NCBI RefSeq assembly: GCF_003201565.1
Contig: NZ_QJJP01000001.1
Location: 124,001-188,000 of the forward strand
DNA from: Nitrosomonas sp. Nm84
GTDB taxonomy: Bacteria; Pseudomonadota; Gammaproteobacteria; Burkholderiales; Nitrosomonadaceae
Length of the DNA stretch: 64,000 nucleotides
Reading direction: 5' to 3'
Position numbers and translations under genes: made by a program. The first letter of the stretch is position 1. Each line of letters begins with the position of its first letter. Below are positions 1-64,000 of the stretch, piece after piece. The notes under the pieces were generated by a model. That model was given only the letters and a program-made list of their open reading frames with translations. It ran no database searches and had not been told where the DNA came from.

Positions 1-1
1 C

Positions 2-1363
2 GGCTTGGTGCTGGGGTTGTCATTATCCTGTGCCAGCACGGTAGTGCTACTGAAGGCGCTGGAATCACGCGGATTTCTGGAAACCATGAACGGCCGTATC
101 GCTGTCGGCTGGTTGATCGTTGAAGACCTGGTGACGGTGCTGATTCTGGTATTGTTGCCTTCGTTTGCCACCATGCTGGGAGGATCCAGCGGCGCTGAAA
201 ATGCAACGGATCCCTTATGGTACACAATTGGCATCACTTTGCTGTTGGTTTCAGCTTTCATTGCCTTGATGCTCATTGTTGGCCGGCGTGTATTGCCTTG
301 GTTACTATGGCAGGTCGCCCGCACCGGCTCGCGCGAAATGTTTACGCTGGCTGTCGTTGCTGCTGCTATCTGCATTGCTTATGGCGCTGCGGCGCTGTTT
401 AACGTGTCTTTCGCACTGGGCGCCTTCTTTGCCGGTATGGTCATGCGCGAATCCAAATTCAGCCAGCGCGCCGCCGAAGAATCCCTGCCACTGCGTGACG
501 CCTTTGCGGTATTGTTTTTCGTCTCAGTCGGCATGCTGTTCGATCCAGCCGTACTAGTTGAAGAACCCATGCGGGTTTTAGGCGTCGTGGCAATCATTGT
601 GGTGGGAAAATCCGTAGCAGCCATGTTGCTGGTTTTGATGCTGGGCTATCCACTTAATACCGTCTTGATCGTAGCAGCCAGCCTGGGGCAAATTGGTGAA
701 TTCTCATTCATTCTGGCAGGATTGGGGCTATCGCTCGGATTGATGCCTGCGGAAGGCATGAGCTTGGTACTTGCCGGCGCGTTAATCTCTATCGCCTTCA
801 ATCCCATTGCTTTCGCTGCGATCGTGCCATTCCGGAACTGGATGCTAAAACACTCGGCATTAGCGCGTAAATATGAAAATCGCGACGATCCATACGCAGA
901 ACTACCCATGAGTACCGAACGCAAATTTCTGCAAGGTCAGGTTGTGCTTGTGGGTTATGGCCATGTCGGCCAACGTATTGCCAATGCACTAAACGAACAG
1001 AACATTCCCTATATCATTGCGGAACAAAACCGTGAACTGGTGCAGGATTTGCGCAAACAAGGCATCAATGCCGTGTCCGGTGATGCCACAGATCCTTCCG
1101 TGCTGATACAAGCGCACATCACGGATGCGGGCATGCTGGTGATTGCCACGCCCGATCCGTTGAATGTGCGCCAAATGATTGATACCGCACGCACGCTGAA
1201 CCCGGATATTGAAATTGTGCTACGCACCCGCAGTGAGGATGAATCGAAATTACTGCGCAACGACAATATGGGTACGGTATTCTTTGGCGAGGAGGAGCTC
1301 GCCAAGAACATGACGCATCATATTTTGAACCGTTTCAACACAAAATCTGAAGCACCGCATTGA
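2..1363 (+). CDS. Monovalent cation:proton antiporter (CPA2, YbaL/KefB type), C-terminal part
   Basis: The frame is open from the left edge, so the N-terminus lies outside the window. About 275 visible residues form hydrophobic segments of the CPA2 Na+/K+:H+ exchanger fold. A cytoplasmic TrkA-N (RCK) domain follows from about residue 305; its Rossmann motif GYGHVG and acidic stretch IIAEQN fit nucleotide binding. The protein would exchange K+ or Na+ for protons at the inner membrane and be gated by a nucleotide ligand. There is no C-terminal TrkA-C domain, as in YbaL. The family is clear; ion choice and ligand cannot be read from the sequence. Confidence 0.9.
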   Translation, partial: GLVLGLSLSCASTVVLLKALESRGFLETMNGRIAVGWLIVEDLVTVLILVLLPSFATMLGGSSGAENATDPLWYTIGITLLLVSAFIALMLIVGRRVLPWLLWQVARTGSREMFTLAVVAAAICIAYGAAALFNVSFALGAFFAGMVMRESKFSQRAAEESLPLRDAFAVLFFVSVGMLFDPAVLVEEPMRVLGVVAIIVVGKSVAAMLLVLMLGYPLNTVLIVAASLGQIGEFSFILAGLGLSLGLMPAEGMSLVLAGALISIAFNPIAFAAIVPFRNWMLKHSALARKYENRDDPYAELPMSTERKFLQGQVVLVGYGHVGQRIANALNEQNIPYIIAEQNRELVQDLRKQGINAVSGDATDPSVLIQAHITDAGMLVIATPDPLNVRQMIDTARTLNPDIEIVLRTRSEDESKLLRNDNMGTVFFGEEELAKNMTHHILNRFNTKSEAPH

Positions 1364-1434
1364 AAAATGCTTACCTGACCCAAGAGACGCAAGCAACTTA
1401 TGCAACCGATGCAAACCTTTACGAGATTAACGCA

Positions 1435-1737
1435 ATGACAGAACAATTTTATGTGGGTATCGATCAGGATAACAACGAAGGACTTACCCATTTAGGTCGT
1501 ATCGTGCGGGATGCCTGGGTATTTGGCATTTTGCCGGAAACAGAAACCTGCACCGGCTGGAGCGGCGCGCAAATGCAAACGCTATACGAAAAAGTCCATG
1601 CCGCCTGGGAGCCCTATGCGCACTTGCCAAGCCGCTTACCGGATGATTTACGCGAGCGGCATACGCGGCTATATACGCTGGCTATTGAGAATGCCAAGAA
1701 AAAAGGCTGGGATACCGAACTTAAGGACGATGATTAG
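1435..1737 (+). CDS. Small conserved hypothetical protein, about 100 aa
   Basis: The frame is open from a TTG overlapping the antiporter stop. The ATG at 1435 (MTEQFYVGIDQDNNEG) is a more natural start because the 25 residues before it look unconserved. The product is soluble, acidic and rich in Trp/Tyr, with no signal peptide or membrane segment. It resembles short proteobacterial hypothetical proteins of unknown function. Its position 70 bp behind the antiporter suggests co-transcription. No Shine-Dalgarno sequence is convincing at either start, so the start is uncertain. Confidence 0.6.
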   Translation: MTEQFYVGIDQDNNEGLTHLGRIVRDAWVFGILPETETCTGWSGAQMQTLYEKVHAAWEPYAHLPSRLPDDLRERHTRLYTLAIENAKKKGWDTELKDDD

Positions 1738-1745
1738 CAGGCCTG

Positions 1746-2150
1746 TTATCTTTTTGCCGGAAAATTGATAATCCTCGCCGGTCCCTCCAGTCTTTCCTTG
1801 TTGATCAACGCTTGCAATGCCGCCGGAAATTCACTTTGCAAACGCGCCATGATCACTGACATATTGTCACGGTAATAAGCTGCTTGATAAGCGACCGGCT
1901 GATCCAAAGCGTCACGCACATGCGGCTTAAAATTTTGCCATGCAATATCTATCCAGCATTTACGTTCTCCATCAATAAACACAAACTCTTCACTGTCAAT
2001 AATCGCCATGTATTGCATGCTGCGGATAGGAACAAATAAATGTTTGGTAGGGCACCGCGATAACAGCGTGATAGCCAAATTATAAGTGCTTGCCGGCAAG
2101 TAACGCGCTTCTCGGTTGATTTCAAGATCTCGATGACAGGTAATTTCCAT
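1746..2150 (-). CDS. Hypothetical protein, 134 aa
   Basis: I do not recognise this protein. It is a soluble product of mixed composition with no signal peptide or membrane segment. It contains a hydrophobic core stretch near residues 22-55 and ends in a basic AKR tail. It converges on the small gene at 1435-1737, with only 8 bp between the two stop codons. There is no obvious ribosome binding site before the ATG. Codon use looks normal for the window, which supports a real gene, but function is unknown. Confidence 0.5.
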   Translation of the reverse strand: MEITCHRDLEINREARYLPASTYNLAITLLSRCPTKHLFVPIRSMQYMAIIDSEEFVFIDGERKCWIDIAWQNFKPHVRDALDQPVAYQAAYYRDNMSVIMARLQSEFPAALQALINKERLEGPARIINFPAKR

Positions 2151-2363
2151 GATTGATTCAGCAATGTACTTTAAAATTCTAGTGTAATGGTTATTGATGC
2201 GCTTGCAACAAAATATACTGCCCGTACTTGTGTTACCTTACCGCCATTGCGCAATGAACTCAAGGCAGTAAAAAAATAAATATTGCGGCCACGCTGAGCA
2301 GGCTACTGATAAACATTTGATACATTGAGCACACTTTGATTCCATTCATAAGAAATAAAAACA

Positions 2364-3641
2364 ATGTCACTCAACAAATTTTTTAGTCACTTTCTGTCAC
2401 GCTTGGGCCCTGGGTTATTGTATGCAGGCGCCGCCGTTGGCGTATCTCACTTGGTGCAGTCTACGCAAGCAGGTGGAATGTTTGGATTTGATCTGATCAT
2501 TGCCGTCATCATTATCCATTTGATTAAATATCCTTTCTTTGAATTCGGGCCGCGCTATACCGCAGCGACAGGACAAAACATACTGCATGGCTACCTAAAA
2601 CTCGGAAAATGGGCGATATGGTTGTATCTACTCATGACGATATCCACCATGTTTATCGTTCAGGCTGCGATTACTGTAGTTACTACCGGTTTGATCACCA
2701 ATATCTTTGGACTTGAAGGACTTGGCGGACACGATCCGCAGATGGTTGCCTTTATCATCAGCAGCGCATTACTACTATTTTCCTGCACACTACTGGTCAG
2801 TGGTCACTATGTGCTGTTGGATAAGTTGATGAAAATCATCATTTTGGTACTCACTGTCACTTCGGTTACCGCAGTAATCATGCTGTTATTCGATAATCCA
2901 GGTCACCATCAAACGGCCACCGTGTTTTTCTCTTTCTCTGATACCGTGCATCTAGTATTTCTGGCAACATTTCTGGGCTGGATGCCTGCGCCACTGGATC
3001 TTTCCGTATGGCATTCCATCTGGTCACAAAGCAAAAACGAGAGCGACGGCAAAATCACCAGCATGCAAGCGGCATTGTTCGATTTCAGGGTGGGATACAT
3101 CGGCACTGCGTTTCTAGCGATATGCTTCCTGCTATTAGGCGCGCTCGTGATGTACGGCAGCGGCGAAACGTTTGCTGCCGGCGGTGCGGCATTTGCAGGT
3201 CAACTGATGAACATGTATGAGCAAGCGCTGGGAGAATGGGCTTATCCGATTGTTGCCATTGCCGCACTGACCACCATGTTCAGCACTACGTTAACCGTAC
3301 TGGATGGATTTCCGCGTACGATCAGCATCTCGCTTGAATTGTTGTTTCCACACCGCATCAAGCATCGCGACCAAGAAAAAACTTATTTAATCTGGTTATT
3401 CATTATCATTACTGGCGCTTTATTCATCATATTCTTTTATCTGACATCGATGCGAGACATGGTAAAAATCGCCACCGTAGTAGCATTCGTAGCCGCGCCC
3501 ATTCTCGCGATACTCAACATGCAGGCAATGTTCAGCAACAGTATGCCCGAACAGCACCGTCCCGGGAAATTCATGTGGATCTGGTGCTGGCTGGGAGTAG
3601 CCGCCTTATCCGCATGCTCCATCATTTATTTATTACTGTAA
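2364..3641 (+). CDS. Nramp-family-like transporter lacking the DPGN and MPH metal-site motifs
   Basis: This is a 425-residue integral membrane protein with about 11 hydrophobic segments. Its N-terminus (GPGLLYAG...QSTQAGG) aligns with the first helix of Nramp divalent-metal transporters. Where canonical members have DPGN, this one has GVSH (residues 26-29). Where helix 6 normally has MPH, it has MPAP (207-210), so Met207 is kept but the Asp, Asn and His are lost. It belongs to the Nramp superfamily, but Mn2+/Fe2+ transport should not be assumed. The stop codon directly abuts the frame of the downstream ABC exporter, which suggests translational coupling. Confidence 0.8.
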   Translation: MSLNKFFSHFLSRLGPGLLYAGAAVGVSHLVQSTQAGGMFGFDLIIAVIIIHLIKYPFFEFGPRYTAATGQNILHGYLKLGKWAIWLYLLMTISTMFIVQAAITVVTTGLITNIFGLEGLGGHDPQMVAFIISSALLLFSCTLLVSGHYVLLDKLMKIIILVLTVTSVTAVIMLLFDNPGHHQTATVFFSFSDTVHLVFLATFLGWMPAPLDLSVWHSIWSQSKNESDGKITSMQAALFDFRVGYIGTAFLAICFLLLGALVMYGSGETFAAGGAAFAGQLMNMYEQALGEWAYPIVAIAALTTMFSTTLTVLDGFPRTISISLELLFPHRIKHRDQEKTYLIWLFIIITGALFIIFFYLTSMRDMVKIATVVAFVAAPILAILNMQAMFSNSMPEQHRPGKFMWIWCWLGVAALSACSIIYLLL

Positions 3642-5459
3642 TTGAGTTATCAGCAAATTCCGATGCGCCCTACTCGCCTTGAGAAACCTGCGGCCACACG
3701 CAGCAACCTGAAAACGATCGCCGCCCTGCTGCCCTATTTATGGGAATTCAAAGTCAGGGTTATTTTGGCGCTCAGCCTGCTGGTATTGGCCAAGCTTGCC
3801 AATGTTTCGGTGCCGTTGGTGCTGAAGGAAATTGTCGATGCTTTGGATCAACCGCACGCCGTGCTGGTATTACCAGTGTTTTTATTAATCAGTTATGGCG
3901 TCTTGCGGCTGTGCAGTACGTTATTTGGAGAATTGCGCGACGCGATTTTCGCCAAAGTGACGCAACGTGCAATCCGCCGGGTTGCAAACAAAGTATTCGT
4001 ACACCTACACTCACTGTCATTACGTTTTCATCTGGAACGTCAGACCGGCGGCGTTTCACGCGATATCGAGCGTGGTACGCGCGGCATCTCCTTCCTGCTG
4101 AATTTTATGTTGTTCAACATCCTGCCCACGCTATTGGAAATTGGTTTGGTGTTGGCGATATTGATCAGCAAGTACGACATCTGGTTCGCCACTATCATTT
4201 TCCTGACTTTGCTGGCCTATATTGCACTGACGTTGATCGTTACCGAGTGGCGCATGATTTTTCGCCGCACCATGAACAACATGGACTCAAAAGCCAACAC
4301 GCAAGCAATCGACAGTCTGCTGAATTACGAAACAGTGAAATACTTTGGCAATGAAGCCTGGGAAGCGCGGCGTTACGATGAGCATTTACAATCCTGGGAA
4401 AAAGCCGCCGTGCGTAATCAAACGTCATTGGCCACGCTGAACGCCGGACAAAGCGCCATTATTGCCGTGGGTGTCACGTTGCTGATGTTATTGGCTGCCG
4501 ATAAAGTCGTCGAGGGCAGCATGACCTTGGGTGATCTGGTGCTGATCAACGCCTTTATGCTACAACTTTACATGCCATTGCATTTCCTCGGTTTTGTTTA
4601 TCGCGAAATCAAGCACTCATTGGCGGACATGGAACGTATGTTCACGTTATTGGACGAAAACAAGGAAATTCAGGACAAGCCGGATGCCCAGAGCCTTGCT
4701 GCCCAAAATGCAACCGTTCGTTTCAGTCACGTCAATTTTAGCTATGAATCCAATCGCCAGATCCTGTTTGATGTCAGCTTCGATATTCCCGCCGGACAAA
4801 ATATTGCGGTGGTAGGCCACAGCGGTTCGGGGAAATCCACGCTGGCACGTTTGCTGTTCCGTTTTTATGACGTACAGTCAGGCTGTATCCTGGTCAATGA
4901 TCAGGATATTCGCGACGTTACGCAACAAAGCTTGCGCAAAGCCATGGGCATCGTGCCGCAAGACACGGTGCTATTTAACGACAGCATCTATTACAACATC
5001 GCTTATGGGCAACCGGATGCACCTCAGGAAGAAGTTTTTGCAGCCGCGCAATCCGCGCATATCCATGACTTTATCGAAAGCCTGCCGGAAAAATATGCAA
5101 CCATCGTCGGTGAACGCGGTTTGAAGTTATCCGGCGGTGAAAAACAACGTGTGGCTATTGCCCGCACGATTCTGAAAAATCCCGACATTCTGATTTTTGA
5201 TGAAGCGACATCGGCGCTGGATTCCGAATCTGAGAAACGCATTCAAGCGGAATTGAAACGCATCGCCAGAAACCGCACCACACTGACCATCGCCCACCGG
5301 CTTTCCACCATCGCCGATGCCGATCAAATTCTGGTCATGGATCATGGCCGCATCATTGAACGGGGAACTCACCAGCAATTACTAGCAGCCAAGAGTACGT
5401 ATGCGCGTATGTGGGAATTACAGCAACAAGAAGAAACAGATGAGCGCCGCCAAGTTTAA
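3642..5459 (+). CDS. ABC half-transporter of the Atm1/HMT1 type (permease-ATPase fusion)
   Basis: The 605-residue protein has an N-terminal six-helix ABC exporter domain (about residues 35-330) followed by an ATPase. Walker A is GHSGSGKST near 391, the signature LSGGEKQRVAIART near 495 and Walker B ILIFDEATSALD near 514. The transmembrane motif GGVSRDIERGTRGI is typical of the Atm1 group, which exports glutathione-linked persulfides or metal-glutathione complexes. It should work as a homodimer in the inner membrane. The frame opens with TTG right after the Nramp-like stop; the ATG at 3663 is an equally possible start. The substrate is inferred only from the family. Confidence 0.88.
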   Translation: MSYQQIPMRPTRLEKPAATRSNLKTIAALLPYLWEFKVRVILALSLLVLAKLANVSVPLVLKEIVDALDQPHAVLVLPVFLLISYGVLRLCSTLFGELRDAIFAKVTQRAIRRVANKVFVHLHSLSLRFHLERQTGGVSRDIERGTRGISFLLNFMLFNILPTLLEIGLVLAILISKYDIWFATIIFLTLLAYIALTLIVTEWRMIFRRTMNNMDSKANTQAIDSLLNYETVKYFGNEAWEARRYDEHLQSWEKAAVRNQTSLATLNAGQSAIIAVGVTLLMLLAADKVVEGSMTLGDLVLINAFMLQLYMPLHFLGFVYREIKHSLADMERMFTLLDENKEIQDKPDAQSLAAQNATVRFSHVNFSYESNRQILFDVSFDIPAGQNIAVVGHSGSGKSTLARLLFRFYDVQSGCILVNDQDIRDVTQQSLRKAMGIVPQDTVLFNDSIYYNIAYGQPDAPQEEVFAAAQSAHIHDFIESLPEKYATIVGERGLKLSGGEKQRVAIARTILKNPDILIFDEATSALDSESEKRIQAELKRIARNRTTLTIAHRLSTIADADQILVMDHGRIIERGTHQQLLAAKSTYARMWELQQQEETDERRQV

Positions 5460-5625
5460 CTGTACTGACTGGATTTATTCCTATCAACACAGTTAAAATC
5501 AACGCACCGACAGACGAAGCATAGAACCGACGATTTTCGCAATTGATTAAAAAAACCATCCGTAAGAATCAACGTGAAATCCTTCTCACGACAGGCAGCA
5601 TCATGCTGCGCCGACGAATGCGTCG

Positions 5626-6882
5626 ATGAAGAACTGGTTGCAGCGTTTGCATCCGTTCAAGACTGCCGAGGCACGGCGTCTAGCCATTTTGTTTGCCATT
5701 GTCTACTTCGCCCAGGGCATGGCCGCACTACCCAACCAGGTAATTGCGATTAACTTTAAGGATCAGGGTTTTGAAGCTGATGACGTGGCAGCTTTCTTCC
5801 TGGTGGCATCGATTCCCTGGTTTATCAAACCGCTGTACGGATTAATCTCAGACTTCGTGCCACTGTTCGGCCAACGGCGCAAAAGCTATCTGATTGTGAC
5901 TTCTGCCCTGGCATGCATGGCAGGATTGGTTGCCGGCCTTTCAGCGAACTATTCCTATTGGGAACTTGCCCTCCTGTATACGATCATGGGATTCGGTCTC
6001 GCCTACAACGACGTATTAACCGATGCACTGATGGTGGAAAAAGGCAAATTAAGTGGGCTGACCGGCGCCTTCCAGTCGGTACAATGGACTGCGATCACCG
6101 CTGCATCGATCATTGTCGGGTTGCTGGGCGGGTATTTTGCCGAGTACCGGCAGTTGCAAGCCGCTTTTACGGTTGCCGCCCTATTTCCTCTGGTGGTGTT
6201 ACTGATGGCTGGATTTTTCGTGCGCGAGAAGCGCATTAATCCCCGAAAGAGGGAATTCAAAGCGATCTGGACAGCATTACGGTCCGGATTTGGGGAGCGT
6301 TCGGTGTGGCTGGTTGGTGCCTTCATTTTCCTGTTTAATTTCAGTCCATCGTTTGGACCGGCATTTCTTTACTACCAGATTGACGTACTCGGTTTCAACC
6401 AACAATACATCGGCTTCCTAAATGCGGTCGATTCGGCGGCCAGCATTCTGGGCGCGCTGATCTATGCGCCACTGGCGCGCTCAACACCACTGCGACGCCT
6501 CATTAATTTCGCCATCGGCCTATCGGTCATCACATTGCTGACTTACCTAGGTTATATGGGGGAATTTTCCGCGCTGCTGATCCATGTGATCTGGGGCATC
6601 GCGGGCATGATCACCACCCTCGCATTCTTGGATCTCGCGGCACGCGCCTGCCCTAGGCGGGCAGAAGCCACATTCTTCGCGCTACTCATGGCCATCTTCA
6701 ACCTTGGTACACTGGCTTCGCAAAATGTCGGCGCACACTTGTATACCGAACTCGGCGAAGGATCATTCGCCTACATCTGGCTGGTCGTCATTTCGTCGTT
6801 CGCAACCGCCGCAATCTGGCTGCTCGTGCCCATGATACACATCGAACGCATCGAGGCACGCGCGCAACGCCGCCACCGTTAG
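5626..6882 (+). CDS. MFS transporter, folate-biopterin transporter (BT1)-like
   Basis: This is a 418-residue polytopic protein of 12 predicted helices. The segment IPWFIKPLYGLISDFVPL, followed by a basic QRRKSYL loop, matches the helix 2-3 signature of BT1-family carriers found in cyanobacteria, plants and Leishmania. Known members move folates or pterins, but bacterial relatives are mostly untested, so the substrate is inferred. The ATG at 5626 has no strong ribosome binding site. An 8-codon frame (5603-5629) overlaps the start, but I cannot show that it is used. The gene stands alone behind the ABC exporter with a 166-bp gap. Confidence 0.75.
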   Translation: MKNWLQRLHPFKTAEARRLAILFAIVYFAQGMAALPNQVIAINFKDQGFEADDVAAFFLVASIPWFIKPLYGLISDFVPLFGQRRKSYLIVTSALACMAGLVAGLSANYSYWELALLYTIMGFGLAYNDVLTDALMVEKGKLSGLTGAFQSVQWTAITAASIIVGLLGGYFAEYRQLQAAFTVAALFPLVVLLMAGFFVREKRINPRKREFKAIWTALRSGFGERSVWLVGAFIFLFNFSPSFGPAFLYYQIDVLGFNQQYIGFLNAVDSAASILGALIYAPLARSTPLRRLINFAIGLSVITLLTYLGYMGEFSALLIHVIWGIAGMITTLAFLDLAARACPRRAEATFFALLMAIFNLGTLASQNVGAHLYTELGEGSFAYIWLVVISSFATAAIWLLVPMIHIERIEARAQRRHR

Positions 6883-7340
6883 AGAAGCTCTGAATAAACC
6901 GCCGAGCAAGATGAGGTGCAATGCGGACGGAATGCAGCAAATGCAATATATCGGATAGATGGGGAGAATTTCCGAGCACCACCTAACAGTTTGTTGGAGA
7001 ATATTTTCGAGGCAATCGATACAACGCAAAAACAGGCGGGAAAGCGCAATTTTTGTCTAATAAATGAGCATCTTTAATCTGTTTTTACACCGTAGCGACA
7101 ACACAAATAAAATTTTTCAACTGCCTCCTGCTAACACAGCAATTCGCTAGTGCAGGCACTTATTCTGATCTTCCCTAGATGCTATGTGCGTCACCGAACA
7201 TAGCTTATTAAAAAAACATACTATACTTCCCATACACTTCTGTTCTTAACGTAGCGTAGCGTGTGTAGTGATATGGCTGTGGTTAATACAGATATGAGTT
7301 GTCAATGATGACTGATGGATATCAACTGGTGATAACCTAG
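6883..7340. other. Intergenic region, no gene seen
   Basis: All frames are broken by stops. The left part is G+C-balanced and the right part A+T-rich, with poly-A/T tracts around 7205-7230. I see no tRNA, no convincing terminator and no intact mobile-element end. It may hold decayed upstream parts of the Crp/Fnr remnant that follows. Confidence 0.5.
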
Positions 7341-7530
7341 GAATTGATCTCCAATATGGAGGGCGTGCACCGCGAAGGTATTGCAGAGGCTCGAAAGACT
7401 GCAACAAGCGGGATTGATCCATTACAAGCGAGGCCACATCACCGTGTTGGACCGGGAAGGACTGGAAGTTCGTTCTTGCAAATGCTATCAAGTTGTTAAG
7501 ACAGAATTCGAACGCTTGCTTGCCGCTTAA
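7341..7530 (+). pseudogene. Remnant of a Crp/Fnr-family regulator (DNA-binding C-terminus)
   Basis: Two frames together spell the end of a Crp/Fnr helix-turn-helix domain. The frame from 7341 reads ELISNMEGVHREGIAEARK. About 7395 the homology moves to the frame of 7381, which reads LQQAGLIHYKRGHITVLDRE and then EVRSCKCYQVVKTEFERLL before a TAA at 7528-7530. Intact relatives have the helix ELIANMLGVRREGVTEAAGK followed by this same tail with its two Cys. A one-base frameshift, stops just upstream (TAG at 7338) and loss of the cyclic-nucleotide-binding fold show that it is dead. The two-frame match makes the assignment strong. Confidence 0.75.
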
Positions 7531-7642
7531 CTCGCTGGTTCGTATTGTTACTGAGCTTTCAGATTGATGTGCTGCGAAGATAATACAATCGAATTGTGCA
7601 CCGCTCCCTGTACGATGGAAATGCGAATCCGGCTTTTATTGA

Positions 7643-7677
7643 TATTCAAAAATCCGGTTTATGTGGATTTTTGAATA
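7643..7677. repeat. 13-bp perfect inverted repeat upstream of a lipoprotein operon
   Basis: TATTCAAAAATCC (7643-7655) is followed by a 9-base spacer and its exact reverse complement (7665-7677). It lies about 65 bp before the lipoprotein start at 7744. No T-tract follows, so it is not a standard terminator. It could be a regulator binding site or a structured leader; which one is not known. Confidence 0.6.
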
Positions 7678-7743
7678 CCAATAAATCGTGACAAAAGCAC
7701 TGCATACTTATCTATTGAACAATGCATAGTGAGGTTTAATCCC

Positions 7744-8151
7744 ATGGACAAGAAAATACCGAAAACTTTTAATGACATAAAATTGTACCCAATGATGCGC
7801 ATGGTGGGTGTAATGACATGTTCCACAATTTTTCTGGTAGGTTGCGCAAGCACTCCGGCACCTACTGAACAGATAGCAACTTCCAAAACTGCGATCGATA
7901 CTGCACTCAGCGCTGGTGGTAATGAGTTTGCCCCACTACAGCTCAAATCTGCAATCGATAAAATGGAAGGTGCCAAACATGCTATGGGAGATAAAAATTA
8001 TGTCCTAGCTCGACAGCTTGCAGAAGAAGCGCAGATTGATGCCCAATTAGCGGAAGCAATGGCTCGAACAAATAAAGCACAAAAAGCAGCGGAGGCATTG
8101 CAAGAATCCAGTCGTGTGTTACGCCAAGAAATCGACCGCCAAATCCAATAA
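7744..8151 (+). CDS. DUF4398-type lipoprotein
   Basis: The ATG at 7744 is chosen over an upstream in-frame GTG (7729) because GAGG sits about 9 bases before it. The product has a signal sequence ending in the lipobox LVGC, so it should be lipidated and exported. The mature part is an Ala/Glu/Lys-rich helical domain (ALSAGGNEFAPLQLKSAIDK) typical of DUF4398, which usually sits beside or within OmpA-like lipoproteins. The next gene starts 17 bp downstream and carries the same domain type plus OmpA, so the two probably form an operon concerned with the envelope. The molecular role is unknown. Confidence 0.8.
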   Translation: MDKKIPKTFNDIKLYPMMRMVGVMTCSTIFLVGCASTPAPTEQIATSKTAIDTALSAGGNEFAPLQLKSAIDKMEGAKHAMGDKNYVLARQLAEEAQIDAQLAEAMARTNKAQKAAEALQESSRVLRQEIDRQIQ

Positions 8152-8168
8152 TCTTTAGGGAGCTTATC

Positions 8169-8954
8169 ATGCAAAACAATTGGTATTTTTCTATGATTCT
8201 GGTCGTTCCCGCAATTATTTTTTCTGGCTGTAGCTCAATGCCACAAAACCCGTCACTTATTGAAGCACATAGCAATTACAACAACGCACTGACAAATCCA
8301 CAGGTCACTGATATGGCTGCGCTTGAATTGAAAGAAGCCAGCAAATTCCTGGATAAAGCAGATAACGCCTTGAATAAGAGAGAAAGTGACGCCACAGTAA
8401 ATCACTTAGCTTATATGGCAAACCAGCAAGTTGCTATCGCGCAAGAAACTGCCAAGGCGAAAGCAGCTGAAGCAGTTGTTGCCAACGCCAATACAGCGCG
8501 TGACCGGGTTCTGCTTGAGGCAAGAACGGCTGAAGCCGAAGAAGCTAAAAGACAATTGGAGGAATTAAAGGCTAAAAAAACGGATCGCGGCTTGGTGATA
8601 ACTCTGCAGGATGTACTATTCCGCACCAATATGGCACAGCTTGAGGTCAATGGGCTACGAACCGTGCATAAATTGGCCGATTTTCTCAAACAATATCCTG
8701 AGCGCACCGTACTGATCGAAGGGCATACCGACAGCACCGGTAGCGATAGCTATAATCAAGGACTTTCTGAGCGCCGTGCTCATGCCGTACGGATGGCTTT
8801 GCTGGACAGCGGAATCAGTAGTAATCGTATCGCTGCGAAAGGGTATGGCGAATCTTTTCCGGTAGCCAGCAACGATACCGCCGAGAATCGCCAATTAAAC
8901 CGGCGCGTAGAAATTATCTTATCCAATGAAAACGGGGTCGTTTCCCCCCGTTAA
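8169..8954 (+). CDS. DUF4398-OmpA lipoprotein
   Basis: A signal peptide ends in the lipobox FSGC at about residue 18. A helical DUF4398-like domain follows (DMAALELKEASKFLDKADNA), then a coiled coil of Ala/Glu/Lys to about residue 135. The OmpA C-terminal peptidoglycan-binding domain comes last, with IEGHTDSTGS, NQGLSERRAHAV and NRRVEII as its hallmark segments. The protein should anchor the outer membrane to peptidoglycan. A ribosome binding site (AGGGAG) precedes the ATG. It follows the smaller DUF4398 lipoprotein by 17 bp. Confidence 0.88.
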   Translation: MQNNWYFSMILVVPAIIFSGCSSMPQNPSLIEAHSNYNNALTNPQVTDMAALELKEASKFLDKADNALNKRESDATVNHLAYMANQQVAIAQETAKAKAAEAVVANANTARDRVLLEARTAEAEEAKRQLEELKAKKTDRGLVITLQDVLFRTNMAQLEVNGLRTVHKLADFLKQYPERTVLIEGHTDSTGSDSYNQGLSERRAHAVRMALLDSGISSNRIAAKGYGESFPVASNDTAENRQLNRRVEIILSNENGVVSPR

Positions 8955-9088
8955 CGATTTTCCTTCAGCACACGACGTAAGTTCGTTACCGAACCGACCA
9001 CATCCAACTAACCGGGTATCGTTATATCGTGTGACAGTGCAAAATTGAATTCATAGCGTTGCCAAAAATAAATATGCAAGGAAAAATT

Positions 9089-9475
9089 ATGAAAACTCGC
9101 AATACTACTTTACTCGTACTAATAGGCATCGTATTTGGCGGCACCAGTGCACTCGCCGGAAATATGTCAAAAGATGAATATATGGCTCATAAAGATAGAA
9201 TTGGAGCATCATTTAAAGTGGACAAAGAAAAATGCAGATCGCTTTCAGGCAACGCTAAAGACATCTGTATCGCAGAAGTAAAAGTACGTCGTGACACCGA
9301 CCAAGCAAATAAAAATCTTTATAAAGCGCGTATCGCACAGATCGATGCTGATTATTCAGTAGCTATGGAGAAATGTGATGACTTTGATGGTAACGCAAAA
9401 GACGTATGTACTGCAGAGACAGAGACTGTTAAAAGTCAAGAAACAAACGAAACAAAAACTCAGATGAAACTTTAG
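9089..9475 (+). CDS. Periplasmic hypothetical protein with a duplicated Cys motif
   Basis: The ATG at 9089 is chosen because AAGGA lies 6 bases upstream and a clean signal peptide follows (cleavage after ALAG, about residue 24). An earlier in-frame start at 9059 lacks these. The mature protein, about 104 residues, holds two copies of one unit: EKCRSLSGNAKDICIAEVK and EKCDDFDGNAKDVCTAETE, with Cys at 49/60 and 96/107. The equal 11-residue spacing suggests two disulfides or a metal site. Similar short proteins occur in other betaproteobacteria; the function is not known. Confidence 0.75.
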   Translation: MKTRNTTLLVLIGIVFGGTSALAGNMSKDEYMAHKDRIGASFKVDKEKCRSLSGNAKDICIAEVKVRRDTDQANKNLYKARIAQIDADYSVAMEKCDDFDGNAKDVCTAETETVKSQETNETKTQMKL

Positions 9476-9514
9476 AAAGCAAACTTCTCTGCAGACATGC
9501 AGGTAAATTGTGAG

Positions 9515-9555
9515 GCTCTAGACTGAAACATAATCCGCGGTCTAGGGCTTTGCTT
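9515..9555 (+). terminator. Probable rho-independent terminator
   Basis: GCTCTAGAC (9515-9523) pairs with GTCTAGGGC (9540-9548), with one G-U pair, and a T-rich run (TTTGCTTGTT) follows. The position, 40 bp after the Cys-repeat gene, fits termination. The 16-base loop makes it only moderately convincing. Confidence 0.45.
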
Positions 9556-9656
9556 GTTATGGCTTCCACTTTATTCCTCATCGTCATTTATCTGAGCCAA
9601 GTCAACCGGACTATTATACACTCAAATCTGATACACCTCTTATAAAGGAAGAAGCC

Positions 9657-11072
9657 ATGAATGAAACATTGGATGTTGTAATCATCGGAGCAGGCAGTGC
9701 CGGATTGTCTGCATTACGCGCAGTGAGAAAACATACACAACGCTTCGTAATCATTAATGACGGCCCGTGGGGTACTGTCTGCGCCCGGGTCGGTTGCATG
9801 CCGTCCAAGACATTGATTGAAGCGGCGAATGCTTTTCATCGCCGCAATACCTTTGCGGAATTCGGTATTCAGGGCGCTGACTTCCTTACCTGCGATATAC
9901 CCGCCGTACTCCAGCGTGTAAGACGCCTACGCGATGATTTCGTCGCCAGCACTGTAAAAACTACCCAAGATTTGGGCGAACGCGCAATTTCCGGGCGTGC
10001 GCGTTTACTTGCGCCAGGCAGGCTGGAAGTCAACGGGCAGGAATTACGCGCACATAACATCATCATTGCAACCGGATCGAGTCCGGTTGTTTTCAAGCCT
10101 TGGAGGTCACTGGGGAAGCGATTGCTTACCACAGATACCTTATTTGAGCAGGAAACCCTGCCCTCTCGAATGGCAATATTAGGAATGGGTCCTATTGGTA
10201 TTGAAATGGCGCAAGCGCTTTCCCGGCTGGGCATTGAAGTGGTGGGATTTGGTAGTCGACCAACAATTGCTGGATTAACGGATCCGCAGGTCAATGCAGT
10301 CGCGATAGAGTTACTGGGACGTGAGTTTTCCCTGCACTTGGGAGATAAAGCTGAATTAGCCGCTGCCGGTGAAGGGCTGAAAGTACGCACTGGAGCTGCA
10401 GAAATAGTAGTCGATGGCGTTCTTGCTGCCTTGGGGCGACATCCCAATATCAGCGATCTAGGTCTCGAAACATTAGGGATTCCACTCGATCAACATGGTA
10501 TCCCGCAGGTCAATCCCAACACCATGCAGGTAGCCGATTTGCGCGTATTTATGGCTGGCGATGCCAATGATCAAGCAGCGATATTGCACGAAGCGGCTGA
10601 TGAAGGTCACATTGCAGGCTTCAATGCCATGCGCCCTATCCCTGTTTGTTTTAAGCGCCGAACACCACTTGCTATCGTTTTTTCTAATCCGGGCATTGCA
10701 GTCGTGGGCAGCCGTTACCAGTCACTCGACCATACGAAAACATTAGTTGGTGAAGTGCGTTTTGAGCGCCAGGGACGTGCGCGTACAGGCCAACGTAATA
10801 AAGGCATTTTGCATATTTATGCGGAAATGGAGAGTGGCCGGCTACTAGGTGCGGAAATGTGTGCACCTGCAGGAGAGCACATGGCACATTTACTCGCATT
10901 GGCGATTGATCGTTCGCTCACAGTGCAAGAATTACTACGCATACCCTTCTATCACCCGGTTCTGGAAGAAGGTTTGCGTACCGCATTGCGTACATTGGCG
11001 GCACAGCTTCCTGCTGGCAATGAATCCGATCTGTCCACGTGCGGTGAGTTTAATATGGAAGCACTGGATTAA
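9657..11072 (+). CDS. FAD/NAD-dependent disulfide oxidoreductase, dihydrolipoamide-dehydrogenase-like
   Basis: This 471-residue class I pyridine nucleotide-disulfide oxidoreductase starts at an ATG preceded by AAGGAAG. The FAD motif GAGSAG is at 11-16. The redox-active pair is in CARVGCMPSK, Cys42 and Cys47. A second Rossmann motif, GMGPIGIEMAQAL, lies mid-protein, and the C-terminal catalytic dyad is His433-Glu438 in HPVLEE. The redox motif departs from the GGTCLNxGCIPSK of standard Lpd, so this is probably a separate subfamily acting on another disulfide or metal. It stands alone, without 2-oxoacid dehydrogenase subunits, which supports a role outside the pyruvate complex. Confidence 0.85.
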   Translation: MNETLDVVIIGAGSAGLSALRAVRKHTQRFVIINDGPWGTVCARVGCMPSKTLIEAANAFHRRNTFAEFGIQGADFLTCDIPAVLQRVRRLRDDFVASTVKTTQDLGERAISGRARLLAPGRLEVNGQELRAHNIIIATGSSPVVFKPWRSLGKRLLTTDTLFEQETLPSRMAILGMGPIGIEMAQALSRLGIEVVGFGSRPTIAGLTDPQVNAVAIELLGREFSLHLGDKAELAAAGEGLKVRTGAAEIVVDGVLAALGRHPNISDLGLETLGIPLDQHGIPQVNPNTMQVADLRVFMAGDANDQAAILHEAADEGHIAGFNAMRPIPVCFKRRTPLAIVFSNPGIAVVGSRYQSLDHTKTLVGEVRFERQGRARTGQRNKGILHIYAEMESGRLLGAEMCAPAGEHMAHLLALAIDRSLTVQELLRIPFYHPVLEEGLRTALRTLAAQLPAGNESDLSTCGEFNMEALD

Positions 11073-11159
11073 CAGGCTGTTAACCCGGTTTTTTCTGGTT
11101 ATGCCAGATTTGCTTTTTTCATTTCATAGGCGAATGAAAACCACATGAAGGAAAGGCTA

Positions 11160-12554
11160 ATGCATGTAAAGATCGAAGTTGCAAAAATTGCTAAATTTAT
11201 CGCTATGATGTTTTGCCTGATGCTTTTTGTAAGCTGCAAATCAATACCCATCATAGCGCCAGATATGGCAATGCGGCCATCGCATATTGTTCAATTCAAT
11301 GGCGCGCATGGCCCCTTAACTACCCAACAGAGCAAAGCGATTCTCGCTAGACTTAAAAAGGATAGTGCAGATACCCCCATCTTCGATAGGCATCTGGTAC
11401 TGGAATCAGAGATTGTCGGCAGCCCGCTGGTTATGGGCAACAAAGTAGAACTGCTGGTAGACGGCCCCAAAACCTATGACTCCATGTATTCAGCCATAGA
11501 AAATGCGAAGGATCATATCAACATGGAGACCTTTCTTATCGAAGATGATGAAATCGGACGTCGTTTTGCTGAACTGCTAATTAGTAAGCAAAGGAGCGGA
11601 GTGCAGGTAAATCTCATTTATGATAGCTTTGGGTCAATTTATACACCCAAAGAGTTCTTCAAACCGTTAAAGGAAAGCGGTGCAAATGTGCTGGAATTCA
11701 ATCCAATCAATCCACTCGTTGTACAAAAAGACTGGCAAATCAACGCACGCGATCACCGTAAGCTTTTGATAGTCGATGGACAGATTGCTTTTGTGGGAGG
11801 TATCAATATCAGCAGCGTATATTCTAAAGGATCATTCAGCAGATCTAAGCCGACCGATGACGATCCGCCATGGCGAGATACTCATTTACGTATGATAGGT
11901 CCGGTTGTCAGTGAATTTCAGAAGCTGTTTATGACCACATGGGGCGAACAAAAAGGTGAACCATTGGCATCCAGGAATTATTTTCCTGAGCTTACTAAGA
12001 AAGGAAATGAAGTAGTCCGCGCCATCGGCAGCTCACCCGAAGAGCCTTATAGTCAGATCTATGTCACTTTACTTTCCGCTATTAATAGTGCGGAAAACCA
12101 AATCTTTCTGACTAATGCCTATTTTGTCCCCGATCCGAAATTGCTTACCGCACTGAAGGAAGCGGCTCAGCGTGGCGTGGACGTAAGGTTACTGCTACCC
12201 GAAAAAACAGATTCAAACATGGTGTTCTATGCATCGCGTTCCTATTACGATGAGTTATTGAGTGCCAACGTAAAAATCTATGAGCGGCAAGACGCATTAC
12301 TGCATGCCAAAACCGCACTCGTAGACGACGTGTGGTCAACCATAGGCTCAACCAATCTCGACTGGCGCAGCTTCCTTAACAACCAAGAAATTAATGCAAT
12401 CATATTGGGAGCGGATTTTGGTACACAAATGCATGCACTGTTCGAGCAAGACCTGGAGTCTTCCAAACAGGTCGTGCTCGAGGAATGGAGAAAACGCTCA
12501 ATCGGTGTTCGCATCAAAGAAAGAGCGGCACGACTGTGGGCGCGCTGGCTATGA
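11160..12554 (+). CDS. Phospholipase D-family lipoprotein, cardiolipin synthase (ClsC)-like
   Basis: The ATG at 11160 follows AAGGAAAGG closely and is preferred to the in-frame ATG at 11145. A hydrophobic N-terminus ends in FVSC (Cys26), a probable lipoprotein site. Two HKD motifs are complete: His199/Lys201/Asp206 in HRKLLIVD, and His382/Lys384/Asp389 in HAKTALVD. Two HKD units on one chain are typical of cardiolipin synthases and related transphosphatidylases. ClsC-type enzymes join phosphatidylglycerol with phosphatidylethanolamine, but the acceptor here is inferred. It follows the flavoprotein gene by 87 bp. Confidence 0.85.
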   Translation: MHVKIEVAKIAKFIAMMFCLMLFVSCKSIPIIAPDMAMRPSHIVQFNGAHGPLTTQQSKAILARLKKDSADTPIFDRHLVLESEIVGSPLVMGNKVELLVDGPKTYDSMYSAIENAKDHINMETFLIEDDEIGRRFAELLISKQRSGVQVNLIYDSFGSIYTPKEFFKPLKESGANVLEFNPINPLVVQKDWQINARDHRKLLIVDGQIAFVGGINISSVYSKGSFSRSKPTDDDPPWRDTHLRMIGPVVSEFQKLFMTTWGEQKGEPLASRNYFPELTKKGNEVVRAIGSSPEEPYSQIYVTLLSAINSAENQIFLTNAYFVPDPKLLTALKEAAQRGVDVRLLLPEKTDSNMVFYASRSYYDELLSANVKIYERQDALLHAKTALVDDVWSTIGSTNLDWRSFLNNQEINAIILGADFGTQMHALFEQDLESSKQVVLEEWRKRSIGVRIKERAARLWARWL

Positions 12555-12937
12555 ATTGCTTTAGCGCGTAGGCGAAAACAATATTTTAATGCACTGATTT
12601 TTTAAATGAAAATAAAACATATACGTTTTATCCAGACTTAATCTCAGACGCCATGAAAATCAGCATATATCATATAATTTTTTTCATTATTCATGAGAGC
12701 TTCTGATATAAGCTTTTTAGGGTAAGCTGGTCAAGGATTGGAGATTCTAAATACCGTGGATTGATTCTAATGATCTATTTTTTAGGAAAATAGCTCCATG
12801 ATAAATTGATTCAGACTTGGTGAATACAAAGCATTGAGAGTTTTTCTGGCTTCTGCTACAAACGAAAAGCTCAATTGATGTTGCTATCGCTTATAGCAAT
12901 ATTGTTTCAACGAACTTAGATTACCGGGAGAAAGAAA
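12555..12937. other. Intergenic region, no gene seen
   Basis: A+T-rich with stops in all frames. A short hairpin AGCTT-CTGATAT-AAGCT followed by TTTTT (12698-12718) could be a weak terminator for the phospholipase gene. I cannot assign a promoter for the next gene with confidence. Confidence 0.4.
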
Positions 12938-13843
12938 ATGACATCGATCAAAAACGTTACTACTGCTGGTGCTGGAGTTATGGGCTCTCAAGTCTCTTGG
13001 ATGACCGCATGGCATGGTAAGAACGTTACCGTTTATGACGCCTTCGAAGATGGTATCAAAAAAGGCAAGGCCTTCCATGATACCTATGGAAAACATTTCA
13101 TGGAAAAACGTGGTGCAACCGAAGCGGAGGTTAATGCGACGAAGGCTCGTCTCCGTTACACCACAGATTTGAAAGACGCACTGAAGGATGCCGATCTGAT
13201 TATCGAGCAGGTGCCAGAAAATATGGAAATCAAGAAGGAACTTTGGAAGCAGATCTCTGAGCTGGCTCCCCAGAAAACGATTTTTTGCACCAATACATCG
13301 TCGTTGCTACCCAGCGAAGTAATGAAAAACGTGGATCGTCCCGAGCGATCGACAACGCTTCATTTTTGCGTCAATGTATGGGAAGCAAATGTCGGTGAGA
13401 TCATGATGATTTCAGGAACGTCTCAAGCAACATTCGACACCGTCTGTGAATTTGCTAAAGAAATAGGATTGGTTCCGATTCCTATCCATCAAGAACAACC
13501 GGGATACGTGTTGAATTCACTGCTCATCCCTTTTGCCGTCGCTGCATTACAACTCCTCCAGAAAGGTGTTTGCACACCTCAATATCTTGATCGGACCTGG
13601 CGCATTTGTATGGAAGGAAAAATCGGGCCAGCTCAGATGATCGACAAAATGGGAATGAATGTGTGTTACCACATTGCGAAAGGCCAAGGCGATGCTGGCA
13701 ACAAAGAAATGGCTGCATTAGCCGAGTATCTAAAAACAGAATTCATCGATAAAGGTAAGACTGGATTATTGGCTGGCGAAGGATATTACACCTATCCCAA
13801 TCCAGAATTTGAAAAAACCGACTTTCTTTATCCCAAAAATTAA
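12938..13843 (+). CDS. 3-hydroxyacyl-CoA dehydrogenase-type NAD-dependent enzyme
   Basis: A ribosome binding site (GGGAG, 8 bases) precedes the ATG. The N-terminal Rossmann domain shows GAGVMGSQ at 11-18 and the acidic end of beta-2 (VYDAFEDG). IIEQVPEN and NTSSLLPSE are the family's mid-domain signatures. The catalytic His is likely His142 in LHFCVN, with a Glu in GEIM. The C-terminal helical domain carries QPGYVLNSLL. At 301 residues it is a stand-alone short-type enzyme that oxidises 3-hydroxyacyl-CoA or a related 3-hydroxyacid with NAD+. No other beta-oxidation gene is nearby, so the physiological substrate is open. Confidence 0.85.
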   Translation: MTSIKNVTTAGAGVMGSQVSWMTAWHGKNVTVYDAFEDGIKKGKAFHDTYGKHFMEKRGATEAEVNATKARLRYTTDLKDALKDADLIIEQVPENMEIKKELWKQISELAPQKTIFCTNTSSLLPSEVMKNVDRPERSTTLHFCVNVWEANVGEIMMISGTSQATFDTVCEFAKEIGLVPIPIHQEQPGYVLNSLLIPFAVAALQLLQKGVCTPQYLDRTWRICMEGKIGPAQMIDKMGMNVCYHIAKGQGDAGNKEMAALAEYLKTEFIDKGKTGLLAGEGYYTYPNPEFEKTDFLYPKN

Positions 13844-13909
13844 TTTACCTAAGCCACATAACTGCACTTCACGACAAAATTTCCGATACCACTCGATCAA
13901 GGGAATACC

Positions 13910-14311
13910 ATGGATTTAAAATCGCTATCAAGAATTCTTTTATATTTCTCAGTTATTTATAACATAATGGGATTCATTTCATTCGCGTTTCCAGCGACGA
14001 TTGGAAAGGCGGCGGAGTTACCAGCCCCACCGCAGCTGATTTATTCAGTATTTGGAGCGGGTACTATTTTGATTTGGGCGTTTGTTTATCTTTATTTGGC
14101 TCGACAACGAGAATTCAACCGACCGCTGTTGTGGGTCGGTGTGGCCGGAAAACTGAACATATTTACCGCATTGTTGATTGCGTGGGCTGCTAATGAAATC
14201 CCGTTGAAACCGCTACTCATGGGAGGTGTCGACTTGTTTATGGGATGTGTATGGCTGAGCTATTTACTAACCAATCAAGGTCAAGTTACGAAATCATCAG
14301 ATATTCGATAA
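13910..14311 (+). CDS. Small four-helix membrane protein, unknown
   Basis: The product is 133 residues with about four hydrophobic helices (near 8-30, 42-66, 75-97 and 101-122) and an Asn/Gln/Lys-rich tail. AAGGGA precedes the ATG at a good distance. It lies 66 bp after the hydroxyacyl-CoA dehydrogenase and may share its transcript. I do not recognise a characterised family, and no catalytic motif is visible. Confidence 0.65.
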   Translation: MDLKSLSRILLYFSVIYNIMGFISFAFPATIGKAAELPAPPQLIYSVFGAGTILIWAFVYLYLARQREFNRPLLWVGVAGKLNIFTALLIAWAANEIPLKPLLMGGVDLFMGCVWLSYLLTNQGQVTKSSDIR

Positions 14312-14419
14312 ACACATAATTTGTGACTACTATGAATTTCCTGCTGAAGCCTACAAAATTCACTATACAGACCTGATAATCATTGCGGGGCGTGCAATAC
14401 ATTGTTGTGACAAGCTCGC

Positions 14420-15778
14420 TCACCAGCGGAATGCCAGGCTTGTCTTGAAAAAATGCACGCTTTTGCCACCGGCCTGCGTCAAGGCTTCCCCGGTGTTAAA
14501 ATGGACTGCGGCAGCGCGTATTTCCCATTGCGGATGGGGGCGATAGCTGCCTTCCAGCTTAACCTGATCACCAATGTAACGATCGGTCCCAATGGTTTCA
14601 GGTATCGCCACCAGGGGTGCGGGTGGCGTGTAAACCGCATCGGCTTTATTATGTTTCCATAGAAAATTCCAACCCACAGCGAGGGTTAGTGTAGGAACAG
14701 GTTTGATGGTCACGATTGGTTGCACGTCCATGACATTAGCCGGTGCCAATAGTGCTGCTTCGGTGAAATAAGTGGGATTAGGATAGAGTGCGTTGAAGGT
14801 ACCGAGTTGCCCGTCGCCAGGTTTCTTATCACCGCTGGCAATATCCGCTCTCAAACTTAGTCGAGGTGACCACGGCAGCGTAGCAAAGGTATAACCCGTA
14901 TCAGACGCGACGGTCCAAGCACGGATGGTTTGGCTACCGACATCGCCGATCTGGTATACCGCTTCCAGGTTCCAGTCCCAATTCTTAGCAGAACCAAACA
15001 ACCGAGTGCCGAAAGAATGCCGGTGTTCCCGCCCCTGCGCTGCTGCAAACCGCCCCTGATCTCTTTCATAACCGAGCCAATAGAGATCGATTTTGAGCGG
15101 TGCAATACTTTCCGGAGCTAAAGTAGCATATAAACCGTACAGCGACTGCGATTTATTATTCGCATCATCAAAAGCTTCCGGCTTATTGAGGACTGGCCGG
15201 AAGGCGAGCGCATCAATGCGATGTGGTCCTTGCTGCCAACCGACGCGTACGCCATCGAAAGCAAGACGAATGTTGGGGCCTTCCCGTACCGAGACCAAGC
15301 GCGAGGTGCCTAAAGTCATTTCCTGTCTACCAACGCGGAGGGAAAATCTATCGCCATTCCATGCCAGAAAACCCTGCTGCAAATCAAGATTGCTTTGGTC
15401 GGTGCGCACTGGGCCTCCGCGACGTCCCGACTCATCATAGGCACCGAATTGCGCGAATATCTGAGCATGTTTGCCGAAACGCATATCGCCATGCACCAAA
15501 CCTCGAAACAGCGTGTAGCTGTCACCCTTGTTGTTGTTATCGATACCGAATTCCAGAGGCCAATAACCTTGGGAGCGCACGCGCGCGTCGGCGCCGAGTG
15601 TAAGCGTAGCTCCCTCGGCAATATTCCAGCATTTGGGTGCCATTTTGTTGCAATTTGCGCCCCAATTTTCTTCGAATCGTAGCGGCTTATATTCGGATGC
15701 GGTCACTGGTAATGACATGACAAACATTACCAGAGCAATTAAGTTGGTTTTGCGTTTTTTAGCCGTCTGCTGGCGCAT
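14420..15778 (-). CDS. Alginate-export (AlgE)-type outer-membrane beta-barrel
   Basis: The 452-residue protein has a signal peptide (cleavage near residue 28, PVTAS) and alternating beta-strands throughout, ending in an aromatic residue (AFRW) as expected for a BAM-assembled barrel. GRQEMTLGTSRLVSVREGPN and the later AWTVASDTGY and LRADIASGD match the Alginate_exp family. Members are outer-membrane channels for alginate or small anionic compounds. There is no alginate synthesis operon here, so the cargo is unknown. It lies downstream of a paralogue (15816-17390) on the same strand with a 37-bp gap, so the two are probably co-transcribed. Confidence 0.82.
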   Translation of the reverse strand: MRQQTAKKRKTNLIALVMFVMSLPVTASEYKPLRFEENWGANCNKMAPKCWNIAEGATLTLGADARVRSQGYWPLEFGIDNNNKGDSYTLFRGLVHGDMRFGKHAQIFAQFGAYDESGRRGGPVRTDQSNLDLQQGFLAWNGDRFSLRVGRQEMTLGTSRLVSVREGPNIRLAFDGVRVGWQQGPHRIDALAFRPVLNKPEAFDDANNKSQSLYGLYATLAPESIAPLKIDLYWLGYERDQGRFAAAQGREHRHSFGTRLFGSAKNWDWNLEAVYQIGDVGSQTIRAWTVASDTGYTFATLPWSPRLSLRADIASGDKKPGDGQLGTFNALYPNPTYFTEAALLAPANVMDVQPIVTIKPVPTLTLAVGWNFLWKHNKADAVYTPPAPLVAIPETIGTDRYIGDQVKLEGSYRPHPQWEIRAAAVHFNTGEALTQAGGKSVHFFKTSLAFRW

Positions 15779-15815
15779 ACTTATACTTCCTGAGTAAGCC
15801 CTACTAAGGGATTTA

Positions 15816-17390
15816 CTAGAATTTATAAGTTACCCAAGTGGTAAAGTAATCCACTTCTTTGGCCTCGTGCCCGGTTCTAAAAGAATCGCTGGGGAAAAAA
15901 TGCACATAGCTCGCCAAAACTGTGACATGCGGAACAGGTTCCCAGGTTAATACCACTGCTGGAGAGCTGCCCGTAAAATGCTTCTGTTCGACAGTGGAAG
16001 TAGGAGAAAAGATAGGAATAGTAGTGATGGAATAAAGTGCATCATTGACATTTTGCCGCCAAAAAAATCCCCAATCGAAGGAAGCCTTTAGTTTTTCCGT
16101 TAGCGAAAAGCCAAGCGTTGGATGGAGATGGAGAAGATTGGACGGCCCGCCCAGTTCTGCAAGATTGAAATAAGCACCAGTAGGAAACAGCGGATTGTAA
16201 GTGCCCAGTGTAGATGATTTGCTGTCCCCGCTGGTAATGTCTGCTCGCATTCCAAATTGAGGCTTCAAGGGTAATTGCGAAAAAATGTAATGCGTATCGG
16301 AAGCAACGGCCCAGGCTCTAATATCGTTTGAGTCAAATTGTCCAAACTGACCAATGAATTCGAAATTGTATTTCCAAGGTAAAGGATTTCCCCAGATTCG
16401 TGTGCCAACTGTATGCCTAGTCTCATGCCCCCTGCCTTGTGTGAAAACGGCATGGCGATTATCGGAGCCCAAGTAATACAGATCGATATGGCCATCGGGC
16501 AAAAGCTGCCAAGCGCTAACTGCGTAGATGCCCCATAGAGATCTATCCGAGTTACGAACGTCGTCAAATACGCCAGTTAAATTTTTGACTGGTTGACCAA
16601 GAAAACTATCTATTGACCAATTTCCAAAATTAAACAATAGCTTGATAGCATCGAATGAACGCCGGTTATTGGGTACTTCACGACCCGCGATCAGCCGTCC
16701 TGAGCCATATTCCAATTCTTGTCGACCGAAGCGCAAAGTTACTGAATTATTGCCGCCAAGCCTAGCGGTTAAATCCATAAATCCTTGATGGAGATCAAAT
16801 GCATTCTCATCGACCTCTGGTCTGAGACCTGTTTTTCGCCAATCTTGCCACGTGCTCATAAATTGGGAAAATATGCGAACATTGGTGCCCAAGTGCAAGT
16901 CGCCATGCAACATATAACGCTGAAGCCAATTATGGCTATTACCGACAAATTCTTCACCATACAATTCATTGCGGTTAAATTCGTAGCGTTGTCGCATTTC
17001 TCCACCAATACTTAGATACCAATCTTCCTGGTCACCTAATGGAATGTATTTTCCTAACGGAATATATTTTACTGGGCGCCAAAAATCGGTATTTTGAGAG
17101 TTTCTCAGATAGCGATAGTCTTCCAGATAGCGCAGCGATTTATAATGGATGCTCTCTGTCTCTTTTTTTGATAGCTCATTCCGGTTATCTTCCTTACAAC
17201 AGGGATGAAGTATATTGCTTTGACTTATAAATATCTTTTCTCCAAGTAGCAATGGTTTGTCGGCATTTGCGATCTTTACATCCTCAGCATTTGCCGAGCT
17301 TATAAAAAAATATTTATCAACAAAAAGCCATTCACCATAAGCCGCTATTAATACAGTTAAAAGTAACTGACCAAGAAATCTTGTATTCAT
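15816..17390 (-). CDS. Second AlgE-type outer-membrane barrel, with N-terminal extension
   Basis: A 524-residue paralogue of the next gene. Shared motifs include LHQGFMD, GRQELEYGSGRLIAGREVPN, AWAVASDTHY and MRADITSGD. The last residue is Phe (TYKF), the typical barrel signal. It differs in having about 100 residues between the signal peptide and the first strands. That region contains a CC pair and the doubled phrase KYIPLGKYIPLG, produced by a tandem 18-bp duplication. The protein should sit in the outer membrane as a channel of unknown cargo. The start is the ATG at 17390, just before a long A+T-rich gap. Confidence 0.8.
   Translation of the reverse strand: MNTRFLGQLLLTVLIAAYGEWLFVDKYFFISSANAEDVKIANADKPLLLGEKIFISQSNILHPCCKEDNRNELSKKETESIHYKSLRYLEDYRYLRNSQNTDFWRPVKYIPLGKYIPLGDQEDWYLSIGGEMRQRYEFNRNELYGEEFVGNSHNWLQRYMLHGDLHLGTNVRIFSQFMSTWQDWRKTGLRPEVDENAFDLHQGFMDLTARLGGNNSVTLRFGRQELEYGSGRLIAGREVPNNRRSFDAIKLLFNFGNWSIDSFLGQPVKNLTGVFDDVRNSDRSLWGIYAVSAWQLLPDGHIDLYYLGSDNRHAVFTQGRGHETRHTVGTRIWGNPLPWKYNFEFIGQFGQFDSNDIRAWAVASDTHYIFSQLPLKPQFGMRADITSGDSKSSTLGTYNPLFPTGAYFNLAELGGPSNLLHLHPTLGFSLTEKLKASFDWGFFWRQNVNDALYSITTIPIFSPTSTVEQKHFTGSSPAVVLTWEPVPHVTVLASYVHFFPSDSFRTGHEAKEVDYFTTWVTYKF
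17035..17070 (-). repeat. Tandem 18-bp duplication inside the outer-membrane barrel gene
   Basis: CCTAATGGAATGTATTTT (17035-17052) is followed at once by CCTAACGGAATATATTTT (17053-17070), 16 of 18 bases identical. On the coding strand it gives KYIPLG twice and keeps the frame, so it is a small in-frame expansion. Confidence 0.8.
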
Positions 17391-17859
17391 AGGTTTTAAG
17401 TTTGGGACTTGTAATAGATCAGATTAAATAAGGATTCAAAATTTGAACATTCTTAGCTGTTGTTTAGTTAAGGAATCACTGCAGACGAATTGAGGAAGCT
17501 GCTTTACTATGACTTGACTCGATCAAAGCATTCGCTGATTCCAGCAGATTGCTGCACGCTCTTTCATGTCATCGGCAATCATCAAAAATAATATTTATTA
17601 TTTATAATCATAAGATTAACCATCATCTAGATGCTTAATATTCCGTTCATTTGAAAATTTAACATCTTTGGGAATTCTAGAACCGTAATGGCAATCCGAT
17701 TAATTTTGTGTTCTTGAGCTGTTTGCTGATACATGCCTATTATTGAAAAAGTAAGGTTTAATACAGAGGCTCTTGCAGAGGCATCATCTTTTTTTTCTAA
17801 TTTATTGTTTTTATTATCTTAAGATTTCATAAAATAATACCTTGCAAAGGTCTCATGCA
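17391..17859. other. Intergenic region, A+T-rich, no gene seen
   Basis: It separates two minus-strand genes: the amidohydrolase ends at 17860 and the barrel pair starts at 17390. It should hold the promoter of the barrel pair. The composition is very A+T-rich around 17580-17620 and 17780-17830. I see no conserved structure or reading frame. Confidence 0.5.
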
Positions 17860-19734
17860 TCATACTGCCCAGCACGAACAGCCGAGTGCGCCCCAGAAAC
17901 CATGCTGGTCACCGGCATTCACAGCATCCTGATACGCGCGTCCATGCGCATGGCCGTGCACGGAACAACTGATTCCGCAATTGCAGGTTGTCTGAGCCAA
18001 CTTGTTTAATGCTGCTGCATCAGCCGAGGGCTTGAAATAACCGCCGTAGTGATTCGCCGGAGACCAATCGGGCATGGCTGGCGGCAGAGGTGGGGAAAGC
18101 GCGCTGAATTCGTCGTCACCATATGCAATGCGGCCGCCGACGATCGTCAGGACCGAAACAAGATTGCGAATTTCGTCTTCCGGCACGCTTAAATAATCGG
18201 CGGACAGTACGGCGAGGTCCGCGTATTGACCAACTTTAATTTGGCCTTTGACACCTTCCTCGTTGGAGAACCAGGTGTTCGCCTGCGTGTACAGAAATAG
18301 CGCAGTCTCGCGATCGACGAGGTTCGCTGCTGGGTACAGCGAGAGCCCCCCCAGAGTTTTACCGCTAGTCAGCCAATAAAGGGCATTCCAAGGATCGTAG
18401 CTGGCCACGCGGGTGGCGTCAGTGCCAGCACCGACATTGACACCCATTTGCAGCATGCGCCGATAAGGCGGCGTGCGCTCAGCCGCTTTGATGCCGTAAC
18501 GCTGCACGAAAAATTCACCTTGGTAGGCCATGCGGTGCTGTATGGCAATGCCGCCGCCAAGTTTGGCGATGCGTTCGAGATTGGCATCAGTCACAGTTTC
18601 GGCATGATCAAAGAACCAGTGTAATCCATCAAAGGGAATATCCAGGTTCACCTTTTCGAATACATCCAGTGCACGCGAGATGGTTTCGTTGTAGGTGGCG
18701 TGCAGACGGAATGGCCAACGATTGCTGACGAGAATACGCACGACCGCCTCCAAATCATTTTCCATGTTCGGTACCATATCCGGACGTGGCATGCGGAAGT
18801 CCTCGAAATCTGCTGCAGAAAAAACCAGCATTTCGCCTGCGCCGTTATGCCGGTAGTAACCATCGCCGTCGCCAGGCTTTCCTATCTTTGTCCACTTAGT
18901 GAAATCGGCAACCTCTTCTCCGGCTTTTTGCGTGAACAAGTTATAGGCGATGCGAAGGGTCAGCTCATTGGCTTGGTGCAATTCTTCAATAATCTTGTAG
19001 TCGTCCGGATAGTTCTGAAAACCACCGCCGGCATCGATGACACCGGTGACGCCCAGGCGGTTCATTTCCCGCATGAAATGGCGCGTGGAATTGATCTGAT
19101 ACTCGTAAGGCAGCTTAGGACCTTTGGCAAGCGCCGCATACAGGATCGTCGCATTGGGTTCTGCCAGCAGCAGGCCTACCGGTTCCCCTTTGGAATCCTT
19201 GACTATCAGGCCACCTGGTGGATTAGGTGTATCCTGATCGTAGCCGCAAGCGCGCAGTGCTGCGCGATTCAACAGGGCACGATCGTAGAGGTGCAAAATG
19301 AAAACGGGTGTATCCGGTGCAACTGCATTGATTTCGTCGAGTGTCGGCAAGCGTTTCTCGGCAAATTGCATTTTGGTGAAGCCACCAACAATGCGCACCC
19401 ATTGCGGAGCGGGCGTACGCGCCACCTGTTCTTTCAGGCGACGCATGGCGTCAGCCAGCGAGGGAATGCCATCCCAGCGCAATTCCATGTTGTAATTGAG
19501 TCCGCCACGGATAAAGTGTAGATGCGAGTCGATCAGACCCGGAATGACGCGGCGCTGATTGAGATCGATTACCTGTGTAGTGCTATCGGCCAGGCGCATG
19601 ACCTCACTGTCATCCCCCACGGCGCTGAAGCAGCCATCGGAAATCGCAACAGCCGTAGCTTGTGGATACTGACGATCAAGTGTCGTGAATTTGCCGTTGC
19701 GAAGGATCAATTGGGCTTTAGGGCTATTCATCAT
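17860..19734 (-). CDS. Amidohydrolase family protein (YtcJ-like)
   Basis: The 624-residue enzyme has the composite beta-sandwich/TIM-barrel layout of the amidohydrolase_3 family. The metal motif DSHLHF supplies His71 and His73. Further ligands are likely in LHWFFDHAETV and GAGTDATRV. The tail is Cys/His-rich (CNCGISCSVHGHAHG and LGCSCWAV), possibly a second metal site. Members hydrolyse N-acyl amides, formamides or cyclic amides; the substrate cannot be inferred. No signal peptide is visible, so it is cytoplasmic. AGGAGAGA lies just upstream of the ATG. An isochorismatase-type hydrolase lies upstream on the same strand. Confidence 0.85.
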   Translation of the reverse strand: MMNSPKAQLILRNGKFTTLDRQYPQATAVAISDGCFSAVGDDSEVMRLADSTTQVIDLNQRRVIPGLIDSHLHFIRGGLNYNMELRWDGIPSLADAMRRLKEQVARTPAPQWVRIVGGFTKMQFAEKRLPTLDEINAVAPDTPVFILHLYDRALLNRAALRACGYDQDTPNPPGGLIVKDSKGEPVGLLLAEPNATILYAALAKGPKLPYEYQINSTRHFMREMNRLGVTGVIDAGGGFQNYPDDYKIIEELHQANELTLRIAYNLFTQKAGEEVADFTKWTKIGKPGDGDGYYRHNGAGEMLVFSAADFEDFRMPRPDMVPNMENDLEAVVRILVSNRWPFRLHATYNETISRALDVFEKVNLDIPFDGLHWFFDHAETVTDANLERIAKLGGGIAIQHRMAYQGEFFVQRYGIKAAERTPPYRRMLQMGVNVGAGTDATRVASYDPWNALYWLTSGKTLGGLSLYPAANLVDRETALFLYTQANTWFSNEEGVKGQIKVGQYADLAVLSADYLSVPEDEIRNLVSVLTIVGGRIAYGDDEFSALSPPLPPAMPDWSPANHYGGYFKPSADAAALNKLAQTTCNCGISCSVHGHAHGRAYQDAVNAGDQHGFWGALGCSCWAV

Positions 19735-19887
19735 TCTCTCCTTTAGACGATATGGGGAGTGCGATTACTTGCGGAAAACCTCACGCTGTTGAAATCGAGC
19801 GCCTCCTCAGTGGTAATACAAGAAAATCAGACGAAGCGCGATAGCTGAAACGCCGTAGCTATTCGCTCTCTCGCGCTCCGTACCATC

Positions 19888-20517
19888 TTATTTCTTGGTC
19901 ATGGTGAAGTAACTGGTCATCAAATTCCGGTAGTTAGGAATGTAACTGGAGAATAGCGCACCCAGACCTTCGATATCGTTACGCCAGTCGCGATGCAATT
20001 CGCAGGCCACACCGAACCAGCTCATCATCTGTACACCGGCGGATTCCATGCGCGCCCAAGCAGCATCGCGGGTTATATTATTGAAAGTACCGGAGGCATC
20101 GGTGACCACGAATACCTCGTAACCCTCCTCAATTGCAGATAATGCCGGAAAGGCTACGCAAACTTCGGTGACTACGCCAGCGATGATCAGCTGCTTGCGA
20201 CCGGTCTTTCTGACTGCGTTGACGAAATCTTCGTTGTCCCATGCGTTGATGTTACCTGGACGCGCGACATAAGGTGCATCGGGGTGCATGGCTTTAATTT
20301 CCGGAACGAGCGGTCCATTCGGGCCATCTTCGAAACTGGTGGTCAGGATGGTCGGCAATTTGAAATACTTGCCACAGGCCGTCAGGGCTAACACACTATC
20401 CTTGAACTCATTTGGTGAAAAATCCTGTACCAACGAAATCAAACCTGCTTGATGATCCACCAGCAGTAATGCAGCTTCATTCTTGTCAAGCCGGTTGTAT
20501 TTAAAATTACTATTCAT
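19888..20517 (-). CDS. Isochorismatase-family cysteine hydrolase (YcaC-like)
   Basis: The start at 20517 (MNSNFKYNRL) is chosen because AAGGA lies 8-10 bases upstream; a longer frame begins at 20541. The 209-residue protein shows the alpha/beta fold with LLLVDHQ (Asp21) and the nucleophile loop GVVTEVC (Cys120). ARPGNINAWDN matches the YcaC group closely. The family hydrolyses amide or ester bonds, but most YcaC-like enzymes have no proven substrate. It lies about 150 bp upstream of the amidohydrolase on the same strand, so the two could act in one degradation route. That link is inference. Confidence 0.85.
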   Translation of the reverse strand: MNSNFKYNRLDKNEAALLLVDHQAGLISLVQDFSPNEFKDSVLALTACGKYFKLPTILTTSFEDGPNGPLVPEIKAMHPDAPYVARPGNINAWDNEDFVNAVRKTGRKQLIIAGVVTEVCVAFPALSAIEEGYEVFVVTDASGTFNNITRDAAWARMESAGVQMMSWFGVACELHRDWRNDIEGLGALFSSYIPNYRNLMTSYFTMTKK

Positions 20518-20856
20518 TTTCTTATTCCTTATGGTTGTCAATAATGAGATATCTAAAAAATGGGCTCAGCCAAACTCTAAGTTCTAAGCAAAATATTCAG
20601 GCTCTAGACTATGATGTTAGCGAGTGAAGATACTAGAGGAAAAATTAAAGGAGCTCCGTGTGTTCGCGTACAGACTCCTTTTGTAATTTTTGCAGTTAAA
20701 ATCTCTTATTTTTAAATTTCGAATCAAAACCATTCATTGTCATTGTCATTGTCATTGTCATCATGTATCTGTAAGTTTTGATTGCACATTGTGCTACTAT
20801 TGCTCTGCTGCTTAAGCAGAATAAAATCGACAAATAAAAATCCGGAGCAAAAAATT
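20518..20856. other. Divergent intergenic region with a microsatellite
   Basis: It lies between the divergent isochorismatase gene and the lipoprotein gene, so both promoters should be here. It contains four tandem CATTGT units at 20735-20758. Short frames are present but none has a ribosome binding site. Confidence 0.5.
20735..20761. repeat. Hexamer microsatellite (CATTGT)4
   Basis: Four perfect CATTGT copies (20735-20758) continue into a partial CAT. They sit about 100 bp upstream of the lipoprotein start at 20857. Copy number could change by slippage and alter promoter spacing. That effect is inferred, not shown. Confidence 0.85.
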
Positions 20857-21474
20857 ATGATCAAGAAAATTGTTAAAGCATTTTGCTTGAGTGTAGCCTT
20901 AGCCGGGCTGCTTTCTGCATGCTCATCGACACAAAAAGTAACCAACTCGGCCAGAACCGCAACCGAGCAGTTACTGATTACCGAAGCAGCGATGCGTAGC
21001 CTGCCTAAGCAACGCGACTTACCTTTTCCTATTCCGCGGGGCGCAACGGTTAAACTGGATGTTACCGGAGTCAGCGGAGACAAAGATGTGATGAAAGGAA
21101 TTGTTGGCGGATGGCTGGGACTAAATGGTTATAATGTTCAGGATGAAAATGCGAGCCACCGTGTGAATATCATAGTCAATTCACTCGGTACCGAACTGTC
21201 AACTACTTTCTTCGGCCTTCCGCCTATTAGTGCCTCGCTGATACCCATTGCATTACCTGAATTAGCGTTTTACAAATCAGAGAATCAATCCGGATACGCG
21301 CGATTCCATTTTGATATTTTTGAATTGCCCTCCGGACGGTTTCTGGCATCGTCCTCCCCGTTTGTTGCCGGCACTTTTTATAACGCGTATACCGTATTAT
21401 TCTTATTCACATTTAACAAAACTGACCTAGCCTCGCCGCCGCAAGTAGGAAAATTTAAGGATATGCTGAAGTAA
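20857..21474 (+). CDS. Outer-envelope lipoprotein of unknown function
   Basis: The start at 20857 is supported by GGAG 9 bases upstream and by the clean signal peptide that follows; an earlier in-frame start at 20782 lacks both. The lipobox is LSAC, about residue 22. The mature part begins SSTQKVTNSARTATEQLLIT, a segment I associate with a family of short proteobacterial lipoproteins of unknown role. A hydrophobic loop, PPISASLIPIALPELAF, lies mid-protein. No enzymatic motif is visible. A terminator follows at 21524. Confidence 0.75.
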   Translation: MIKKIVKAFCLSVALAGLLSACSSTQKVTNSARTATEQLLITEAAMRSLPKQRDLPFPIPRGATVKLDVTGVSGDKDVMKGIVGGWLGLNGYNVQDENASHRVNIIVNSLGTELSTTFFGLPPISASLIPIALPELAFYKSENQSGYARFHFDIFELPSGRFLASSSPFVAGTFYNAYTVLFLFTFNKTDLASPPQVGKFKDMLK

Positions 21475-21523
21475 GGTTGCAGTTTTCTTTAAATCTTGCA
21501 GAATATTTGGCAGATTATGCGCG

Positions 21524-21547
21524 ACCCCGCTGTAAAAGCGGGGTTTC
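21524..21547 (+). terminator. Rho-independent terminator
   Basis: ACCCCGCT (21524-21531) pairs perfectly with AGCGGGGT (21537-21544) across a 5-base loop, followed by TT and then C/A-rich sequence. It lies 50 bp after the lipoprotein gene. It may also act on the opposite strand, where a weak frame lies. Confidence 0.65.
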
Positions 21548-21665
21548 AAAAGAACCCGATTATTTTTACTTTTGTAACGCCAGTCAGTTCGTTTTCCCCG
21601 TATCAAAGTAATACTTTCCGCCATATCTTGCCTTGCACGTTCAATAAGTGTTAAGTCAGAAATTC

Positions 21666-22364
21666 TCACCAAGGCACAATTTGTCCATCGAATGCATAAA
21701 ATTTTCCGGAATCCTTAAATTTTAAACGACTGATAACATCGCGCATCCCTGTCACACTTTGTTCAACTGAGATTAATCCATTAGGGCCTCCCATATCGGT
21801 TCTTACCCATCCCGGATGCAGCAGCACTGCGGTAATTCCGCTTGTGCTCAAATCAATCGACAAGCTTTTCATCACGATATTGACAGCCGCTTTGCTGGAA
21901 CGATAACTATAACTGCCGCCACCACGATTATCTGCGATGCTGCCCATCTTGCTGGTGACGGTAATAATAGTTTTGAGCTGACTGCTGGAAATTTGTTGAA
22001 TAAACGCTTCGACCATTCTCAGGGGCGCCATGGTATTGACCTCAAAAGTATGGGCCCACGCGGCATAATCCGTTTCTCCGAAAGCATCACCCTGCTCCGT
22101 TGGATAAACTCCGGCATTATTGATTAGCAAATCAATCGGTCGATTGGATAATGCTTGTGCCAATTGTTCAATCTGCTGATGATTGGCGACATCTAGCGGA
22201 TACGTAGTTACCCGATCTGGATATTGCACAACCAAGTGGTTCAATGCATCGGCTACTACCGGACTGCGGCAGCAAGCAAAAACACACCAGCCATCCATGG
22301 CATACTGCCGAACAAATTCAAGTCCAATGCCACGATTGGCACCGGTAATCAGCGCTGTCTTCAT
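21666..22364 (-). CDS. Short-chain dehydrogenase/reductase (SDR)
   Basis: The 232-residue protein begins with the classical SDR cofactor motif TGANRGIG (residues 7-14). It contains NNAGV after the fourth strand and the catalytic pair in SYRSSKAA (Tyr and Lys four residues apart). The length is normal for an atypical SDR of the sniffer/CsgA-like branch, which reduces carbonyl compounds with NAD(P)H. The substrate is unknown. It converges on the lipoprotein gene and shares the terminator zone. The start at 22364 is preceded by GAGGGAG-like sequence on the coding strand. Confidence 0.88.
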   Translation of the reverse strand: MKTALITGANRGIGLEFVRQYAMDGWCVFACCRSPVVADALNHLVVQYPDRVTTYPLDVANHQQIEQLAQALSNRPIDLLINNAGVYPTEQGDAFGETDYAAWAHTFEVNTMAPLRMVEAFIQQISSSQLKTIITVTSKMGSIADNRGGGSYSYRSSKAAVNIVMKSLSIDLSTSGITAVLLHPGWVRTDMGGPNGLISVEQSVTGMRDVISRLKFKDSGKFYAFDGQIVPW

Positions 22365-22485
22365 ACTCCCTCACTAGCGATATCGATTGATAGAACGAAA
22401 ATGATTACCCATTTCGACAACCGGCGTCAATGAGCGTATTCCTCAAATCCTAATAAACAGTGTAATCAGGCACTGGAACAATTGT
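22365..22485. other. Short intergenic region upstream of the SDR
   Basis: It carries the SDR leader and probably its promoter. No gene or repeat is seen. Confidence 0.4.
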
Positions 22486-22608
22486 ATGAACAATGAAACA
22501 ACGATTGAACTTACAGGGATAATTGTGAAGGAACTGCAAACTCTTTGTAAAACGTTAGACAAGATCCCGAAACTATCAGAAGATGAATTGCAAATTGCCG
22601 AGAATTAA
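22486..22608 (+). CDS. Possible 40-aa protein
   Basis: An uninterrupted frame from ATG 22486 to TAA 22606-22608 encodes a charged, helix-prone peptide (MNNETTIELTGIIVKELQTL and onward). There is no clear ribosome binding site. The amphipathic pattern and normal codon use are the only support, so it may be chance or the remains of a longer gene. Confidence 0.3.
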   Translation: MNNETTIELTGIIVKELQTLCKTLDKIPKLSEDELQIAEN

Positions 22609-23089
22609 GGCCAATATCGCATATGGCCGTAGCTAATTGCCAAGGTGTTATATAACTTTTAATAGGCTTGTTAATTATTGAGTGTCTTTTGAGGAAGTAT
22701 TTGTATTGTTCTGCCACAAATCAATTTAAGTAAGGTGGCTGTAGTAGACCAGGTTAAATATGAATTCGCATTCTTTGAGAAACCGTGGAAATTAGAAATG
22801 ATTCACGTCGAGAGCATTGTAACTATGGTAACAGTCTGTATAAACTATGCTGTCAGGTGCTATTTTTCTAGTAATGGACAAGCATCAGCATTTATGTCTT
22901 GGTATCTCCAACAACCTTGGTATAGACCTTACCTCCGCGTTTCAATATGCCAAATACCGCAACCTTACCCGCAGCGCCTCGACCTCACTTACCCTTACGG
23001 ATTTAGAAAAAATTAACCTGGGCATTAGTCAAAATATTGCGCAGACATCAAGATATTATTCTGGATATTTCACAGTCCCTGCCAGTTGA
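22609..23089. other. Intergenic region with a possible decayed gene
   Basis: Two overlapping plus-strand frames (about 22735-23016 and 22847-23089) look more protein-like than chance. One reads LGIDLTSAFQYAKYRNL before ending at 23089. They share no recognisable family and lack ribosome binding sites. This may be a broken gene or noise. Confidence 0.35.
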
Positions 23090-23272
23090 TTATGGTTTTA
23101 CTTCAGCGGGGTCGGGTATCATGCATTCATACGACCAGGTCATGGATTGTCTGGCATAAACACCCCCATTGGATTCGCAAGACTCTTTCTCGTTATTGGC
23201 ATGTACAAACGATGCTGTAAATATCGCTAACAAAAGGATTGTATATAAAGTAACTTTAGTCTTTTCGCTCAT
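23090..23272 (-). CDS. Small exported hypothetical protein, 60 aa
   Basis: It has a basic N-terminus (MSEKTK), a hydrophobic core (residues 8-20) and a cleavage-like SFVHA|NN at about 25, leaving a mature part of only 35 residues. Two Cys flank a Gly/Tyr-rich stretch (SCESNGGVYARQ...YECM), which suggests one disulfide in the periplasm. A GAG lies upstream of the ATG. No family is recognised. Confidence 0.5.
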   Translation of the reverse strand: MSEKTKVTLYTILLLAIFTASFVHANNEKESCESNGGVYARQSMTWSYECMIPDPAEVKP

Positions 23273-23462
23273 GATTTAATCTCATTGATTAGAGCGCGGC
23301 AGGAAGAGGAAGAATAAGAGGCAGTGTTACGGGAAGAAGCAAGGGGTGATCGCGGGCATAGATCCCAACAAAAAACATGCAATCTATCGAAAACATTCTC
23401 AGTCCTGGATCCATCCCCATATTTTCATATTTTATTGAAAGCAGCCCCAGTCGATGAGAGAT

Positions 23463-24332
23463 TCATCGCGTAGCAACGTCGGCGAGCAGTGTCTCCGCAG
23501 CCAGTTTGCCGAGATTGTTAGACGCCAATGGACTGTCGCCGGTCAGCAGGCGACGATCCTTATGAACCTTCCCGGTAATATCGGAGTTGAGAATCTTAAC
23601 GCCCAGCTCGCGCAGGCGCTCACCGACCAGCCAAGGCATCGGACCGGGGATGTAGCCGATCTCGATATTGGCGCCGGTATCAAGGCTGTCAGGAAAAACG
23701 CAGACCTCATAACCACGAAACAGGAAGTCTTCTTTATTTTCACCGAGACCTGCGGCAAGTAGTCCGGCTGGTCCATGACACAACGAAATCACGTAGCGAT
23801 CGTTGTTATGTGCCCAAAACAACGCCTTCTTCACGTCCTCGCTGAAGGGAACATCGTTCAGAGCACCATGACCGCCGGGAATGAACACACCGATATAATT
23901 ATCCAGATCCTTCACAACCTCTGGCAGCTTCTTCGGCGCTTTAAGCTTGGCGCGATACTTTTCGTATGTCGCTTTGACTACCTCGTCCTCCTGAGGAAAG
24001 GCCCACATCTCGAGCTTTACCGGATCGCCAGACGGTGTGGCGACGTCAATCTCAAACCCAGCAAGGTCCATATGATACATCGGCAGCAACATCTCGACGG
24101 GATGGTTGCCGGTGGAAAAGAATTTGCCGTTTTGCATCATCAGGTAGCGTTCTTGCGATGCGATCATCAATACTTTCCACTTTCCACCCTTATATGGATT
24201 AGGATAGGTTGTGCCGTCGAAATCCGTCTTTGAAGAGGTGTACTGAGTCAGTGAATAGGGTGAGGGGAAACAGGCGTTTTCTTCGGCCAAATCTGGAGTT
24301 GGTCTGCGGTCTTCGTGTTGTGTATCGCTCAT
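23463..24332 (-). CDS. hchA: Hsp31-type protein deglycase/chaperone (DJ-1/PfpI superfamily)
   Basis: The ATG at 24332 is preceded by a perfect AAGGAGG, so this start replaces the longer frame to 24458. The 289-residue protein follows E. coli Hsp31 in length and order: [14 protein letters not shown] near 75-87, [10 protein letters not shown] near 148-157, and the nucleophile elbow SLCHGPAG with Cys185 and His186. Hsp31 acts as a holding chaperone and glyoxalase III-like enzyme under heat or carbonyl stress. It is monocistronic, and no neighbour points to another role. Confidence 0.9.
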
Positions 24333-24757
24333 GGATTCCTCCTTGTTTGGGCGTATTTGGATGCGATGTATAAAAAGAATAAATCCCCTTTTTCGAGAGC
24401 CTGAATGTACAGAAAAATTGTCTCGATTGTCAAACTGAGGTAACCCCAAGCACCCCACAGAACCGGAATTTCTAATCGCAATAAAATTCTAAACAGAGGG
24501 ATCTTGTCATGGCCTACAGTGTACGTCTATTTTTCTTGATTCGCGACCTGACCCAGGTATTCGCTATCAATTGCACCCAACGATTATTGGCGTTATTCTT
24601 CATATAAGCACAAGCGTAAAAATTCTTGATTCTAGACCTGGCACTTTTTTGTATACCTAAAATATATGCTGCATGCCATTTCAATTCACAAAAACTCGGA
24701 AAGCTGCGCTTTCTTGTTATCCAGCGATCCCAACGTTAGGCATCGTATCCCACCCGT
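24333..24757. other. Intergenic region between divergent genes
   Basis: It holds the promoters of hchA (left) and the acetyltransferase (right). A 32-codon frame beginning MAYSVRLFF at about 24509 follows an AGAGGG. MAYS is a common start of IS630-type transposases, but no further match is visible, so I do not call it. No repeat is found. Confidence 0.4.
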
Positions 24758-25336
24758 ATGAGCACCCTGAGCGAACGCGATAAGATGATTGCCGGCCAAT
24801 CCTACGATCCGGCAGACCCACATTTGATCGCAGACCGTCTGCGCGCGCGTATACTTTGTCACAAATTCAACACCCTGCCACCCGAAGCAGCCACGAAAGC
24901 GATCGCCATACTCAAGGAACTCATGAACGCACACGAATCCGTCATGATCACCGCGCCGTTCCACTGCGACTATGGATACAACATTCACATAGGCCTGAAC
25001 ACTTACCTAAACTACGATTGTGTCATTCTTGACATCGCTCCCGTCAAGATTGGAAGCAATGTACTGTTGGGTCCTGGCGTTCATCTGTACGGTGCAACGC
25101 ATCCGATGAACGCGGCCGAGCGACGCAGGGGCCTGGAATCTGGAAGCCCTATATCTGTTGAACACGATGTCTGGATCGGCGGCAGAGCGGTCATCTGTCC
25201 CGGAGTTACCATCGGCGCTGGCGCTGTGATTGGCGCAGGAAGTGTTGTCACACGGAGCATTCCTGCCGGTGTCTTCGCTGCTGGAAATCCATGTCGAGTC
25301 ATACGCACCCTCGAAACGAATACCGAAGAAGAATGA
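24758..25336 (+). CDS. Maltose/galactoside O-acetyltransferase-type enzyme
   Basis: The 192-residue protein has the N-terminal maltose-acetyltransferase helix region (SERDKMIAGQSYDPADPHLI). A left-handed beta-helix of hexapeptide repeats follows (VKIGSNVLLGPGVHLYG, DVWIGGRAVICPGVTIGAGA). The catalytic His is likely the one in GATHPMN. It should transfer acetyl from acetyl-CoA to a sugar hydroxyl as a cytoplasmic trimer. The ribosome binding site is weak. The acceptor sugar is unknown. Confidence 0.88.
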   Translation: MSTLSERDKMIAGQSYDPADPHLIADRLRARILCHKFNTLPPEAATKAIAILKELMNAHESVMITAPFHCDYGYNIHIGLNTYLNYDCVILDIAPVKIGSNVLLGPGVHLYGATHPMNAAERRRGLESGSPISVEHDVWIGGRAVICPGVTIGAGAVIGAGSVVTRSIPAGVFAAGNPCRVIRTLETNTEEE

Positions 25337-25439
25337 CGTCCAATCCATCGCTCAGCCGGACCCGCTACGACAAGTAGTACTATGCCAATCTGCCTGCCGC
25401 TAAAACCGATAGACTCCATTTTGATAGTACAGATCAAAT

Positions 25440-26009
25440 ATGAGACGCAGCATGAGTAAGGATCCGAACAAAACGATCTACACGATCGGTCACTCTACTC
25501 ACACAACCAAAGAATTCATCGCAATGCTTGATTCTTTTGGTGTCGAGATTGTAGCGGATATTCGTCACTTTCCAGGTTCGCGGAAATATCCAAATTTTAA
25601 TCAAGGTAATCTTGAAGCGTCGTTAAGGGCAGCAAATATAGATTATCAACATATTGAGGCACTCGGCGGGAGGCGTCGCGTACAACCCGACTCGGTGAAC
25701 GACCGATGGCGGAATGCGTCGTTTCGCGGCTACGCGGATTATATGGAGACACCGGAATTTAAAAAGGGAGCCGAGCAACTCGAAGAGATCGGCGCCGAAA
25801 AAGTAACGGCATTTATGTGTGCCGAGGCGGTTTGGTGGCGATGCCATCGCTCGATGGTTGCGGATTATCTGAAGGCAAAAGGCTGGAATGTGATGCACAT
25901 TATGAGCGTTGGCAAGGCGATCGAGCATCCATACACATCGCCTGCGCGTATTGAAAATGGGCGAGTTTACTATTCAAATGAAAATTTGTTTAACTCTCAC
26001 AAGGAGTAA
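25440..26009 (+). CDS. DUF488 domain protein
   Basis: TIGHSTHTTKEF at the start, VADIRHFPGSRKYPNFNQ and the C-terminal EAVWWRCHRSMVADYL are the signature blocks of DUF488. The conserved Asp, Arg, Cys and His suggest a catalytic site, but no activity is established. It has 189 residues; a second in-frame ATG at 25452 is a possible start. A 70-aa DUF2945 protein follows 11 bp downstream, so they are very likely one operon. Confidence 0.85.
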   Translation: MRRSMSKDPNKTIYTIGHSTHTTKEFIAMLDSFGVEIVADIRHFPGSRKYPNFNQGNLEASLRAANIDYQHIEALGGRRRVQPDSVNDRWRNASFRGYADYMETPEFKKGAEQLEEIGAEKVTAFMCAEAVWWRCHRSMVADYLKAKGWNVMHIMSVGKAIEHPYTSPARIENGRVYYSNENLFNSHKE

Positions 26010-26020
26010 AGGAGTAAAAA

Positions 26021-26233
26021 ATGGCAGCACAATTTAAGATTGGCGATCATGTGAGTTGGAATTCCGAGGCAGGAATCGTTTCGGGGACAATAATAAAAGT
26101 GCACACGTCCGATTTTGATTACAAGGGCTACACGCATCGTGCCTCGGCAGATCGCCCGCAATACGAGATTAAAAGCGACAAGACCGATCATATCGCCGCT
26201 CACTTGGGCAAGGCGTTGACGAAATTGGATTAG
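26021..26233 (+). CDS. DUF2945 (Tudor-like, HVA1-type) small protein
   Basis: The 70-residue product FKIGDHVSWNSEAGIVSGTI, then HRASADRPQYEIKSDKT and AAHLGKAL, matches the DUF2945 family, a small SH3/Tudor-like barrel. AAGGAG precedes the ATG. The fold often binds nucleic acid or peptides, but no function is proven. It follows the DUF488 gene directly. Confidence 0.85.
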   Translation: MAAQFKIGDHVSWNSEAGIVSGTIIKVHTSDFDYKGYTHRASADRPQYEIKSDKTDHIAAHLGKALTKLD

Positions 26234-26420
26234 GATCGCTTGCGCGGGGCGAATCCGCTGCTTGCGAACTTGACGGTTGCATGTTTTTCGGTTGGAAACA
26301 GCATGATCTCTCAAAAATCATTTGCAAAAAGAGAGCGTATCTGCCGCACTGAAAAACCGAGACGACTCAGACACTCACATAAAAGAAGAACGATTATTAA
26401 AAACATAACGGAGCAGTTAG

Positions 26421-27455
26421 ATGTTTGTTAGAAGAAATATCTCTTTACCTAACCTATTCGACTGGAGCTGGCTACATCTGGTTTGGCTCCTGATGCTGTC
26501 TTCCGCAATCGCCTTGATGTATTACTTCAAGATAGTAACATTTCAGCTACCATGGCTTCCTGTTTCAATTATTGGTACTGCGGTCGCTATTTTTATCGGT
26601 TTTAAAAACAGTAATGCTTACGCTCGAATGTGGGAAGCTCGCAAAATTTGGGGAGCAATAGTTAATAGCAGTAGAACTTGGGGAATGTATGTAGATGGTT
26701 ATATCTCCAACCAATTTACCCAAAATAAGCAATCCGACGAAACTATCCATCAAATAAAGAAAAGACTCATTTACAGACACATTGCTTGGCTTTACACGCT
26801 CAGAAGCCAACTTTTAATTGTCACTCCCTGGGAGCTTGCTGGACAAAAAGGACATACAGGAAGCCGAGCCAAGTATTACCAGAAAAAATACGGTCTAGGT
26901 CTGATTGAAGAAGAAGTCGCGCGCATTGAGTTGGGAAAATTTCTTCCCGCCGATGAACATGACAGACTGATAGCAAATGCCAACACAGCCACGCAAATTA
27001 TTAATGAGCAATCCAGAGATCTATCAAGATTGCGAGAGCAAGGTCTAATTAACGATTTTGGTCAGATGGAATTAATGAAAGTGCTTTCTCATTGTTACGA
27101 ACATCAAGGAAAAAGCGAGCGCATCAAGAAATTTCCGCTGCCCAGGCAGTATGCGAACATAAATCGTTACTTTATAGGCCTGTTCATTTTCCTTTTCCCA
27201 TTTAGCATGATTCCCTCCTTACTACAGATTGACGATTGGGGTATTTTTATCGCCATTTCCATCACGACAGTGGTCGGATGGGTTTATGTGATGATGGAGC
27301 TAGTCGGGGACTATTCGGAGAATCCATTCCAAGGAATGGGTTTTGACATCCCCATGCTTTCCCTATGCCGTACTATTGAAATTGATCTTCTTGAAATGCT
27401 GGGAGAAAAAAAACTGCCTCCCAGTGTTGGAGCAAAAAACGGAATACTGATGTGA
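26421..27455 (+). CDS. Bestrophin-family membrane channel
   Basis: The 344-residue protein has the bestrophin/YneE layout: two N-terminal helices (about 15-40 and 43-60), the segment FIGFKNSNAYARMWEARKIW, a long cytoplasmic helical region and two further helices near 250-290. The motif ENPFQGMGFDIPM near the end is typical. Bacterial bestrophins form pentameric channels, often for cations rather than Cl-. GGAG precedes the ATG. No neighbour explains its role. Confidence 0.85.
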   Translation: MFVRRNISLPNLFDWSWLHLVWLLMLSSAIALMYYFKIVTFQLPWLPVSIIGTAVAIFIGFKNSNAYARMWEARKIWGAIVNSSRTWGMYVDGYISNQFTQNKQSDETIHQIKKRLIYRHIAWLYTLRSQLLIVTPWELAGQKGHTGSRAKYYQKKYGLGLIEEEVARIELGKFLPADEHDRLIANANTATQIINEQSRDLSRLREQGLINDFGQMELMKVLSHCYEHQGKSERIKKFPLPRQYANINRYFIGLFIFLFPFSMIPSLLQIDDWGIFIAISITTVVGWVYVMMELVGDYSENPFQGMGFDIPMLSLCRTIEIDLLEMLGEKKLPPSVGAKNGILM

Positions 27456-27632
27456 GGGCTCTGTTGCAACAGAAATGCAACAAAAACGGTGTCAAAAACG
27501 GCAAAAAACCTATTCGGAATTTACAAAGAGAGTAATCATACAGTATCTCGTGCAGGCCGTTTAATTCAAACACCAACCTTGATCCTTTATGCATAATTAC
27601 CTGCACTTGTATGCATTACATAAGGAGATATC

Positions 27633-27827
27633 ATGAGAACCACTCTGGATTTACCCGAAAATTTACTCAATAAAGCAATGCGAGTAACCCACACCGAAAC
27701 CAAAACCGCTGTTATCGTGTTGGCACTAGAGGAGTTAATCCGGAAATCAAAAATTTCGGATCTTAAGAAATTCAAAGGAAAAATCGAATTGGATATTAAC
27801 CTTGATGAAATTCGAGTGCGCCAGTAA
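27633..27827 (+). CDS. VapB-type antitoxin
   Basis: The 64-residue protein starts MRTTLDLPENLLNKAMRVTH, an N-terminal ribbon-helix-helix domain of the type in type II VapB antitoxins. The acidic C-terminal tail should wrap the toxin. AAGGAGA precedes the ATG. Its stop overlaps the toxin start by one base (TAATG), as is usual in these modules. It should repress its own promoter together with the toxin. Confidence 0.88.
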   Translation: MRTTLDLPENLLNKAMRVTHTETKTAVIVLALEELIRKSKISDLKKFKGKIELDINLDEIRVRQ

Positions 27828-28216
27828 TGGCGGTATTGGTCGATACGTCTGCCTGGATCGATTATTTTCGAACCGGTAATAAATCAGCCGAACTGGATGA
27901 TCTCATCGACGAAAACGTTATCGTTACCAACGATTTTATTTTGGCCGAATTAATCCCCTTCTTAAAGCTGAAGCGGCAAGCAAAAGTAGTTAAATTGCTG
28001 AGCGAAATAAATCGACTCCCGCTGCAAATTGATTGGGACGATATTATGGATACGCAATTCAAGTACTTAAAATCCGGATCCAATGGGATTGGCATTCCCG
28101 ATCTCATCATTGCTCAAAATGCAAAGGAAAACCACTGTACAATATTTTCGCTCGACAAACATTTCCAAATGTTGGGCCAAGTTATTAAAGTCAAACTATA
28201 CCGAGCAAAAGATTAA
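27827..28216 (+). CDS. VapC-type PIN-domain toxin
   Basis: The 129-residue PIN domain carries the acidic active-site residues Asp6 (VLVDTSAWID), Glu41 (ILAELIPF), Asp92 (GIPDLIIAQ) and Asp110 (SLDKHF). These coordinate Mg2+ for RNA cleavage. All are present, so the toxin looks intact. It is translationally coupled to the antitoxin. The RNA target is unknown. Confidence 0.92.
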   Translation: MAVLVDTSAWIDYFRTGNKSAELDDLIDENVIVTNDFILAELIPFLKLKRQAKVVKLLSEINRLPLQIDWDDIMDTQFKYLKSGSNGIGIPDLIIAQNAKENHCTIFSLDKHFQMLGQVIKVKLYRAKD

Positions 28217-28347
28217 CAACGTCTAAACTTTGGTGATTCGATTCTCTGACACATATTCAGTGGGGTCATGGGATTAGATACCGAATCGCGATCTATCTGC
28301 AATTTCATCCATTATTCAGGCATAAGAACTCAACTCTCCTGACGCCA

Positions 28348-30393
28348 TCATTCAACTATCACCTGCTGCACCCGCATCGGCCAAATCCCTTTCTCAACCG
28401 CCTGCCGACCATCAAACGCAATATAACTCTGCCGCCCGTAATGTGGTAACGGACGGATCAGGGCTTCAAGTGATGCGGCATCTTTTGCGGAAATGATCGC
28501 GAGTGATGCGCCATCGTTACGTGCTAATGTCCACGCTTGTGCAGTGCCCTTTTTGTTGATTTCATCCGGTCTGACTGGCAATTGTTTGGCGGCAAGCCAG
28601 GCATCGACTTCGGATTGCAGGCCGATGATGAGCGTCGGTGCTGCGGATAATGGCGCGTTGGATGCAATGATGTGTGGATTCTGGTCTTGCAATTTACCGG
28701 CAAGTGTTTCGGCGATTTTCCGCACGTCGGTTTTATCAGATAAAAGAACAGTCTGTGTCGATGGATTAACCATCACTTCGCGCAGGATAGGCGGTGCTTC
28801 GCCGGGCGCCAATTGGCGGAATAAGCGCAACTCCGGATCGAGTGAAACGGACAAGGGCTTTTCCGACAGCGTCAGCGTGAAAGTCTGTTGCTCCTGCTGC
28901 AAATCGAGTACATGAGTTTGCGTGCCCTGCTCGCTTTGGATGGCAATCGGAACCTGTAATTGATAGATCGGATCGGATTGTTTCAATGTAATCGTCAATC
29001 CATGACCGGAATCAGCCGGAATACTGTTCACTTCGCTGATCGCAATCGTGGGTGCGCCGCTGCGATCCAGCCATTGCGTGAAAAACGGCTGCAGATTGTG
29101 CCCTGAAATGATTTCAAACATCTTTTGCAATTGTTGCCAGGAGGTGATCTTAAAACGCTGTACCGCCCATAATCCCTGCAGCGCGCGCTGAAAAACCTCA
29201 TCGCCCAATTGATCCCGCAGCATGAAGAAAAACATCGCAGCTTTGTTATAGCCGACAATCTTCGATGCGCCATGGGTACGCGAAGTAAATGCCGTCAGCG
29301 GTGCGTCTTGTCCCGGTTGCAGTGCGGCGAAATCACGCAGCCAGCCCAGGCGCATTTCCCGCGCGGCTTCGCTGCTTTCCTGTTCTTTATACGTGTAATC
29401 GGCCATGAAAGTCGTCAGGCCTTCCGACCAATTTCCGCTCCTGTAATCCGGATACACCCCGTTGCCCCACCAATTGTGCAGCACTTCATGGCCGAGCGAG
29501 GTATCGCGGATAAACGGCAATTGCAACACATTGATGCCAAGATAAGTCAGTGTGGGCATGCCGAAGCCGGTGGGAGTCGGGCTGGAAACCACGCTGAATT
29601 CGCTGTACGGATATTCGCCGATCCACGCTTCATACATTTTCAGATAACGCTTCACGGCATCCAAGTAATCCGTTGACAAGCCGCTGATTTGCGGATGAAA
29701 ATAAGTGCGCAACTGGACTGGACGCTGGTTGATGCTCTGATGTGTCTGCGTTTCAACCACATACGGCCCGGCCATCAAATCGATGCCTTCTGCCGGGTGA
29801 GAAAATTCAAACGCTGCTTGATAGCCTTGTTCCGAATCACTTTCCTCAGTCAATCGACCTGCGACCAGACCACGTTGCCCCGCAGGCAATTCCAGCTTGA
29901 CTTTATAGCGCGCCAGTTCGCCTGCAACGCGCGGATACCAGCCGGACGCATCGGGCAGAAACGTGCCGGCTGCACCGCTGACAGCGATGGGTCTGCCCAG
30001 CGTCTGTTGATGATCGAGCGAATCATCCAGCGGCGCCAATTTTCCCTGCCAATGAATCACAAATTGATACTCCTGGCTGAAACTAAATGGTATGTGCCAG
30101 GAATGCGGTTGATTGCTCCGTTCACGGCCAATGCCCAGTGGCGCATCGTTAAAAAGTGCGTGGGTGACTTCAAAGGAGGCGCCCAACAACAAGCGTAACT
30201 CCTTGGGCCGTTTGATGGTGATGATGCTTTTTCCTTCGAAGGTACGATTAGCCGGATCGATTCGCACCGTGATGTCATAATCAATTTCGTTAACCTTAGT
30301 AGGCTCATGAGCTGGCGCAGCGAGCGCAAATTGTGCAATAGCGCAGCTCAATAAAAAAACCCAGCAGAATTTGATGAATGTACGTTCCGTCAT
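28348..30393 (-). CDS. M1-family zinc aminopeptidase, exported
   Basis: A signal peptide is present (residues 1-25, cleavage near AALA). The gluzincin motif HEVLH at 302-306 and Glu324 in NWSEGL (HExxH-x17-E) form the zinc site. The usual GAMEN substrate loop is replaced by a GFGMPT segment near 276-281, so specificity may differ from PepN. It is 681 residues and should act in the periplasm or at the envelope. It lies 18 bp downstream of the ChaN-PDZ gene on the same strand, which suggests one transcript. Confidence 0.88.
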   Translation of the reverse strand: MTERTFIKFCWVFLLSCAIAQFALAAPAHEPTKVNEIDYDITVRIDPANRTFEGKSIITIKRPKELRLLLGASFEVTHALFNDAPLGIGRERSNQPHSWHIPFSFSQEYQFVIHWQGKLAPLDDSLDHQQTLGRPIAVSGAAGTFLPDASGWYPRVAGELARYKVKLELPAGQRGLVAGRLTEESDSEQGYQAAFEFSHPAEGIDLMAGPYVVETQTHQSINQRPVQLRTYFHPQISGLSTDYLDAVKRYLKMYEAWIGEYPYSEFSVVSSPTPTGFGMPTLTYLGINVLQLPFIRDTSLGHEVLHNWWGNGVYPDYRSGNWSEGLTTFMADYTYKEQESSEAAREMRLGWLRDFAALQPGQDAPLTAFTSRTHGASKIVGYNKAAMFFFMLRDQLGDEVFQRALQGLWAVQRFKITSWQQLQKMFEIISGHNLQPFFTQWLDRSGAPTIAISEVNSIPADSGHGLTITLKQSDPIYQLQVPIAIQSEQGTQTHVLDLQQEQQTFTLTLSEKPLSVSLDPELRLFRQLAPGEAPPILREVMVNPSTQTVLLSDKTDVRKIAETLAGKLQDQNPHIIASNAPLSAAPTLIIGLQSEVDAWLAAKQLPVRPDEINKKGTAQAWTLARNDGASLAIISAKDAASLEALIRPLPHYGRQSYIAFDGRQAVEKGIWPMRVQQVIVE

Positions 30394-30411
30394 AGTTTCG
30401 TGCAGTAAGGG

Positions 30412-31644
30412 TTAGTGTTTCAATGCCGGAAATTTGGCAATGATCTGTAATTCCTGCTCGTCTCTTTTGATGGTTAGCGGTAACCAGGTTCCCGGCGCCT
30501 GACGTTTAACGATATTGATCACATCTTCGGTCTCTTTAAGCGGTAGCCCTGCCATTTCAATAATCACATCGGAATCCTGCAACTTGGCGGCTTCAGCAAT
30601 GCTGTTTTTTTCCACCTGCAGCACCACGGCGCCGCCTCGGCCCATTTCGTAGCGAATTCCCAGGCGTTGGAATTGTGGCCGGAAAGATTCGGAAACATGC
30701 GGCAACACGCCGAATACCGCATCCGCCACGCCTGTCACGAGGTTTTTGCAGGATTTATCGCTGTCCCACGGCAATAATGCGGCAACATTCCTGACGCCCA
30801 GGTCATGCAATTGGTGCGCGACACCAAAACCGTGCAGCACATGGCCCGTGCCCATAACACCCACGACCAGCGGTTTTTCCGCGCCGGTGGATTCCGCCAC
30901 GGCTTGTTGCAATATTTGCGCCATGGCACGATCCCATAGTTGTTGACCGCCGATGAAACGTCTGAAATCAGCATCGTCCTGGGAGATTTCGCCTGTTTTC
31001 TTATCTTTGCGATCGTGCTGTTTATAAATCGGCAGTAAATAATCCACATACGCTTGGCTGGGTTCTGCAGGGTGCGTCAAGCCTTCGCGCTCTTCCACCG
31101 GAATGCCATAGAAACCCTTTTCCGCTACCTGGCGGCGCAGGTTTGTTTCAATATTCAATGCCCGCATCGGAATACGATTCATGCGCGCGAAATGAAATAA
31201 TGGCAGATACAGATTGGCGTCGGTATTCCATACCCGATCCCACTCGGCAACCCGCAGAAACTCTTTTTCACTCAGCTTGCCGGCCACCCATTGATCCAAC
31301 GCTGCTTGTACGCGACGTGGAAACATTTCAAAACCGATGACCATATTGGGACGCATCGCATACAGGGCAATGAGTGTCTGCAATTGCCAGCGGTGATGAT
31401 CTGCATTGATGTGCGTTTCACCCAGCAATACTACCGATGCTTTTGCTGCGCGTGCAATCACGTCCTGTTGCGTCGTCCGACCGGAGCCCGGCACAACCCA
31501 ATCCCCTAATGCCACACACTGATTGAGTGTGGGTTTTTTCGCCGGTTTAACGGCGGTGGCCCAGGCGTTACTCCAACATAAACTCAGTAGCAATACGATC
31601 ATACTCAGCATTCTGTTGCGTCGAGTTACACTAAAATTTGTCAT
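30412..31644 (-). CDS. ChaN-like (haem-binding/uptake) domain fused to a PDZ domain
   Basis: A hydrophobic signal sequence (residues 10-30) precedes the ChaN domain. Its hallmarks are VVLLGETHINADHH, VIGFEMFPRRVQ and VGVMGTGHVLHG. ChaN homologues are lipoproteins or exported proteins that bind haem. After about residue 325 there is a PDZ domain (GGAVVLQVEKNSIAEAAKLQ, then SDVIIEMAGLPLKETEDV). Such a fusion would recognise C-termini or regulate assembly. The gene is followed 18 bp later by the M1 peptidase gene. The role is inferred from the domains. Confidence 0.85.
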   Translation of the reverse strand: MTNFSVTRRNRMLSMIVLLLSLCWSNAWATAVKPAKKPTLNQCVALGDWVVPGSGRTTQQDVIARAAKASVVLLGETHINADHHRWQLQTLIALYAMRPNMVIGFEMFPRRVQAALDQWVAGKLSEKEFLRVAEWDRVWNTDANLYLPLFHFARMNRIPMRALNIETNLRRQVAEKGFYGIPVEEREGLTHPAEPSQAYVDYLLPIYKQHDRKDKKTGEISQDDADFRRFIGGQQLWDRAMAQILQQAVAESTGAEKPLVVGVMGTGHVLHGFGVAHQLHDLGVRNVAALLPWDSDKSCKNLVTGVADAVFGVLPHVSESFRPQFQRLGIRYEMGRGGAVVLQVEKNSIAEAAKLQDSDVIIEMAGLPLKETEDVINIVKRQAPGTWLPLTIKRDEQELQIIAKFPALKH

Positions 31645-31679
31645 TTTTGTTATCCTGTTAACGGATCAATTGATTCGGG

Positions 31680-34600
31680 CTATCCAACCCATTTGCGGGC
31701 ATTTCTGAACAAGCGCATCCAGGGTCCATCTTCCTTTGCATCGGACTTCAAATGCTCGGGATACCAGGAATGCTGCGTAACCCGAAACACCCGCTCCGGA
31801 TGCGGCATTAGCACATTAAAACGCCCATCCAATGTGGTTAGCCCGGTTATTCCTTGGTGCGATCCATTGGGGTTATAGGGATACTGTTCAGTGACTTGCC
31901 CATGATTGTCCACAAAACGTACCGTCACCAATGCAGCCACATTGTCAGGTTGACCGGCAGAAAATTCAACCTTGCCCTCACCGTGGGCTACCGTGATCGG
32001 CATCCGGCTACCTGCCATGCCGTCAAAAAATAATGATGGGCCTGGCTGTATTTCCACCATGGCAAAACGCGCCTCAAACTGTTCCGACACATTGCGCTTA
32101 AAACGCGGCCACGATTCAGCGCCGGGAATGATTTCATGCAGATTGCTCATCATCTGACAACCATTGCAAACACCCAATGCGAACGTGTCGCCGCGCTGGA
32201 AAAAAGCCTCGAATTCATCACGTGCACGCGCATTGAATAAAATCGATTTGGCCCAACCTTCACCCGCACCGAGCACATCGCCATAGGAAAAACCGCCGCA
32301 TGCGACAAATCCTTTGAAATCCTTTAATAACACACGACCTGCAATGATATCGCTCATGTGCACATCGAATGCAGTAAAGCCTGCCCGGTCGAACGCTGCC
32401 GCCATTTCCACATGGCCATTGACGCCTTGCTCGCGCAGAATCGCCATGCGAGGACGCACGCCGGTTTGAATATACGGTGCGGCGATATCCTCATTCGCAT
32501 CAAAACGCAGTGCAACCTGAAGACCGGGATCTGCGACATCGAGAATACGATCGTATTCCTGTTGCGCACACACCGGATTGTCACGCAGTTTTTGCATCTG
32601 ATAGGTAGTTTCCGACCAGGCGCGCTGCAAATCCACGCGCTTTTCCGCCAACACCGGCTTGTTATTGCGCATAAAGCGGATTTCATCAGTGGCATTCAAC
32701 CGTCCGATCACAAAGCTGACATCGCGCAAGCCGACTGCGGTCAACACCTGCATGACGTCATGGCGTTGCGCGGTGTTAATTTGCAGTACAGCACCCAATT
32801 CCTCATTGAATAGCACCGCAAACAAACGCTCCATAAACCTGCCACCCAGTTGTTCCGGCTGCAATTCAGAACCGTCGATATCGCTGCTATGCGCATCAAA
32901 ACACAATTGATCAAGATTCACCGTTAATCCGGTGTATCCGGCAAAGGCCATTTCGCACAATGCCACGAACAGGCCGCCATCGGAGCGGTCATGATACGCC
33001 AACAGCTTATCTTCCTGATTCAACTGTTGGCTCGCAGCAAACAATGCCTTGAGCCTGTCTGCGCCTGTCTTGCCGTCGATGTCGGGTGCCACATTACCCA
33101 CTTGCTTATACACTTGCGCCAACGCCGAGCCACCCAGCCGATTTCGTCCCTGCCCTAGATCGATCAAGATCAATTCGGTATCGCCGCAATCGGTGCGCAA
33201 TTGCGGCGTCAAGGTTTTGCGCACATCGGTGACATTGGCAAATGCGGAAATGATCAGCGACAACGGCGCTGTCACTTCCTTGCGGACTCTTTCATGGGTG
33301 TTTTTGTCTGTTTCTTCCCAGACCGTCTTCATCGACATCGAGTCTTTCCCCACCGGTATGCTGATGCCCAGTTGCGGGCATAGTTCCATGCCGACGCTAT
33401 GCACCGCGTCATATAACCCGGCATCTTCGCCCGGATGGCCGGCTGCCGCCATCCAGTTAGCGGATAGTTTGATTTTGCTGATCTCCGCAATCGGTGCCGC
33501 TGCGATATTGGTGATGGCTTCTCCCACTGCCATTCTTGCTGCCGCCACAGGATCGATCAGCGCCAACGGCGTACGTTCCCCAATGGCAAATGCTTCACCC
33601 AGATAGGTTTGGTAACCCATGCTAGTCACAGCGACGTCGGCAACCGGAATCTGCCACGGACCGACCATCTGATCACGCGCCGATAATCCGCCGACGCTGC
33701 GATCACCAATGGCAATTAAAAAGGTTTTGTCAGCCACCGCAGGCAAACGTAACACCCGGTAGGCGGCTTCGGTCAGATTCACACCGGACAAATCAATGGC
33801 GGGTAATATGCTGTTATTGTGCATCACATCGCGCGTCATTTTCGGCGGCTTACCAAGCAATACCGGCAACGGCATGTCCACCGGCGGCGTTGCCGATTGC
33901 TGATCAGTCACGATCAATTGTTCATCGGCAGTGGCTTCACCCACGACGGAAAACGGACAGCGTTCGCGCTCACAAATGCTTTGAAATACCGCCAGTGATT
34001 CCGGCTTGATCGCCAGAACATAGCGCTCCTGCGCTTCGTTACTCCAGATTTGCATTGGCGACATACTGGTTTCCTCGGACGGAATATCGCGCAAATTGAA
34101 CCGCCCGCCTCTGCCGGAATCATGCACCAATTCCGGAAACGCATTGGATAAACCGCCCGCGCCGACATCATGAATGAATAAAATCGGATTATCAGCGCCG
34201 GTTCTTTGCAACTGCCAGCAGCGGTCGATCACTTCCTGCGCGCGCCGCTCCATTTCCGGATTACCGCGCTGCACCGAATCGAAATCCAGTGCTTCGGTAT
34301 TGCTGCCGGTATCCATACTGGAAGCCGCGCCGCCGCCCAAGCCGATCAGCATACCCGGTCCACCCAGTTGAATCAGCAATGCACCCGGTGGAAATTTTTC
34401 CTTGCGCACGTGCCGATCGGAAATCTGCCCGACGCCGCCCGCTAACATGATCGGTTTGTGATAGCCGCGCATTTCTCCGGCGACACGCTCCTCGAAAGTA
34501 CGGAAATAACCCGCCAGGTTAGGCCGTCCGAATTCATTATTAAACGCTGCCCCGCCAATCGGCCCTTCCAGCATGATCTGCAACGCCGAAGCAATGCGCG

Positions 34601-35696
34601 CCGGCTTGCCGTAAGTTGATGAGTCATCGGCAGAAGGGAAACGATCGTATTCCCACGGTTGCGTGTAGCCGGGGATATTCAGATTGGACACCGAAAAACC
34701 GGATAATCCGGCCTTTGGCTTGGCACCACGACCGGTTGCACCTTCATCGCGGATTTCCCCGCCAACACCGGTGGCCGCACCGGGGAAAGGCGAAATGGCG
34801 GTCGGATGATTATGCGTTTCGACTTTCATCAAGATATGCGTTTGTTCCTGGGCATAGCCATAAACCTGCCGATCGCCGGGGTAGAAACGTGCAATTTCTG
34901 CGCCTTCGATGACGCTGGCGTTATCCGCATAAGCCACTAACGTGCCTTGCGGATGCGTTTGATGGGTGTTGCGTATCATCGCAAACAGCGATTTATCCTG
35001 CGATTTTCCATCCACAATCCAATCCGCATTAAATATTTTATGGCGGCAATGTTCGGAATTGGCCTGGGCGAACATCATCAATTCAACATCCGTCGGATCG
35101 CGTTGCACTCGTTGAAAATGTTGCAACAAATATTCGATTTCATCCGCTGATAATGCCAGTCCCATGGCTTGATTCGCCTGCCGCAGCGCTTCGATACCGC
35201 CATGCCGCACATCAATCGCGTTGAGCGGTTTCGGTGCAAAATGCTGAAATAATTTGGTTGCATCGTCAAACGAAGCAAACACGGCTTCCGTCATGCGGTC
35301 ATGCAGCAAAGACACGAGACGCGCTTTATCTTCAATTGAGAGCTGTGTATGACATTGAATGTAATATGCGATACCACGCTCAATGCGCATCACTGCAGTT
35401 AACCCGCAGTGATGCGCAATATCCGTCGCTTTACTGGACCAGGGGGAAATTGTGCCCGGACGCGGCAACACCAAGAAGAATTCACCAGGATGCTGATTGC
35501 TTTCCTGAGCCGAGTCATCATTGAGTAACCTCCTCAGCGCGTTGAATTCCTCAATCTGCAAATTCCGTGTCATCGAACAAAAATGCCAATATTCGGTAGC
35601 TACCGAGGATACTTGCAGATCCAGCGTGTTAATTTCTTTGAGTAATTTTTCCAGACGAAACGAAGATAGCGCACGTCCACCACAGAATTGGAGCAT
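31680..35696 (-). CDS. purL: Phosphoribosylformylglycinamidine synthase (PurL, large type)
   Basis: The 1338-residue single-chain enzyme catalyses the fourth step of purine synthesis, converting FGAR to FGAM with glutamine and ATP. The N-terminal PurS-like part, two AIRS-like domains ([30 protein letters not shown]-type motif) and the C-terminal glutamine amidotransferase are in order. The amidotransferase Cys is in [10 protein letters not shown] and the His/Glu are in LMPHPERVF. Length is close to the 1295 of E. coli. The start is the ATG at 35696. It is divergent from the NAD(P)HX repair gene. Confidence 0.95.
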
Positions 35697-35770
35697 CAGG
35701 GAATATCAAACGGTTATTTAAAGATTACAATTTTACACGAGAAGATATACTTATCGCTGCTCATCCGACG

Positions 35771-37309
35771 ATGCTAACAAATATGATAAATGCCGATGCT
35801 GTTTTTTTGACTGCTGAAATACGTGACATTGAACATCAGGCCGCAATGCTGCCCGATCCTCCCCATTTGATGGAGAAGGCCGGTCTGGCTGCTGCGCAAG
35901 TCATTCGCAACCAATTGCTTAAACACACGAATCATTCTGTGCTGGTACTCGCCGGCCCAGGCAATAACGGCGGCGATGCTTTTGTTGTGGCACGCTATCT
36001 ACAGGAATGGGGCCATGCGGTTACTGTGGCTTTTACCGGCGACCGCGACCGCGAACCGTTCGACGCCAAGCAAGCGATGCAAGCCTGGCTCGCCAGCGGC
36101 GGCGAAATTTCCGCCGACATCCCCGGCGATCAACACTGGGATGTCGTAATTGATGGTTTATTCGGTATCGGTCTGGATCAATCCAAGCACCGCCCGATCG
36201 AAGGCAAATACCGGGAATGGGTGGATCGCATCAATCAGATGAATGTTCCCATCGCATCGTTGGATATTCCATCCGGCCTGGGCAGCGATGACGGCTGCAT
36301 TTACGGTGCCGCAATACACGCCACCATTACCGTGACATTCATCGGATTAAAACCCGGTCTGTTCACCAACTTCGGGCCTGAGTGCTGCGGCACGGTTGTG
36401 CTGTGTGATCTGGATATCCCGCTCGCCTCACCACCCGTGCCACACATCTGGCTGCTTGATAAAAAACTGGCACAATCGCTGCTGCCCCCTCCCCGCTGTG
36501 CCAATAGCCACAAAGGCACGTTCGGCAATCTCGCCATTCTGGGCGGCGCTACCGGTATGGTCGGCGCGACGTTGCTTGCCGGCCGCTCAGCATTACATCT
36601 GGGCGCTGGACGCGTCTACCTCGGCTTGCTGACTCGCCTTGCCCCACCCGTTGACTTTTTACAACCTGAATTAATGTTGCGCTCGCCTCCGGAGCTTTTC
36701 AAACTGAAATCGTTAGACTGTCTGGTGGTCGGTCCCGGTTTAGGTGACGAACCGGAAGCGCTGTCCTGGCTGGATTGCGCACTCAGTACCGAATGGACCT
36801 TAGTGCTGGATGCCGATGCATTAAATCTGATCGCCATGCATCCGCACCTGGCCAAGAAACTCAGCCAACGTAAAACTCCGAGTGTTTTGACTCCGCATCC
36901 CGCTGAAGCGGCCCGTCTTTTAAAAACGGATACCGATGCCATACAAAACAGCCGTATGGATGCCGCATGTAAAATTTCACAACAACTCAATTGCTACGTA
37001 GTACTGAAAGGTGCCGGCAGCATCTGCTGCTTTCCCGATGGAGAACGTTACATAAATACCAGCGGCAATCCCGGACTCAGTACTGCGGGCACAGGCGATG
37101 TGCTGGCGGGAATGATCGGTTCGTTGATCGCACAAGGCTTGAATCCGGATCATGCGCTGTTGCTGGCGGTTTACCTGCATGGTGCCGCCGCCGATAGCCT
37201 GCTGCAACATAATCACGGCCCATTGGGCATGACTGCATCGGAAATTATTGCTGCTGCGCGTGTTTCGCTGAATGATTGGATTTATCAGAAGATCAATACA
37301 TCTCGATAG
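35771..37309 (+). CDS. nnr: Bifunctional NAD(P)HX epimerase/ADP-dependent dehydratase
   Basis: The 512-residue protein has an N-terminal YjeF_N epimerase domain (GPGNNGGDAFVVAR near 58-71) and a C-terminal ribokinase-like dehydratase (GVVGP-type and STAGTGDVLAGMIG near 440). Together they repair hydrated NADH and NADPH. The start is ATG 35771, 75 bp from the divergent purL start. There is no clear ribosome binding site. This fused form is the standard bacterial arrangement. Confidence 0.93.
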   Translation: MLTNMINADAVFLTAEIRDIEHQAAMLPDPPHLMEKAGLAAAQVIRNQLLKHTNHSVLVLAGPGNNGGDAFVVARYLQEWGHAVTVAFTGDRDREPFDAKQAMQAWLASGGEISADIPGDQHWDVVIDGLFGIGLDQSKHRPIEGKYREWVDRINQMNVPIASLDIPSGLGSDDGCIYGAAIHATITVTFIGLKPGLFTNFGPECCGTVVLCDLDIPLASPPVPHIWLLDKKLAQSLLPPPRCANSHKGTFGNLAILGGATGMVGATLLAGRSALHLGAGRVYLGLLTRLAPPVDFLQPELMLRSPPELFKLKSLDCLVVGPGLGDEPEALSWLDCALSTEWTLVLDADALNLIAMHPHLAKKLSQRKTPSVLTPHPAEAARLLKTDTDAIQNSRMDAACKISQQLNCYVVLKGAGSICCFPDGERYINTSGNPGLSTAGTGDVLAGMIGSLIAQGLNPDHALLLAVYLHGAAADSLLQHNHGPLGMTASEIIAAARVSLNDWIYQKINTSR

Positions 37310-37443
37310 CAAGGTAACAATTTCTTACAGTGCTGCAGGAAAGCAAGTATACTTTCAAAAACAATTGAGTATATTTTATAGCGTTTCAATTAAATGTTAA
37401 CAATTTAGTTCTTTATTAAACTTAAGATAGATAGATTATCCAA

Positions 37444-38075
37444 ATGATCCGTCAGCAAAAAAACAAAATTTCGTTTCTGATTACTTTAATCATAAGCCTA
37501 TTTCTGATTTTACCCACGCAAATACTCGCGGAAGCTACTGTTTATTCGACGTCGGAAGGTTCTGTTTATTATTCAGGAGAGACATACCCCTTTTATTATT
37601 CAGACACCCTGCATATACCACGCATCGATACTCATAACCAGCCGGGTCTGTACCAAAGGGCAATGCTGCAGTTCGATCCATCGATGCATGGCGATTGGAA
37701 AGAGTTGATACACTTTCAATCGCTAACGACCGCATTAAACAAGTTGATTTGATTATCACAGAATCCTTACCCGTTCAGGTTTATCTTCAAATAAGAGGTC
37801 AATTTCACACTGCATGCGGTGGCTATCCCATCATCAGCGACAGGCAAAATGACGAGAAATTCGAAGTAACCGTAGCTTTCGATACGCAGCGCTTTCCAGA
37901 GGAAGAAACGCCATGTACTGCCGGTGATTCCCTTATATTCCATCCATTGCAAGTCTATGGTTTAGTTGCAGGAACCTATGAATACGTTATTAATGGTACA
38001 TATACCGGATCATTTGAATTAAAGAGCCATAACCTAATCCCACGTTCCTTGGTAAAGCTACCCACTACAAATTGA
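37444..38075 (+). pseudogene. Exported hypothetical protein, disrupted by a frameshift
   Basis: Frame 1 starts at ATG 37444 with a signal peptide (cleavage near LAEA) and ends at 37752. A second frame, open from 37638 to 38075, continues what looks like the body of the same protein (VDLIITESLPVQVYLQIRGQ, then a Cys-Gly segment, then TYEYVINGTYTGSFEL). They overlap for about 115 bases and differ by one base. A missing A near TGGAAAGAG (about 37696-37703) would join them. It may be an assembly error, a true pseudogene or a frameshifted gene. The family is not recognised. Confidence 0.6.
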
Positions 38076-38374
38076 TTTTTTTATCTAAAGTCTGTTATTG
38101 GAACGCGCCTTCGGCAAGACAAACAATACCAGACTTTGCAATTTATACTCGGTCAGCAAAATATATTGTGATTTGCTAATAAGTAAAATGCATTGAATCG
38201 AAGTTTCATGCATTGGACAATCTATCGCTCATTTCTGCAAACCACAATTTCATTCGGCACGATAAGAATCGTAGTCCTACCTTGATGCTACATCATCTGT
38301 TCCAATAAAATCCGCCCCTTGATTTATAATCCTGATCAATCTTTGTTTAAATTTTACTGCATTAAGGATATTCA
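38076..38374. other. Intergenic region, no gene seen
   Basis: An A+T-rich stretch of about 300 bases with stops in all frames. It should carry the promoter of the His-rich exported gene. No strong repeat or terminator is seen. Confidence 0.4.
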
Positions 38375-38836
38375 ATGGCTAATCTATCTCAATCAATTAA
38401 GCATATGCTCGTGCAGTCATCGCTGGTAATGTTGGTCGTTTCACATGCGGCGATGGCTGGCGAATCTCCGACCGTTGCACCATGTTGCCAACAATCTGAT
38501 GCACAACAATCCCGCTTGATTGAGTTGCCCGCAGCAGCCGTTCAGAAATTGAAAATTAATGCCGGATTCGGCTGGGGAATTTTTAGTGGTACGATCTACA
38601 ACGGCAATGAAAATTACCATGTAACACAGTTGGTTGTCAGCATGGAACCCATCCACGGCCATCACCACATGGACGCGCATGCCACCATGTCGCACGACCC
38701 CAAAATACATCATATTGATCTGGATCTGCCGCCGGTATCGAAAGGCGCTTTATCGATGCCCTTAGCCAATGAAGATGTTCACATTCATGATTTCAAGTGG
38801 GAAATCATTAAGGTCATGGGTTATCAAACACGCTAA
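38375..38836 (+). CDS. His-rich exported protein, unknown
   Basis: The 153-residue protein has a signal peptide (residues 1-28, cleavage near MAG|ES) and a CC pair at 37-38. It carries clustered histidines at 94-113 (HGHHHMDAH and SHDPKIHH) and more at DVHIHDF near 126. A mid-section WGIFSGTIYNGNENYHVTQL looks like beta structure. The His clusters suggest metal binding, perhaps Cu or Zn, in the periplasm. No known family is recognised. AAGGAT lies about 7 bases before the ATG. Confidence 0.65.
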   Translation: MANLSQSIKHMLVQSSLVMLVVSHAAMAGESPTVAPCCQQSDAQQSRLIELPAAAVQKLKINAGFGWGIFSGTIYNGNENYHVTQLVVSMEPIHGHHHMDAHATMSHDPKIHHIDLDLPPVSKGALSMPLANEDVHIHDFKWEIIKVMGYQTR

Positions 38837-39014
38837 CATAAATCTTTCACTGTAAAATTGGCATTGGGCCAGGGAAAATTGGCTCAGCGTTTGTTGCCGG
38901 ATTATACATCCCCGGTTAACCCATCCCATCTTAATCGCTTGTTTACTTGGATGAATCGCACGCATATTTACATCGGCATCGCCAACAGTCGCCATCATTC
39001 TATTACATATCACC

Positions 39015-39224
39015 ATGATGGGATTCTCTCGATATAATCACATCCTTTTCTTTCCAGCCTTGCTGGTACTGATCGTTTGGCAAGGAATCTTCGGTCTGTT
39101 GTTGACCTTACGTTACACACCCACTGAGTTGAAGAAATTTTCTTATTTGGTGCATACTCAGTTTGTTAGCGGCGTTGCTATTGGGGTATTTGCTTTTTTT
39201 GACCATACATTTATTGATGATTGA
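39015..39224 (+). CDS. Possible small membrane protein, 69 aa
   Basis: Two hydrophobic segments (about 9-31 and 48-63) are joined by a charged loop (RYTPTELKKF). There is no ribosome binding site before ATG 39015, and the frame lies in a non-coding-like stretch. The two-helix pattern is the only support. It may be a real small protein or chance. Confidence 0.35.
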   Translation: MMGFSRYNHILFFPALLVLIVWQGIFGLLLTLRYTPTELKKFSYLVHTQFVSGVAIGVFAFFDHTFIDD

Positions 39225-39620
39225 TACAAACATGTTATAAAACATTCAAAAAAGACATCGATATGGTTATCATCTATCACTCTACCTTGATTCCTACAAA
39301 ATCATATTAATCGACAACGCCACCGTATGTAGTTTACTCATCTTCATACAGAACATTTTATAAACCAATTTAATTAGATATTCAGTTTTTTAGCCAAAAC
39401 ACAGGATGTTTTGCTTATAAAATAAGTAGATTTGACCCATGACAAATCTTTATCTATCACCTATAGTAAAGTTTGATAAATAAGCGATAACGCAGCGTTT
39501 TTTCTGCTCGTTTATGAGCACGCTGTTGTTTGTTTAATATAGATCTTTTATTATTCCTCATGATGATAAAAGAATCGATGCTTTTCCACTTCTTATATTC
39601 AGTATCAGGAGCTATATATA
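39225..39620. other. Intergenic region before the copper-radical oxidase gene
   Basis: A+T-rich. It contains an imperfect hairpin with GCTC (39506-39509) facing GAGC (39516-39519) inside an AGCG/CGCT pair. It should carry the promoter of the oxidase gene; I cannot assign one firmly. Confidence 0.4.
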
Positions 39621-41186
39621 ATGTTTAAACATTTTCTTCCTGCGCGAGGAGTTTGGCACCTAAAGTATCTGATAACAGCTACTTTTGCCCTCTTCTCATT
39701 TACTTACGAAGCTATCACGCCTGCACTGGCAACAGGACCAGAAGTGCACTTGAAAGGACAATTTGGCCCCCTGCACAATTGGCCAATCATACCGCTTGCC
39801 ATGATGCTTATGCCCGATGGACGAGTATTTGCTTATGGGACAACTCCAGCTGGTATACAGAATGCCAAATTGCATTATGCGATTTGGGATCCTTCTTTGG
39901 GTACCGGCACCAATGCGTTTGAAACTTTACCCAATACCACCAACACAGATATTTTTTGCGCCGGTCAAGCACTGATCCCTGCAACCGGCCATGCGCTGAT
40001 CGTCGGCGGAGATGCTTTGGTGAACACAAAACGTAATTATGCAAATAGTGATGTTAATATCTTTGATCCGACTACGGATACACTCATACGCCAAACTCAA
40101 AATATGGCTTATAAGCGCTGGTACGCGACGGCAGTAACTATGCCAAATGGCGAACATGTCATACTGGGTGGTCGTAACGATAGAAATTTTGCAGGAACAT
40201 CAACTATTCCAGCTACCGTGGAAACCTATTCGCCCATACCGGAGGTACGATCGGTGGCTGGCAATTGGCGATCACTCAGCACAGCAAACAGTGATTCTGC
40301 TTACGGAGGACTCGGCGGCGCCTCGTGGTTTTATCCGCGAGCCTGGGTGAATCCACAAGGTACGATATTTATTCTTGGACACAATGGGCCAATGTATAAG
40401 CTCGATATTTCAGGTACTGGTACACTCACTAGATACAAAACAAAAACTGCAGTGGGACGCAATAACATACCCAGTGTGATGTTCGCTCCTGGTCGAATTC
40501 TCGCTGTCCGCAGAGATCGTGTAGCCGTAACCGTTGATATCAATGGTACCGGTGAACCTATTGTAGCCCCAGCCGGTCTTCTAGCAAAAGATCGTCAGTA
40601 TGGCAGTGCTACTGTACTTGCCGATGGCCGGGTCTGGGTCAATGGCGGTTCATCAACTGGCAATGATCTAGTAGGCATGGCATTAGAATCTGAGCTTTGG
40701 GATCCAAATACTGGGAATTGGACAACCACAGCAAGCGCAGCTACAGCGAGATTATATCATTCCGCTTCACTCTTGCTTCCGGATGGAACTGTAATCACTG
40801 GAGGAGGTGGTGCACCAGGTCCACTCAAACAACTAAACGGTGAAATTTTCTACCCGCCTTATCTGTTTAAAACAGATGGCAGTGGCGAATTTGCACCTCG
40901 TCCGGAAATTATTGATGCCCCGACAACAATGATCACTTGGGATCAAGAATTTTCAATCGAAGCAACCGCCAGCATTTCCAAAGTCACGCTTATACGTGTA
41001 GGTGCAGCCACGCATACATTTGATCACGAGACGCGTTTTTTTGATCTACCCGTCCCACTCGCAGGCAACATTGTGACCGTGCGAACACCGGCAACGGCCA
41101 ATATAGCGCCTCCAGGTTTCTATATGGTTTTTGTATGGGATGCTTCAGGAGTACCTTCCATCGCAAGAATCATACAAATTGGCTAA
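39621..41186 (+). CDS. Secreted copper-radical oxidase (galactose/glyoxal oxidase type)
   Basis: The 521-residue protein has a hydrophobic N-terminus (residues 15-35, ending near ALATG) and is probably exported. The body is a kelch-type propeller, and the end (about 425-521) is the E-set domain of galactose oxidase. The copper/radical residues are all in place: Cys113 in FCAGQAL, Tyr168 in KRWYATAV, Tyr379-His380 in LYHSASLLLPDG and His465 in ATHTFD. Cys113 and Tyr168 would form the thioether cofactor. It should oxidise primary alcohols or aldehydes to yield H2O2; the substrate is unknown. The start has GGAG upstream. Confidence 0.85.
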   Translation: MFKHFLPARGVWHLKYLITATFALFSFTYEAITPALATGPEVHLKGQFGPLHNWPIIPLAMMLMPDGRVFAYGTTPAGIQNAKLHYAIWDPSLGTGTNAFETLPNTTNTDIFCAGQALIPATGHALIVGGDALVNTKRNYANSDVNIFDPTTDTLIRQTQNMAYKRWYATAVTMPNGEHVILGGRNDRNFAGTSTIPATVETYSPIPEVRSVAGNWRSLSTANSDSAYGGLGGASWFYPRAWVNPQGTIFILGHNGPMYKLDISGTGTLTRYKTKTAVGRNNIPSVMFAPGRILAVRRDRVAVTVDINGTGEPIVAPAGLLAKDRQYGSATVLADGRVWVNGGSSTGNDLVGMALESELWDPNTGNWTTTASAATARLYHSASLLLPDGTVITGGGGAPGPLKQLNGEIFYPPYLFKTDGSGEFAPRPEIIDAPTTMITWDQEFSIEATASISKVTLIRVGAATHTFDHETRFFDLPVPLAGNIVTVRTPATANIAPPGFYMVFVWDASGVPSIARIIQIG

Positions 41187-41241
41187 AAAATCGCTTGTGA
41201 TTCACAATCCGCATGGTAACTAATAGCTACGGTCAGGATAA

Positions 41242-41273
41242 AATAGCCCCGTGTTTTGTAACACGGGGCTATT
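41242..41273. terminator. Bidirectional rho-independent terminator
   Basis: AATAGCCCCGTGTT (41242-41255) pairs perfectly with AACACGGGGCTATT (41260-41273) across a 4-base loop. It lies between convergent genes (oxidase on +, lipoprotein on -) and has A/T flanks on both sides, so it can serve both directions. Confidence 0.85.
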
Positions 41274-41285
41274 AACTCGTAATAT

Positions 41286-41699
41286 CTACTCTGTTTTTAT
41301 AGCAATTACTTCATCAACTAAATCGTTCTCATCATACTTAACTAAATAAGCCATTTCATCACCACTGAATGTTATTTCAGTCGGTATACCCACGAGTTCC
41401 CATAATCCCAACGTAACAACGCTTGCAGCGCCATGGAAAAAGGCTCTGCTTACTTTGGCTCCCGTGCTATATCCTTGAACAAACTTAAAGATTTCAATTT
41501 TTTTATTATCTTTATATTCACTGATAATGGGTGCGCCGTATTCGGCAATTAGTACAGTCCTTGGCACACCTATACTAAATAAGCTGATATCTTTCTTAAC
41601 CGGTTGTTTTGCGGCCATAAAAACAGAGCACCCAGAAACTTGAGTAACCAATAAAGCCAATAGCAAAATAGGAAGCATGCATCGCTCTAAAATAATCAT
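41286..41699 (-). CDS. Small lipoprotein, unknown
   Basis: The 137-residue protein has a signal peptide ending in the lipobox VSGC (residue 24). IGVPRTVLIAEYGAPIISEY is a SmpA/BamE-like pattern (a G-P-x-x-x-L-x-x-x-G-x-P type turn). A small hydrophobic helix lies at GAASVVTLGLWELVGIP. The family is not named. It converges on the oxidase gene at a shared terminator. Confidence 0.7.
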   Translation of the reverse strand: MIILERCMLPILLLALLVTQVSGCSVFMAAKQPVKKDISLFSIGVPRTVLIAEYGAPIISEYKDNKKIEIFKFVQGYSTGAKVSRAFFHGAASVVTLGLWELVGIPTEITFSGDEMAYLVKYDENDLVDEVIAIKTE

Positions 41700-42275
41700 T
41701 CTGTCATCATTTGTTTATCTATATCCTTGATAATTACTTTCAATCTCCATTGATCAGTGTGATCGAGTTCAAATAATTAACTTTCCAATTAATTCTCTCG
41801 GCTATCAATAAAAACATGAGCTTTAGATATACTCCTATCCATTTCTACTTATATCTCCACCACAGTAATGTCAGGAGAATATTTTAATACTTTCTCAGAT
41901 TCCTTACTAGAAAGTCTATATCCTCTATCCGAATATCCTACACATAAAAATCTGGCTCACCGAGCGATCTTCAACTAGCACATAGTTATAACATATCCTG
42001 TTAACTAGTTTGCCTTGACATATACGAACAAAACCACATCATAGAAAACAATTAATTAACAACTAGTTGCCACACAACGATTCATTTGATTCTGAGAATT
42101 AGTCTATTTAAACCTCTCTTTTAAACACTAAAGTTTCGGTGTTACTTTGTCGTTCAAAAATTCTCGAAGCAAACAATGCAAGAAAAAATCTTACATTAAA
42201 TTATAAAGATACATTCCATCTATAGAAGATGATCATTAATTGCTTCCAGTAAGAAGTTCAAAGTGTAAATCCCAA
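41700..42275. other. Long A+T-rich intergenic region
   Basis: Nearly 600 bases with stops in all six frames. It should carry the promoter of the small lipoprotein. I see no tRNA, no strong hairpin and no mobile-element remains except the MITE-like element at its right end. Confidence 0.45.
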
Positions 42276-42432
42276 GAGGCTGTCCGAGAATAGCTATCGC
42301 AGTGAGGGAAAACGATATCCAGTCATATTTTTGAATATTTGTGGAAATTCACATGATTCCATTTGAAAAATAATCGAGAAACATGATCTGACAAGTTTTC
42401 TGTAACAAGCCACTCTATTCTCAGACAGCTTC
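42276..42432. mobile_element. MITE-like element with 18-bp terminal inverted repeats
   Basis: GAGGCTGTCCGAGAATAG (42276-42293) faces CTATTCTCAGACAGCTTC (42415-42432), 16 of 18 positions complementary. The 157-bp interval has no reading frame, as expected for a miniature inverted-repeat element mobilised by another transposase. The flanks (CCCAA and CCCAC) are only a weak hint of target duplication. The right end lies 25 bp before the ATG of the glycosidase-fold gene, inside its leader. Confidence 0.65.
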
Positions 42433-42456
42433 CCACCTTTAAAAGGAATCTTTCAT

Positions 42457-43596
42457 ATGTACACTGAAAATATCGTTAAAACTCGAGCCAACACTACCTC
42501 TACTCACTTAGCTAGAGAAACACACAGCACATTGACTACATTATTATTTATCCTAAGCATGATATTGATCACTTGGGGAACGTATGCTAACGGAGCGGTC
42601 ACTCCAAATCCCATCAAATGGCATCCTGGTCACTACGTTATGCTCGTAGGTTCAGGCAAAGATAGCGCCAGATATATGGACCAAATATACAATGAACTCG
42701 ATACATATTCTGCACTACGCGGAATAGCAATACGTTACGAATGGTCAGAGTTGGAGTCAGCAAAAGGTGTGTATAATTTTGCATCTATCGATAAACACCT
42801 TACTGAGCTTGCGGCGCGAGACAAACGCCTTATAATTTTGCTGGAAATAAAATCATACGATCCTAACGAAATCCTCATACCAGATTACCTGAAAGCTGCA
42901 ATTTATGAAGGCGGAGTATTTGCTTATACCAAAGGATACAATCTCAAGCTGTGGAATACTGCAGTGCGTGATCGCTTAGGTGCATTGGTTCGTGCACTGG
43001 GCAAGCATTTAAATTCCCACCCTAACTTTGAAGGTTTCGGTCTACAAGAAACTACCATGGGACAACTGCTAGAACCACTAACCAGCGCTCAAATAGACGC
43101 ATATTACAGTAATCTGCTCAACATCAATCAGCGCATGCGTAATAATTTTCCCAATACAATGACGTTCCAGCTTACAAACTATCCACGTGGAATTCTAGAT
43201 TCACTTATTAATGGATTAAAAACAATGGGGGCAACATTGGGTGCTACAGACATTTTTCCACAAGAACCAGGATTGCTCTTTCCAGGGTCGAAATATTCAC
43301 CCAGAGGACTCTATACCTACTTTCCTCAGCTTACCAACGTTATTCCTCTGTTAGCTCAAGTAGAAAAGGCAAATTATGAGAACACCAAACACGATGACAC
43401 TGGCTATCAGCCAACCATAACCGAGTTGCTTAATTTTGGGAGAGATAAACTGAAGGCCAATTACATCTTATGGACACGCTCTCCAGGTTACTATGATGAT
43501 GTATTACTAATGCTAAATCAAGCAGCACAAAAAAAGACTCCTTCGGGTGGCCTAAATTCAGTCTGTCCAACCAGCATTGCCTCCTGTATCGACTAG
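42457..43596 (+). CDS. Exported glycoside-hydrolase-fold protein
   Basis: The 379-residue protein has a long N-region and a hydrophobic segment (28-40) ending near YANG. The body has the TIM-barrel pattern of clan-A glycosidases: YEWSELESAKGVYNFASID, RLIILLEIKSY and GFGLQETTMGQ with Glu198 as possible acid/base. GAATCTTTC follows AAAGGA before the ATG. It is likely periplasmic or surface-exposed. No named GH family could be assigned by eye, and the substrate is unknown. Two Cys close to the C-terminus may form a disulfide. Confidence 0.65.
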   Translation: MYTENIVKTRANTTSTHLARETHSTLTTLLFILSMILITWGTYANGAVTPNPIKWHPGHYVMLVGSGKDSARYMDQIYNELDTYSALRGIAIRYEWSELESAKGVYNFASIDKHLTELAARDKRLIILLEIKSYDPNEILIPDYLKAAIYEGGVFAYTKGYNLKLWNTAVRDRLGALVRALGKHLNSHPNFEGFGLQETTMGQLLEPLTSAQIDAYYSNLLNINQRMRNNFPNTMTFQLTNYPRGILDSLINGLKTMGATLGATDIFPQEPGLLFPGSKYSPRGLYTYFPQLTNVIPLLAQVEKANYENTKHDDTGYQPTITELLNFGRDKLKANYILWTRSPGYYDDVLLMLNQAAQKKTPSGGLNSVCPTSIASCID

Positions 43597-44101
43597 CAAC
43601 AGTAGCTTAAACATACATTAGACGAAGGCTATACTTCCTAAGATATATCCTTCGTCTTAGTCTTAATTAATCTCCATTCATTTAGCGGTCATAATCAAAA
43701 TGAACCAGCTACTATCACCGACGCACCAATAACGAAGGACTCCAACCATCTCGCTGTTTTTGTTTAATTATCGCTTATCTAATTCGCCAAATACTACCTG
43801 CTACGCGTAGTTGCTGGAAACAACGACTCAAGACTAGCGCTGCCTACGCATCACAGATATCGATTAGGGTATCCAATTCACTAACAAAGCCTTTTTTATC
43901 TAATGTCCTCTGCATCAAGTCATTTGGATGCAACTCTATTAGCATGATTATATGTGATAAACAGTAATAATAATAAAAGACTAGAAAATACGGGGAAAAC
44001 TCGTTTTATCTCTAAGAATGAATTTTGTAACGATATGTTACCTTCTCAAACCAGAATCTACCATCAATGGTTAAATCATTACATTCCTGGGAGTCAGCAC
44101 A
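43597..44101. other. Intergenic region between the glycosidase-fold gene and motA
   Basis: About 500 A+T-rich bases. A terminator-like hairpin is at 43620-43657. The rest has no supported frame. It should carry the motAB promoter; I cannot point to a flagellar sigma-28 box with confidence. Confidence 0.45.
43620..43657 (+). terminator. Probable terminator after the glycosidase-fold gene
   Basis: AGACGAAGG (43620-43628) pairs exactly with CCTTCGTCT (43649-43657) across 20 bases, and a T-rich stretch (TAGTCTTAATT) follows. The large loop lowers confidence. Confidence 0.5.
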
Positions 44102-44962
44102 ATGCTCGTAATTGTTGGTTACATTATCATTATTGTCTCGGTATTCGGTGGTTTCGCTTTAGCGGGCGGCCATCTCGCTTCGCTATGGCAACCAGTCGAA
44201 CTTCTTATGATTGGTGGTGCTGCTGTTGGTGCGTTTGTAGTTGGTAACTCAAATAAAGCACTTAAGGCAACCATGAAGGCTTTACCTACTGTTTTTAAAG
44301 GCTCCAAGTATACCAAAGCATTGTATATGGATTTAATGACACTGCTCTATGAGGTGCTCGGAAAAATTCGTAAAGAAGGATTGATGTCCATTGAATCAGA
44401 CGTGGACGACCCCAGCAACAGTCCTATTTTCACAAAATATCCTGATATCTTAGCTGATCACCATATCACAGAATTTATCACTGATTACTTAAGGCTAATG
44501 GTTGGTGGGAACCTTAATTCTCTAGAAATAGAAAACTTAATGGATAGCGAATTAGAAACCCACCATCAAGAAGGCGAAGTACCTATCCATACCATATCCA
44601 AGCTTGGTGACGGTTTACCTGCTTTTGGTATTGTTGCGGCTGTGATGGGGGTCGTGCATACCATGGAATCGGTTCATCTCCCTCCTGCAGAACTGGGTAT
44701 TTTGATTGCTGCGGCACTGGTGGGTACATTCTTAGGAATTTTACTTGCTTACGGCTTTGTCAGTCCTTTAGCCGGTAAGCTTGAACATAACCTACACGAA
44801 TCCAGTAAGTTATATGAATGTATCAAAATCACTCTGTTGGCAAATTTAAATGGTTATTCTCCTGTTCTGGCTGTTGAGTTTGGCCGGAAAGTCTTATTTA
44901 CCACCGAGAGACCTTCTTTCATGGAATTGGAAGAACATGTCAAGCAAAGCAAGGCAAAGTAA
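44102..44962 (+). CDS. motA: Flagellar motor stator protein MotA
   Basis: The 286-residue protein has four membrane helices, the N-terminal LVIVGYIIIIVSVFGGFALA and the later GDGLPAFGIVAAVMGVVHTM with LIAAALVGTFLGILLAYGF. The cytoplasmic loop between helices 2 and 3 is long, as in proton-driven MotA. It forms the stator with MotB, which follows 38 bp downstream. GGGAG precedes the ATG. No other flagellar gene lies in the window. Confidence 0.95.
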   Translation: MLVIVGYIIIIVSVFGGFALAGGHLASLWQPVELLMIGGAAVGAFVVGNSNKALKATMKALPTVFKGSKYTKALYMDLMTLLYEVLGKIRKEGLMSIESDVDDPSNSPIFTKYPDILADHHITEFITDYLRLMVGGNLNSLEIENLMDSELETHHQEGEVPIHTISKLGDGLPAFGIVAAVMGVVHTMESVHLPPAELGILIAAALVGTFLGILLAYGFVSPLAGKLEHNLHESSKLYECIKITLLANLNGYSPVLAVEFGRKVLFTTERPSFMELEEHVKQSKAK

Positions 44963-45000
44963 TCGTTAAATAATATCTAATTTAAATTGAGAGAATACCT

Positions 45001-45921
45001 ATGGCTGATGATCTTGCGCAACGACCGATAGTCATCAAGCGGATTAAAAAAGTAGCGGGTGGCCATCATGGTGGCGCTTGGAAAATTGCCTATGCCGATT
45101 TTGTCACCGCTATGATGGCTTTCTTTTTGCTCATGTGGTTATTGGGATCGTCAACCAAAGCGCAATTGCAAGGTATTTCGGATTACTTTAAAACACCTTT
45201 GAAAGTTGCCATGTCAGGCGGATCGGGTAGCGGCGACAGTAGCAGTGTCCTTAAAGGTGGCGGTACAGATTTAACTCGCAAAGAAGGCCAAGTGCGGAAA
45301 GGCGATATCAATGAACAAAAAATTGATAGCGAAACCAAGAAAATTCTACGAGAACGCGCTGAACTGATTAAATTGGAAGGGCTAAAGAAAAAGATAGAGC
45401 AAGCCATCGAAGCGAATCCAGCCTTAAAGAAATTTGAAAATCAGCTTTTATTGGATATCACAACAGATGGATTAAGAATTCAAATTGTCGATGAGCAGAA
45501 TCGCCCCATGTTTGCGCTTGGTAAAGCTGAACTACAATCCTATACCAAAACCATTCTGCGAGAAATTGGAAAAATGCTCAACGATGTCAATAACAAAATC
45601 AGTCTTTCCGGACATACTGATGGCAAACCGTTTCCATCGGGTGATAAAGGTTTCAGCAATTGGGAATTATCAGCAGATCGAGCCAATGCATCACGGCGAG
45701 AACTCGTTGCAGGCGGTATGGATACCAATAAAGTGCTCCAAGTAGTTGGCTTATCTTCTGCGGTATTATTTGACAAAAATGACCCGCTAAATCCGATCAA
45801 TCGTCGGATCAGCATCGTAGTAATGAATGAAAAAGCTGAAAAAGCGGTCACTATGGATAATCCTACCGTCGATATCGATGTACAAGACGAGCCTGACAAA
45901 GCATTATTGCAAACCCCATAA
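45001..45921 (+). CDS. motB: Flagellar motor stator protein MotB
   Basis: The 306-residue protein has a short cytoplasmic N-terminus, one membrane helix with the proton-carrying Asp33 (WKIAYADFVTAMMAFFLLMW), a linker and a C-terminal OmpA-like peptidoglycan-binding domain (SLSGHTDGKPF, ELSADRANASRREL, NRRISIVV). It anchors the stator to the wall. AGAGAATACCT precedes the ATG. It pairs with MotA directly upstream. Confidence 0.95.
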   Translation: MADDLAQRPIVIKRIKKVAGGHHGGAWKIAYADFVTAMMAFFLLMWLLGSSTKAQLQGISDYFKTPLKVAMSGGSGSGDSSSVLKGGGTDLTRKEGQVRKGDINEQKIDSETKKILRERAELIKLEGLKKKIEQAIEANPALKKFENQLLLDITTDGLRIQIVDEQNRPMFALGKAELQSYTKTILREIGKMLNDVNNKISLSGHTDGKPFPSGDKGFSNWELSADRANASRRELVAGGMDTNKVLQVVGLSSAVLFDKNDPLNPINRRISIVVMNEKAEKAVTMDNPTVDIDVQDEPDKALLQTP

Positions 45922-45959
45922 AAGCATTCGTCATTTAACGATATGATTCCCAATATTCT

Positions 45960-46712
45960 ATGTTAAAACATCAAAATTCTTCAATGACTGCTCTACTTAT
46001 TCAGATAGTTTCCATACTATTGGTAGTGCTTGTCATAATCTCTCAATCCTTCATCGCAATGAGCATATTCGAGTGGAGTATGGTGCAGGGTTTATTGGCG
46101 GGATTCATCAGTTACTATGTACGCATGCCCTATTGGTGGACACCTATTCACCTTGTGTTTATGCCGCTCATCATCACAACGCTGGCATTCAATATTTCCC
46201 CACTTTGGTTTTTGTTGTTTTTTATTTGCTTATTATCAGTTTATGGAAAAACCTACAAAACTCAGGTGCCACTGTATCTTTCAAGCAAAAATGTGAACAT
46301 TGCGCTTGAATCATTGTTGCCCAGGCAAGGTGAGTTTTCTTTTATTGATTTGGGGAGCGGTTGCGGCGGCTTATTAAATAATCTGGCAGATGTACATAAG
46401 AATGGTAAATTTTACGGTATCGAATCAGCGCCCTTACCGTTTTTAATCAGCCGATTAAGAAATGTGTTTCGCACTTTACCCTGCAAAATATTCTGGGGTG
46501 ATTTCTGGAATCACGATTTCTCAAACTATGATGTGGTATACGCCTACCTGTCACCGGTTCCGATGGAATCACTATGGCGCAAAGCCAGTAAAGAAATGCG
46601 CCCGGGCAGCTTACTGATCAGTAATACGTTCATGATTCCAGGACTCACACCACACAAAAGCATTCAGCTCAACGATTTTTCAAACTCAACGCTATATTTG
46701 TGGAAAATATAG
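45960..46712 (+). CDS. Membrane-anchored class I SAM methyltransferase
   Basis: The 250-residue protein begins with two to four hydrophobic helices (about 10-35, 58-78 and 81-95). A Rossmann SAM domain follows, with motif I FIDLGSGCGG near 124-133 and acidic FYGIESAPLP. A cytoplasmic catalytic domain tethered to the inner membrane is implied. The substrate is unknown; a lipid or quinone-like target is possible. It lies 38 bp after motB and could share its transcript, although no link to motility is known. It converges on cysS. Confidence 0.7.
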   Translation: MLKHQNSSMTALLIQIVSILLVVLVIISQSFIAMSIFEWSMVQGLLAGFISYYVRMPYWWTPIHLVFMPLIITTLAFNISPLWFLLFFICLLSVYGKTYKTQVPLYLSSKNVNIALESLLPRQGEFSFIDLGSGCGGLLNNLADVHKNGKFYGIESAPLPFLISRLRNVFRTLPCKIFWGDFWNHDFSNYDVVYAYLSPVPMESLWRKASKEMRPGSLLISNTFMIPGLTPHKSIQLNDFSNSTLYLWKI

Positions 46713-46723
46713 TGTTTGGAATG

Positions 46724-48109
46724 TTATTGACGCCGCCACGTAGTTCCTTGTGAGCTGTCTTCGAGAATGATCCCTTGTTCTAAGAGACTCTTACGAATCG
46801 CATCAGCATCGGAGTACCGCCCTTCTTTACGTGCAGTGATACGTTGCTGAATCAATTTTTCAATGGTGTCTTGAGCTAAAGAGTCCGGCATATTGACAGC
46901 CGCTTTATTCTGTAAATAATCTTGCGGATTTTGCTGTAATAAGCCCAATAAACCACCTAGTGTTTTCAGTAACCCCGCACTCTCCTGTGAGTCCGTTTTA
47001 TTAATATCACTGGCAAGCTCAAACAATACGGCAATTGCTTCAGGCGTATTAAAATCATCGTTCATGGCGTCTTGGAATTTCCGCGCAGCCGCATTATTCC
47101 AGTTGATTGCCGCTTTCTCCTCAGTCGGGCCAGCTTCTTTGAGTGCGATATACAAACGATCCAGTGCAAGTTTTGTATCCTTGAGATGCTGATCCGAATA
47201 ATTTAATGGGCTGCGATAATGCGCGCGCAGAATAAAGAAGCGCACAACTTCGGCTTGATAATGTTTGAGTATTTCTCGAACAGTAAAAAAATTACCTAAC
47301 GATTTCGACATCTTTTCATTGTCAACACGCACAAACCCATTGTGCATCCAATAATTAACAAATGGATGATCATGAGCCCCTTCGCTTTGTGCAATTTCAT
47401 TCTCATGATGCGGAAATTGCAGATCCTGACCGCCTCCATGAATATCAAAATGTACACCCAATAGCTGTTCGCTCATTGCCGAACACTCAATGTGCCAGCC
47501 CGGACGCCCTTTTCCCCAAGGCGATTCCCAAGACGGTTCGCCAGGCTTTGCCGCTTTCCACAGAACAAAATCCAATGGATCCTTTTTGTTGGAATCGATT
47601 TCAACCCGCTCACCTGCACGGAGATCATCCAGCGATTTGCCTGAAAGTTTTCCGTAGCCTGGAAAATCATGCACTGAATAATAAACATCTCCATTACTGG
47701 CAGGGTAGGCAAGTTTTTTACTGATCAAGGTGTTGATCATGCTGATCATCTGTTCCACATAATCTGTTGCACGTGGCTCGTAGGTGGGCGACACAATACC
47801 CAATGCTGAAGCATCTTCGTTCATCGCCTGAATAAAACGATTCGTCAGATCCTCAATGGATTCATGATTTTCTTGTGCGCGCTTAATAATTTTATCGTCG
47901 ATATCAGTCACATTCCGTACATAGCTCACAGCAAAATTATTTGCCTTAAACCAGCGCACGACCGTATCAAATACAACTAAAACCCTTGCGTGTCCCAAGT
48001 GACAATAGTCATAGACAGTCATACCACACACATATATTTTCACCTTCCCAGGCGTTAATGGCACGAAATCTTGTTTTTCGCGAGCGATTGAGTTATAAAT
48101 TTTAAGCAT
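46724..48109 (-). CDS. cysS: Cysteinyl-tRNA synthetase
   Basis: The 461-residue class I synthetase has the HIGH-type motif CHLGHARV near residue 38, the zinc-binding Cys and His ([20 protein letters not shown]) and the KMSKS loop [11 protein letters not shown] near 267. The DALR-type anticodon-binding domain is C-terminal. It charges tRNA-Cys. Its length equals that of E. coli CysS (461). It is convergent with the methyltransferase gene. Confidence 0.97.
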
Positions 48110-48260
48110 AAAGAGGTTAATAGAGATAAAATTGTAGAACTGCTTGTCTTTTTGATAAAATTCTGGACGTTCTGGAGACTGGACTAGAAATTACTGAATG
48201 AGTATAACATACTGCCAGAACGAAACTCTCATCCCCACTACACACCCAACAGGACCAAAT

Positions 48261-48860
48261 ATGCTCACACGATTGCGCCAGTTTGTGATTTTTCTATTTT
48301 TAACTTCAGTCAGCTTAAATATTGCTGCAGCCAATATAATAACCGTCGAGATGAAAACAAATATTGGCAATGTAGTTTTCGAGCTTTATCCGGATAAAGC
48401 GCCTAAAACCGTAGAGAATTTCTTACATTATGTTGACAGCGGATATTATAAAAACACGATATTTCACCGTGTAATTCCGAATTTCATGATCCAAGGTGGC
48501 GGGTTTGATACTACTTTTAGTCAAAAGCCTACTCGATCACCCATACAAAATGAAGCGGCTAACGGTTTAAAGAATGAAGTTGGAACCATTGCGATGGCGC
48601 GTACAGCCGATCCACATTCCGCAACTGCACAGTTTTTTATCAATGTTGCAAATAACGGATTCCTTAACTACAAAACCTCCAATCAGAGTGGGTATGGCTA
48701 TACTGTATTTGGTAAAGTGATCAGTGGCATTGATATTGTACAAAAAATTGCATCAATACCAACTGGTTCCGGTGGTCCATTTCCAGGTGATGTGCCTAAA
48801 ACCAGCATAATCATAGAAGATATGATTCAATTACCTGTTCTTGAGAAAAATTCACAATAA
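48261..48860 (+). CDS. Exported peptidyl-prolyl cis-trans isomerase (cyclophilin)
   Basis: The ATG at 48261 (MLTRLRQFVIFLFL) is chosen because AGGA lies 8 bases upstream and a signal peptide follows (cleavage near AAA|NI). An earlier start at 48198 would put hydrophilic residues before it. The cyclophilin core has [32 protein letters not shown] and QFFINVANNGFLNY. It catalyses proline isomerisation in the periplasm. It is a close paralogue of the cytoplasmic form 31 bp downstream. Confidence 0.92.
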   Translation: MLTRLRQFVIFLFLTSVSLNIAAANIITVEMKTNIGNVVFELYPDKAPKTVENFLHYVDSGYYKNTIFHRVIPNFMIQGGGFDTTFSQKPTRSPIQNEAANGLKNEVGTIAMARTADPHSATAQFFINVANNGFLNYKTSNQSGYGYTVFGKVISGIDIVQKIASIPTGSGGPFPGDVPKTSIIIEDMIQLPVLEKNSQ

Positions 48861-48890
48861 AGAGCATCACAAATTAATAAAAGGATTGAT

Positions 48891-49382
48891 ATGGTTAGAT
48901 TACAAACCAATTTGGGGACAATTACACTTGAACTCGATAGCGACAAAGCACCTGAAACTGTACAGAATTTTCTAAACTACGTAACCAATGGATTTTATGA
49001 CAACACACTGTTCCATCGCGTTATTGACGACTTTATGATTCAAGGTGGCGGGTTTGAGCCGGGAATGAAGCAAAAGAAAGCGCAGTCACCCATACAAAAT
49101 GAAGCTGCTAATGGGCTAAAAAACGATGCCTATACTATCGCAATGGCGCGTACTGCAGATGTGCACTCAGCAACAGCACAATTTTTCATTAATGTAACCA
49201 ACAATGGTTTCTTAAATTACAAATCATCATCCCCACAAGGCTATGGCTATTGCGTATTTGGAAAAGTAATTGAAGGCCAGGATGTAATCGATAAAATCAA
49301 GAAGGTCAAAACCGGAGATCATGCGGGCCATCAGAACGTTCCGCTTGACGATATCATCATCCAGAAAGCTGAAGTTATCTAG
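48891..49382 (+). CDS. ppiB: Cytoplasmic peptidyl-prolyl cis-trans isomerase B
   Basis: The 163-residue cyclophilin has no signal peptide. The core blocks [32 protein letters not shown] and [14 protein letters not shown] contain the catalytic Arg and Phe/Gln of the family. AAAGGA precedes the ATG. It matches E. coli PpiB (164 aa) in size. It follows an exported paralogue and is likely co-transcribed with it. Confidence 0.94.
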
Positions 49383-49539
49383 CAAACCACTGAAAAACTA
49401 TTTGTGTTAACCGCTACGGTGTTCAAAACTGCTCATTGATCACGCATAAACTGTGCTTTCTCATCTGTTTTTGCGTGGCATCGGCGGCTCGTGCTCCTGA
49501 AAACGTTTTTCAACAAGCTAGCTCTCTAGAGATTCAAGG

Positions 49540-50715
49540 TTACGATAGCCCACGTGCCAAATCAGCTTGAAGATCTTGCACTGCTTCTAATCCTACTGCA
49601 ATACGTAGCAATCCATCAGATATACCCGCAGCGTCGCGTGCTTCTTGACTGATACGCGCATGGGTTGTTGTTGCGGGATGGGTCAATGTACTTTTGGCAT
49701 CCCCCAGATTGGCGGTTATCGAAATCAAACGGGTAGAATCAACAACGCGCCAAGCTGCGTCTCTACCACCCTTCACTTCAAACGTAACAATTCCTCCACC
49801 TGATTTCTGTTGACGTTTTGCCAACTCATGTTGCGGATGCGAAATCAACCCCGGGTAAAATACGCGTGTCACATTCGGTTGGGATTCAAGCCATTGCGCC
49901 ATTTGCAGCGCGTGCGCCGAGTGTGTCTCCACACGTATTTTAAGTGTTTCGAGACCTTTCAATATAACCCAGGCATTGAATGCGCTCAGTGTTGGCCCCG
50001 CTGTACGCAAAAATCCATATATACCGCCATCCATCAGCAAGTCCTTATTACCCAGTACGGCTCCTCCCAGTACCCTACCTTGTCCATCGAGATATTTCGT
50101 CGCGGAATGAATAACGATATCAGCTCCCAACTCAAGCGGTTTCTGCAGGACGGGTGTACAGAAACAATTATCCACGACTAACCAACTATTTGCCTTCTTA
50201 GCAATTTTTGATAATTCGACAATATCGGAAATTTCCGTCAATGGATTGGAAGGTGTTTCCAGGAAAAAGAGCTTGGTGCTTGGTCTTACAGCAGCTTCCC
50301 ATGAATTAACATCGGTAGCCGATACAAATGTTGTCTCAATATCAAATCTCTTTAATATGTTATTGAATAAATTTACCGTCGCACCGAATAAACTACGAGA
50401 AGCCACAATATGATCGCCTGCAGACAATAACCCCATGACGCAAGCAAGTATTGCCGACATACCGGAAGAAGTGGCTATACATGTTTCCGCGCCTTCGAAT
50501 ACGGCAAGCCGCTCTTCAAATGCGGTTACTGTTGGATTAGTAAATCGGGAATAAATATTACCAGGTTCATTTCCAGAAAAACGAGCTGCTGCTTGGGCGG
50601 CACTATCAAACACAAAGCTTGAAGTTAAATACATCGCCTCAGAATGTTCATTAAATTGACTGCGATGAATACCGGTATGAAGTGCAAGTGTTTCTGGCTG
50701 CAGATGATCTGACAT
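49540..50715 (-). CDS. metZ: O-succinylhomoserine sulfhydrylase
   Basis: The 391-residue PLP enzyme is of the Cys/Met-metabolism family. The PLP-binding Lys is in SATKYLDGQG and the phosphate-binding SSGMSAILA is near 80-90. It makes homocysteine from O-succinylhomoserine and sulfide. MetZ is usually encoded next to purF in betaproteobacteria, as here (90 bp downstream). O-acetylhomoserine sulfhydrylase is the main alternative. Confidence 0.88.
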   Translation of the reverse strand: MSDHLQPETLALHTGIHRSQFNEHSEAMYLTSSFVFDSAAQAAARFSGNEPGNIYSRFTNPTVTAFEERLAVFEGAETCIATSSGMSAILACVMGLLSAGDHIVASRSLFGATVNLFNNILKRFDIETTFVSATDVNSWEAAVRPSTKLFFLETPSNPLTEISDIVELSKIAKKANSWLVVDNCFCTPVLQKPLELGADIVIHSATKYLDGQGRVLGGAVLGNKDLLMDGGIYGFLRTAGPTLSAFNAWVILKGLETLKIRVETHSAHALQMAQWLESQPNVTRVFYPGLISHPQHELAKRQQKSGGGIVTFEVKGGRDAAWRVVDSTRLISITANLGDAKSTLTHPATTTHARISQEARDAAGISDGLLRIAVGLEAVQDLQADLARGLS

Positions 50716-50805
50716 ATTGATTAGGTCTCAGCGATAACTAAAATTTTTGAATTGTGAAATCTTGTGCTATTTCATTACTACTGATCAAATTATTTCCAGT
50801 TAGAA

Positions 50806-52326
50806 TTAATCAGAAATAACTAAACTTAAATCAAGTTGCGTATTCGATCTGGATTGCCCTAAAGAAGAATGCGCATTGCGTTGTAACTCAATGGCACGTA
50901 AGTATTCAGCGGTCACATCACCGGTAATGTAATTTCCATCGAAACAAGAAGTTTCGAAATTTTTGATAGACGGTGACATTTTTGAAACAGCGTGATTAAG
51001 TGCATCTAAGTCTTGAAAAACAAGATAATCCGCATCAATTTCGCGACAGATTTCCTCGGTATTGCGGTCTGTTGCAATCAATTCTTGGCGTGTGGGCATA
51101 TCAATACCATACACATTAGGATACCTAACGGGTGGTGCCGCGGACGCAAAATAAATTTTATTTGCGCCTGCTTCGCGGGCCATCTGAACAATTTCTCGGC
51201 TGGTAGTACCACGTACAATTGAATCATCAACCAGTAACACGTTTTTACCACGAAACTCAATACTCATCGCATTTAATTTTTGCCGTACCGATTTACGTCG
51301 TTGCTGCTGACCCGGCATAATAAAAGTACGACCGACATAGCGATTCTTAACAAAGCCTTCCCGAAAATTAACGCCTAATTGATTAGCAAGTTGCAAAGCG
51401 CTGGGGCGACTTGAATCCGGTATTGGAATAACGACATCGATATCGAGGTGATGCATTGATTGCTTAATCTTCTCAGCGAGATGCTCGCCCATATTCAATC
51501 GCGTCTCATATACAGAAATACCATCAATGACTGAGTCAGGGCGGGCTAGATATACGTATTCAAAAATACAGGGATTCAACGAGTGTTTTGTTGCGCATTG
51601 CTTGCTGTAGAAATTTCCCGCTTCATCAATGAAAATTGCTTCACCCGGCGCTACATCACGAATAAGCTTGAAACCTAATGTATCCAAGGCGACACTTTCT
51701 GAAGCAATTAAATATTCATCACCCAACTCATTTTGAATACTACCGAATACTAAAGGCCGTATTCCATAAGGATCACGAAAAGCCAGTAACCCATAGCCAG
51801 CAATCATTGCGATCACAGAGTAAGCGCCTCTGCATCGTTTATGCACGCCGGCCACAGCAGTAAAAATCGTTTCAGGATCAAGTTGATAGTTACGCGCACT
51901 CGCCTGTAATTCATGCGCCAGAACATTCAACAATACTTCAGAATCTGAGTTGGTATTGACATGCCTCAGATCAGTCCTGAACAATTCTTGACTCAGTTGC
52001 TCAGCATTCGTTAAATTTCCATTGTGACCTAATACAATACCAAAAGGTGAATTCACATAAAAAGGCTGCGCCTCGGCGGAGGAACTTGCAGAACCTGCGG
52101 TAGGATAACGAACATGGCCGATGCCCATATTGCCGACAAGCGCGCGCATATTTCTTGTACGAAACACATCACGCACCAAACCACACCCTTTATGCATATG
52201 AAAAGTATTACCTTGTGCGGTCACTATACCGCTCGCATCCTGCCCACGATGTTGCAGCATTAGCAGGCCATCATAAAGCAATTGATTAGCTGGTGATTGT
52301 GCAACGATGCCGAGAATTCCACACAT
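50806..52326 (-). CDS. purF: Amidophosphoribosyltransferase
   Basis: The 506-residue protein starts [10 protein letters not shown], whose Cys2 becomes the amidotransferase nucleophile. [10 protein letters not shown] and GHNGNLTNA follow. The PRTase domain shows the PRPP loop [14 protein letters not shown] near 362-375. It commits PRPP to purine synthesis. It lies between cvpA and metZ in the usual betaproteobacterial order. Confidence 0.97.
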
Positions 52327-52462
52327 AGAAATACTCCGTAAATTCTGCTCTCTTCAGCCTAAGCATGAAATCCAAGACAAAAAATAAAAACGCTTTATAG
52401 AAAATAGTATTCTACAAGCAAATATATTTAAAACTTTCTAATAATTAATGATATTGAAAATC

Positions 52463-52960
52463 TTATTTTCTTTCGTAACTAATACGTTTTGATAGCTCAT
52501 TAGGTAGCCAGGGCAAAACCTCCATTGCTATCGTTTCCAGGGGTCGACTTAAAACGGCTTGTTGCCAGAAAGTCTGATTGGGAATAGTCGTAAGTCCCGC
52601 CAGTAAAACTATTACCGTTACAATAATCAGCGCCCTTAAGAAACCAAATACAGAACCCAGTAACCGATCTATAAATCCTAGTCCGATGCCTTTAATCAAT
52701 GCGGACAGCAACATTGTTATCAAAGCCGTTACAAGTAATACCGAAAGAAATGCCAAAACAAATGCAAGTGAGAATCTTAATGTCTCCTCAGCGATTTCAG
52801 CAGGAAGAAATTGCTCAAAATAAGGAGCGTAGGCTCCCGCAACTATAAACGCCACTACCCAACCTGCTACAGATAGCGTTTCCCGAACAAATCCTCTGAT
52901 AATACTTAAAACAATTGATACAAGAAAAATTCCGAAAATGATGTAATCAAAAACGGTCAT
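52463..52960 (-). CDS. cvpA: Colicin V production protein CvpA
   Basis: The 165-residue protein has four membrane helices and begins FDYIIFGIFLVSIVLSIIRG. RETLSVAGWVVA and GFIDRLLGSVFGFLRA are the family's conserved blocks. Its role is in membrane/envelope homeostasis and is poorly defined. It sits upstream of purF as in most proteobacteria and 17 bp after the SPOR gene on the same strand. Confidence 0.92.
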   Translation of the reverse strand: MTVFDYIIFGIFLVSIVLSIIRGFVRETLSVAGWVVAFIVAGAYAPYFEQFLPAEIAEETLRFSLAFVLAFLSVLLVTALITMLLSALIKGIGLGFIDRLLGSVFGFLRALIIVTVIVLLAGLTTIPNQTFWQQAVLSRPLETIAMEVLPWLPNELSKRISYERK

Positions 52961-52977
52961 TATTTAATTAGCAATAT

Positions 52978-53670
52978 CTATTTGGAAGTGATGACGCCAT
53001 CAAATCCAAGTTTTTTTAACTTTTTTAATTCATTTTCAGCAATATTACGAGTCGCAAATGATCCAATTCGTACACGCGTTACTTCAGCATTACCGGTTTT
53101 AAGTGTTTCGGTATATGCTTTGAATCCGTTGAATATCAAATTCTCAACCTGTTGCTTAGCTTTTAATTGATCAGAAAATGCACCAAGCTGTATCACAAAA
53201 CCTTTTGATACATCTGCAGTTGCTGTTGTGTCGGCACCGGTTGCGGTGCTTGTGCTCGCAGTATTTACAGCCACAGGTGTGCTTTTAGTTTCAGCTAAAT
53301 GTCTGTTATCAATCTTCGGCTTAATGCCAGGAATCGGTGTACGTTTTCGCACGCCCAGCAATTCTGTTGTTTCTTCAATGTCCGACTGGTTAACTTTAGA
53401 TTTATCTTGTAATTCAGATGAAGAGCCAAACTCGGACGTTTCATGTCCGGTTAGCTCTTCTTTTGGTGGCAATACAGCATTCGTTCTGGCATTTTTACTC
53501 GGTGTTGGTAAATTAATCGCAATTTCATGCTGCTCATTTTCAAGTTTAGGCTCATCAAAGATGATTGGCAGCACAATTACAGAGAAGATTACTAAAACAA
53601 TTGCACCAACCAAGCGCCGTCTGGCCCGTTTTCTTAGTAGCAGTTCTTCTTCACTGATATTTTTAGTCAT
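52978..53670 (-). CDS. SPOR-domain protein (DedD-like)
   Basis: The 230-residue protein has a basic N-terminus (LLLRKRARRRL), one membrane helix (about 20-42), a long disordered Pro/Ser/Thr linker and a C-terminal SPOR domain (residues 152-230, GFVIQLGAFSDQLKAKQQ, VTRVRIGSFAT). SPOR domains bind denuded septal peptidoglycan, so it likely acts at division. It lies between folC and cvpA, the standard position of dedD. Confidence 0.88.
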   Translation of the reverse strand: MTKNISEEELLLRKRARRRLVGAIVLVIFSVIVLPIIFDEPKLENEQHEIAINLPTPSKNARTNAVLPPKEELTGHETSEFGSSSELQDKSKVNQSDIEETTELLGVRKRTPIPGIKPKIDNRHLAETKSTPVAVNTASTSTATGADTTATADVSKGFVIQLGAFSDQLKAKQQVENLIFNGFKAYTETLKTGNAEVTRVRIGSFATRNIAENELKKLKKLGFDGVITSK

Positions 53671-53694
53671 TTGAAATATCCGATTATCGCTTAC

Positions 53695-54990
53695 TCAAAG
53701 CGTGTTCACGTACCGCAACACGTCACTCACCGTATAGAAAGATCCAAATACGCAAATTCTATCATTTTTAGTCGCTTGTTCACAGGCAAAAACAAACGCC
53801 GTCACACAATCTGGAAATTGATGAACGTGCCATTCATCACTTGAAATGCCCGCTTTATGAAGCTCATTGATCAAATAATCTGCTGTAGCGGCGCGCGAAG
53901 AATGGGGCGTTGATACCAGCCAGCAATCAATATCATTTTTTAATTGCTGAATAACACCATGAATATCTTTATCTTGCAGCATGGCAAATACCGCATAAGT
54001 CCGCCCAATCGGCTTCGTAGCGGCCAAATTTTTAGACAAAACTGAAGCCGCGCTGGGATTATGTGCCACGTCCAGAATGATCATCGGTTGCGTTGAAACC
54101 ATCTGAAATCTGCCAGGTATAACCGCTTCAATTAAGCCCTGACGCACATCCTGCATGCTGACAGGCAATAATTCATGCAGCGTATCCAATGCGGTCAGAC
54201 AGGTACTCGCATTCTGCAATTGTTTCTCACCGCGTAAGGCAGGGAAAGGTAAAGAATGCCGCCACCCCTTCGGCCCCCAGAAATTCCACTGTGCATCTTG
54301 TTTTGAAAAACCAAATTGTTTCGTAAATTGAAAAAAATTGGCACCGGTATTCTCAATCTGCTGATGAACAGAGTCCGGCAAATCAATTTCCGCACAAATC
54401 GCCGGTTTATCTTTTCTAAAAATTGCAGCTTTCTCAAAACCTATTTTTTCTCGCGTATCTCCAAGATAATCAACATGATCAAGGTCAATGCTGGTTAAAA
54501 TTGCGCAATCAGCATCAAAAATATTCACAGCATCGAGGCGACCGCCCAGACCAACTTCTAAAATCGCCACATCAACACGCGCCTGAACAAACAAATCCAC
54601 AGCAGCCAGGGTACCAAATTCAAAAAAAGTTAATGACGTATGACAATCTTTTCTAGCAGCATCTATTCGCTCAAATGCATGGCAGAGCGTTTTATCGTCA
54701 ATTTCTTTTTTATCAATCCGGATGCGCTCGTTATAGCGCAGTAAATGCGGTGAAGTATAACAACCTACTGTATAGCCAGCACAATGGAGTATCGATTCCA
54801 ACATTGTGCAAACCGAACCTTTACCATTGGTACCTCCCACCATGATGATCGGAAATTCGGGCATTAATCCAAGTGCCAATCGAACTTGATTCACACGTTC
54901 CAATCCCATTTCGATGGTTTTTGGGTGAAGCGCTTCAAGATAAACCAACCAATCAGCGAGCGAATCAGGTTCTCTAGTTGGTGCATCCAT
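53695..54990 (-). CDS. folC: Folylpolyglutamate/dihydrofolate synthase
   Basis: The 431-residue Mur-ligase-type enzyme has the ATP loop GGTNGKGSVC near 52-61, the ERIRIDKKEI segment and the DxDHVDYLGDT motif. DVAHNP is near 307. It adds glutamate to dihydropteroate and folates. It lies downstream of accD on the same strand, the usual order in this clade. Confidence 0.95.
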   Translation of the reverse strand: MDAPTREPDSLADWLVYLEALHPKTIEMGLERVNQVRLALGLMPEFPIIMVGGTNGKGSVCTMLESILHCAGYTVGCYTSPHLLRYNERIRIDKKEIDDKTLCHAFERIDAARKDCHTSLTFFEFGTLAAVDLFVQARVDVAILEVGLGGRLDAVNIFDADCAILTSIDLDHVDYLGDTREKIGFEKAAIFRKDKPAICAEIDLPDSVHQQIENTGANFFQFTKQFGFSKQDAQWNFWGPKGWRHSLPFPALRGEKQLQNASTCLTALDTLHELLPVSMQDVRQGLIEAVIPGRFQMVSTQPMIILDVAHNPSAASVLSKNLAATKPIGRTYAVFAMLQDKDIHGVIQQLKNDIDCWLVSTPHSSRAATADYLINELHKAGISSDEWHVHQFPDCVTAFVFACEQATKNDRICVFGSFYTVSDVLRYVNTL

Positions 54991-55052
54991 TTAATATGAA
55001 TGATTACTCATTGATAAATGGCAAAAAAATGTTAGGTAATTTAATATTGGAA

Positions 55053-55922
55053 CTAAGATGCAGGTGCAGGAATACGCATCAATTGCGTACAAAGATTAAC
55101 GATTTTATCGCGCATTTGCCGTCGATCTACGATCATATCGATCGCGCCATGCTGCAATAGAAACTCAGCACGCTGGAAACCTTCCGGAAGCGTTTGCCGG
55201 ACTGTCTGTTCAATAACGCGCGGACCGGCAAAACCAATCAGTGCACCAGGTTCCGCGATGACTACATCGCCAATAAAAGCAAAACTCGCTGAAACACCGC
55301 CCATCGTTGGATCCGTCAAAACCGATATAAAAGGCAATTTGTTATGGCTTAATTGTGTCAAAGCAGCGGTTGTTTTAGCCATTTGCATCAGTGAAAACAA
55401 ACCTTCTTGCATGCGTGCACCACCGCTGGCGCTAAAGCAAACGAAAGGCAAATGCTGGTCAATACAGGCTTTAACACCACGTATAAAACGCTCGCCCACC
55501 ACAGAACCCATGGAACCGCCCATAAAACCAAATTCAAACACTGCAGCAACGACAGGAATTGTCTTGATAGTTCCTTGCATGACCACCAAAGAATCGCTTT
55601 CATCAGTACTTTCTTTTGCTTGCGTCAAGCGATCCACGTAACGCTTGCTATCTTTGAATTTCAACACATCAGTGGCAATCACTTCGGCACCAATCTCACG
55701 TCGATCTTTGGGATCAAGCAATTGATCAAGGCGACTTCTTGCAGAAATACGATTATGAAAACCACATTTCGGGCAGACGTTCAGGTTCTTGGCCAAATCC
55801 GTATAATATAGAACAGCTTCGCAAGTGCTGCATTTACTCCACAAGCCTTCCGGCACTATTTTCTTTTCACCGGCTTCTTTTCTTTTAATTTTTGGCGGAA
55901 TGATATTCTGAAACCAACTCAT
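55053..55922 (-). CDS. accD: Acetyl-CoA carboxylase carboxyltransferase subunit beta
   Basis: The 289-residue protein has the N-terminal zinc ribbon ([12 protein letters not shown] then [10 protein letters not shown]), and crotonase-fold blocks [13 protein letters not shown] and [13 protein letters not shown]. It forms the carboxyltransferase with AccA to make malonyl-CoA. AAGCAACACTT precedes the ATG. It stands 12 bp after trpA, the common betaproteobacterial arrangement. Confidence 0.97.
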
Positions 55923-55934
55923 AAGTGTTGCTTC

Positions 55935-56759
55935 CTAAGCTGTGGGTTGAGTATTACTTTCGTTGCCATCGATAGCTTTACGTAGCGAGTTCAGCAAGTT
56001 TCCAACATTATCCAACAGTTCTGCATCAGGAGATCTTTCAATTTCTTCAATGATACGGCTGCCAACTACTACCGCATCCGCCAAACCAGCCACTGCTTTG
56101 GCAGTTGCGCCATCGCGAATACCGAATCCGACACCAATCGGTAATGAAATATAATTGCGCAGCTGCGCCAACATTGTACTCACCTCTTGAAGATCAAGAT
56201 GTGATGCACCCGTTACTCCTTTTAATGAAACATAATAAATATAGCCTTTGGCCATTTTCGCTACATGCTCAATACGCTGTTGAGGCGTTGTGGGAGACAG
56301 TAAAAAAATTGCATCAATCTCCTGTTGATCCAGACATTGCACCCACTTGCCTGATTCTTCAGGCGGATAATCAACGATTAAAACACCATCGACGCCACAT
56401 TCTTTCGCTTTGATTGCAAACGCTGCATAACCCATTGCTTCAACAGGATTTGCATAGCCCATCAAAACCACGGGGGTATTCGTGTCTATTTTCCTAAATT
56501 CCGCCACCATGCCAAATACATCATTAAGACTGACGTCATGTTTTAAAGCACGCTCTGAAGATCTTTGTATCGTTGGTCCGTCCGCCATCGGATCTGAAAA
56601 AGGCACACCCAGCTCAAGAATATCAGCACCCGATTGTACAAGCCGGTGCATCAGTTGTACGGTAATTCCCGGATTAGGATCACCCGCCGTAATAAATGGT
56701 ATGAGCGCCTTGCGGTTTTGTTTTTTTAATGCGGCGAATGTCTTGGCAATACGATTCAT
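55935..56759 (-). CDS. trpA: Tryptophan synthase alpha chain
   Basis: The start at 56759 (MNRIAKTFAALK) gives a 274-residue protein, which matches the family. The longer frame to 56822 adds 21 residues (MSLDSIKNFL and onward) that look unlike TrpA, but the upstream ATG could be used. The catalytic acids are in LIPFITAGDP and ILELGVPFSDP, with GVTGASHL as the phosphate loop. It makes indole from indole-3-glycerol phosphate. It follows trpB on the same strand. Confidence 0.93.
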   Translation of the reverse strand: MNRIAKTFAALKKQNRKALIPFITAGDPNPGITVQLMHRLVQSGADILELGVPFSDPMADGPTIQRSSERALKHDVSLNDVFGMVAEFRKIDTNTPVVLMGYANPVEAMGYAAFAIKAKECGVDGVLIVDYPPEESGKWVQCLDQQEIDAIFLLSPTTPQQRIEHVAKMAKGYIYYVSLKGVTGASHLDLQEVSTMLAQLRNYISLPIGVGFGIRDGATAKAVAGLADAVVVGSRIIEEIERSPDAELLDNVGNLLNSLRKAIDGNESNTQPTA

Positions 56760-56890
56760 TTTTTTAGTATCATCCTGTCCACTAAAAAAATTCAGGAAAT
56801 TCTTAATACTATCTAGGCTCATCTCTCTATCCGATCTCGATTCTTTTCAGGAAATTAAATTATAAATAGCATTTATTATCTGTTAGGCTA

Positions 56891-58090
56891 CTAAAGAGTT
56901 AAGCCGGACATTTGCGCAACAGTAGCCATATCCTTATCACCCCGACCGGACAGGTTAACCAGTAGCAGTTTATCTTTAGGCAAGGTCGGCGCATATTTGG
57001 CAGCATAAGCTAGTGCATGACTTGATTCTAACGCCGGCATGATACCTTCATAGCGACACAGTGTATGGAATGCCTCTAGTGCTTCATCATCAGTGATCGC
57101 GACATATTCAGCGCGCCCACAATCTTTAAGCCAGGCATGCTCGGGTCCCACCCCGGGATAATCAAGACCGGCTGAAATTGAATGTGTTTCAATAATTTGA
57201 CCATTTTCATCCTGGATAAGGTAGGTGCGGTTTCCGTGTAAAATACCCGGCTTTCCCGTCGACAAGGTCGCCGCGTGTTGATTTGTATCAATGCCTTTTC
57301 CCGCAGCCTCCACGCCAATCAACCGAACACTGGCATCATCAATATACGGATAGAATAAGCCGATTGCATTGGATCCGCCACCGACACAGGCAATCAGCGC
57401 ATCCGGTTGCCGATTAAAATCTTCTTGCATTTGCACTTTGGCTTCATTTCCAATAATCGCCTGGAAATCCCGCACCATCATGGGATAGGGATGCGGTCCA
57501 GCAACGGTTCCAATGATATAAAAAGTGCTTTCAACATTGGTAACCCAGTCACGCATCGCTTCGTTCAGTGCGTCTTTTAATGTTCGAGATCCCGATTCCA
57601 CCGGCACGACGGTCGCCCCCAAAAGCTTCATGCGATAGACATTGGTGGCTTGGCGCCTCACGTCTTCAGAGCCCATATAAACAACGCATTCCATGCCATA
57701 GCGTGCCGCTACCGTAGCGCTGGCTACGCCATGCTGGCCCGCACCAGTTTCTGCAATGACACGCTTTTTACCCATGCGCCGTGCAAGCAACGCTTGCCCG
57801 ATCGTATTGTTTATTTTATGTGCGCCAGTATGGTTCAAATCCTCACGCTTCAACAGTATTTGAGCGCCACCCAAGTGTTCAGACCATCTTTTAGCATGAT
57901 AGATCGGACTGGGACGTCCCACATAGTGCTTTAATTCATAAGCAAACTCTGCCTGAAAATCAGGATCGTTACGATAGTGTTCATACTGCTTTTGTAAATC
58001 TTCCAGCGCAGCAATTAATGTTTCAGCAACAAAAATGCCTCCATAAGGACCAAAATGGCCATCTTTACTGGGAAGGTCATAAGCACTCAC
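56891..58090 (-). CDS. trpB: Tryptophan synthase beta chain
   Basis: The 399-residue PLP enzyme has the Schiff-base Lys in [10 protein letters not shown] near residue 91, the catalytic [10 protein letters not shown] block and the phosphate site [10 protein letters not shown]. It condenses indole with serine. Its start overlaps the trpF stop by 4 bases (ATGA-type), so translation is coupled. The order trpF-trpB-trpA is normal for betaproteobacteria. Confidence 0.97.
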
Positions 58091-58704
58091 GATTGTCTAA
58101 CTCCTTGCATGAAAGCAAAAATTTTTTCTTCATCTTTAATACCTTTCGAAGCTTCCACGCCACTTGAAACATCAACTGCCCACGGTTTGGTTTGTTTGAT
58201 TGCCATTGCCACATTATGCGGATTTAAGCCACCGGAAAGTATAAGTGGCAGCGGCAGGTGCTGTGGAATCAATTGCCAATCAAATGCATGGCCTGTACCG
58301 CCGGGCATATCAGCAGCATACGTATCAAGCAATAATCCGCTCGCTGTATTATAGCGCTCGGCATATTGTAACAAATCCGTATCTTGTTTGACTCTAATCG
58401 CCTTAATATAAGGTTGGGAAAATTGACTGCAAAACTCCGGCGTTTCATTACCATGAAATTGCAGCAGATTTAATTTGGCCACTCGAGTGGTCTCTGCCAC
58501 CCAAGCGGCATCTGGGTCAACATAAACACCGACAGTGCAAACAAAAGGCGGTATATGTGCCGCAATCCGGTGCGCTGAATCCGGATCAATATAGCGCGCG
58601 CTGTGCAGCCAGAAGACAAAACCGATTGCATCGACACCGCACTGAACCGCTATCTTTGCATCTTCATACCGTGTAATACCGCATACTTTCACGCGCACTG
58701 ACAT
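58087..58704 (-). CDS. trpF: Phosphoribosylanthranilate isomerase
   Basis: The start at 58704 ([17 protein letters not shown]) is chosen because the family begins here. The longer frame to 58788 would overlap truA and adds an unrelated 28 residues. The catalytic Cys is in KVCGIT and the acid Asp in [12 protein letters not shown]. The 205-residue size is normal. It isomerises PRA to CdRP in tryptophan synthesis. It lies 26 bp after truA. Confidence 0.94.
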
Positions 58705-58730
58705 AATAACCAACAATTCTCTCTGTAAAC

Positions 58731-59528
58731 TTAATGATATAAGGACATGCCCGGAATCAATGGAACTTCGGCCAATTCCGGCATGCACCAGTCGCCGTCA
58801 TATTTCACACCAGCCAGATATAAGCCTGCAGCAGAGAAAGTCGGTGCTGCGTATGTTCGATCGCAATTTTCCAGCAATTCATACATCCATTCAGGAGGAT
58901 ACTTTCCTTTACCGATATAAACAAGGCAACCGATAATATTTCTTACCATATGCTGCAAAAATGCATTGGCACGTAAATCAAAAACGAAAAGATTCCCGTG
59001 ACGGGTGATATGCAACTGCGTCATTGTTCGTATCGGGGATTTTGCTTGGCACTCGGCTGCCCGGAAAGCGGAAAAATCATGTTCGCCAATTAAAATATTC
59101 CCGGCGAATTGCATTCTCTCCAGCGCAAGCGGCAAATGATGCCACCCGACCTTATGATGATGGATGCCCGGTCTAGCCGGCTGGCTCAGCAACAAATACA
59201 GATATCGCCGCTCCACCGCACTATATCTCGCGTGAAACTTGTCTGATACTTCAGTCGCCCACAAAATAGCAATATCATTGGGCAAAAATGCATTGACACC
59301 GCGCACCCATGCAGTGAGAGGGCGATGCACCGAGGTGTCAAAATGGACTACTTGATACAATGCATGGACACCGGTATCGGTACGCCCGGCGGTAATGACA
59401 CGAATTCTTTCTTTTGCTATCGCAGATAAAGCCGCTTCAAGTGCGTCTTGGATGGAGCAACTCTGCGGTTGACTCTGCCACCCGCAGTAGCGGCTGCCAT
59501 CATACTCTAGGACAAGGGCTACGCGCAC
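58731..59528 (-). CDS. truA: tRNA pseudouridine(38-40) synthase
   Basis: The 265-residue protein has the catalytic Asp in GRTDTGVHAL near residue 52, with YDGSRYCGWQSQ near the start and the C-terminal FLQHMVRNIIGCLV block. It modifies U38-U40 in tRNA anticodon arms. It lies between trpF and fimV, as in many betaproteobacteria. Confidence 0.96.
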   Translation of the reverse strand: MRVALVLEYDGSRYCGWQSQPQSCSIQDALEAALSAIAKERIRVITAGRTDTGVHALYQVVHFDTSVHRPLTAWVRGVNAFLPNDIAILWATEVSDKFHARYSAVERRYLYLLLSQPARPGIHHHKVGWHHLPLALERMQFAGNILIGEHDFSAFRAAECQAKSPIRTMTQLHITRHGNLFVFDLRANAFLQHMVRNIIGCLVYIGKGKYPPEWMYELLENCDRTYAAPTFSAAGLYLAGVKYDGDWCMPELAEVPLIPGMSLYH

Positions 59529-59592
59529 AAATTAAAAACTGTCGTTTCAAATTGCTGAATATCCCATGTCACTATGCAGAGAATGTTCATTA

Positions 59593-62148
59593 TTACAAGC
59601 TCTTTAACAATTTTCTTGCCACTTTCTTTTGCTTTGTATCACCATCACGAATAACTTCTTCGAGCATTTCTTTGGCGCCTTCTTTATCGTCCATTTCCTG
59701 ATAAGCCTTCGCCAAGTCCAATTTGGTTTCAATTTCCTGCCATTGCTCGCTTTTCTCGTTTGAATCCGATACTTGATTTTTCTTGTCAACTGAGTCCGAA
59801 TCTTCGATATCCAGATCAATATCAGCCAAGCCAAGCTCCGGTACATGCGGTACTGGTTCCGACCGCTTGGTATTATCTGTAGATTCCTGATGCTGATCAA
59901 AATCCAAAGCTTCATCCATTAATTCAGATGTATTAGAATCATTATCCACCGATCTGGATTCAGCATTTATTTTAGGTATTTCGATTTCATTGGCAGATTC
60001 TTTCTCTGCCAGATCGATATCCGAATGCGTAGACTCAAACGCTATCGAGTTGTCTTTTTCCGATACTTTATCTTCAAAATCTATCGGATCCAAAGCATGT
60101 TTTGAATCGTCAAGATCAATCTCTAACTCATAATCTGAAGCGTTAATTTCTTGTTGTAAGCTTTCAGGACCATCTGATGATTCAATTTTATCTTCAGCAT
60201 CATGAACCGCAGAAAGAGGTTGTTCTTTAACTACACCTTGCTCAATCTCATTCGCTTCATCCGTTAAATCAAATTCGATTTTATTCTCAGAGTCTTCAGA
60301 ACTATAATTATCAATAAAATCAGTTGATTGATCTCTATCTTCTGAAAAATCCTCTTGCAAATTCAGATTGATTGCCGGATGATTTGATTGTGCGCCATCG
60401 GCCGATACTTCATTTCCATCCGATAACTCAGAAGCAAATCTAGTTTCTGACTCGGATTCCTTAATTTGCTCAGTATGCTCTTCGTAATCAGTCGAATCTT
60501 TATCAAATCTATCGCCATATCCTTCGCTTTCAGGATGAGAATTCATATTCTCATAGGTTAAATCATCCTTTTCATGCTCAGAAAACGTATGATCTATTTC
60601 AGTCGCAGGCATCGCCTGTGCAGCAGCCATTGAGGCCATCCTTGATTTCATCGCGGAAGAAAAATCAGTATTCTTTTCATCTAATTCATTTTCTTCTTCC
60701 GATTGATTACGGCGTTTTTTAAGATACAGCAACACGGCTAGCAATATTAAAATTGTCGCAGCGCCAATGTATTCAATATTCCCAACCATCTGATCGGTCA
60801 GCGAATCTCCTTCGGTTTCTTGCGGTGACTGCGGTTCCACGTTTGTTTTTATCGTTGTTTCATTTGCAGGCGGCGCTTCTTGCTCTGGTACTTGCGAAGC
60901 ACTGATATCCGGTTTAGCTTCGCTTCCAGGTATAGCGCTAACAGTCTCTGCCGGGCGCACTTCCGGCTTGGCCTCAGCCTTGGCGCCAGCACCTGCTTTT
61001 ATTTGCGCCTGTGCTAAGACGGAATCTTTCAATTCCAATAACTGTTTCAGATTATCGATACTCTTCTCCAGCATGGCTACACGCTCATTAGCTTCCTTCA
61101 ACGCCAGATTTCGTGCAATGGCATCTTCTTCCATCATACGCAGGCGATCTACTAAAGCGGATTCAGGCATCTGACCATCTTTATCCGCTGGTTGAGCACC
61201 ACTCGATAATCGCAATACTTCCTTGGCAGACTCACGAGTTGAAGACGATTTTTTATCGATACTTGTTGTAATCTTCCCTTGATCAGACTGCTGAATATTG
61301 GCAGATGGTGATTCACTATGGATTGCTGCTATTTTGCTTTGATAATTATGCCAATCCGCAACTTGCATTCTAATTTCAGTTCTTGCCGTTGATGCATCGA
61401 TCGCCGCAGCCTCATTTTTTTCAGGTATTTTTAGCACCGCACCAACCCTGAGTAAATTCATATTGTTTGCAATGAAAGCATCACGGTTTGCACGATAGAG
61501 TGCCACCAGCATCTGATTAAGATCGACACCCGCGGGTAAAACTTGGCGTGCAATCGACGATAGCGTATCTCCCCGAATTACCGGTCCATAGGTGTCACTG
61601 GTTTGATTCGCAGAACGATTTGCTTGCTTAGACGAGCTTTTTTCGGGTCGATTCCTCTTACTATCAGGCGCTTTTTCTACATTTTTCTGAGCTGCATTTG
61701 CTACCGGATTCGGACTAACCTTGGGTGCAGCGATATCTTGTACATTGGCTTCAACTGGATCAAGCAAGACGGCATATTCACGTAATATGCGCCCTGAAGC
61801 CCAATTCAATTCCACCAATATATTTAGAAATGGATCATTAACAGCCTGAGGCGAAGCAAGTTTAACAAATGGACTGCCATCTGTTCTTGATTCTATCGAA
61901 ACTCTAATCGTCGAGAAATTAGGCTCGTAATTAATGCCGGCTTGAGAAAAAGCTTCTCGAGTTGCAATACTGGCTTTTAGAGATGAAATTTCATCACGGT
62001 TGGCGGTAACAATATCGATTTCGGCACTCAACGGTTGCCCCAACGCTGAATTGAGTGTCAATTTACCGAGTCCCGCTGCATGGATAGCGGCCCAAGGTAA
62101 CATCAGAATGATTACAAACAAACTTACTCTAAAAGAAGTTTTATACAC
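59593..62148 (-). CDS. fimV: FimV family peptidoglycan-binding protein
   Basis: The 851-residue protein has a signal peptide (1-24, IHAAG), the FimV N-terminal domain (LGKLTLNSALGQPLSAEID) and a LysM domain (about 190-250, RGDTLSSIARQVLPAG). A coiled coil at about 340-370 and a membrane helix near 462-480 (IGAATILILLAVLLYLKK) follow. A very acidic region of about 300 residues leads to the conserved TPR-like C-terminus (KLDLAKAYQEMDDKEGAKEM). In Pseudomonas FimV organises the cell pole. The long acidic region is typical. It lies upstream of truA. Confidence 0.92.
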   Translation of the reverse strand: MYKTSFRVSLFVIILMLPWAAIHAAGLGKLTLNSALGQPLSAEIDIVTANRDEISSLKASIATREAFSQAGINYEPNFSTIRVSIESRTDGSPFVKLASPQAVNDPFLNILVELNWASGRILREYAVLLDPVEANVQDIAAPKVSPNPVANAAQKNVEKAPDSKRNRPEKSSSKQANRSANQTSDTYGPVIRGDTLSSIARQVLPAGVDLNQMLVALYRANRDAFIANNMNLLRVGAVLKIPEKNEAAAIDASTARTEIRMQVADWHNYQSKIAAIHSESPSANIQQSDQGKITTSIDKKSSSTRESAKEVLRLSSGAQPADKDGQMPESALVDRLRMMEEDAIARNLALKEANERVAMLEKSIDNLKQLLELKDSVLAQAQIKAGAGAKAEAKPEVRPAETVSAIPGSEAKPDISASQVPEQEAPPANETTIKTNVEPQSPQETEGDSLTDQMVGNIEYIGAATILILLAVLLYLKKRRNQSEEENELDEKNTDFSSAMKSRMASMAAAQAMPATEIDHTFSEHEKDDLTYENMNSHPESEGYGDRFDKDSTDYEEHTEQIKESESETRFASELSDGNEVSADGAQSNHPAINLNLQEDFSEDRDQSTDFIDNYSSEDSENKIEFDLTDEANEIEQGVVKEQPLSAVHDAEDKIESSDGPESLQQEINASDYELEIDLDDSKHALDPIDFEDKVSEKDNSIAFESTHSDIDLAEKESANEIEIPKINAESRSVDNDSNTSELMDEALDFDQHQESTDNTKRSEPVPHVPELGLADIDLDIEDSDSVDKKNQVSDSNEKSEQWQEIETKLDLAKAYQEMDDKEGAKEMLEEVIRDGDTKQKKVARKLLKSL

Positions 62149-62314
62149 TGAGATACCCCTTTAGTTCTTTGAAAATAAATACCAGCAGGCGAGCATTGTA
62201 AGATAATCACATAATGAGATTATGCTTGGAATCAGGTTAATTCATTTCAGAAAACCCTTGATCACCCATAACATGCTACCAACCAATTTGAAAAACTGGA
62301 GATTGTGAACACAT

Positions 62315-63427
62315 TCAATGTTCAATCAGTATACGTAACATTCTTCGCAATGGCTCCGCAGCTCCCCATAGCAGCTGGTCGCCTACTGTAAAAACTGATA
62401 GATATTCCCCGCCCATCGCCAATTTGCGTAAGCGACCTACCGGTATCGATAACGACCCGGTTACGGCGGTAGGTGTTAATCTTGAAGTAGTTGCTCCTCG
62501 CTCATTAGGAACAACGTGTACCCAATCATTAGCACTGGCGATAATTTCTTCAATTTCATCCAGTGGTACATCTTGTTTTAATTTTATTGTCAAAGCTTGG
62601 CTATGGCATCGCATTGCGCCAACACGTACGCAGATTCCATCAACCGGTATCTGCCGATCACTTCTTCCAAGGATTTTATTAGTTTCCGCTTGGCCTTTCC
62701 ATTCTTCACGACTCTGCCCATTGGCCACCTCTTTATCAATCCATGGAATCAGGCTTCCCGCCAATGGCACGCCAAAATTTTCTGTTGGAAATTTCTTATC
62801 GCGCAAAGTACCAGCTACCTCACGGTCAATATCCAGAATATTCGAAGCTGGGTCATCCAGTAAATCTTTTGCAACTCTATGGGCTTCACCCATTTGTTGC
62901 AACAACTCGCGCATGTTCTTGGCCCCAGCACCTGATGCAGCCTGATAGGTCATGGCGCTCATCCAGTCCACCATACCTTTTTCAAACAGACCGCCAACCG
63001 CCATCAGCATCAAACTTACCGTGCAATTGCCACCAATGTAATTTTTCACGCCATCATGCAATGCTTGTTTGATCACGGGCATATTGACCGGATCCAGTAT
63101 GATAACGGCATCATCCTCCATGCGTAACGCTGATGCGGCATCTATCCAGTATCCTTGCCATCCGGATTGACGCAATTGTTTAATCACTTGATTCGTATAA
63201 TCACCGCCCTGACACGAAATAATAACATCCATTGCGTTCAGCTGAGCGATGTCAAAGGCATCCATTAAGGGTGGAATTTCTTTACCAATTTCAGGACCTG
63301 TGCCACCTTTCTGAGATGTTGTAAAAAAAACAGGATCTATCAAAGAAAAATCTTCTTCTTCGCGCATTCTCTGTATTAACACGGAGCCGACCATTCCACG
63401 CCAACCAACAAAACCAACTTGTTTCAT
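62315..63427 (-). CDS. asd: Aspartate-semialdehyde dehydrogenase
   Basis: The 370-residue enzyme begins [18 protein letters not shown], the NADP-binding motif. The catalytic Cys is in [13 protein letters not shown] near 134 and the catalytic His in [14 protein letters not shown] near 273. It reduces aspartyl phosphate in the lysine/threonine/methionine pathway. The length fits the gammaproteobacterial-type Asd. It lies between leuB and fimV. Confidence 0.97.
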
Positions 63428-63582
63428 TGCTTTTCTCTTATCCTAAAATTGACAATCGGTTATCAAATAAAAAAACACCGCACAAATATTAGCTTACTTT
63501 GCAAATTGATAACAAATGATTAATACATGAAATTCACCTTAATTCTCTATCATTTCATGAAATTCGCTATTCGGAATACATT

Positions 63583-64000
63583 TCACATCATTGATAATAC
63601 CGCATCACCCATCGCTGTTGTACCAACGGACTTCATATTCGGCTCATCAATATCCTTTGTTCTGTAACCTAGTGCCAGAACCTTCTTAACAGCATTTTCT
63701 ATCTGTTGCGCTGCATCTTCCTGATTAAACGTGTAGCGTAACATCATGGCAACCGACAATATCGTAGCGAGCGGATTAGCCACATCCTTTCCGGCGATAT
63801 CCGGTGCGGAGCCATGAATCGGCTCGTACAAACCTTTATTATTTTCATCCAGAGAAGCGGAAGGCAGCATTCCAATGGATCCCGTTAACATCGAGGCCTC
63901 ATCAGATAAAATATCACCAAACATATTTCCGGTAACAATGACATCAAATTGCTTAGGATTGCGTACCAATTGCATTGCGGCGTTATCGACCAACATATGC
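63583..64000 (-). CDS. leuB: 3-isopropylmalate dehydrogenase, C-terminal part
   Basis: The frame runs off the right edge, so the N-terminal part lies outside the window. The visible 139 residues include [19 protein letters not shown] with the Mg-binding Asp, and [18 protein letters not shown], a family hallmark. It catalyses oxidative decarboxylation in leucine synthesis. The order leuB-asd is standard in betaproteobacteria. Confidence 0.95.

Follow-up and report, generated by a model that had tools for sequence, protein, structure and literature searches.

The window, by which we mean the whole 64,000-nucleotide stretch of the Nitrosomonas sp. Nm84 genome analyzed here (contig NZ_QJJP01000001.1, positions 124,001 to 188,000), contains a predicted AA5 copper-radical oxidase gene with the following features:

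39621..41186, plus strand: AA5 copper-radical oxidase gene, 521 aa, kelch propeller plus E-set domain (from the open reading frame, Pfam, PDB relatives, and structural model)
39621..39731, plus strand: putative Sec-type export signal, probably cleaved after A37, between ALA and TG (sequence inspection and hydropathy)
41242..41273, no strand: perfect 14-bp hairpin lying between the AA5 gene and the convergent gene 41286-41699 (minus strand) (sequence)

The protein matches Glyoxal_oxid_N (5.5e-13), Kelch_6 (1.9e-08) and, across residues 427-520, GO-like_E_set (2.2e-21), all above the curated Pfam cut-offs; the last match bears out the C-terminal E-set domain of the original prediction, and the order of a kelch propeller followed by a GO-like E-set domain is the AA5 architecture. 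An AF2 model of residues 38-521 (pLDDT 94.8) superposes on AA5 structures at 1.9-2.5 Å, with first-shell residues matched by sequence alignment rather than by distances, and the closest solved enzymes, both by sequence and by fold, are galactose oxidases. The export signal that had been proposed is likewise present as a signal-like N-terminus: based on sequence and hydropathy, MFKHFLPARGVWHLKYLITATFALFSFTYEAITPALA followed by TG has a basic start, a hydrophobic core, and A-L-A before the likely cleavage site, and no twin-arginine motif was found in this N-terminus. Pairwise dN/dS was computed against two close paralogues and four orthologues: five of these six pairs give 0.115-0.177, and dS is saturated in the pair with one of the orthologues.

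The hairpin is a probable shared terminator of the AA5 gene and the convergent lipoprotein-like gene at 41286-41699 (minus strand); the fold of 41236-41280 has a free energy of -24.4 kcal/mol (z -7.4), and the hairpin was not listed by the consensus scan. Upstream, 38375-38836 (plus strand) encodes a His/Met-rich protein of 153 aa with a signal-like start, possibly a metal binder, in which H94, H97, H98, H102, H107, H136, and H138 are invariant in five aligned sequences; its family occurs in 28 of 61 genomes, all within the genus, regardless of AA5. Further upstream (37444-38075, plus strand), frame 37444-37752, which has a signal-like start, overlaps frame 37695-38075; the two look like a frameshifted gene for a single secreted protein, and have no relatives among the loci examined. 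Downstream, 42457-43596 (plus strand) encodes a protein of 379 aa that has a signal-like start and matches no Pfam family; faint profile similarity to GH35/GH42 β-galactosidases hints at a β-galactosidase-like barrel. The family of this protein is multicopy, with five near-full-length copies in the window genome and a maximum of nine (in genome G030), and has strong matches only within the genus (15 of 37 genus genomes, or 16 of 37 at E <= 0.001). Neighbors vary from AA5 locus to AA5 locus, and none is common to those examined.

Predicted Copper Site

The five residues named in the original prediction as the copper-radical site (Cys113, Tyr168, Tyr379, His380, and His465) lie at exactly those positions in the translated open reading frame. 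These and the second-shell residues considered below are encoded on the plus strand as follows:

39957..39959: Cys113, predicted thioether partner of Tyr168, aligned to galactose oxidase (GOx) Cys228 and GlxA Cys121
40119..40124: Trp167-Tyr168, a second-shell Trp beside the predicted cross-linked Tyr, aligned to GOx Gly271-Tyr272 and GlxA Trp288-Tyr289
40176..40178: Asn186, aligned to GOx Trp290, so that the stacking Trp is absent
40755..40760: Tyr379-His380, predicted to supply the axial Tyr and the first of the two His ligands of the copper, aligned to GOx Tyr495-His496
41013..41015: His465, within the E-set domain, predicted to be the second His ligand of the copper, aligned to GOx His581

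Conservation was assessed in an alignment of 76 family members (39-93% identity to the window protein) and three solved enzymes. The family members comprise the window protein and 75 of 79 gathered loci; L061 was dropped for a broken reading frame, and L040, L042, and L043 were left out as their contigs were already present as G005 and G032. C113, Y168, Y379, H380, and H465, aligned to GOx C228, Y272, Y495, H496, and H581, are each identical in 76 of 76 sequences and fall among 34 invariant columns, which argues against a chance arrangement. The loci were gathered using two peptide patterns, one of which contains Cys113, so the invariance of this residue is partly selected; however, the Cys is also found in the 45 gathered proteins (of 75) in which that pattern does not occur, and the invariance is therefore not a product of the search alone. 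All five catalytic residues are also present in all five AA5 paralogues of the window genome. Kelch propellers are often protein-binding, and a catalytically dead kelch protein retained for binding could on that general ground be envisaged, but the invariance of the catalytic five across the family and their persistence in every paralogue make this extremely unlikely.

The second shell departs from that of galactose oxidase. Both residues of the Trp167-Tyr168 pair are invariant in the family alignment (76/76), and a Trp at the GOx 290 position is found in none of the 76 rows. GOx R330 lies opposite a gap in 70 of the 76 rows and GOx Y405 and Q406 opposite a gap in 73, the window protein being included in each case; the F464 position is occupied by Leu350 in the window protein and by Phe in no row; and the H334 position is occupied by Tyr in the window protein (Tyr in 72 rows, Phe in four). 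Thus, the AA5_2 galactose 6-oxidase residues Trp290, R330, Q406, and F464 have no counterpart in the window protein in this alignment. Among 52 proteins the two arrangements are mutually exclusive: 48 have Trp before the Tyr and no Trp290, and four have Gly before the Tyr together with Trp290 (GOx, PsGalOx, one Streptomyces protein, and one Cupriavidus protein). Judged by these missing counterparts together with the GlxA-like Trp-Tyr pair, the active site is not of the galactose-oxidase type. The original reading as a galactose/glyoxal oxidase is supported for the AA5 copper-radical fold and the complete first shell, but not for the galactose-oxidase type.

The galactose oxidase of Pseudarthrobacter siccitolerans (PsGalOx; PDB 9g43, 9g8h), solved with galactose according to the title of the entry, shares 34% identity and is about 130 residues longer; in it, Gly precedes the cross-linked Tyr and position 290 is Trp, where the window protein has W167 and N186. 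GOx itself (AA5_2; PDB 1gof; 28% identity) has an N-terminal extra domain that the window protein lacks, in addition to Trp290 and the residues that contact galactose. GlxA of Streptomyces lividans (PDB 4unm; 25% identity) has a long insertion before its Tyr, but shares with W167-Y168 a Trp directly before the cross-linked residue. The aldehyde (“glyoxal”) oxidase FgrAldOx of Fusarium graminearum (AA5_1; PDB 9n3u; 24% identity) is fungal and has a WSC domain, and its likeness to the window protein, at motif level only, is the second-shell Trp before the Tyr. In the study describing this pattern, W509 of FgrAldOx is reported to lie directly before Y510 and to stack on the cofactor, flipped like GlxA W288, and the arrangement is suggested to underlie an activity shared by glyoxal oxidases from fungi and bacteria (PMC13094651). 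Based on the Trp-Tyr second shell and the lack of Trp290, an aldehyde or small-alcohol substrate is predicted for the window enzyme. As the overall sequence is nearer to galactose oxidases than to GlxA or FgrAldOx, an inference of substrate from one second-shell Trp is risky, and the Trp-Tyr arrangement may be just ancestral rather than diagnostic of aldehydes.

The same kinship to galactose oxidases, the nearest solved enzymes in both sequence and fold, would suit an alcohol or carbohydrate oxidase of that kind acting on surface polysaccharide, as would the secreted-looking glycosidase-like gene 1.3 kb downstream (42457-43596). Near-full-length AA5 homologues at >=64% identity occur in 11 of 37 genus genomes (with a broken frame in G008; G016 has C-terminal fragments only), and the glycosidase-like family is present in all 11 of these vs. 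four of the other 26 (naive Fisher p 1.6e-6, which ignores kinship). This co-occurrence may merely track one lineage, however, and among the loci examined only the window and its nearest relative have the glycosidase-like gene next to AA5. With Trp290 and the galactose-contacting residues absent, and Y405/Q406 in a gap, we regard an oxidase of the galactose-oxidase kind as unlikely.

A role like that of GlxA, in processing the glucan of a cellulose-synthase-like partner and so shaping the cell surface, would fit the shared first shell and Trp-Tyr arrangement, and the GlxA NCBIfam model aligns to the window protein (E 1.3e-40). At locus C8 (L019 7053-8528 and 8656-10224), the third AA5 copy of the genome also adjoins a gene that resembles glycogen synthase by eye, with a phosphoglucose isomerase-like gene (by eye) beside it as well. 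Yet the window protein reaches 139.3 bits against a cut-off of 800 for the GlxA equivalog NF052501. In Streptomyces, glxA adjoins cslA (PMC3543389); no such link to a cellulose-synthase-like gene was seen here. No match to PF03552 (cellulose synthase) was found in the window genome assembly (E. coli was positive among the controls), one of 25 genus genomes examined has PF03552 (with only a distant AA5 match), and no glycosyltransferase was identified among ten window open reading frames scanned with Pfam. We consider a GlxA-like function very unlikely. The cross-linking of the organism's own polysaccharide, raised in the original prediction, is speculation, given the lack of a cellulose-synthase match in the genome and of a gene neighbor common to the loci examined.

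Distribution and Phylogeny

The window genome assembly (89 contigs, 3.47 Mb, 99.99% complete) contains an AMO-family gene (E 1.2e-119), from a family without a match in any of the 14 control genomes; together with the closest named relatives being Nitrosomonas, this confirms the Nitrosomonas-type host surmised from the sequence. The closest named AA5 relative among the matches listed is from Nitrosomonas sp. GRE_AOB_3 (92% identical), and the 25 loci at the head of the list all belong to Nitrosomonas or to an uncultured β-proteobacterial “AOB” bin; Nitrosomonas sp. Nm166, N. supralitoralis, N. ureae Nm13, and others appear lower. The gene is not a single one: the genome carries five AA5 genes. 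The fourth copy (C3; L020 7538-10609, minus strand) is a frame of 1024 aa with intact active-site residues and with DUF642 and carbohydrate-binding-like domains. Tandem AA5 duplicates occur in Nitrosomonas sp. Nm166 (L045 6285-7817 and 8001-9548) and in a second genus genome (G005, C39).

Matches to the E-set family PF09118, in counts that pool the short form (frames of about 510-580 aa) with long AA5 proteins of several domains (near 1000 aa), were found in 37 of 85 genus genomes, in 49 of 125 Nitrosomonadaceae genomes (G270 and G271 by short fragments only), in 12 of 200 genomes of the order (nine of them outside Nitrosomonadaceae), and in five of 143 genomes sampled from the class, namely the window genome and four of the other 142 with a single match each. 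Five matches were found in two genus genomes, the window genome and G243. The near-complete (>=99%) single-contig genus genomes G006, G020, G029, and G216 have no PF09118 match, so the genus can do without AA5. A search with the window protein itself gives matches in 21 of 61 relatives.

An IQ-TREE phylogeny was calculated from 52 rows (38 of the 75 gathered proteins, the window protein, its four paralogues, six plasmid records taken from 25 matching, and three PDB chains); the midpoint root serves for drawing only, and no fungal AA5_1 sequence is included. Sixteen short Nitrosomonas proteins form one clade (support 100/100), nested in a branch of 42 rows (100/97) with Burkholderiales, methanotroph, and other mostly proteobacterial proteins, including one planctomycete and one Oligoflexus row. 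The clade is apart from the galactose-oxidase group (four rows, 100/100) and from the group that GlxA forms with Nostoc (three rows, 100/96). Of the five window-genome copies, three fall inside the clade of short Nitrosomonas proteins and two, both long proteins on long branches, have unsure placement. AA5-like proteins of Aquabacterium, Azohydromonas, and Ideonella (about 41-51% identical) have the same active-site pattern and lie outside the clade. The short form has relatives in two methane-oxidizer cases, a Methylococcaceae MAG (L074) and Methylocapsa aurea (L095); methane oxidizers, like ammonia oxidizers, rely on copper monooxygenases. On a Burkholderia ambifaria plasmid (L123 334-3683), an AA5-like gene overlaps by four bases, as if co-transcribed, a gene annotated as SCO family, a copper-delivery family.

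The enzyme kind is known already, from fungi and other bacteria. The original prediction called such an oxidase unexpected in an ammonia oxidizer and described galactose/glyoxal oxidases as best known from fungi and some actinomycetes; proteobacterial AA5 proteins are not new, given that 22 proteobacterial orthologues were counted in 2013, with GlxA and FbfB discussed (PMC3543389), and that a Burkholderia AA5 alcohol oxidase is cited in the reference list of PMC11267884, which also notes bacterial AA5 outside the two subfamilies. In the literature searched, outside which most subscription papers fell, no publication on AA5 oxidases in Nitrosomonas was found.

Inferred Function and Significance

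Based on its domains, residues, and relatives, we infer with good though not full confidence that the window gene encodes an exported AA5 copper-radical oxidase that would oxidize small aldehydes or primary alcohols with production of H2O2, galactose most likely not being the substrate. The protein would probably cross the inner membrane by Sec and fold as a propeller capped by the E-set domain, as modeled. One copper would be held by Tyr379, His380, His465, and Tyr168; by alignment to solved enzymes, Cys113 would cross-link to Tyr168, which would carry the radical, with Trp167 stacked over it. By analogy, the substrate would be a primary alcohol or the hydrated form of a small aldehyde, and two electrons would pass to O2 to give H2O2. 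The window protein is a real, conserved, and probably active AA5 copper-radical oxidase that is not of the galactose-oxidase type, as Trp290, Arg330, Gln406, and Phe464 are without counterpart; very probably, several AA5 enzymes of this Nitrosomonas, at least one of them apparently exported, use a copper and tyrosine-radical site in oxidizing aldehydes or alcohols with formation of H2O2. Carbonyl detoxification, peroxide supply, and surface-glycan modification are candidate physiological roles.

Copper enzymes sustain ammonia oxidizers, which are not known for the extracellular oxidation of organic molecules. What merits attention is that AA5 is enriched and multiplied in Nitrosomonadaceae, and that the branch with the Nitrosomonas proteins has the Trp-Tyr second shell. 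This clade offers a test of whether a Trp beside the cross-linked Tyr predicts aldehyde over alcohol oxidation, because here the Trp sits on a scaffold whose sequence is closer to galactose oxidases. As a broader and rather doubtful proposal, Nitrosomonadaceae might have an unusual endowment of copper-radical oxidases, in which an exported, stand-alone Nitrosomonas clade with an aldehyde-oxidase-type second shell would act outside the inner membrane on a self-made carbonyl or glycan and reduce O2 to H2O2, perhaps together with the glycosidase-like proteins, as a surface-remodeling or carbonyl-clearing system specific to these ammonia oxidizers. If ammonia oxidizers do export peroxide-making copper-radical oxidases, these would constitute an unrecognized sink for O2 and copper and would generate H2O2 at the cell surface.
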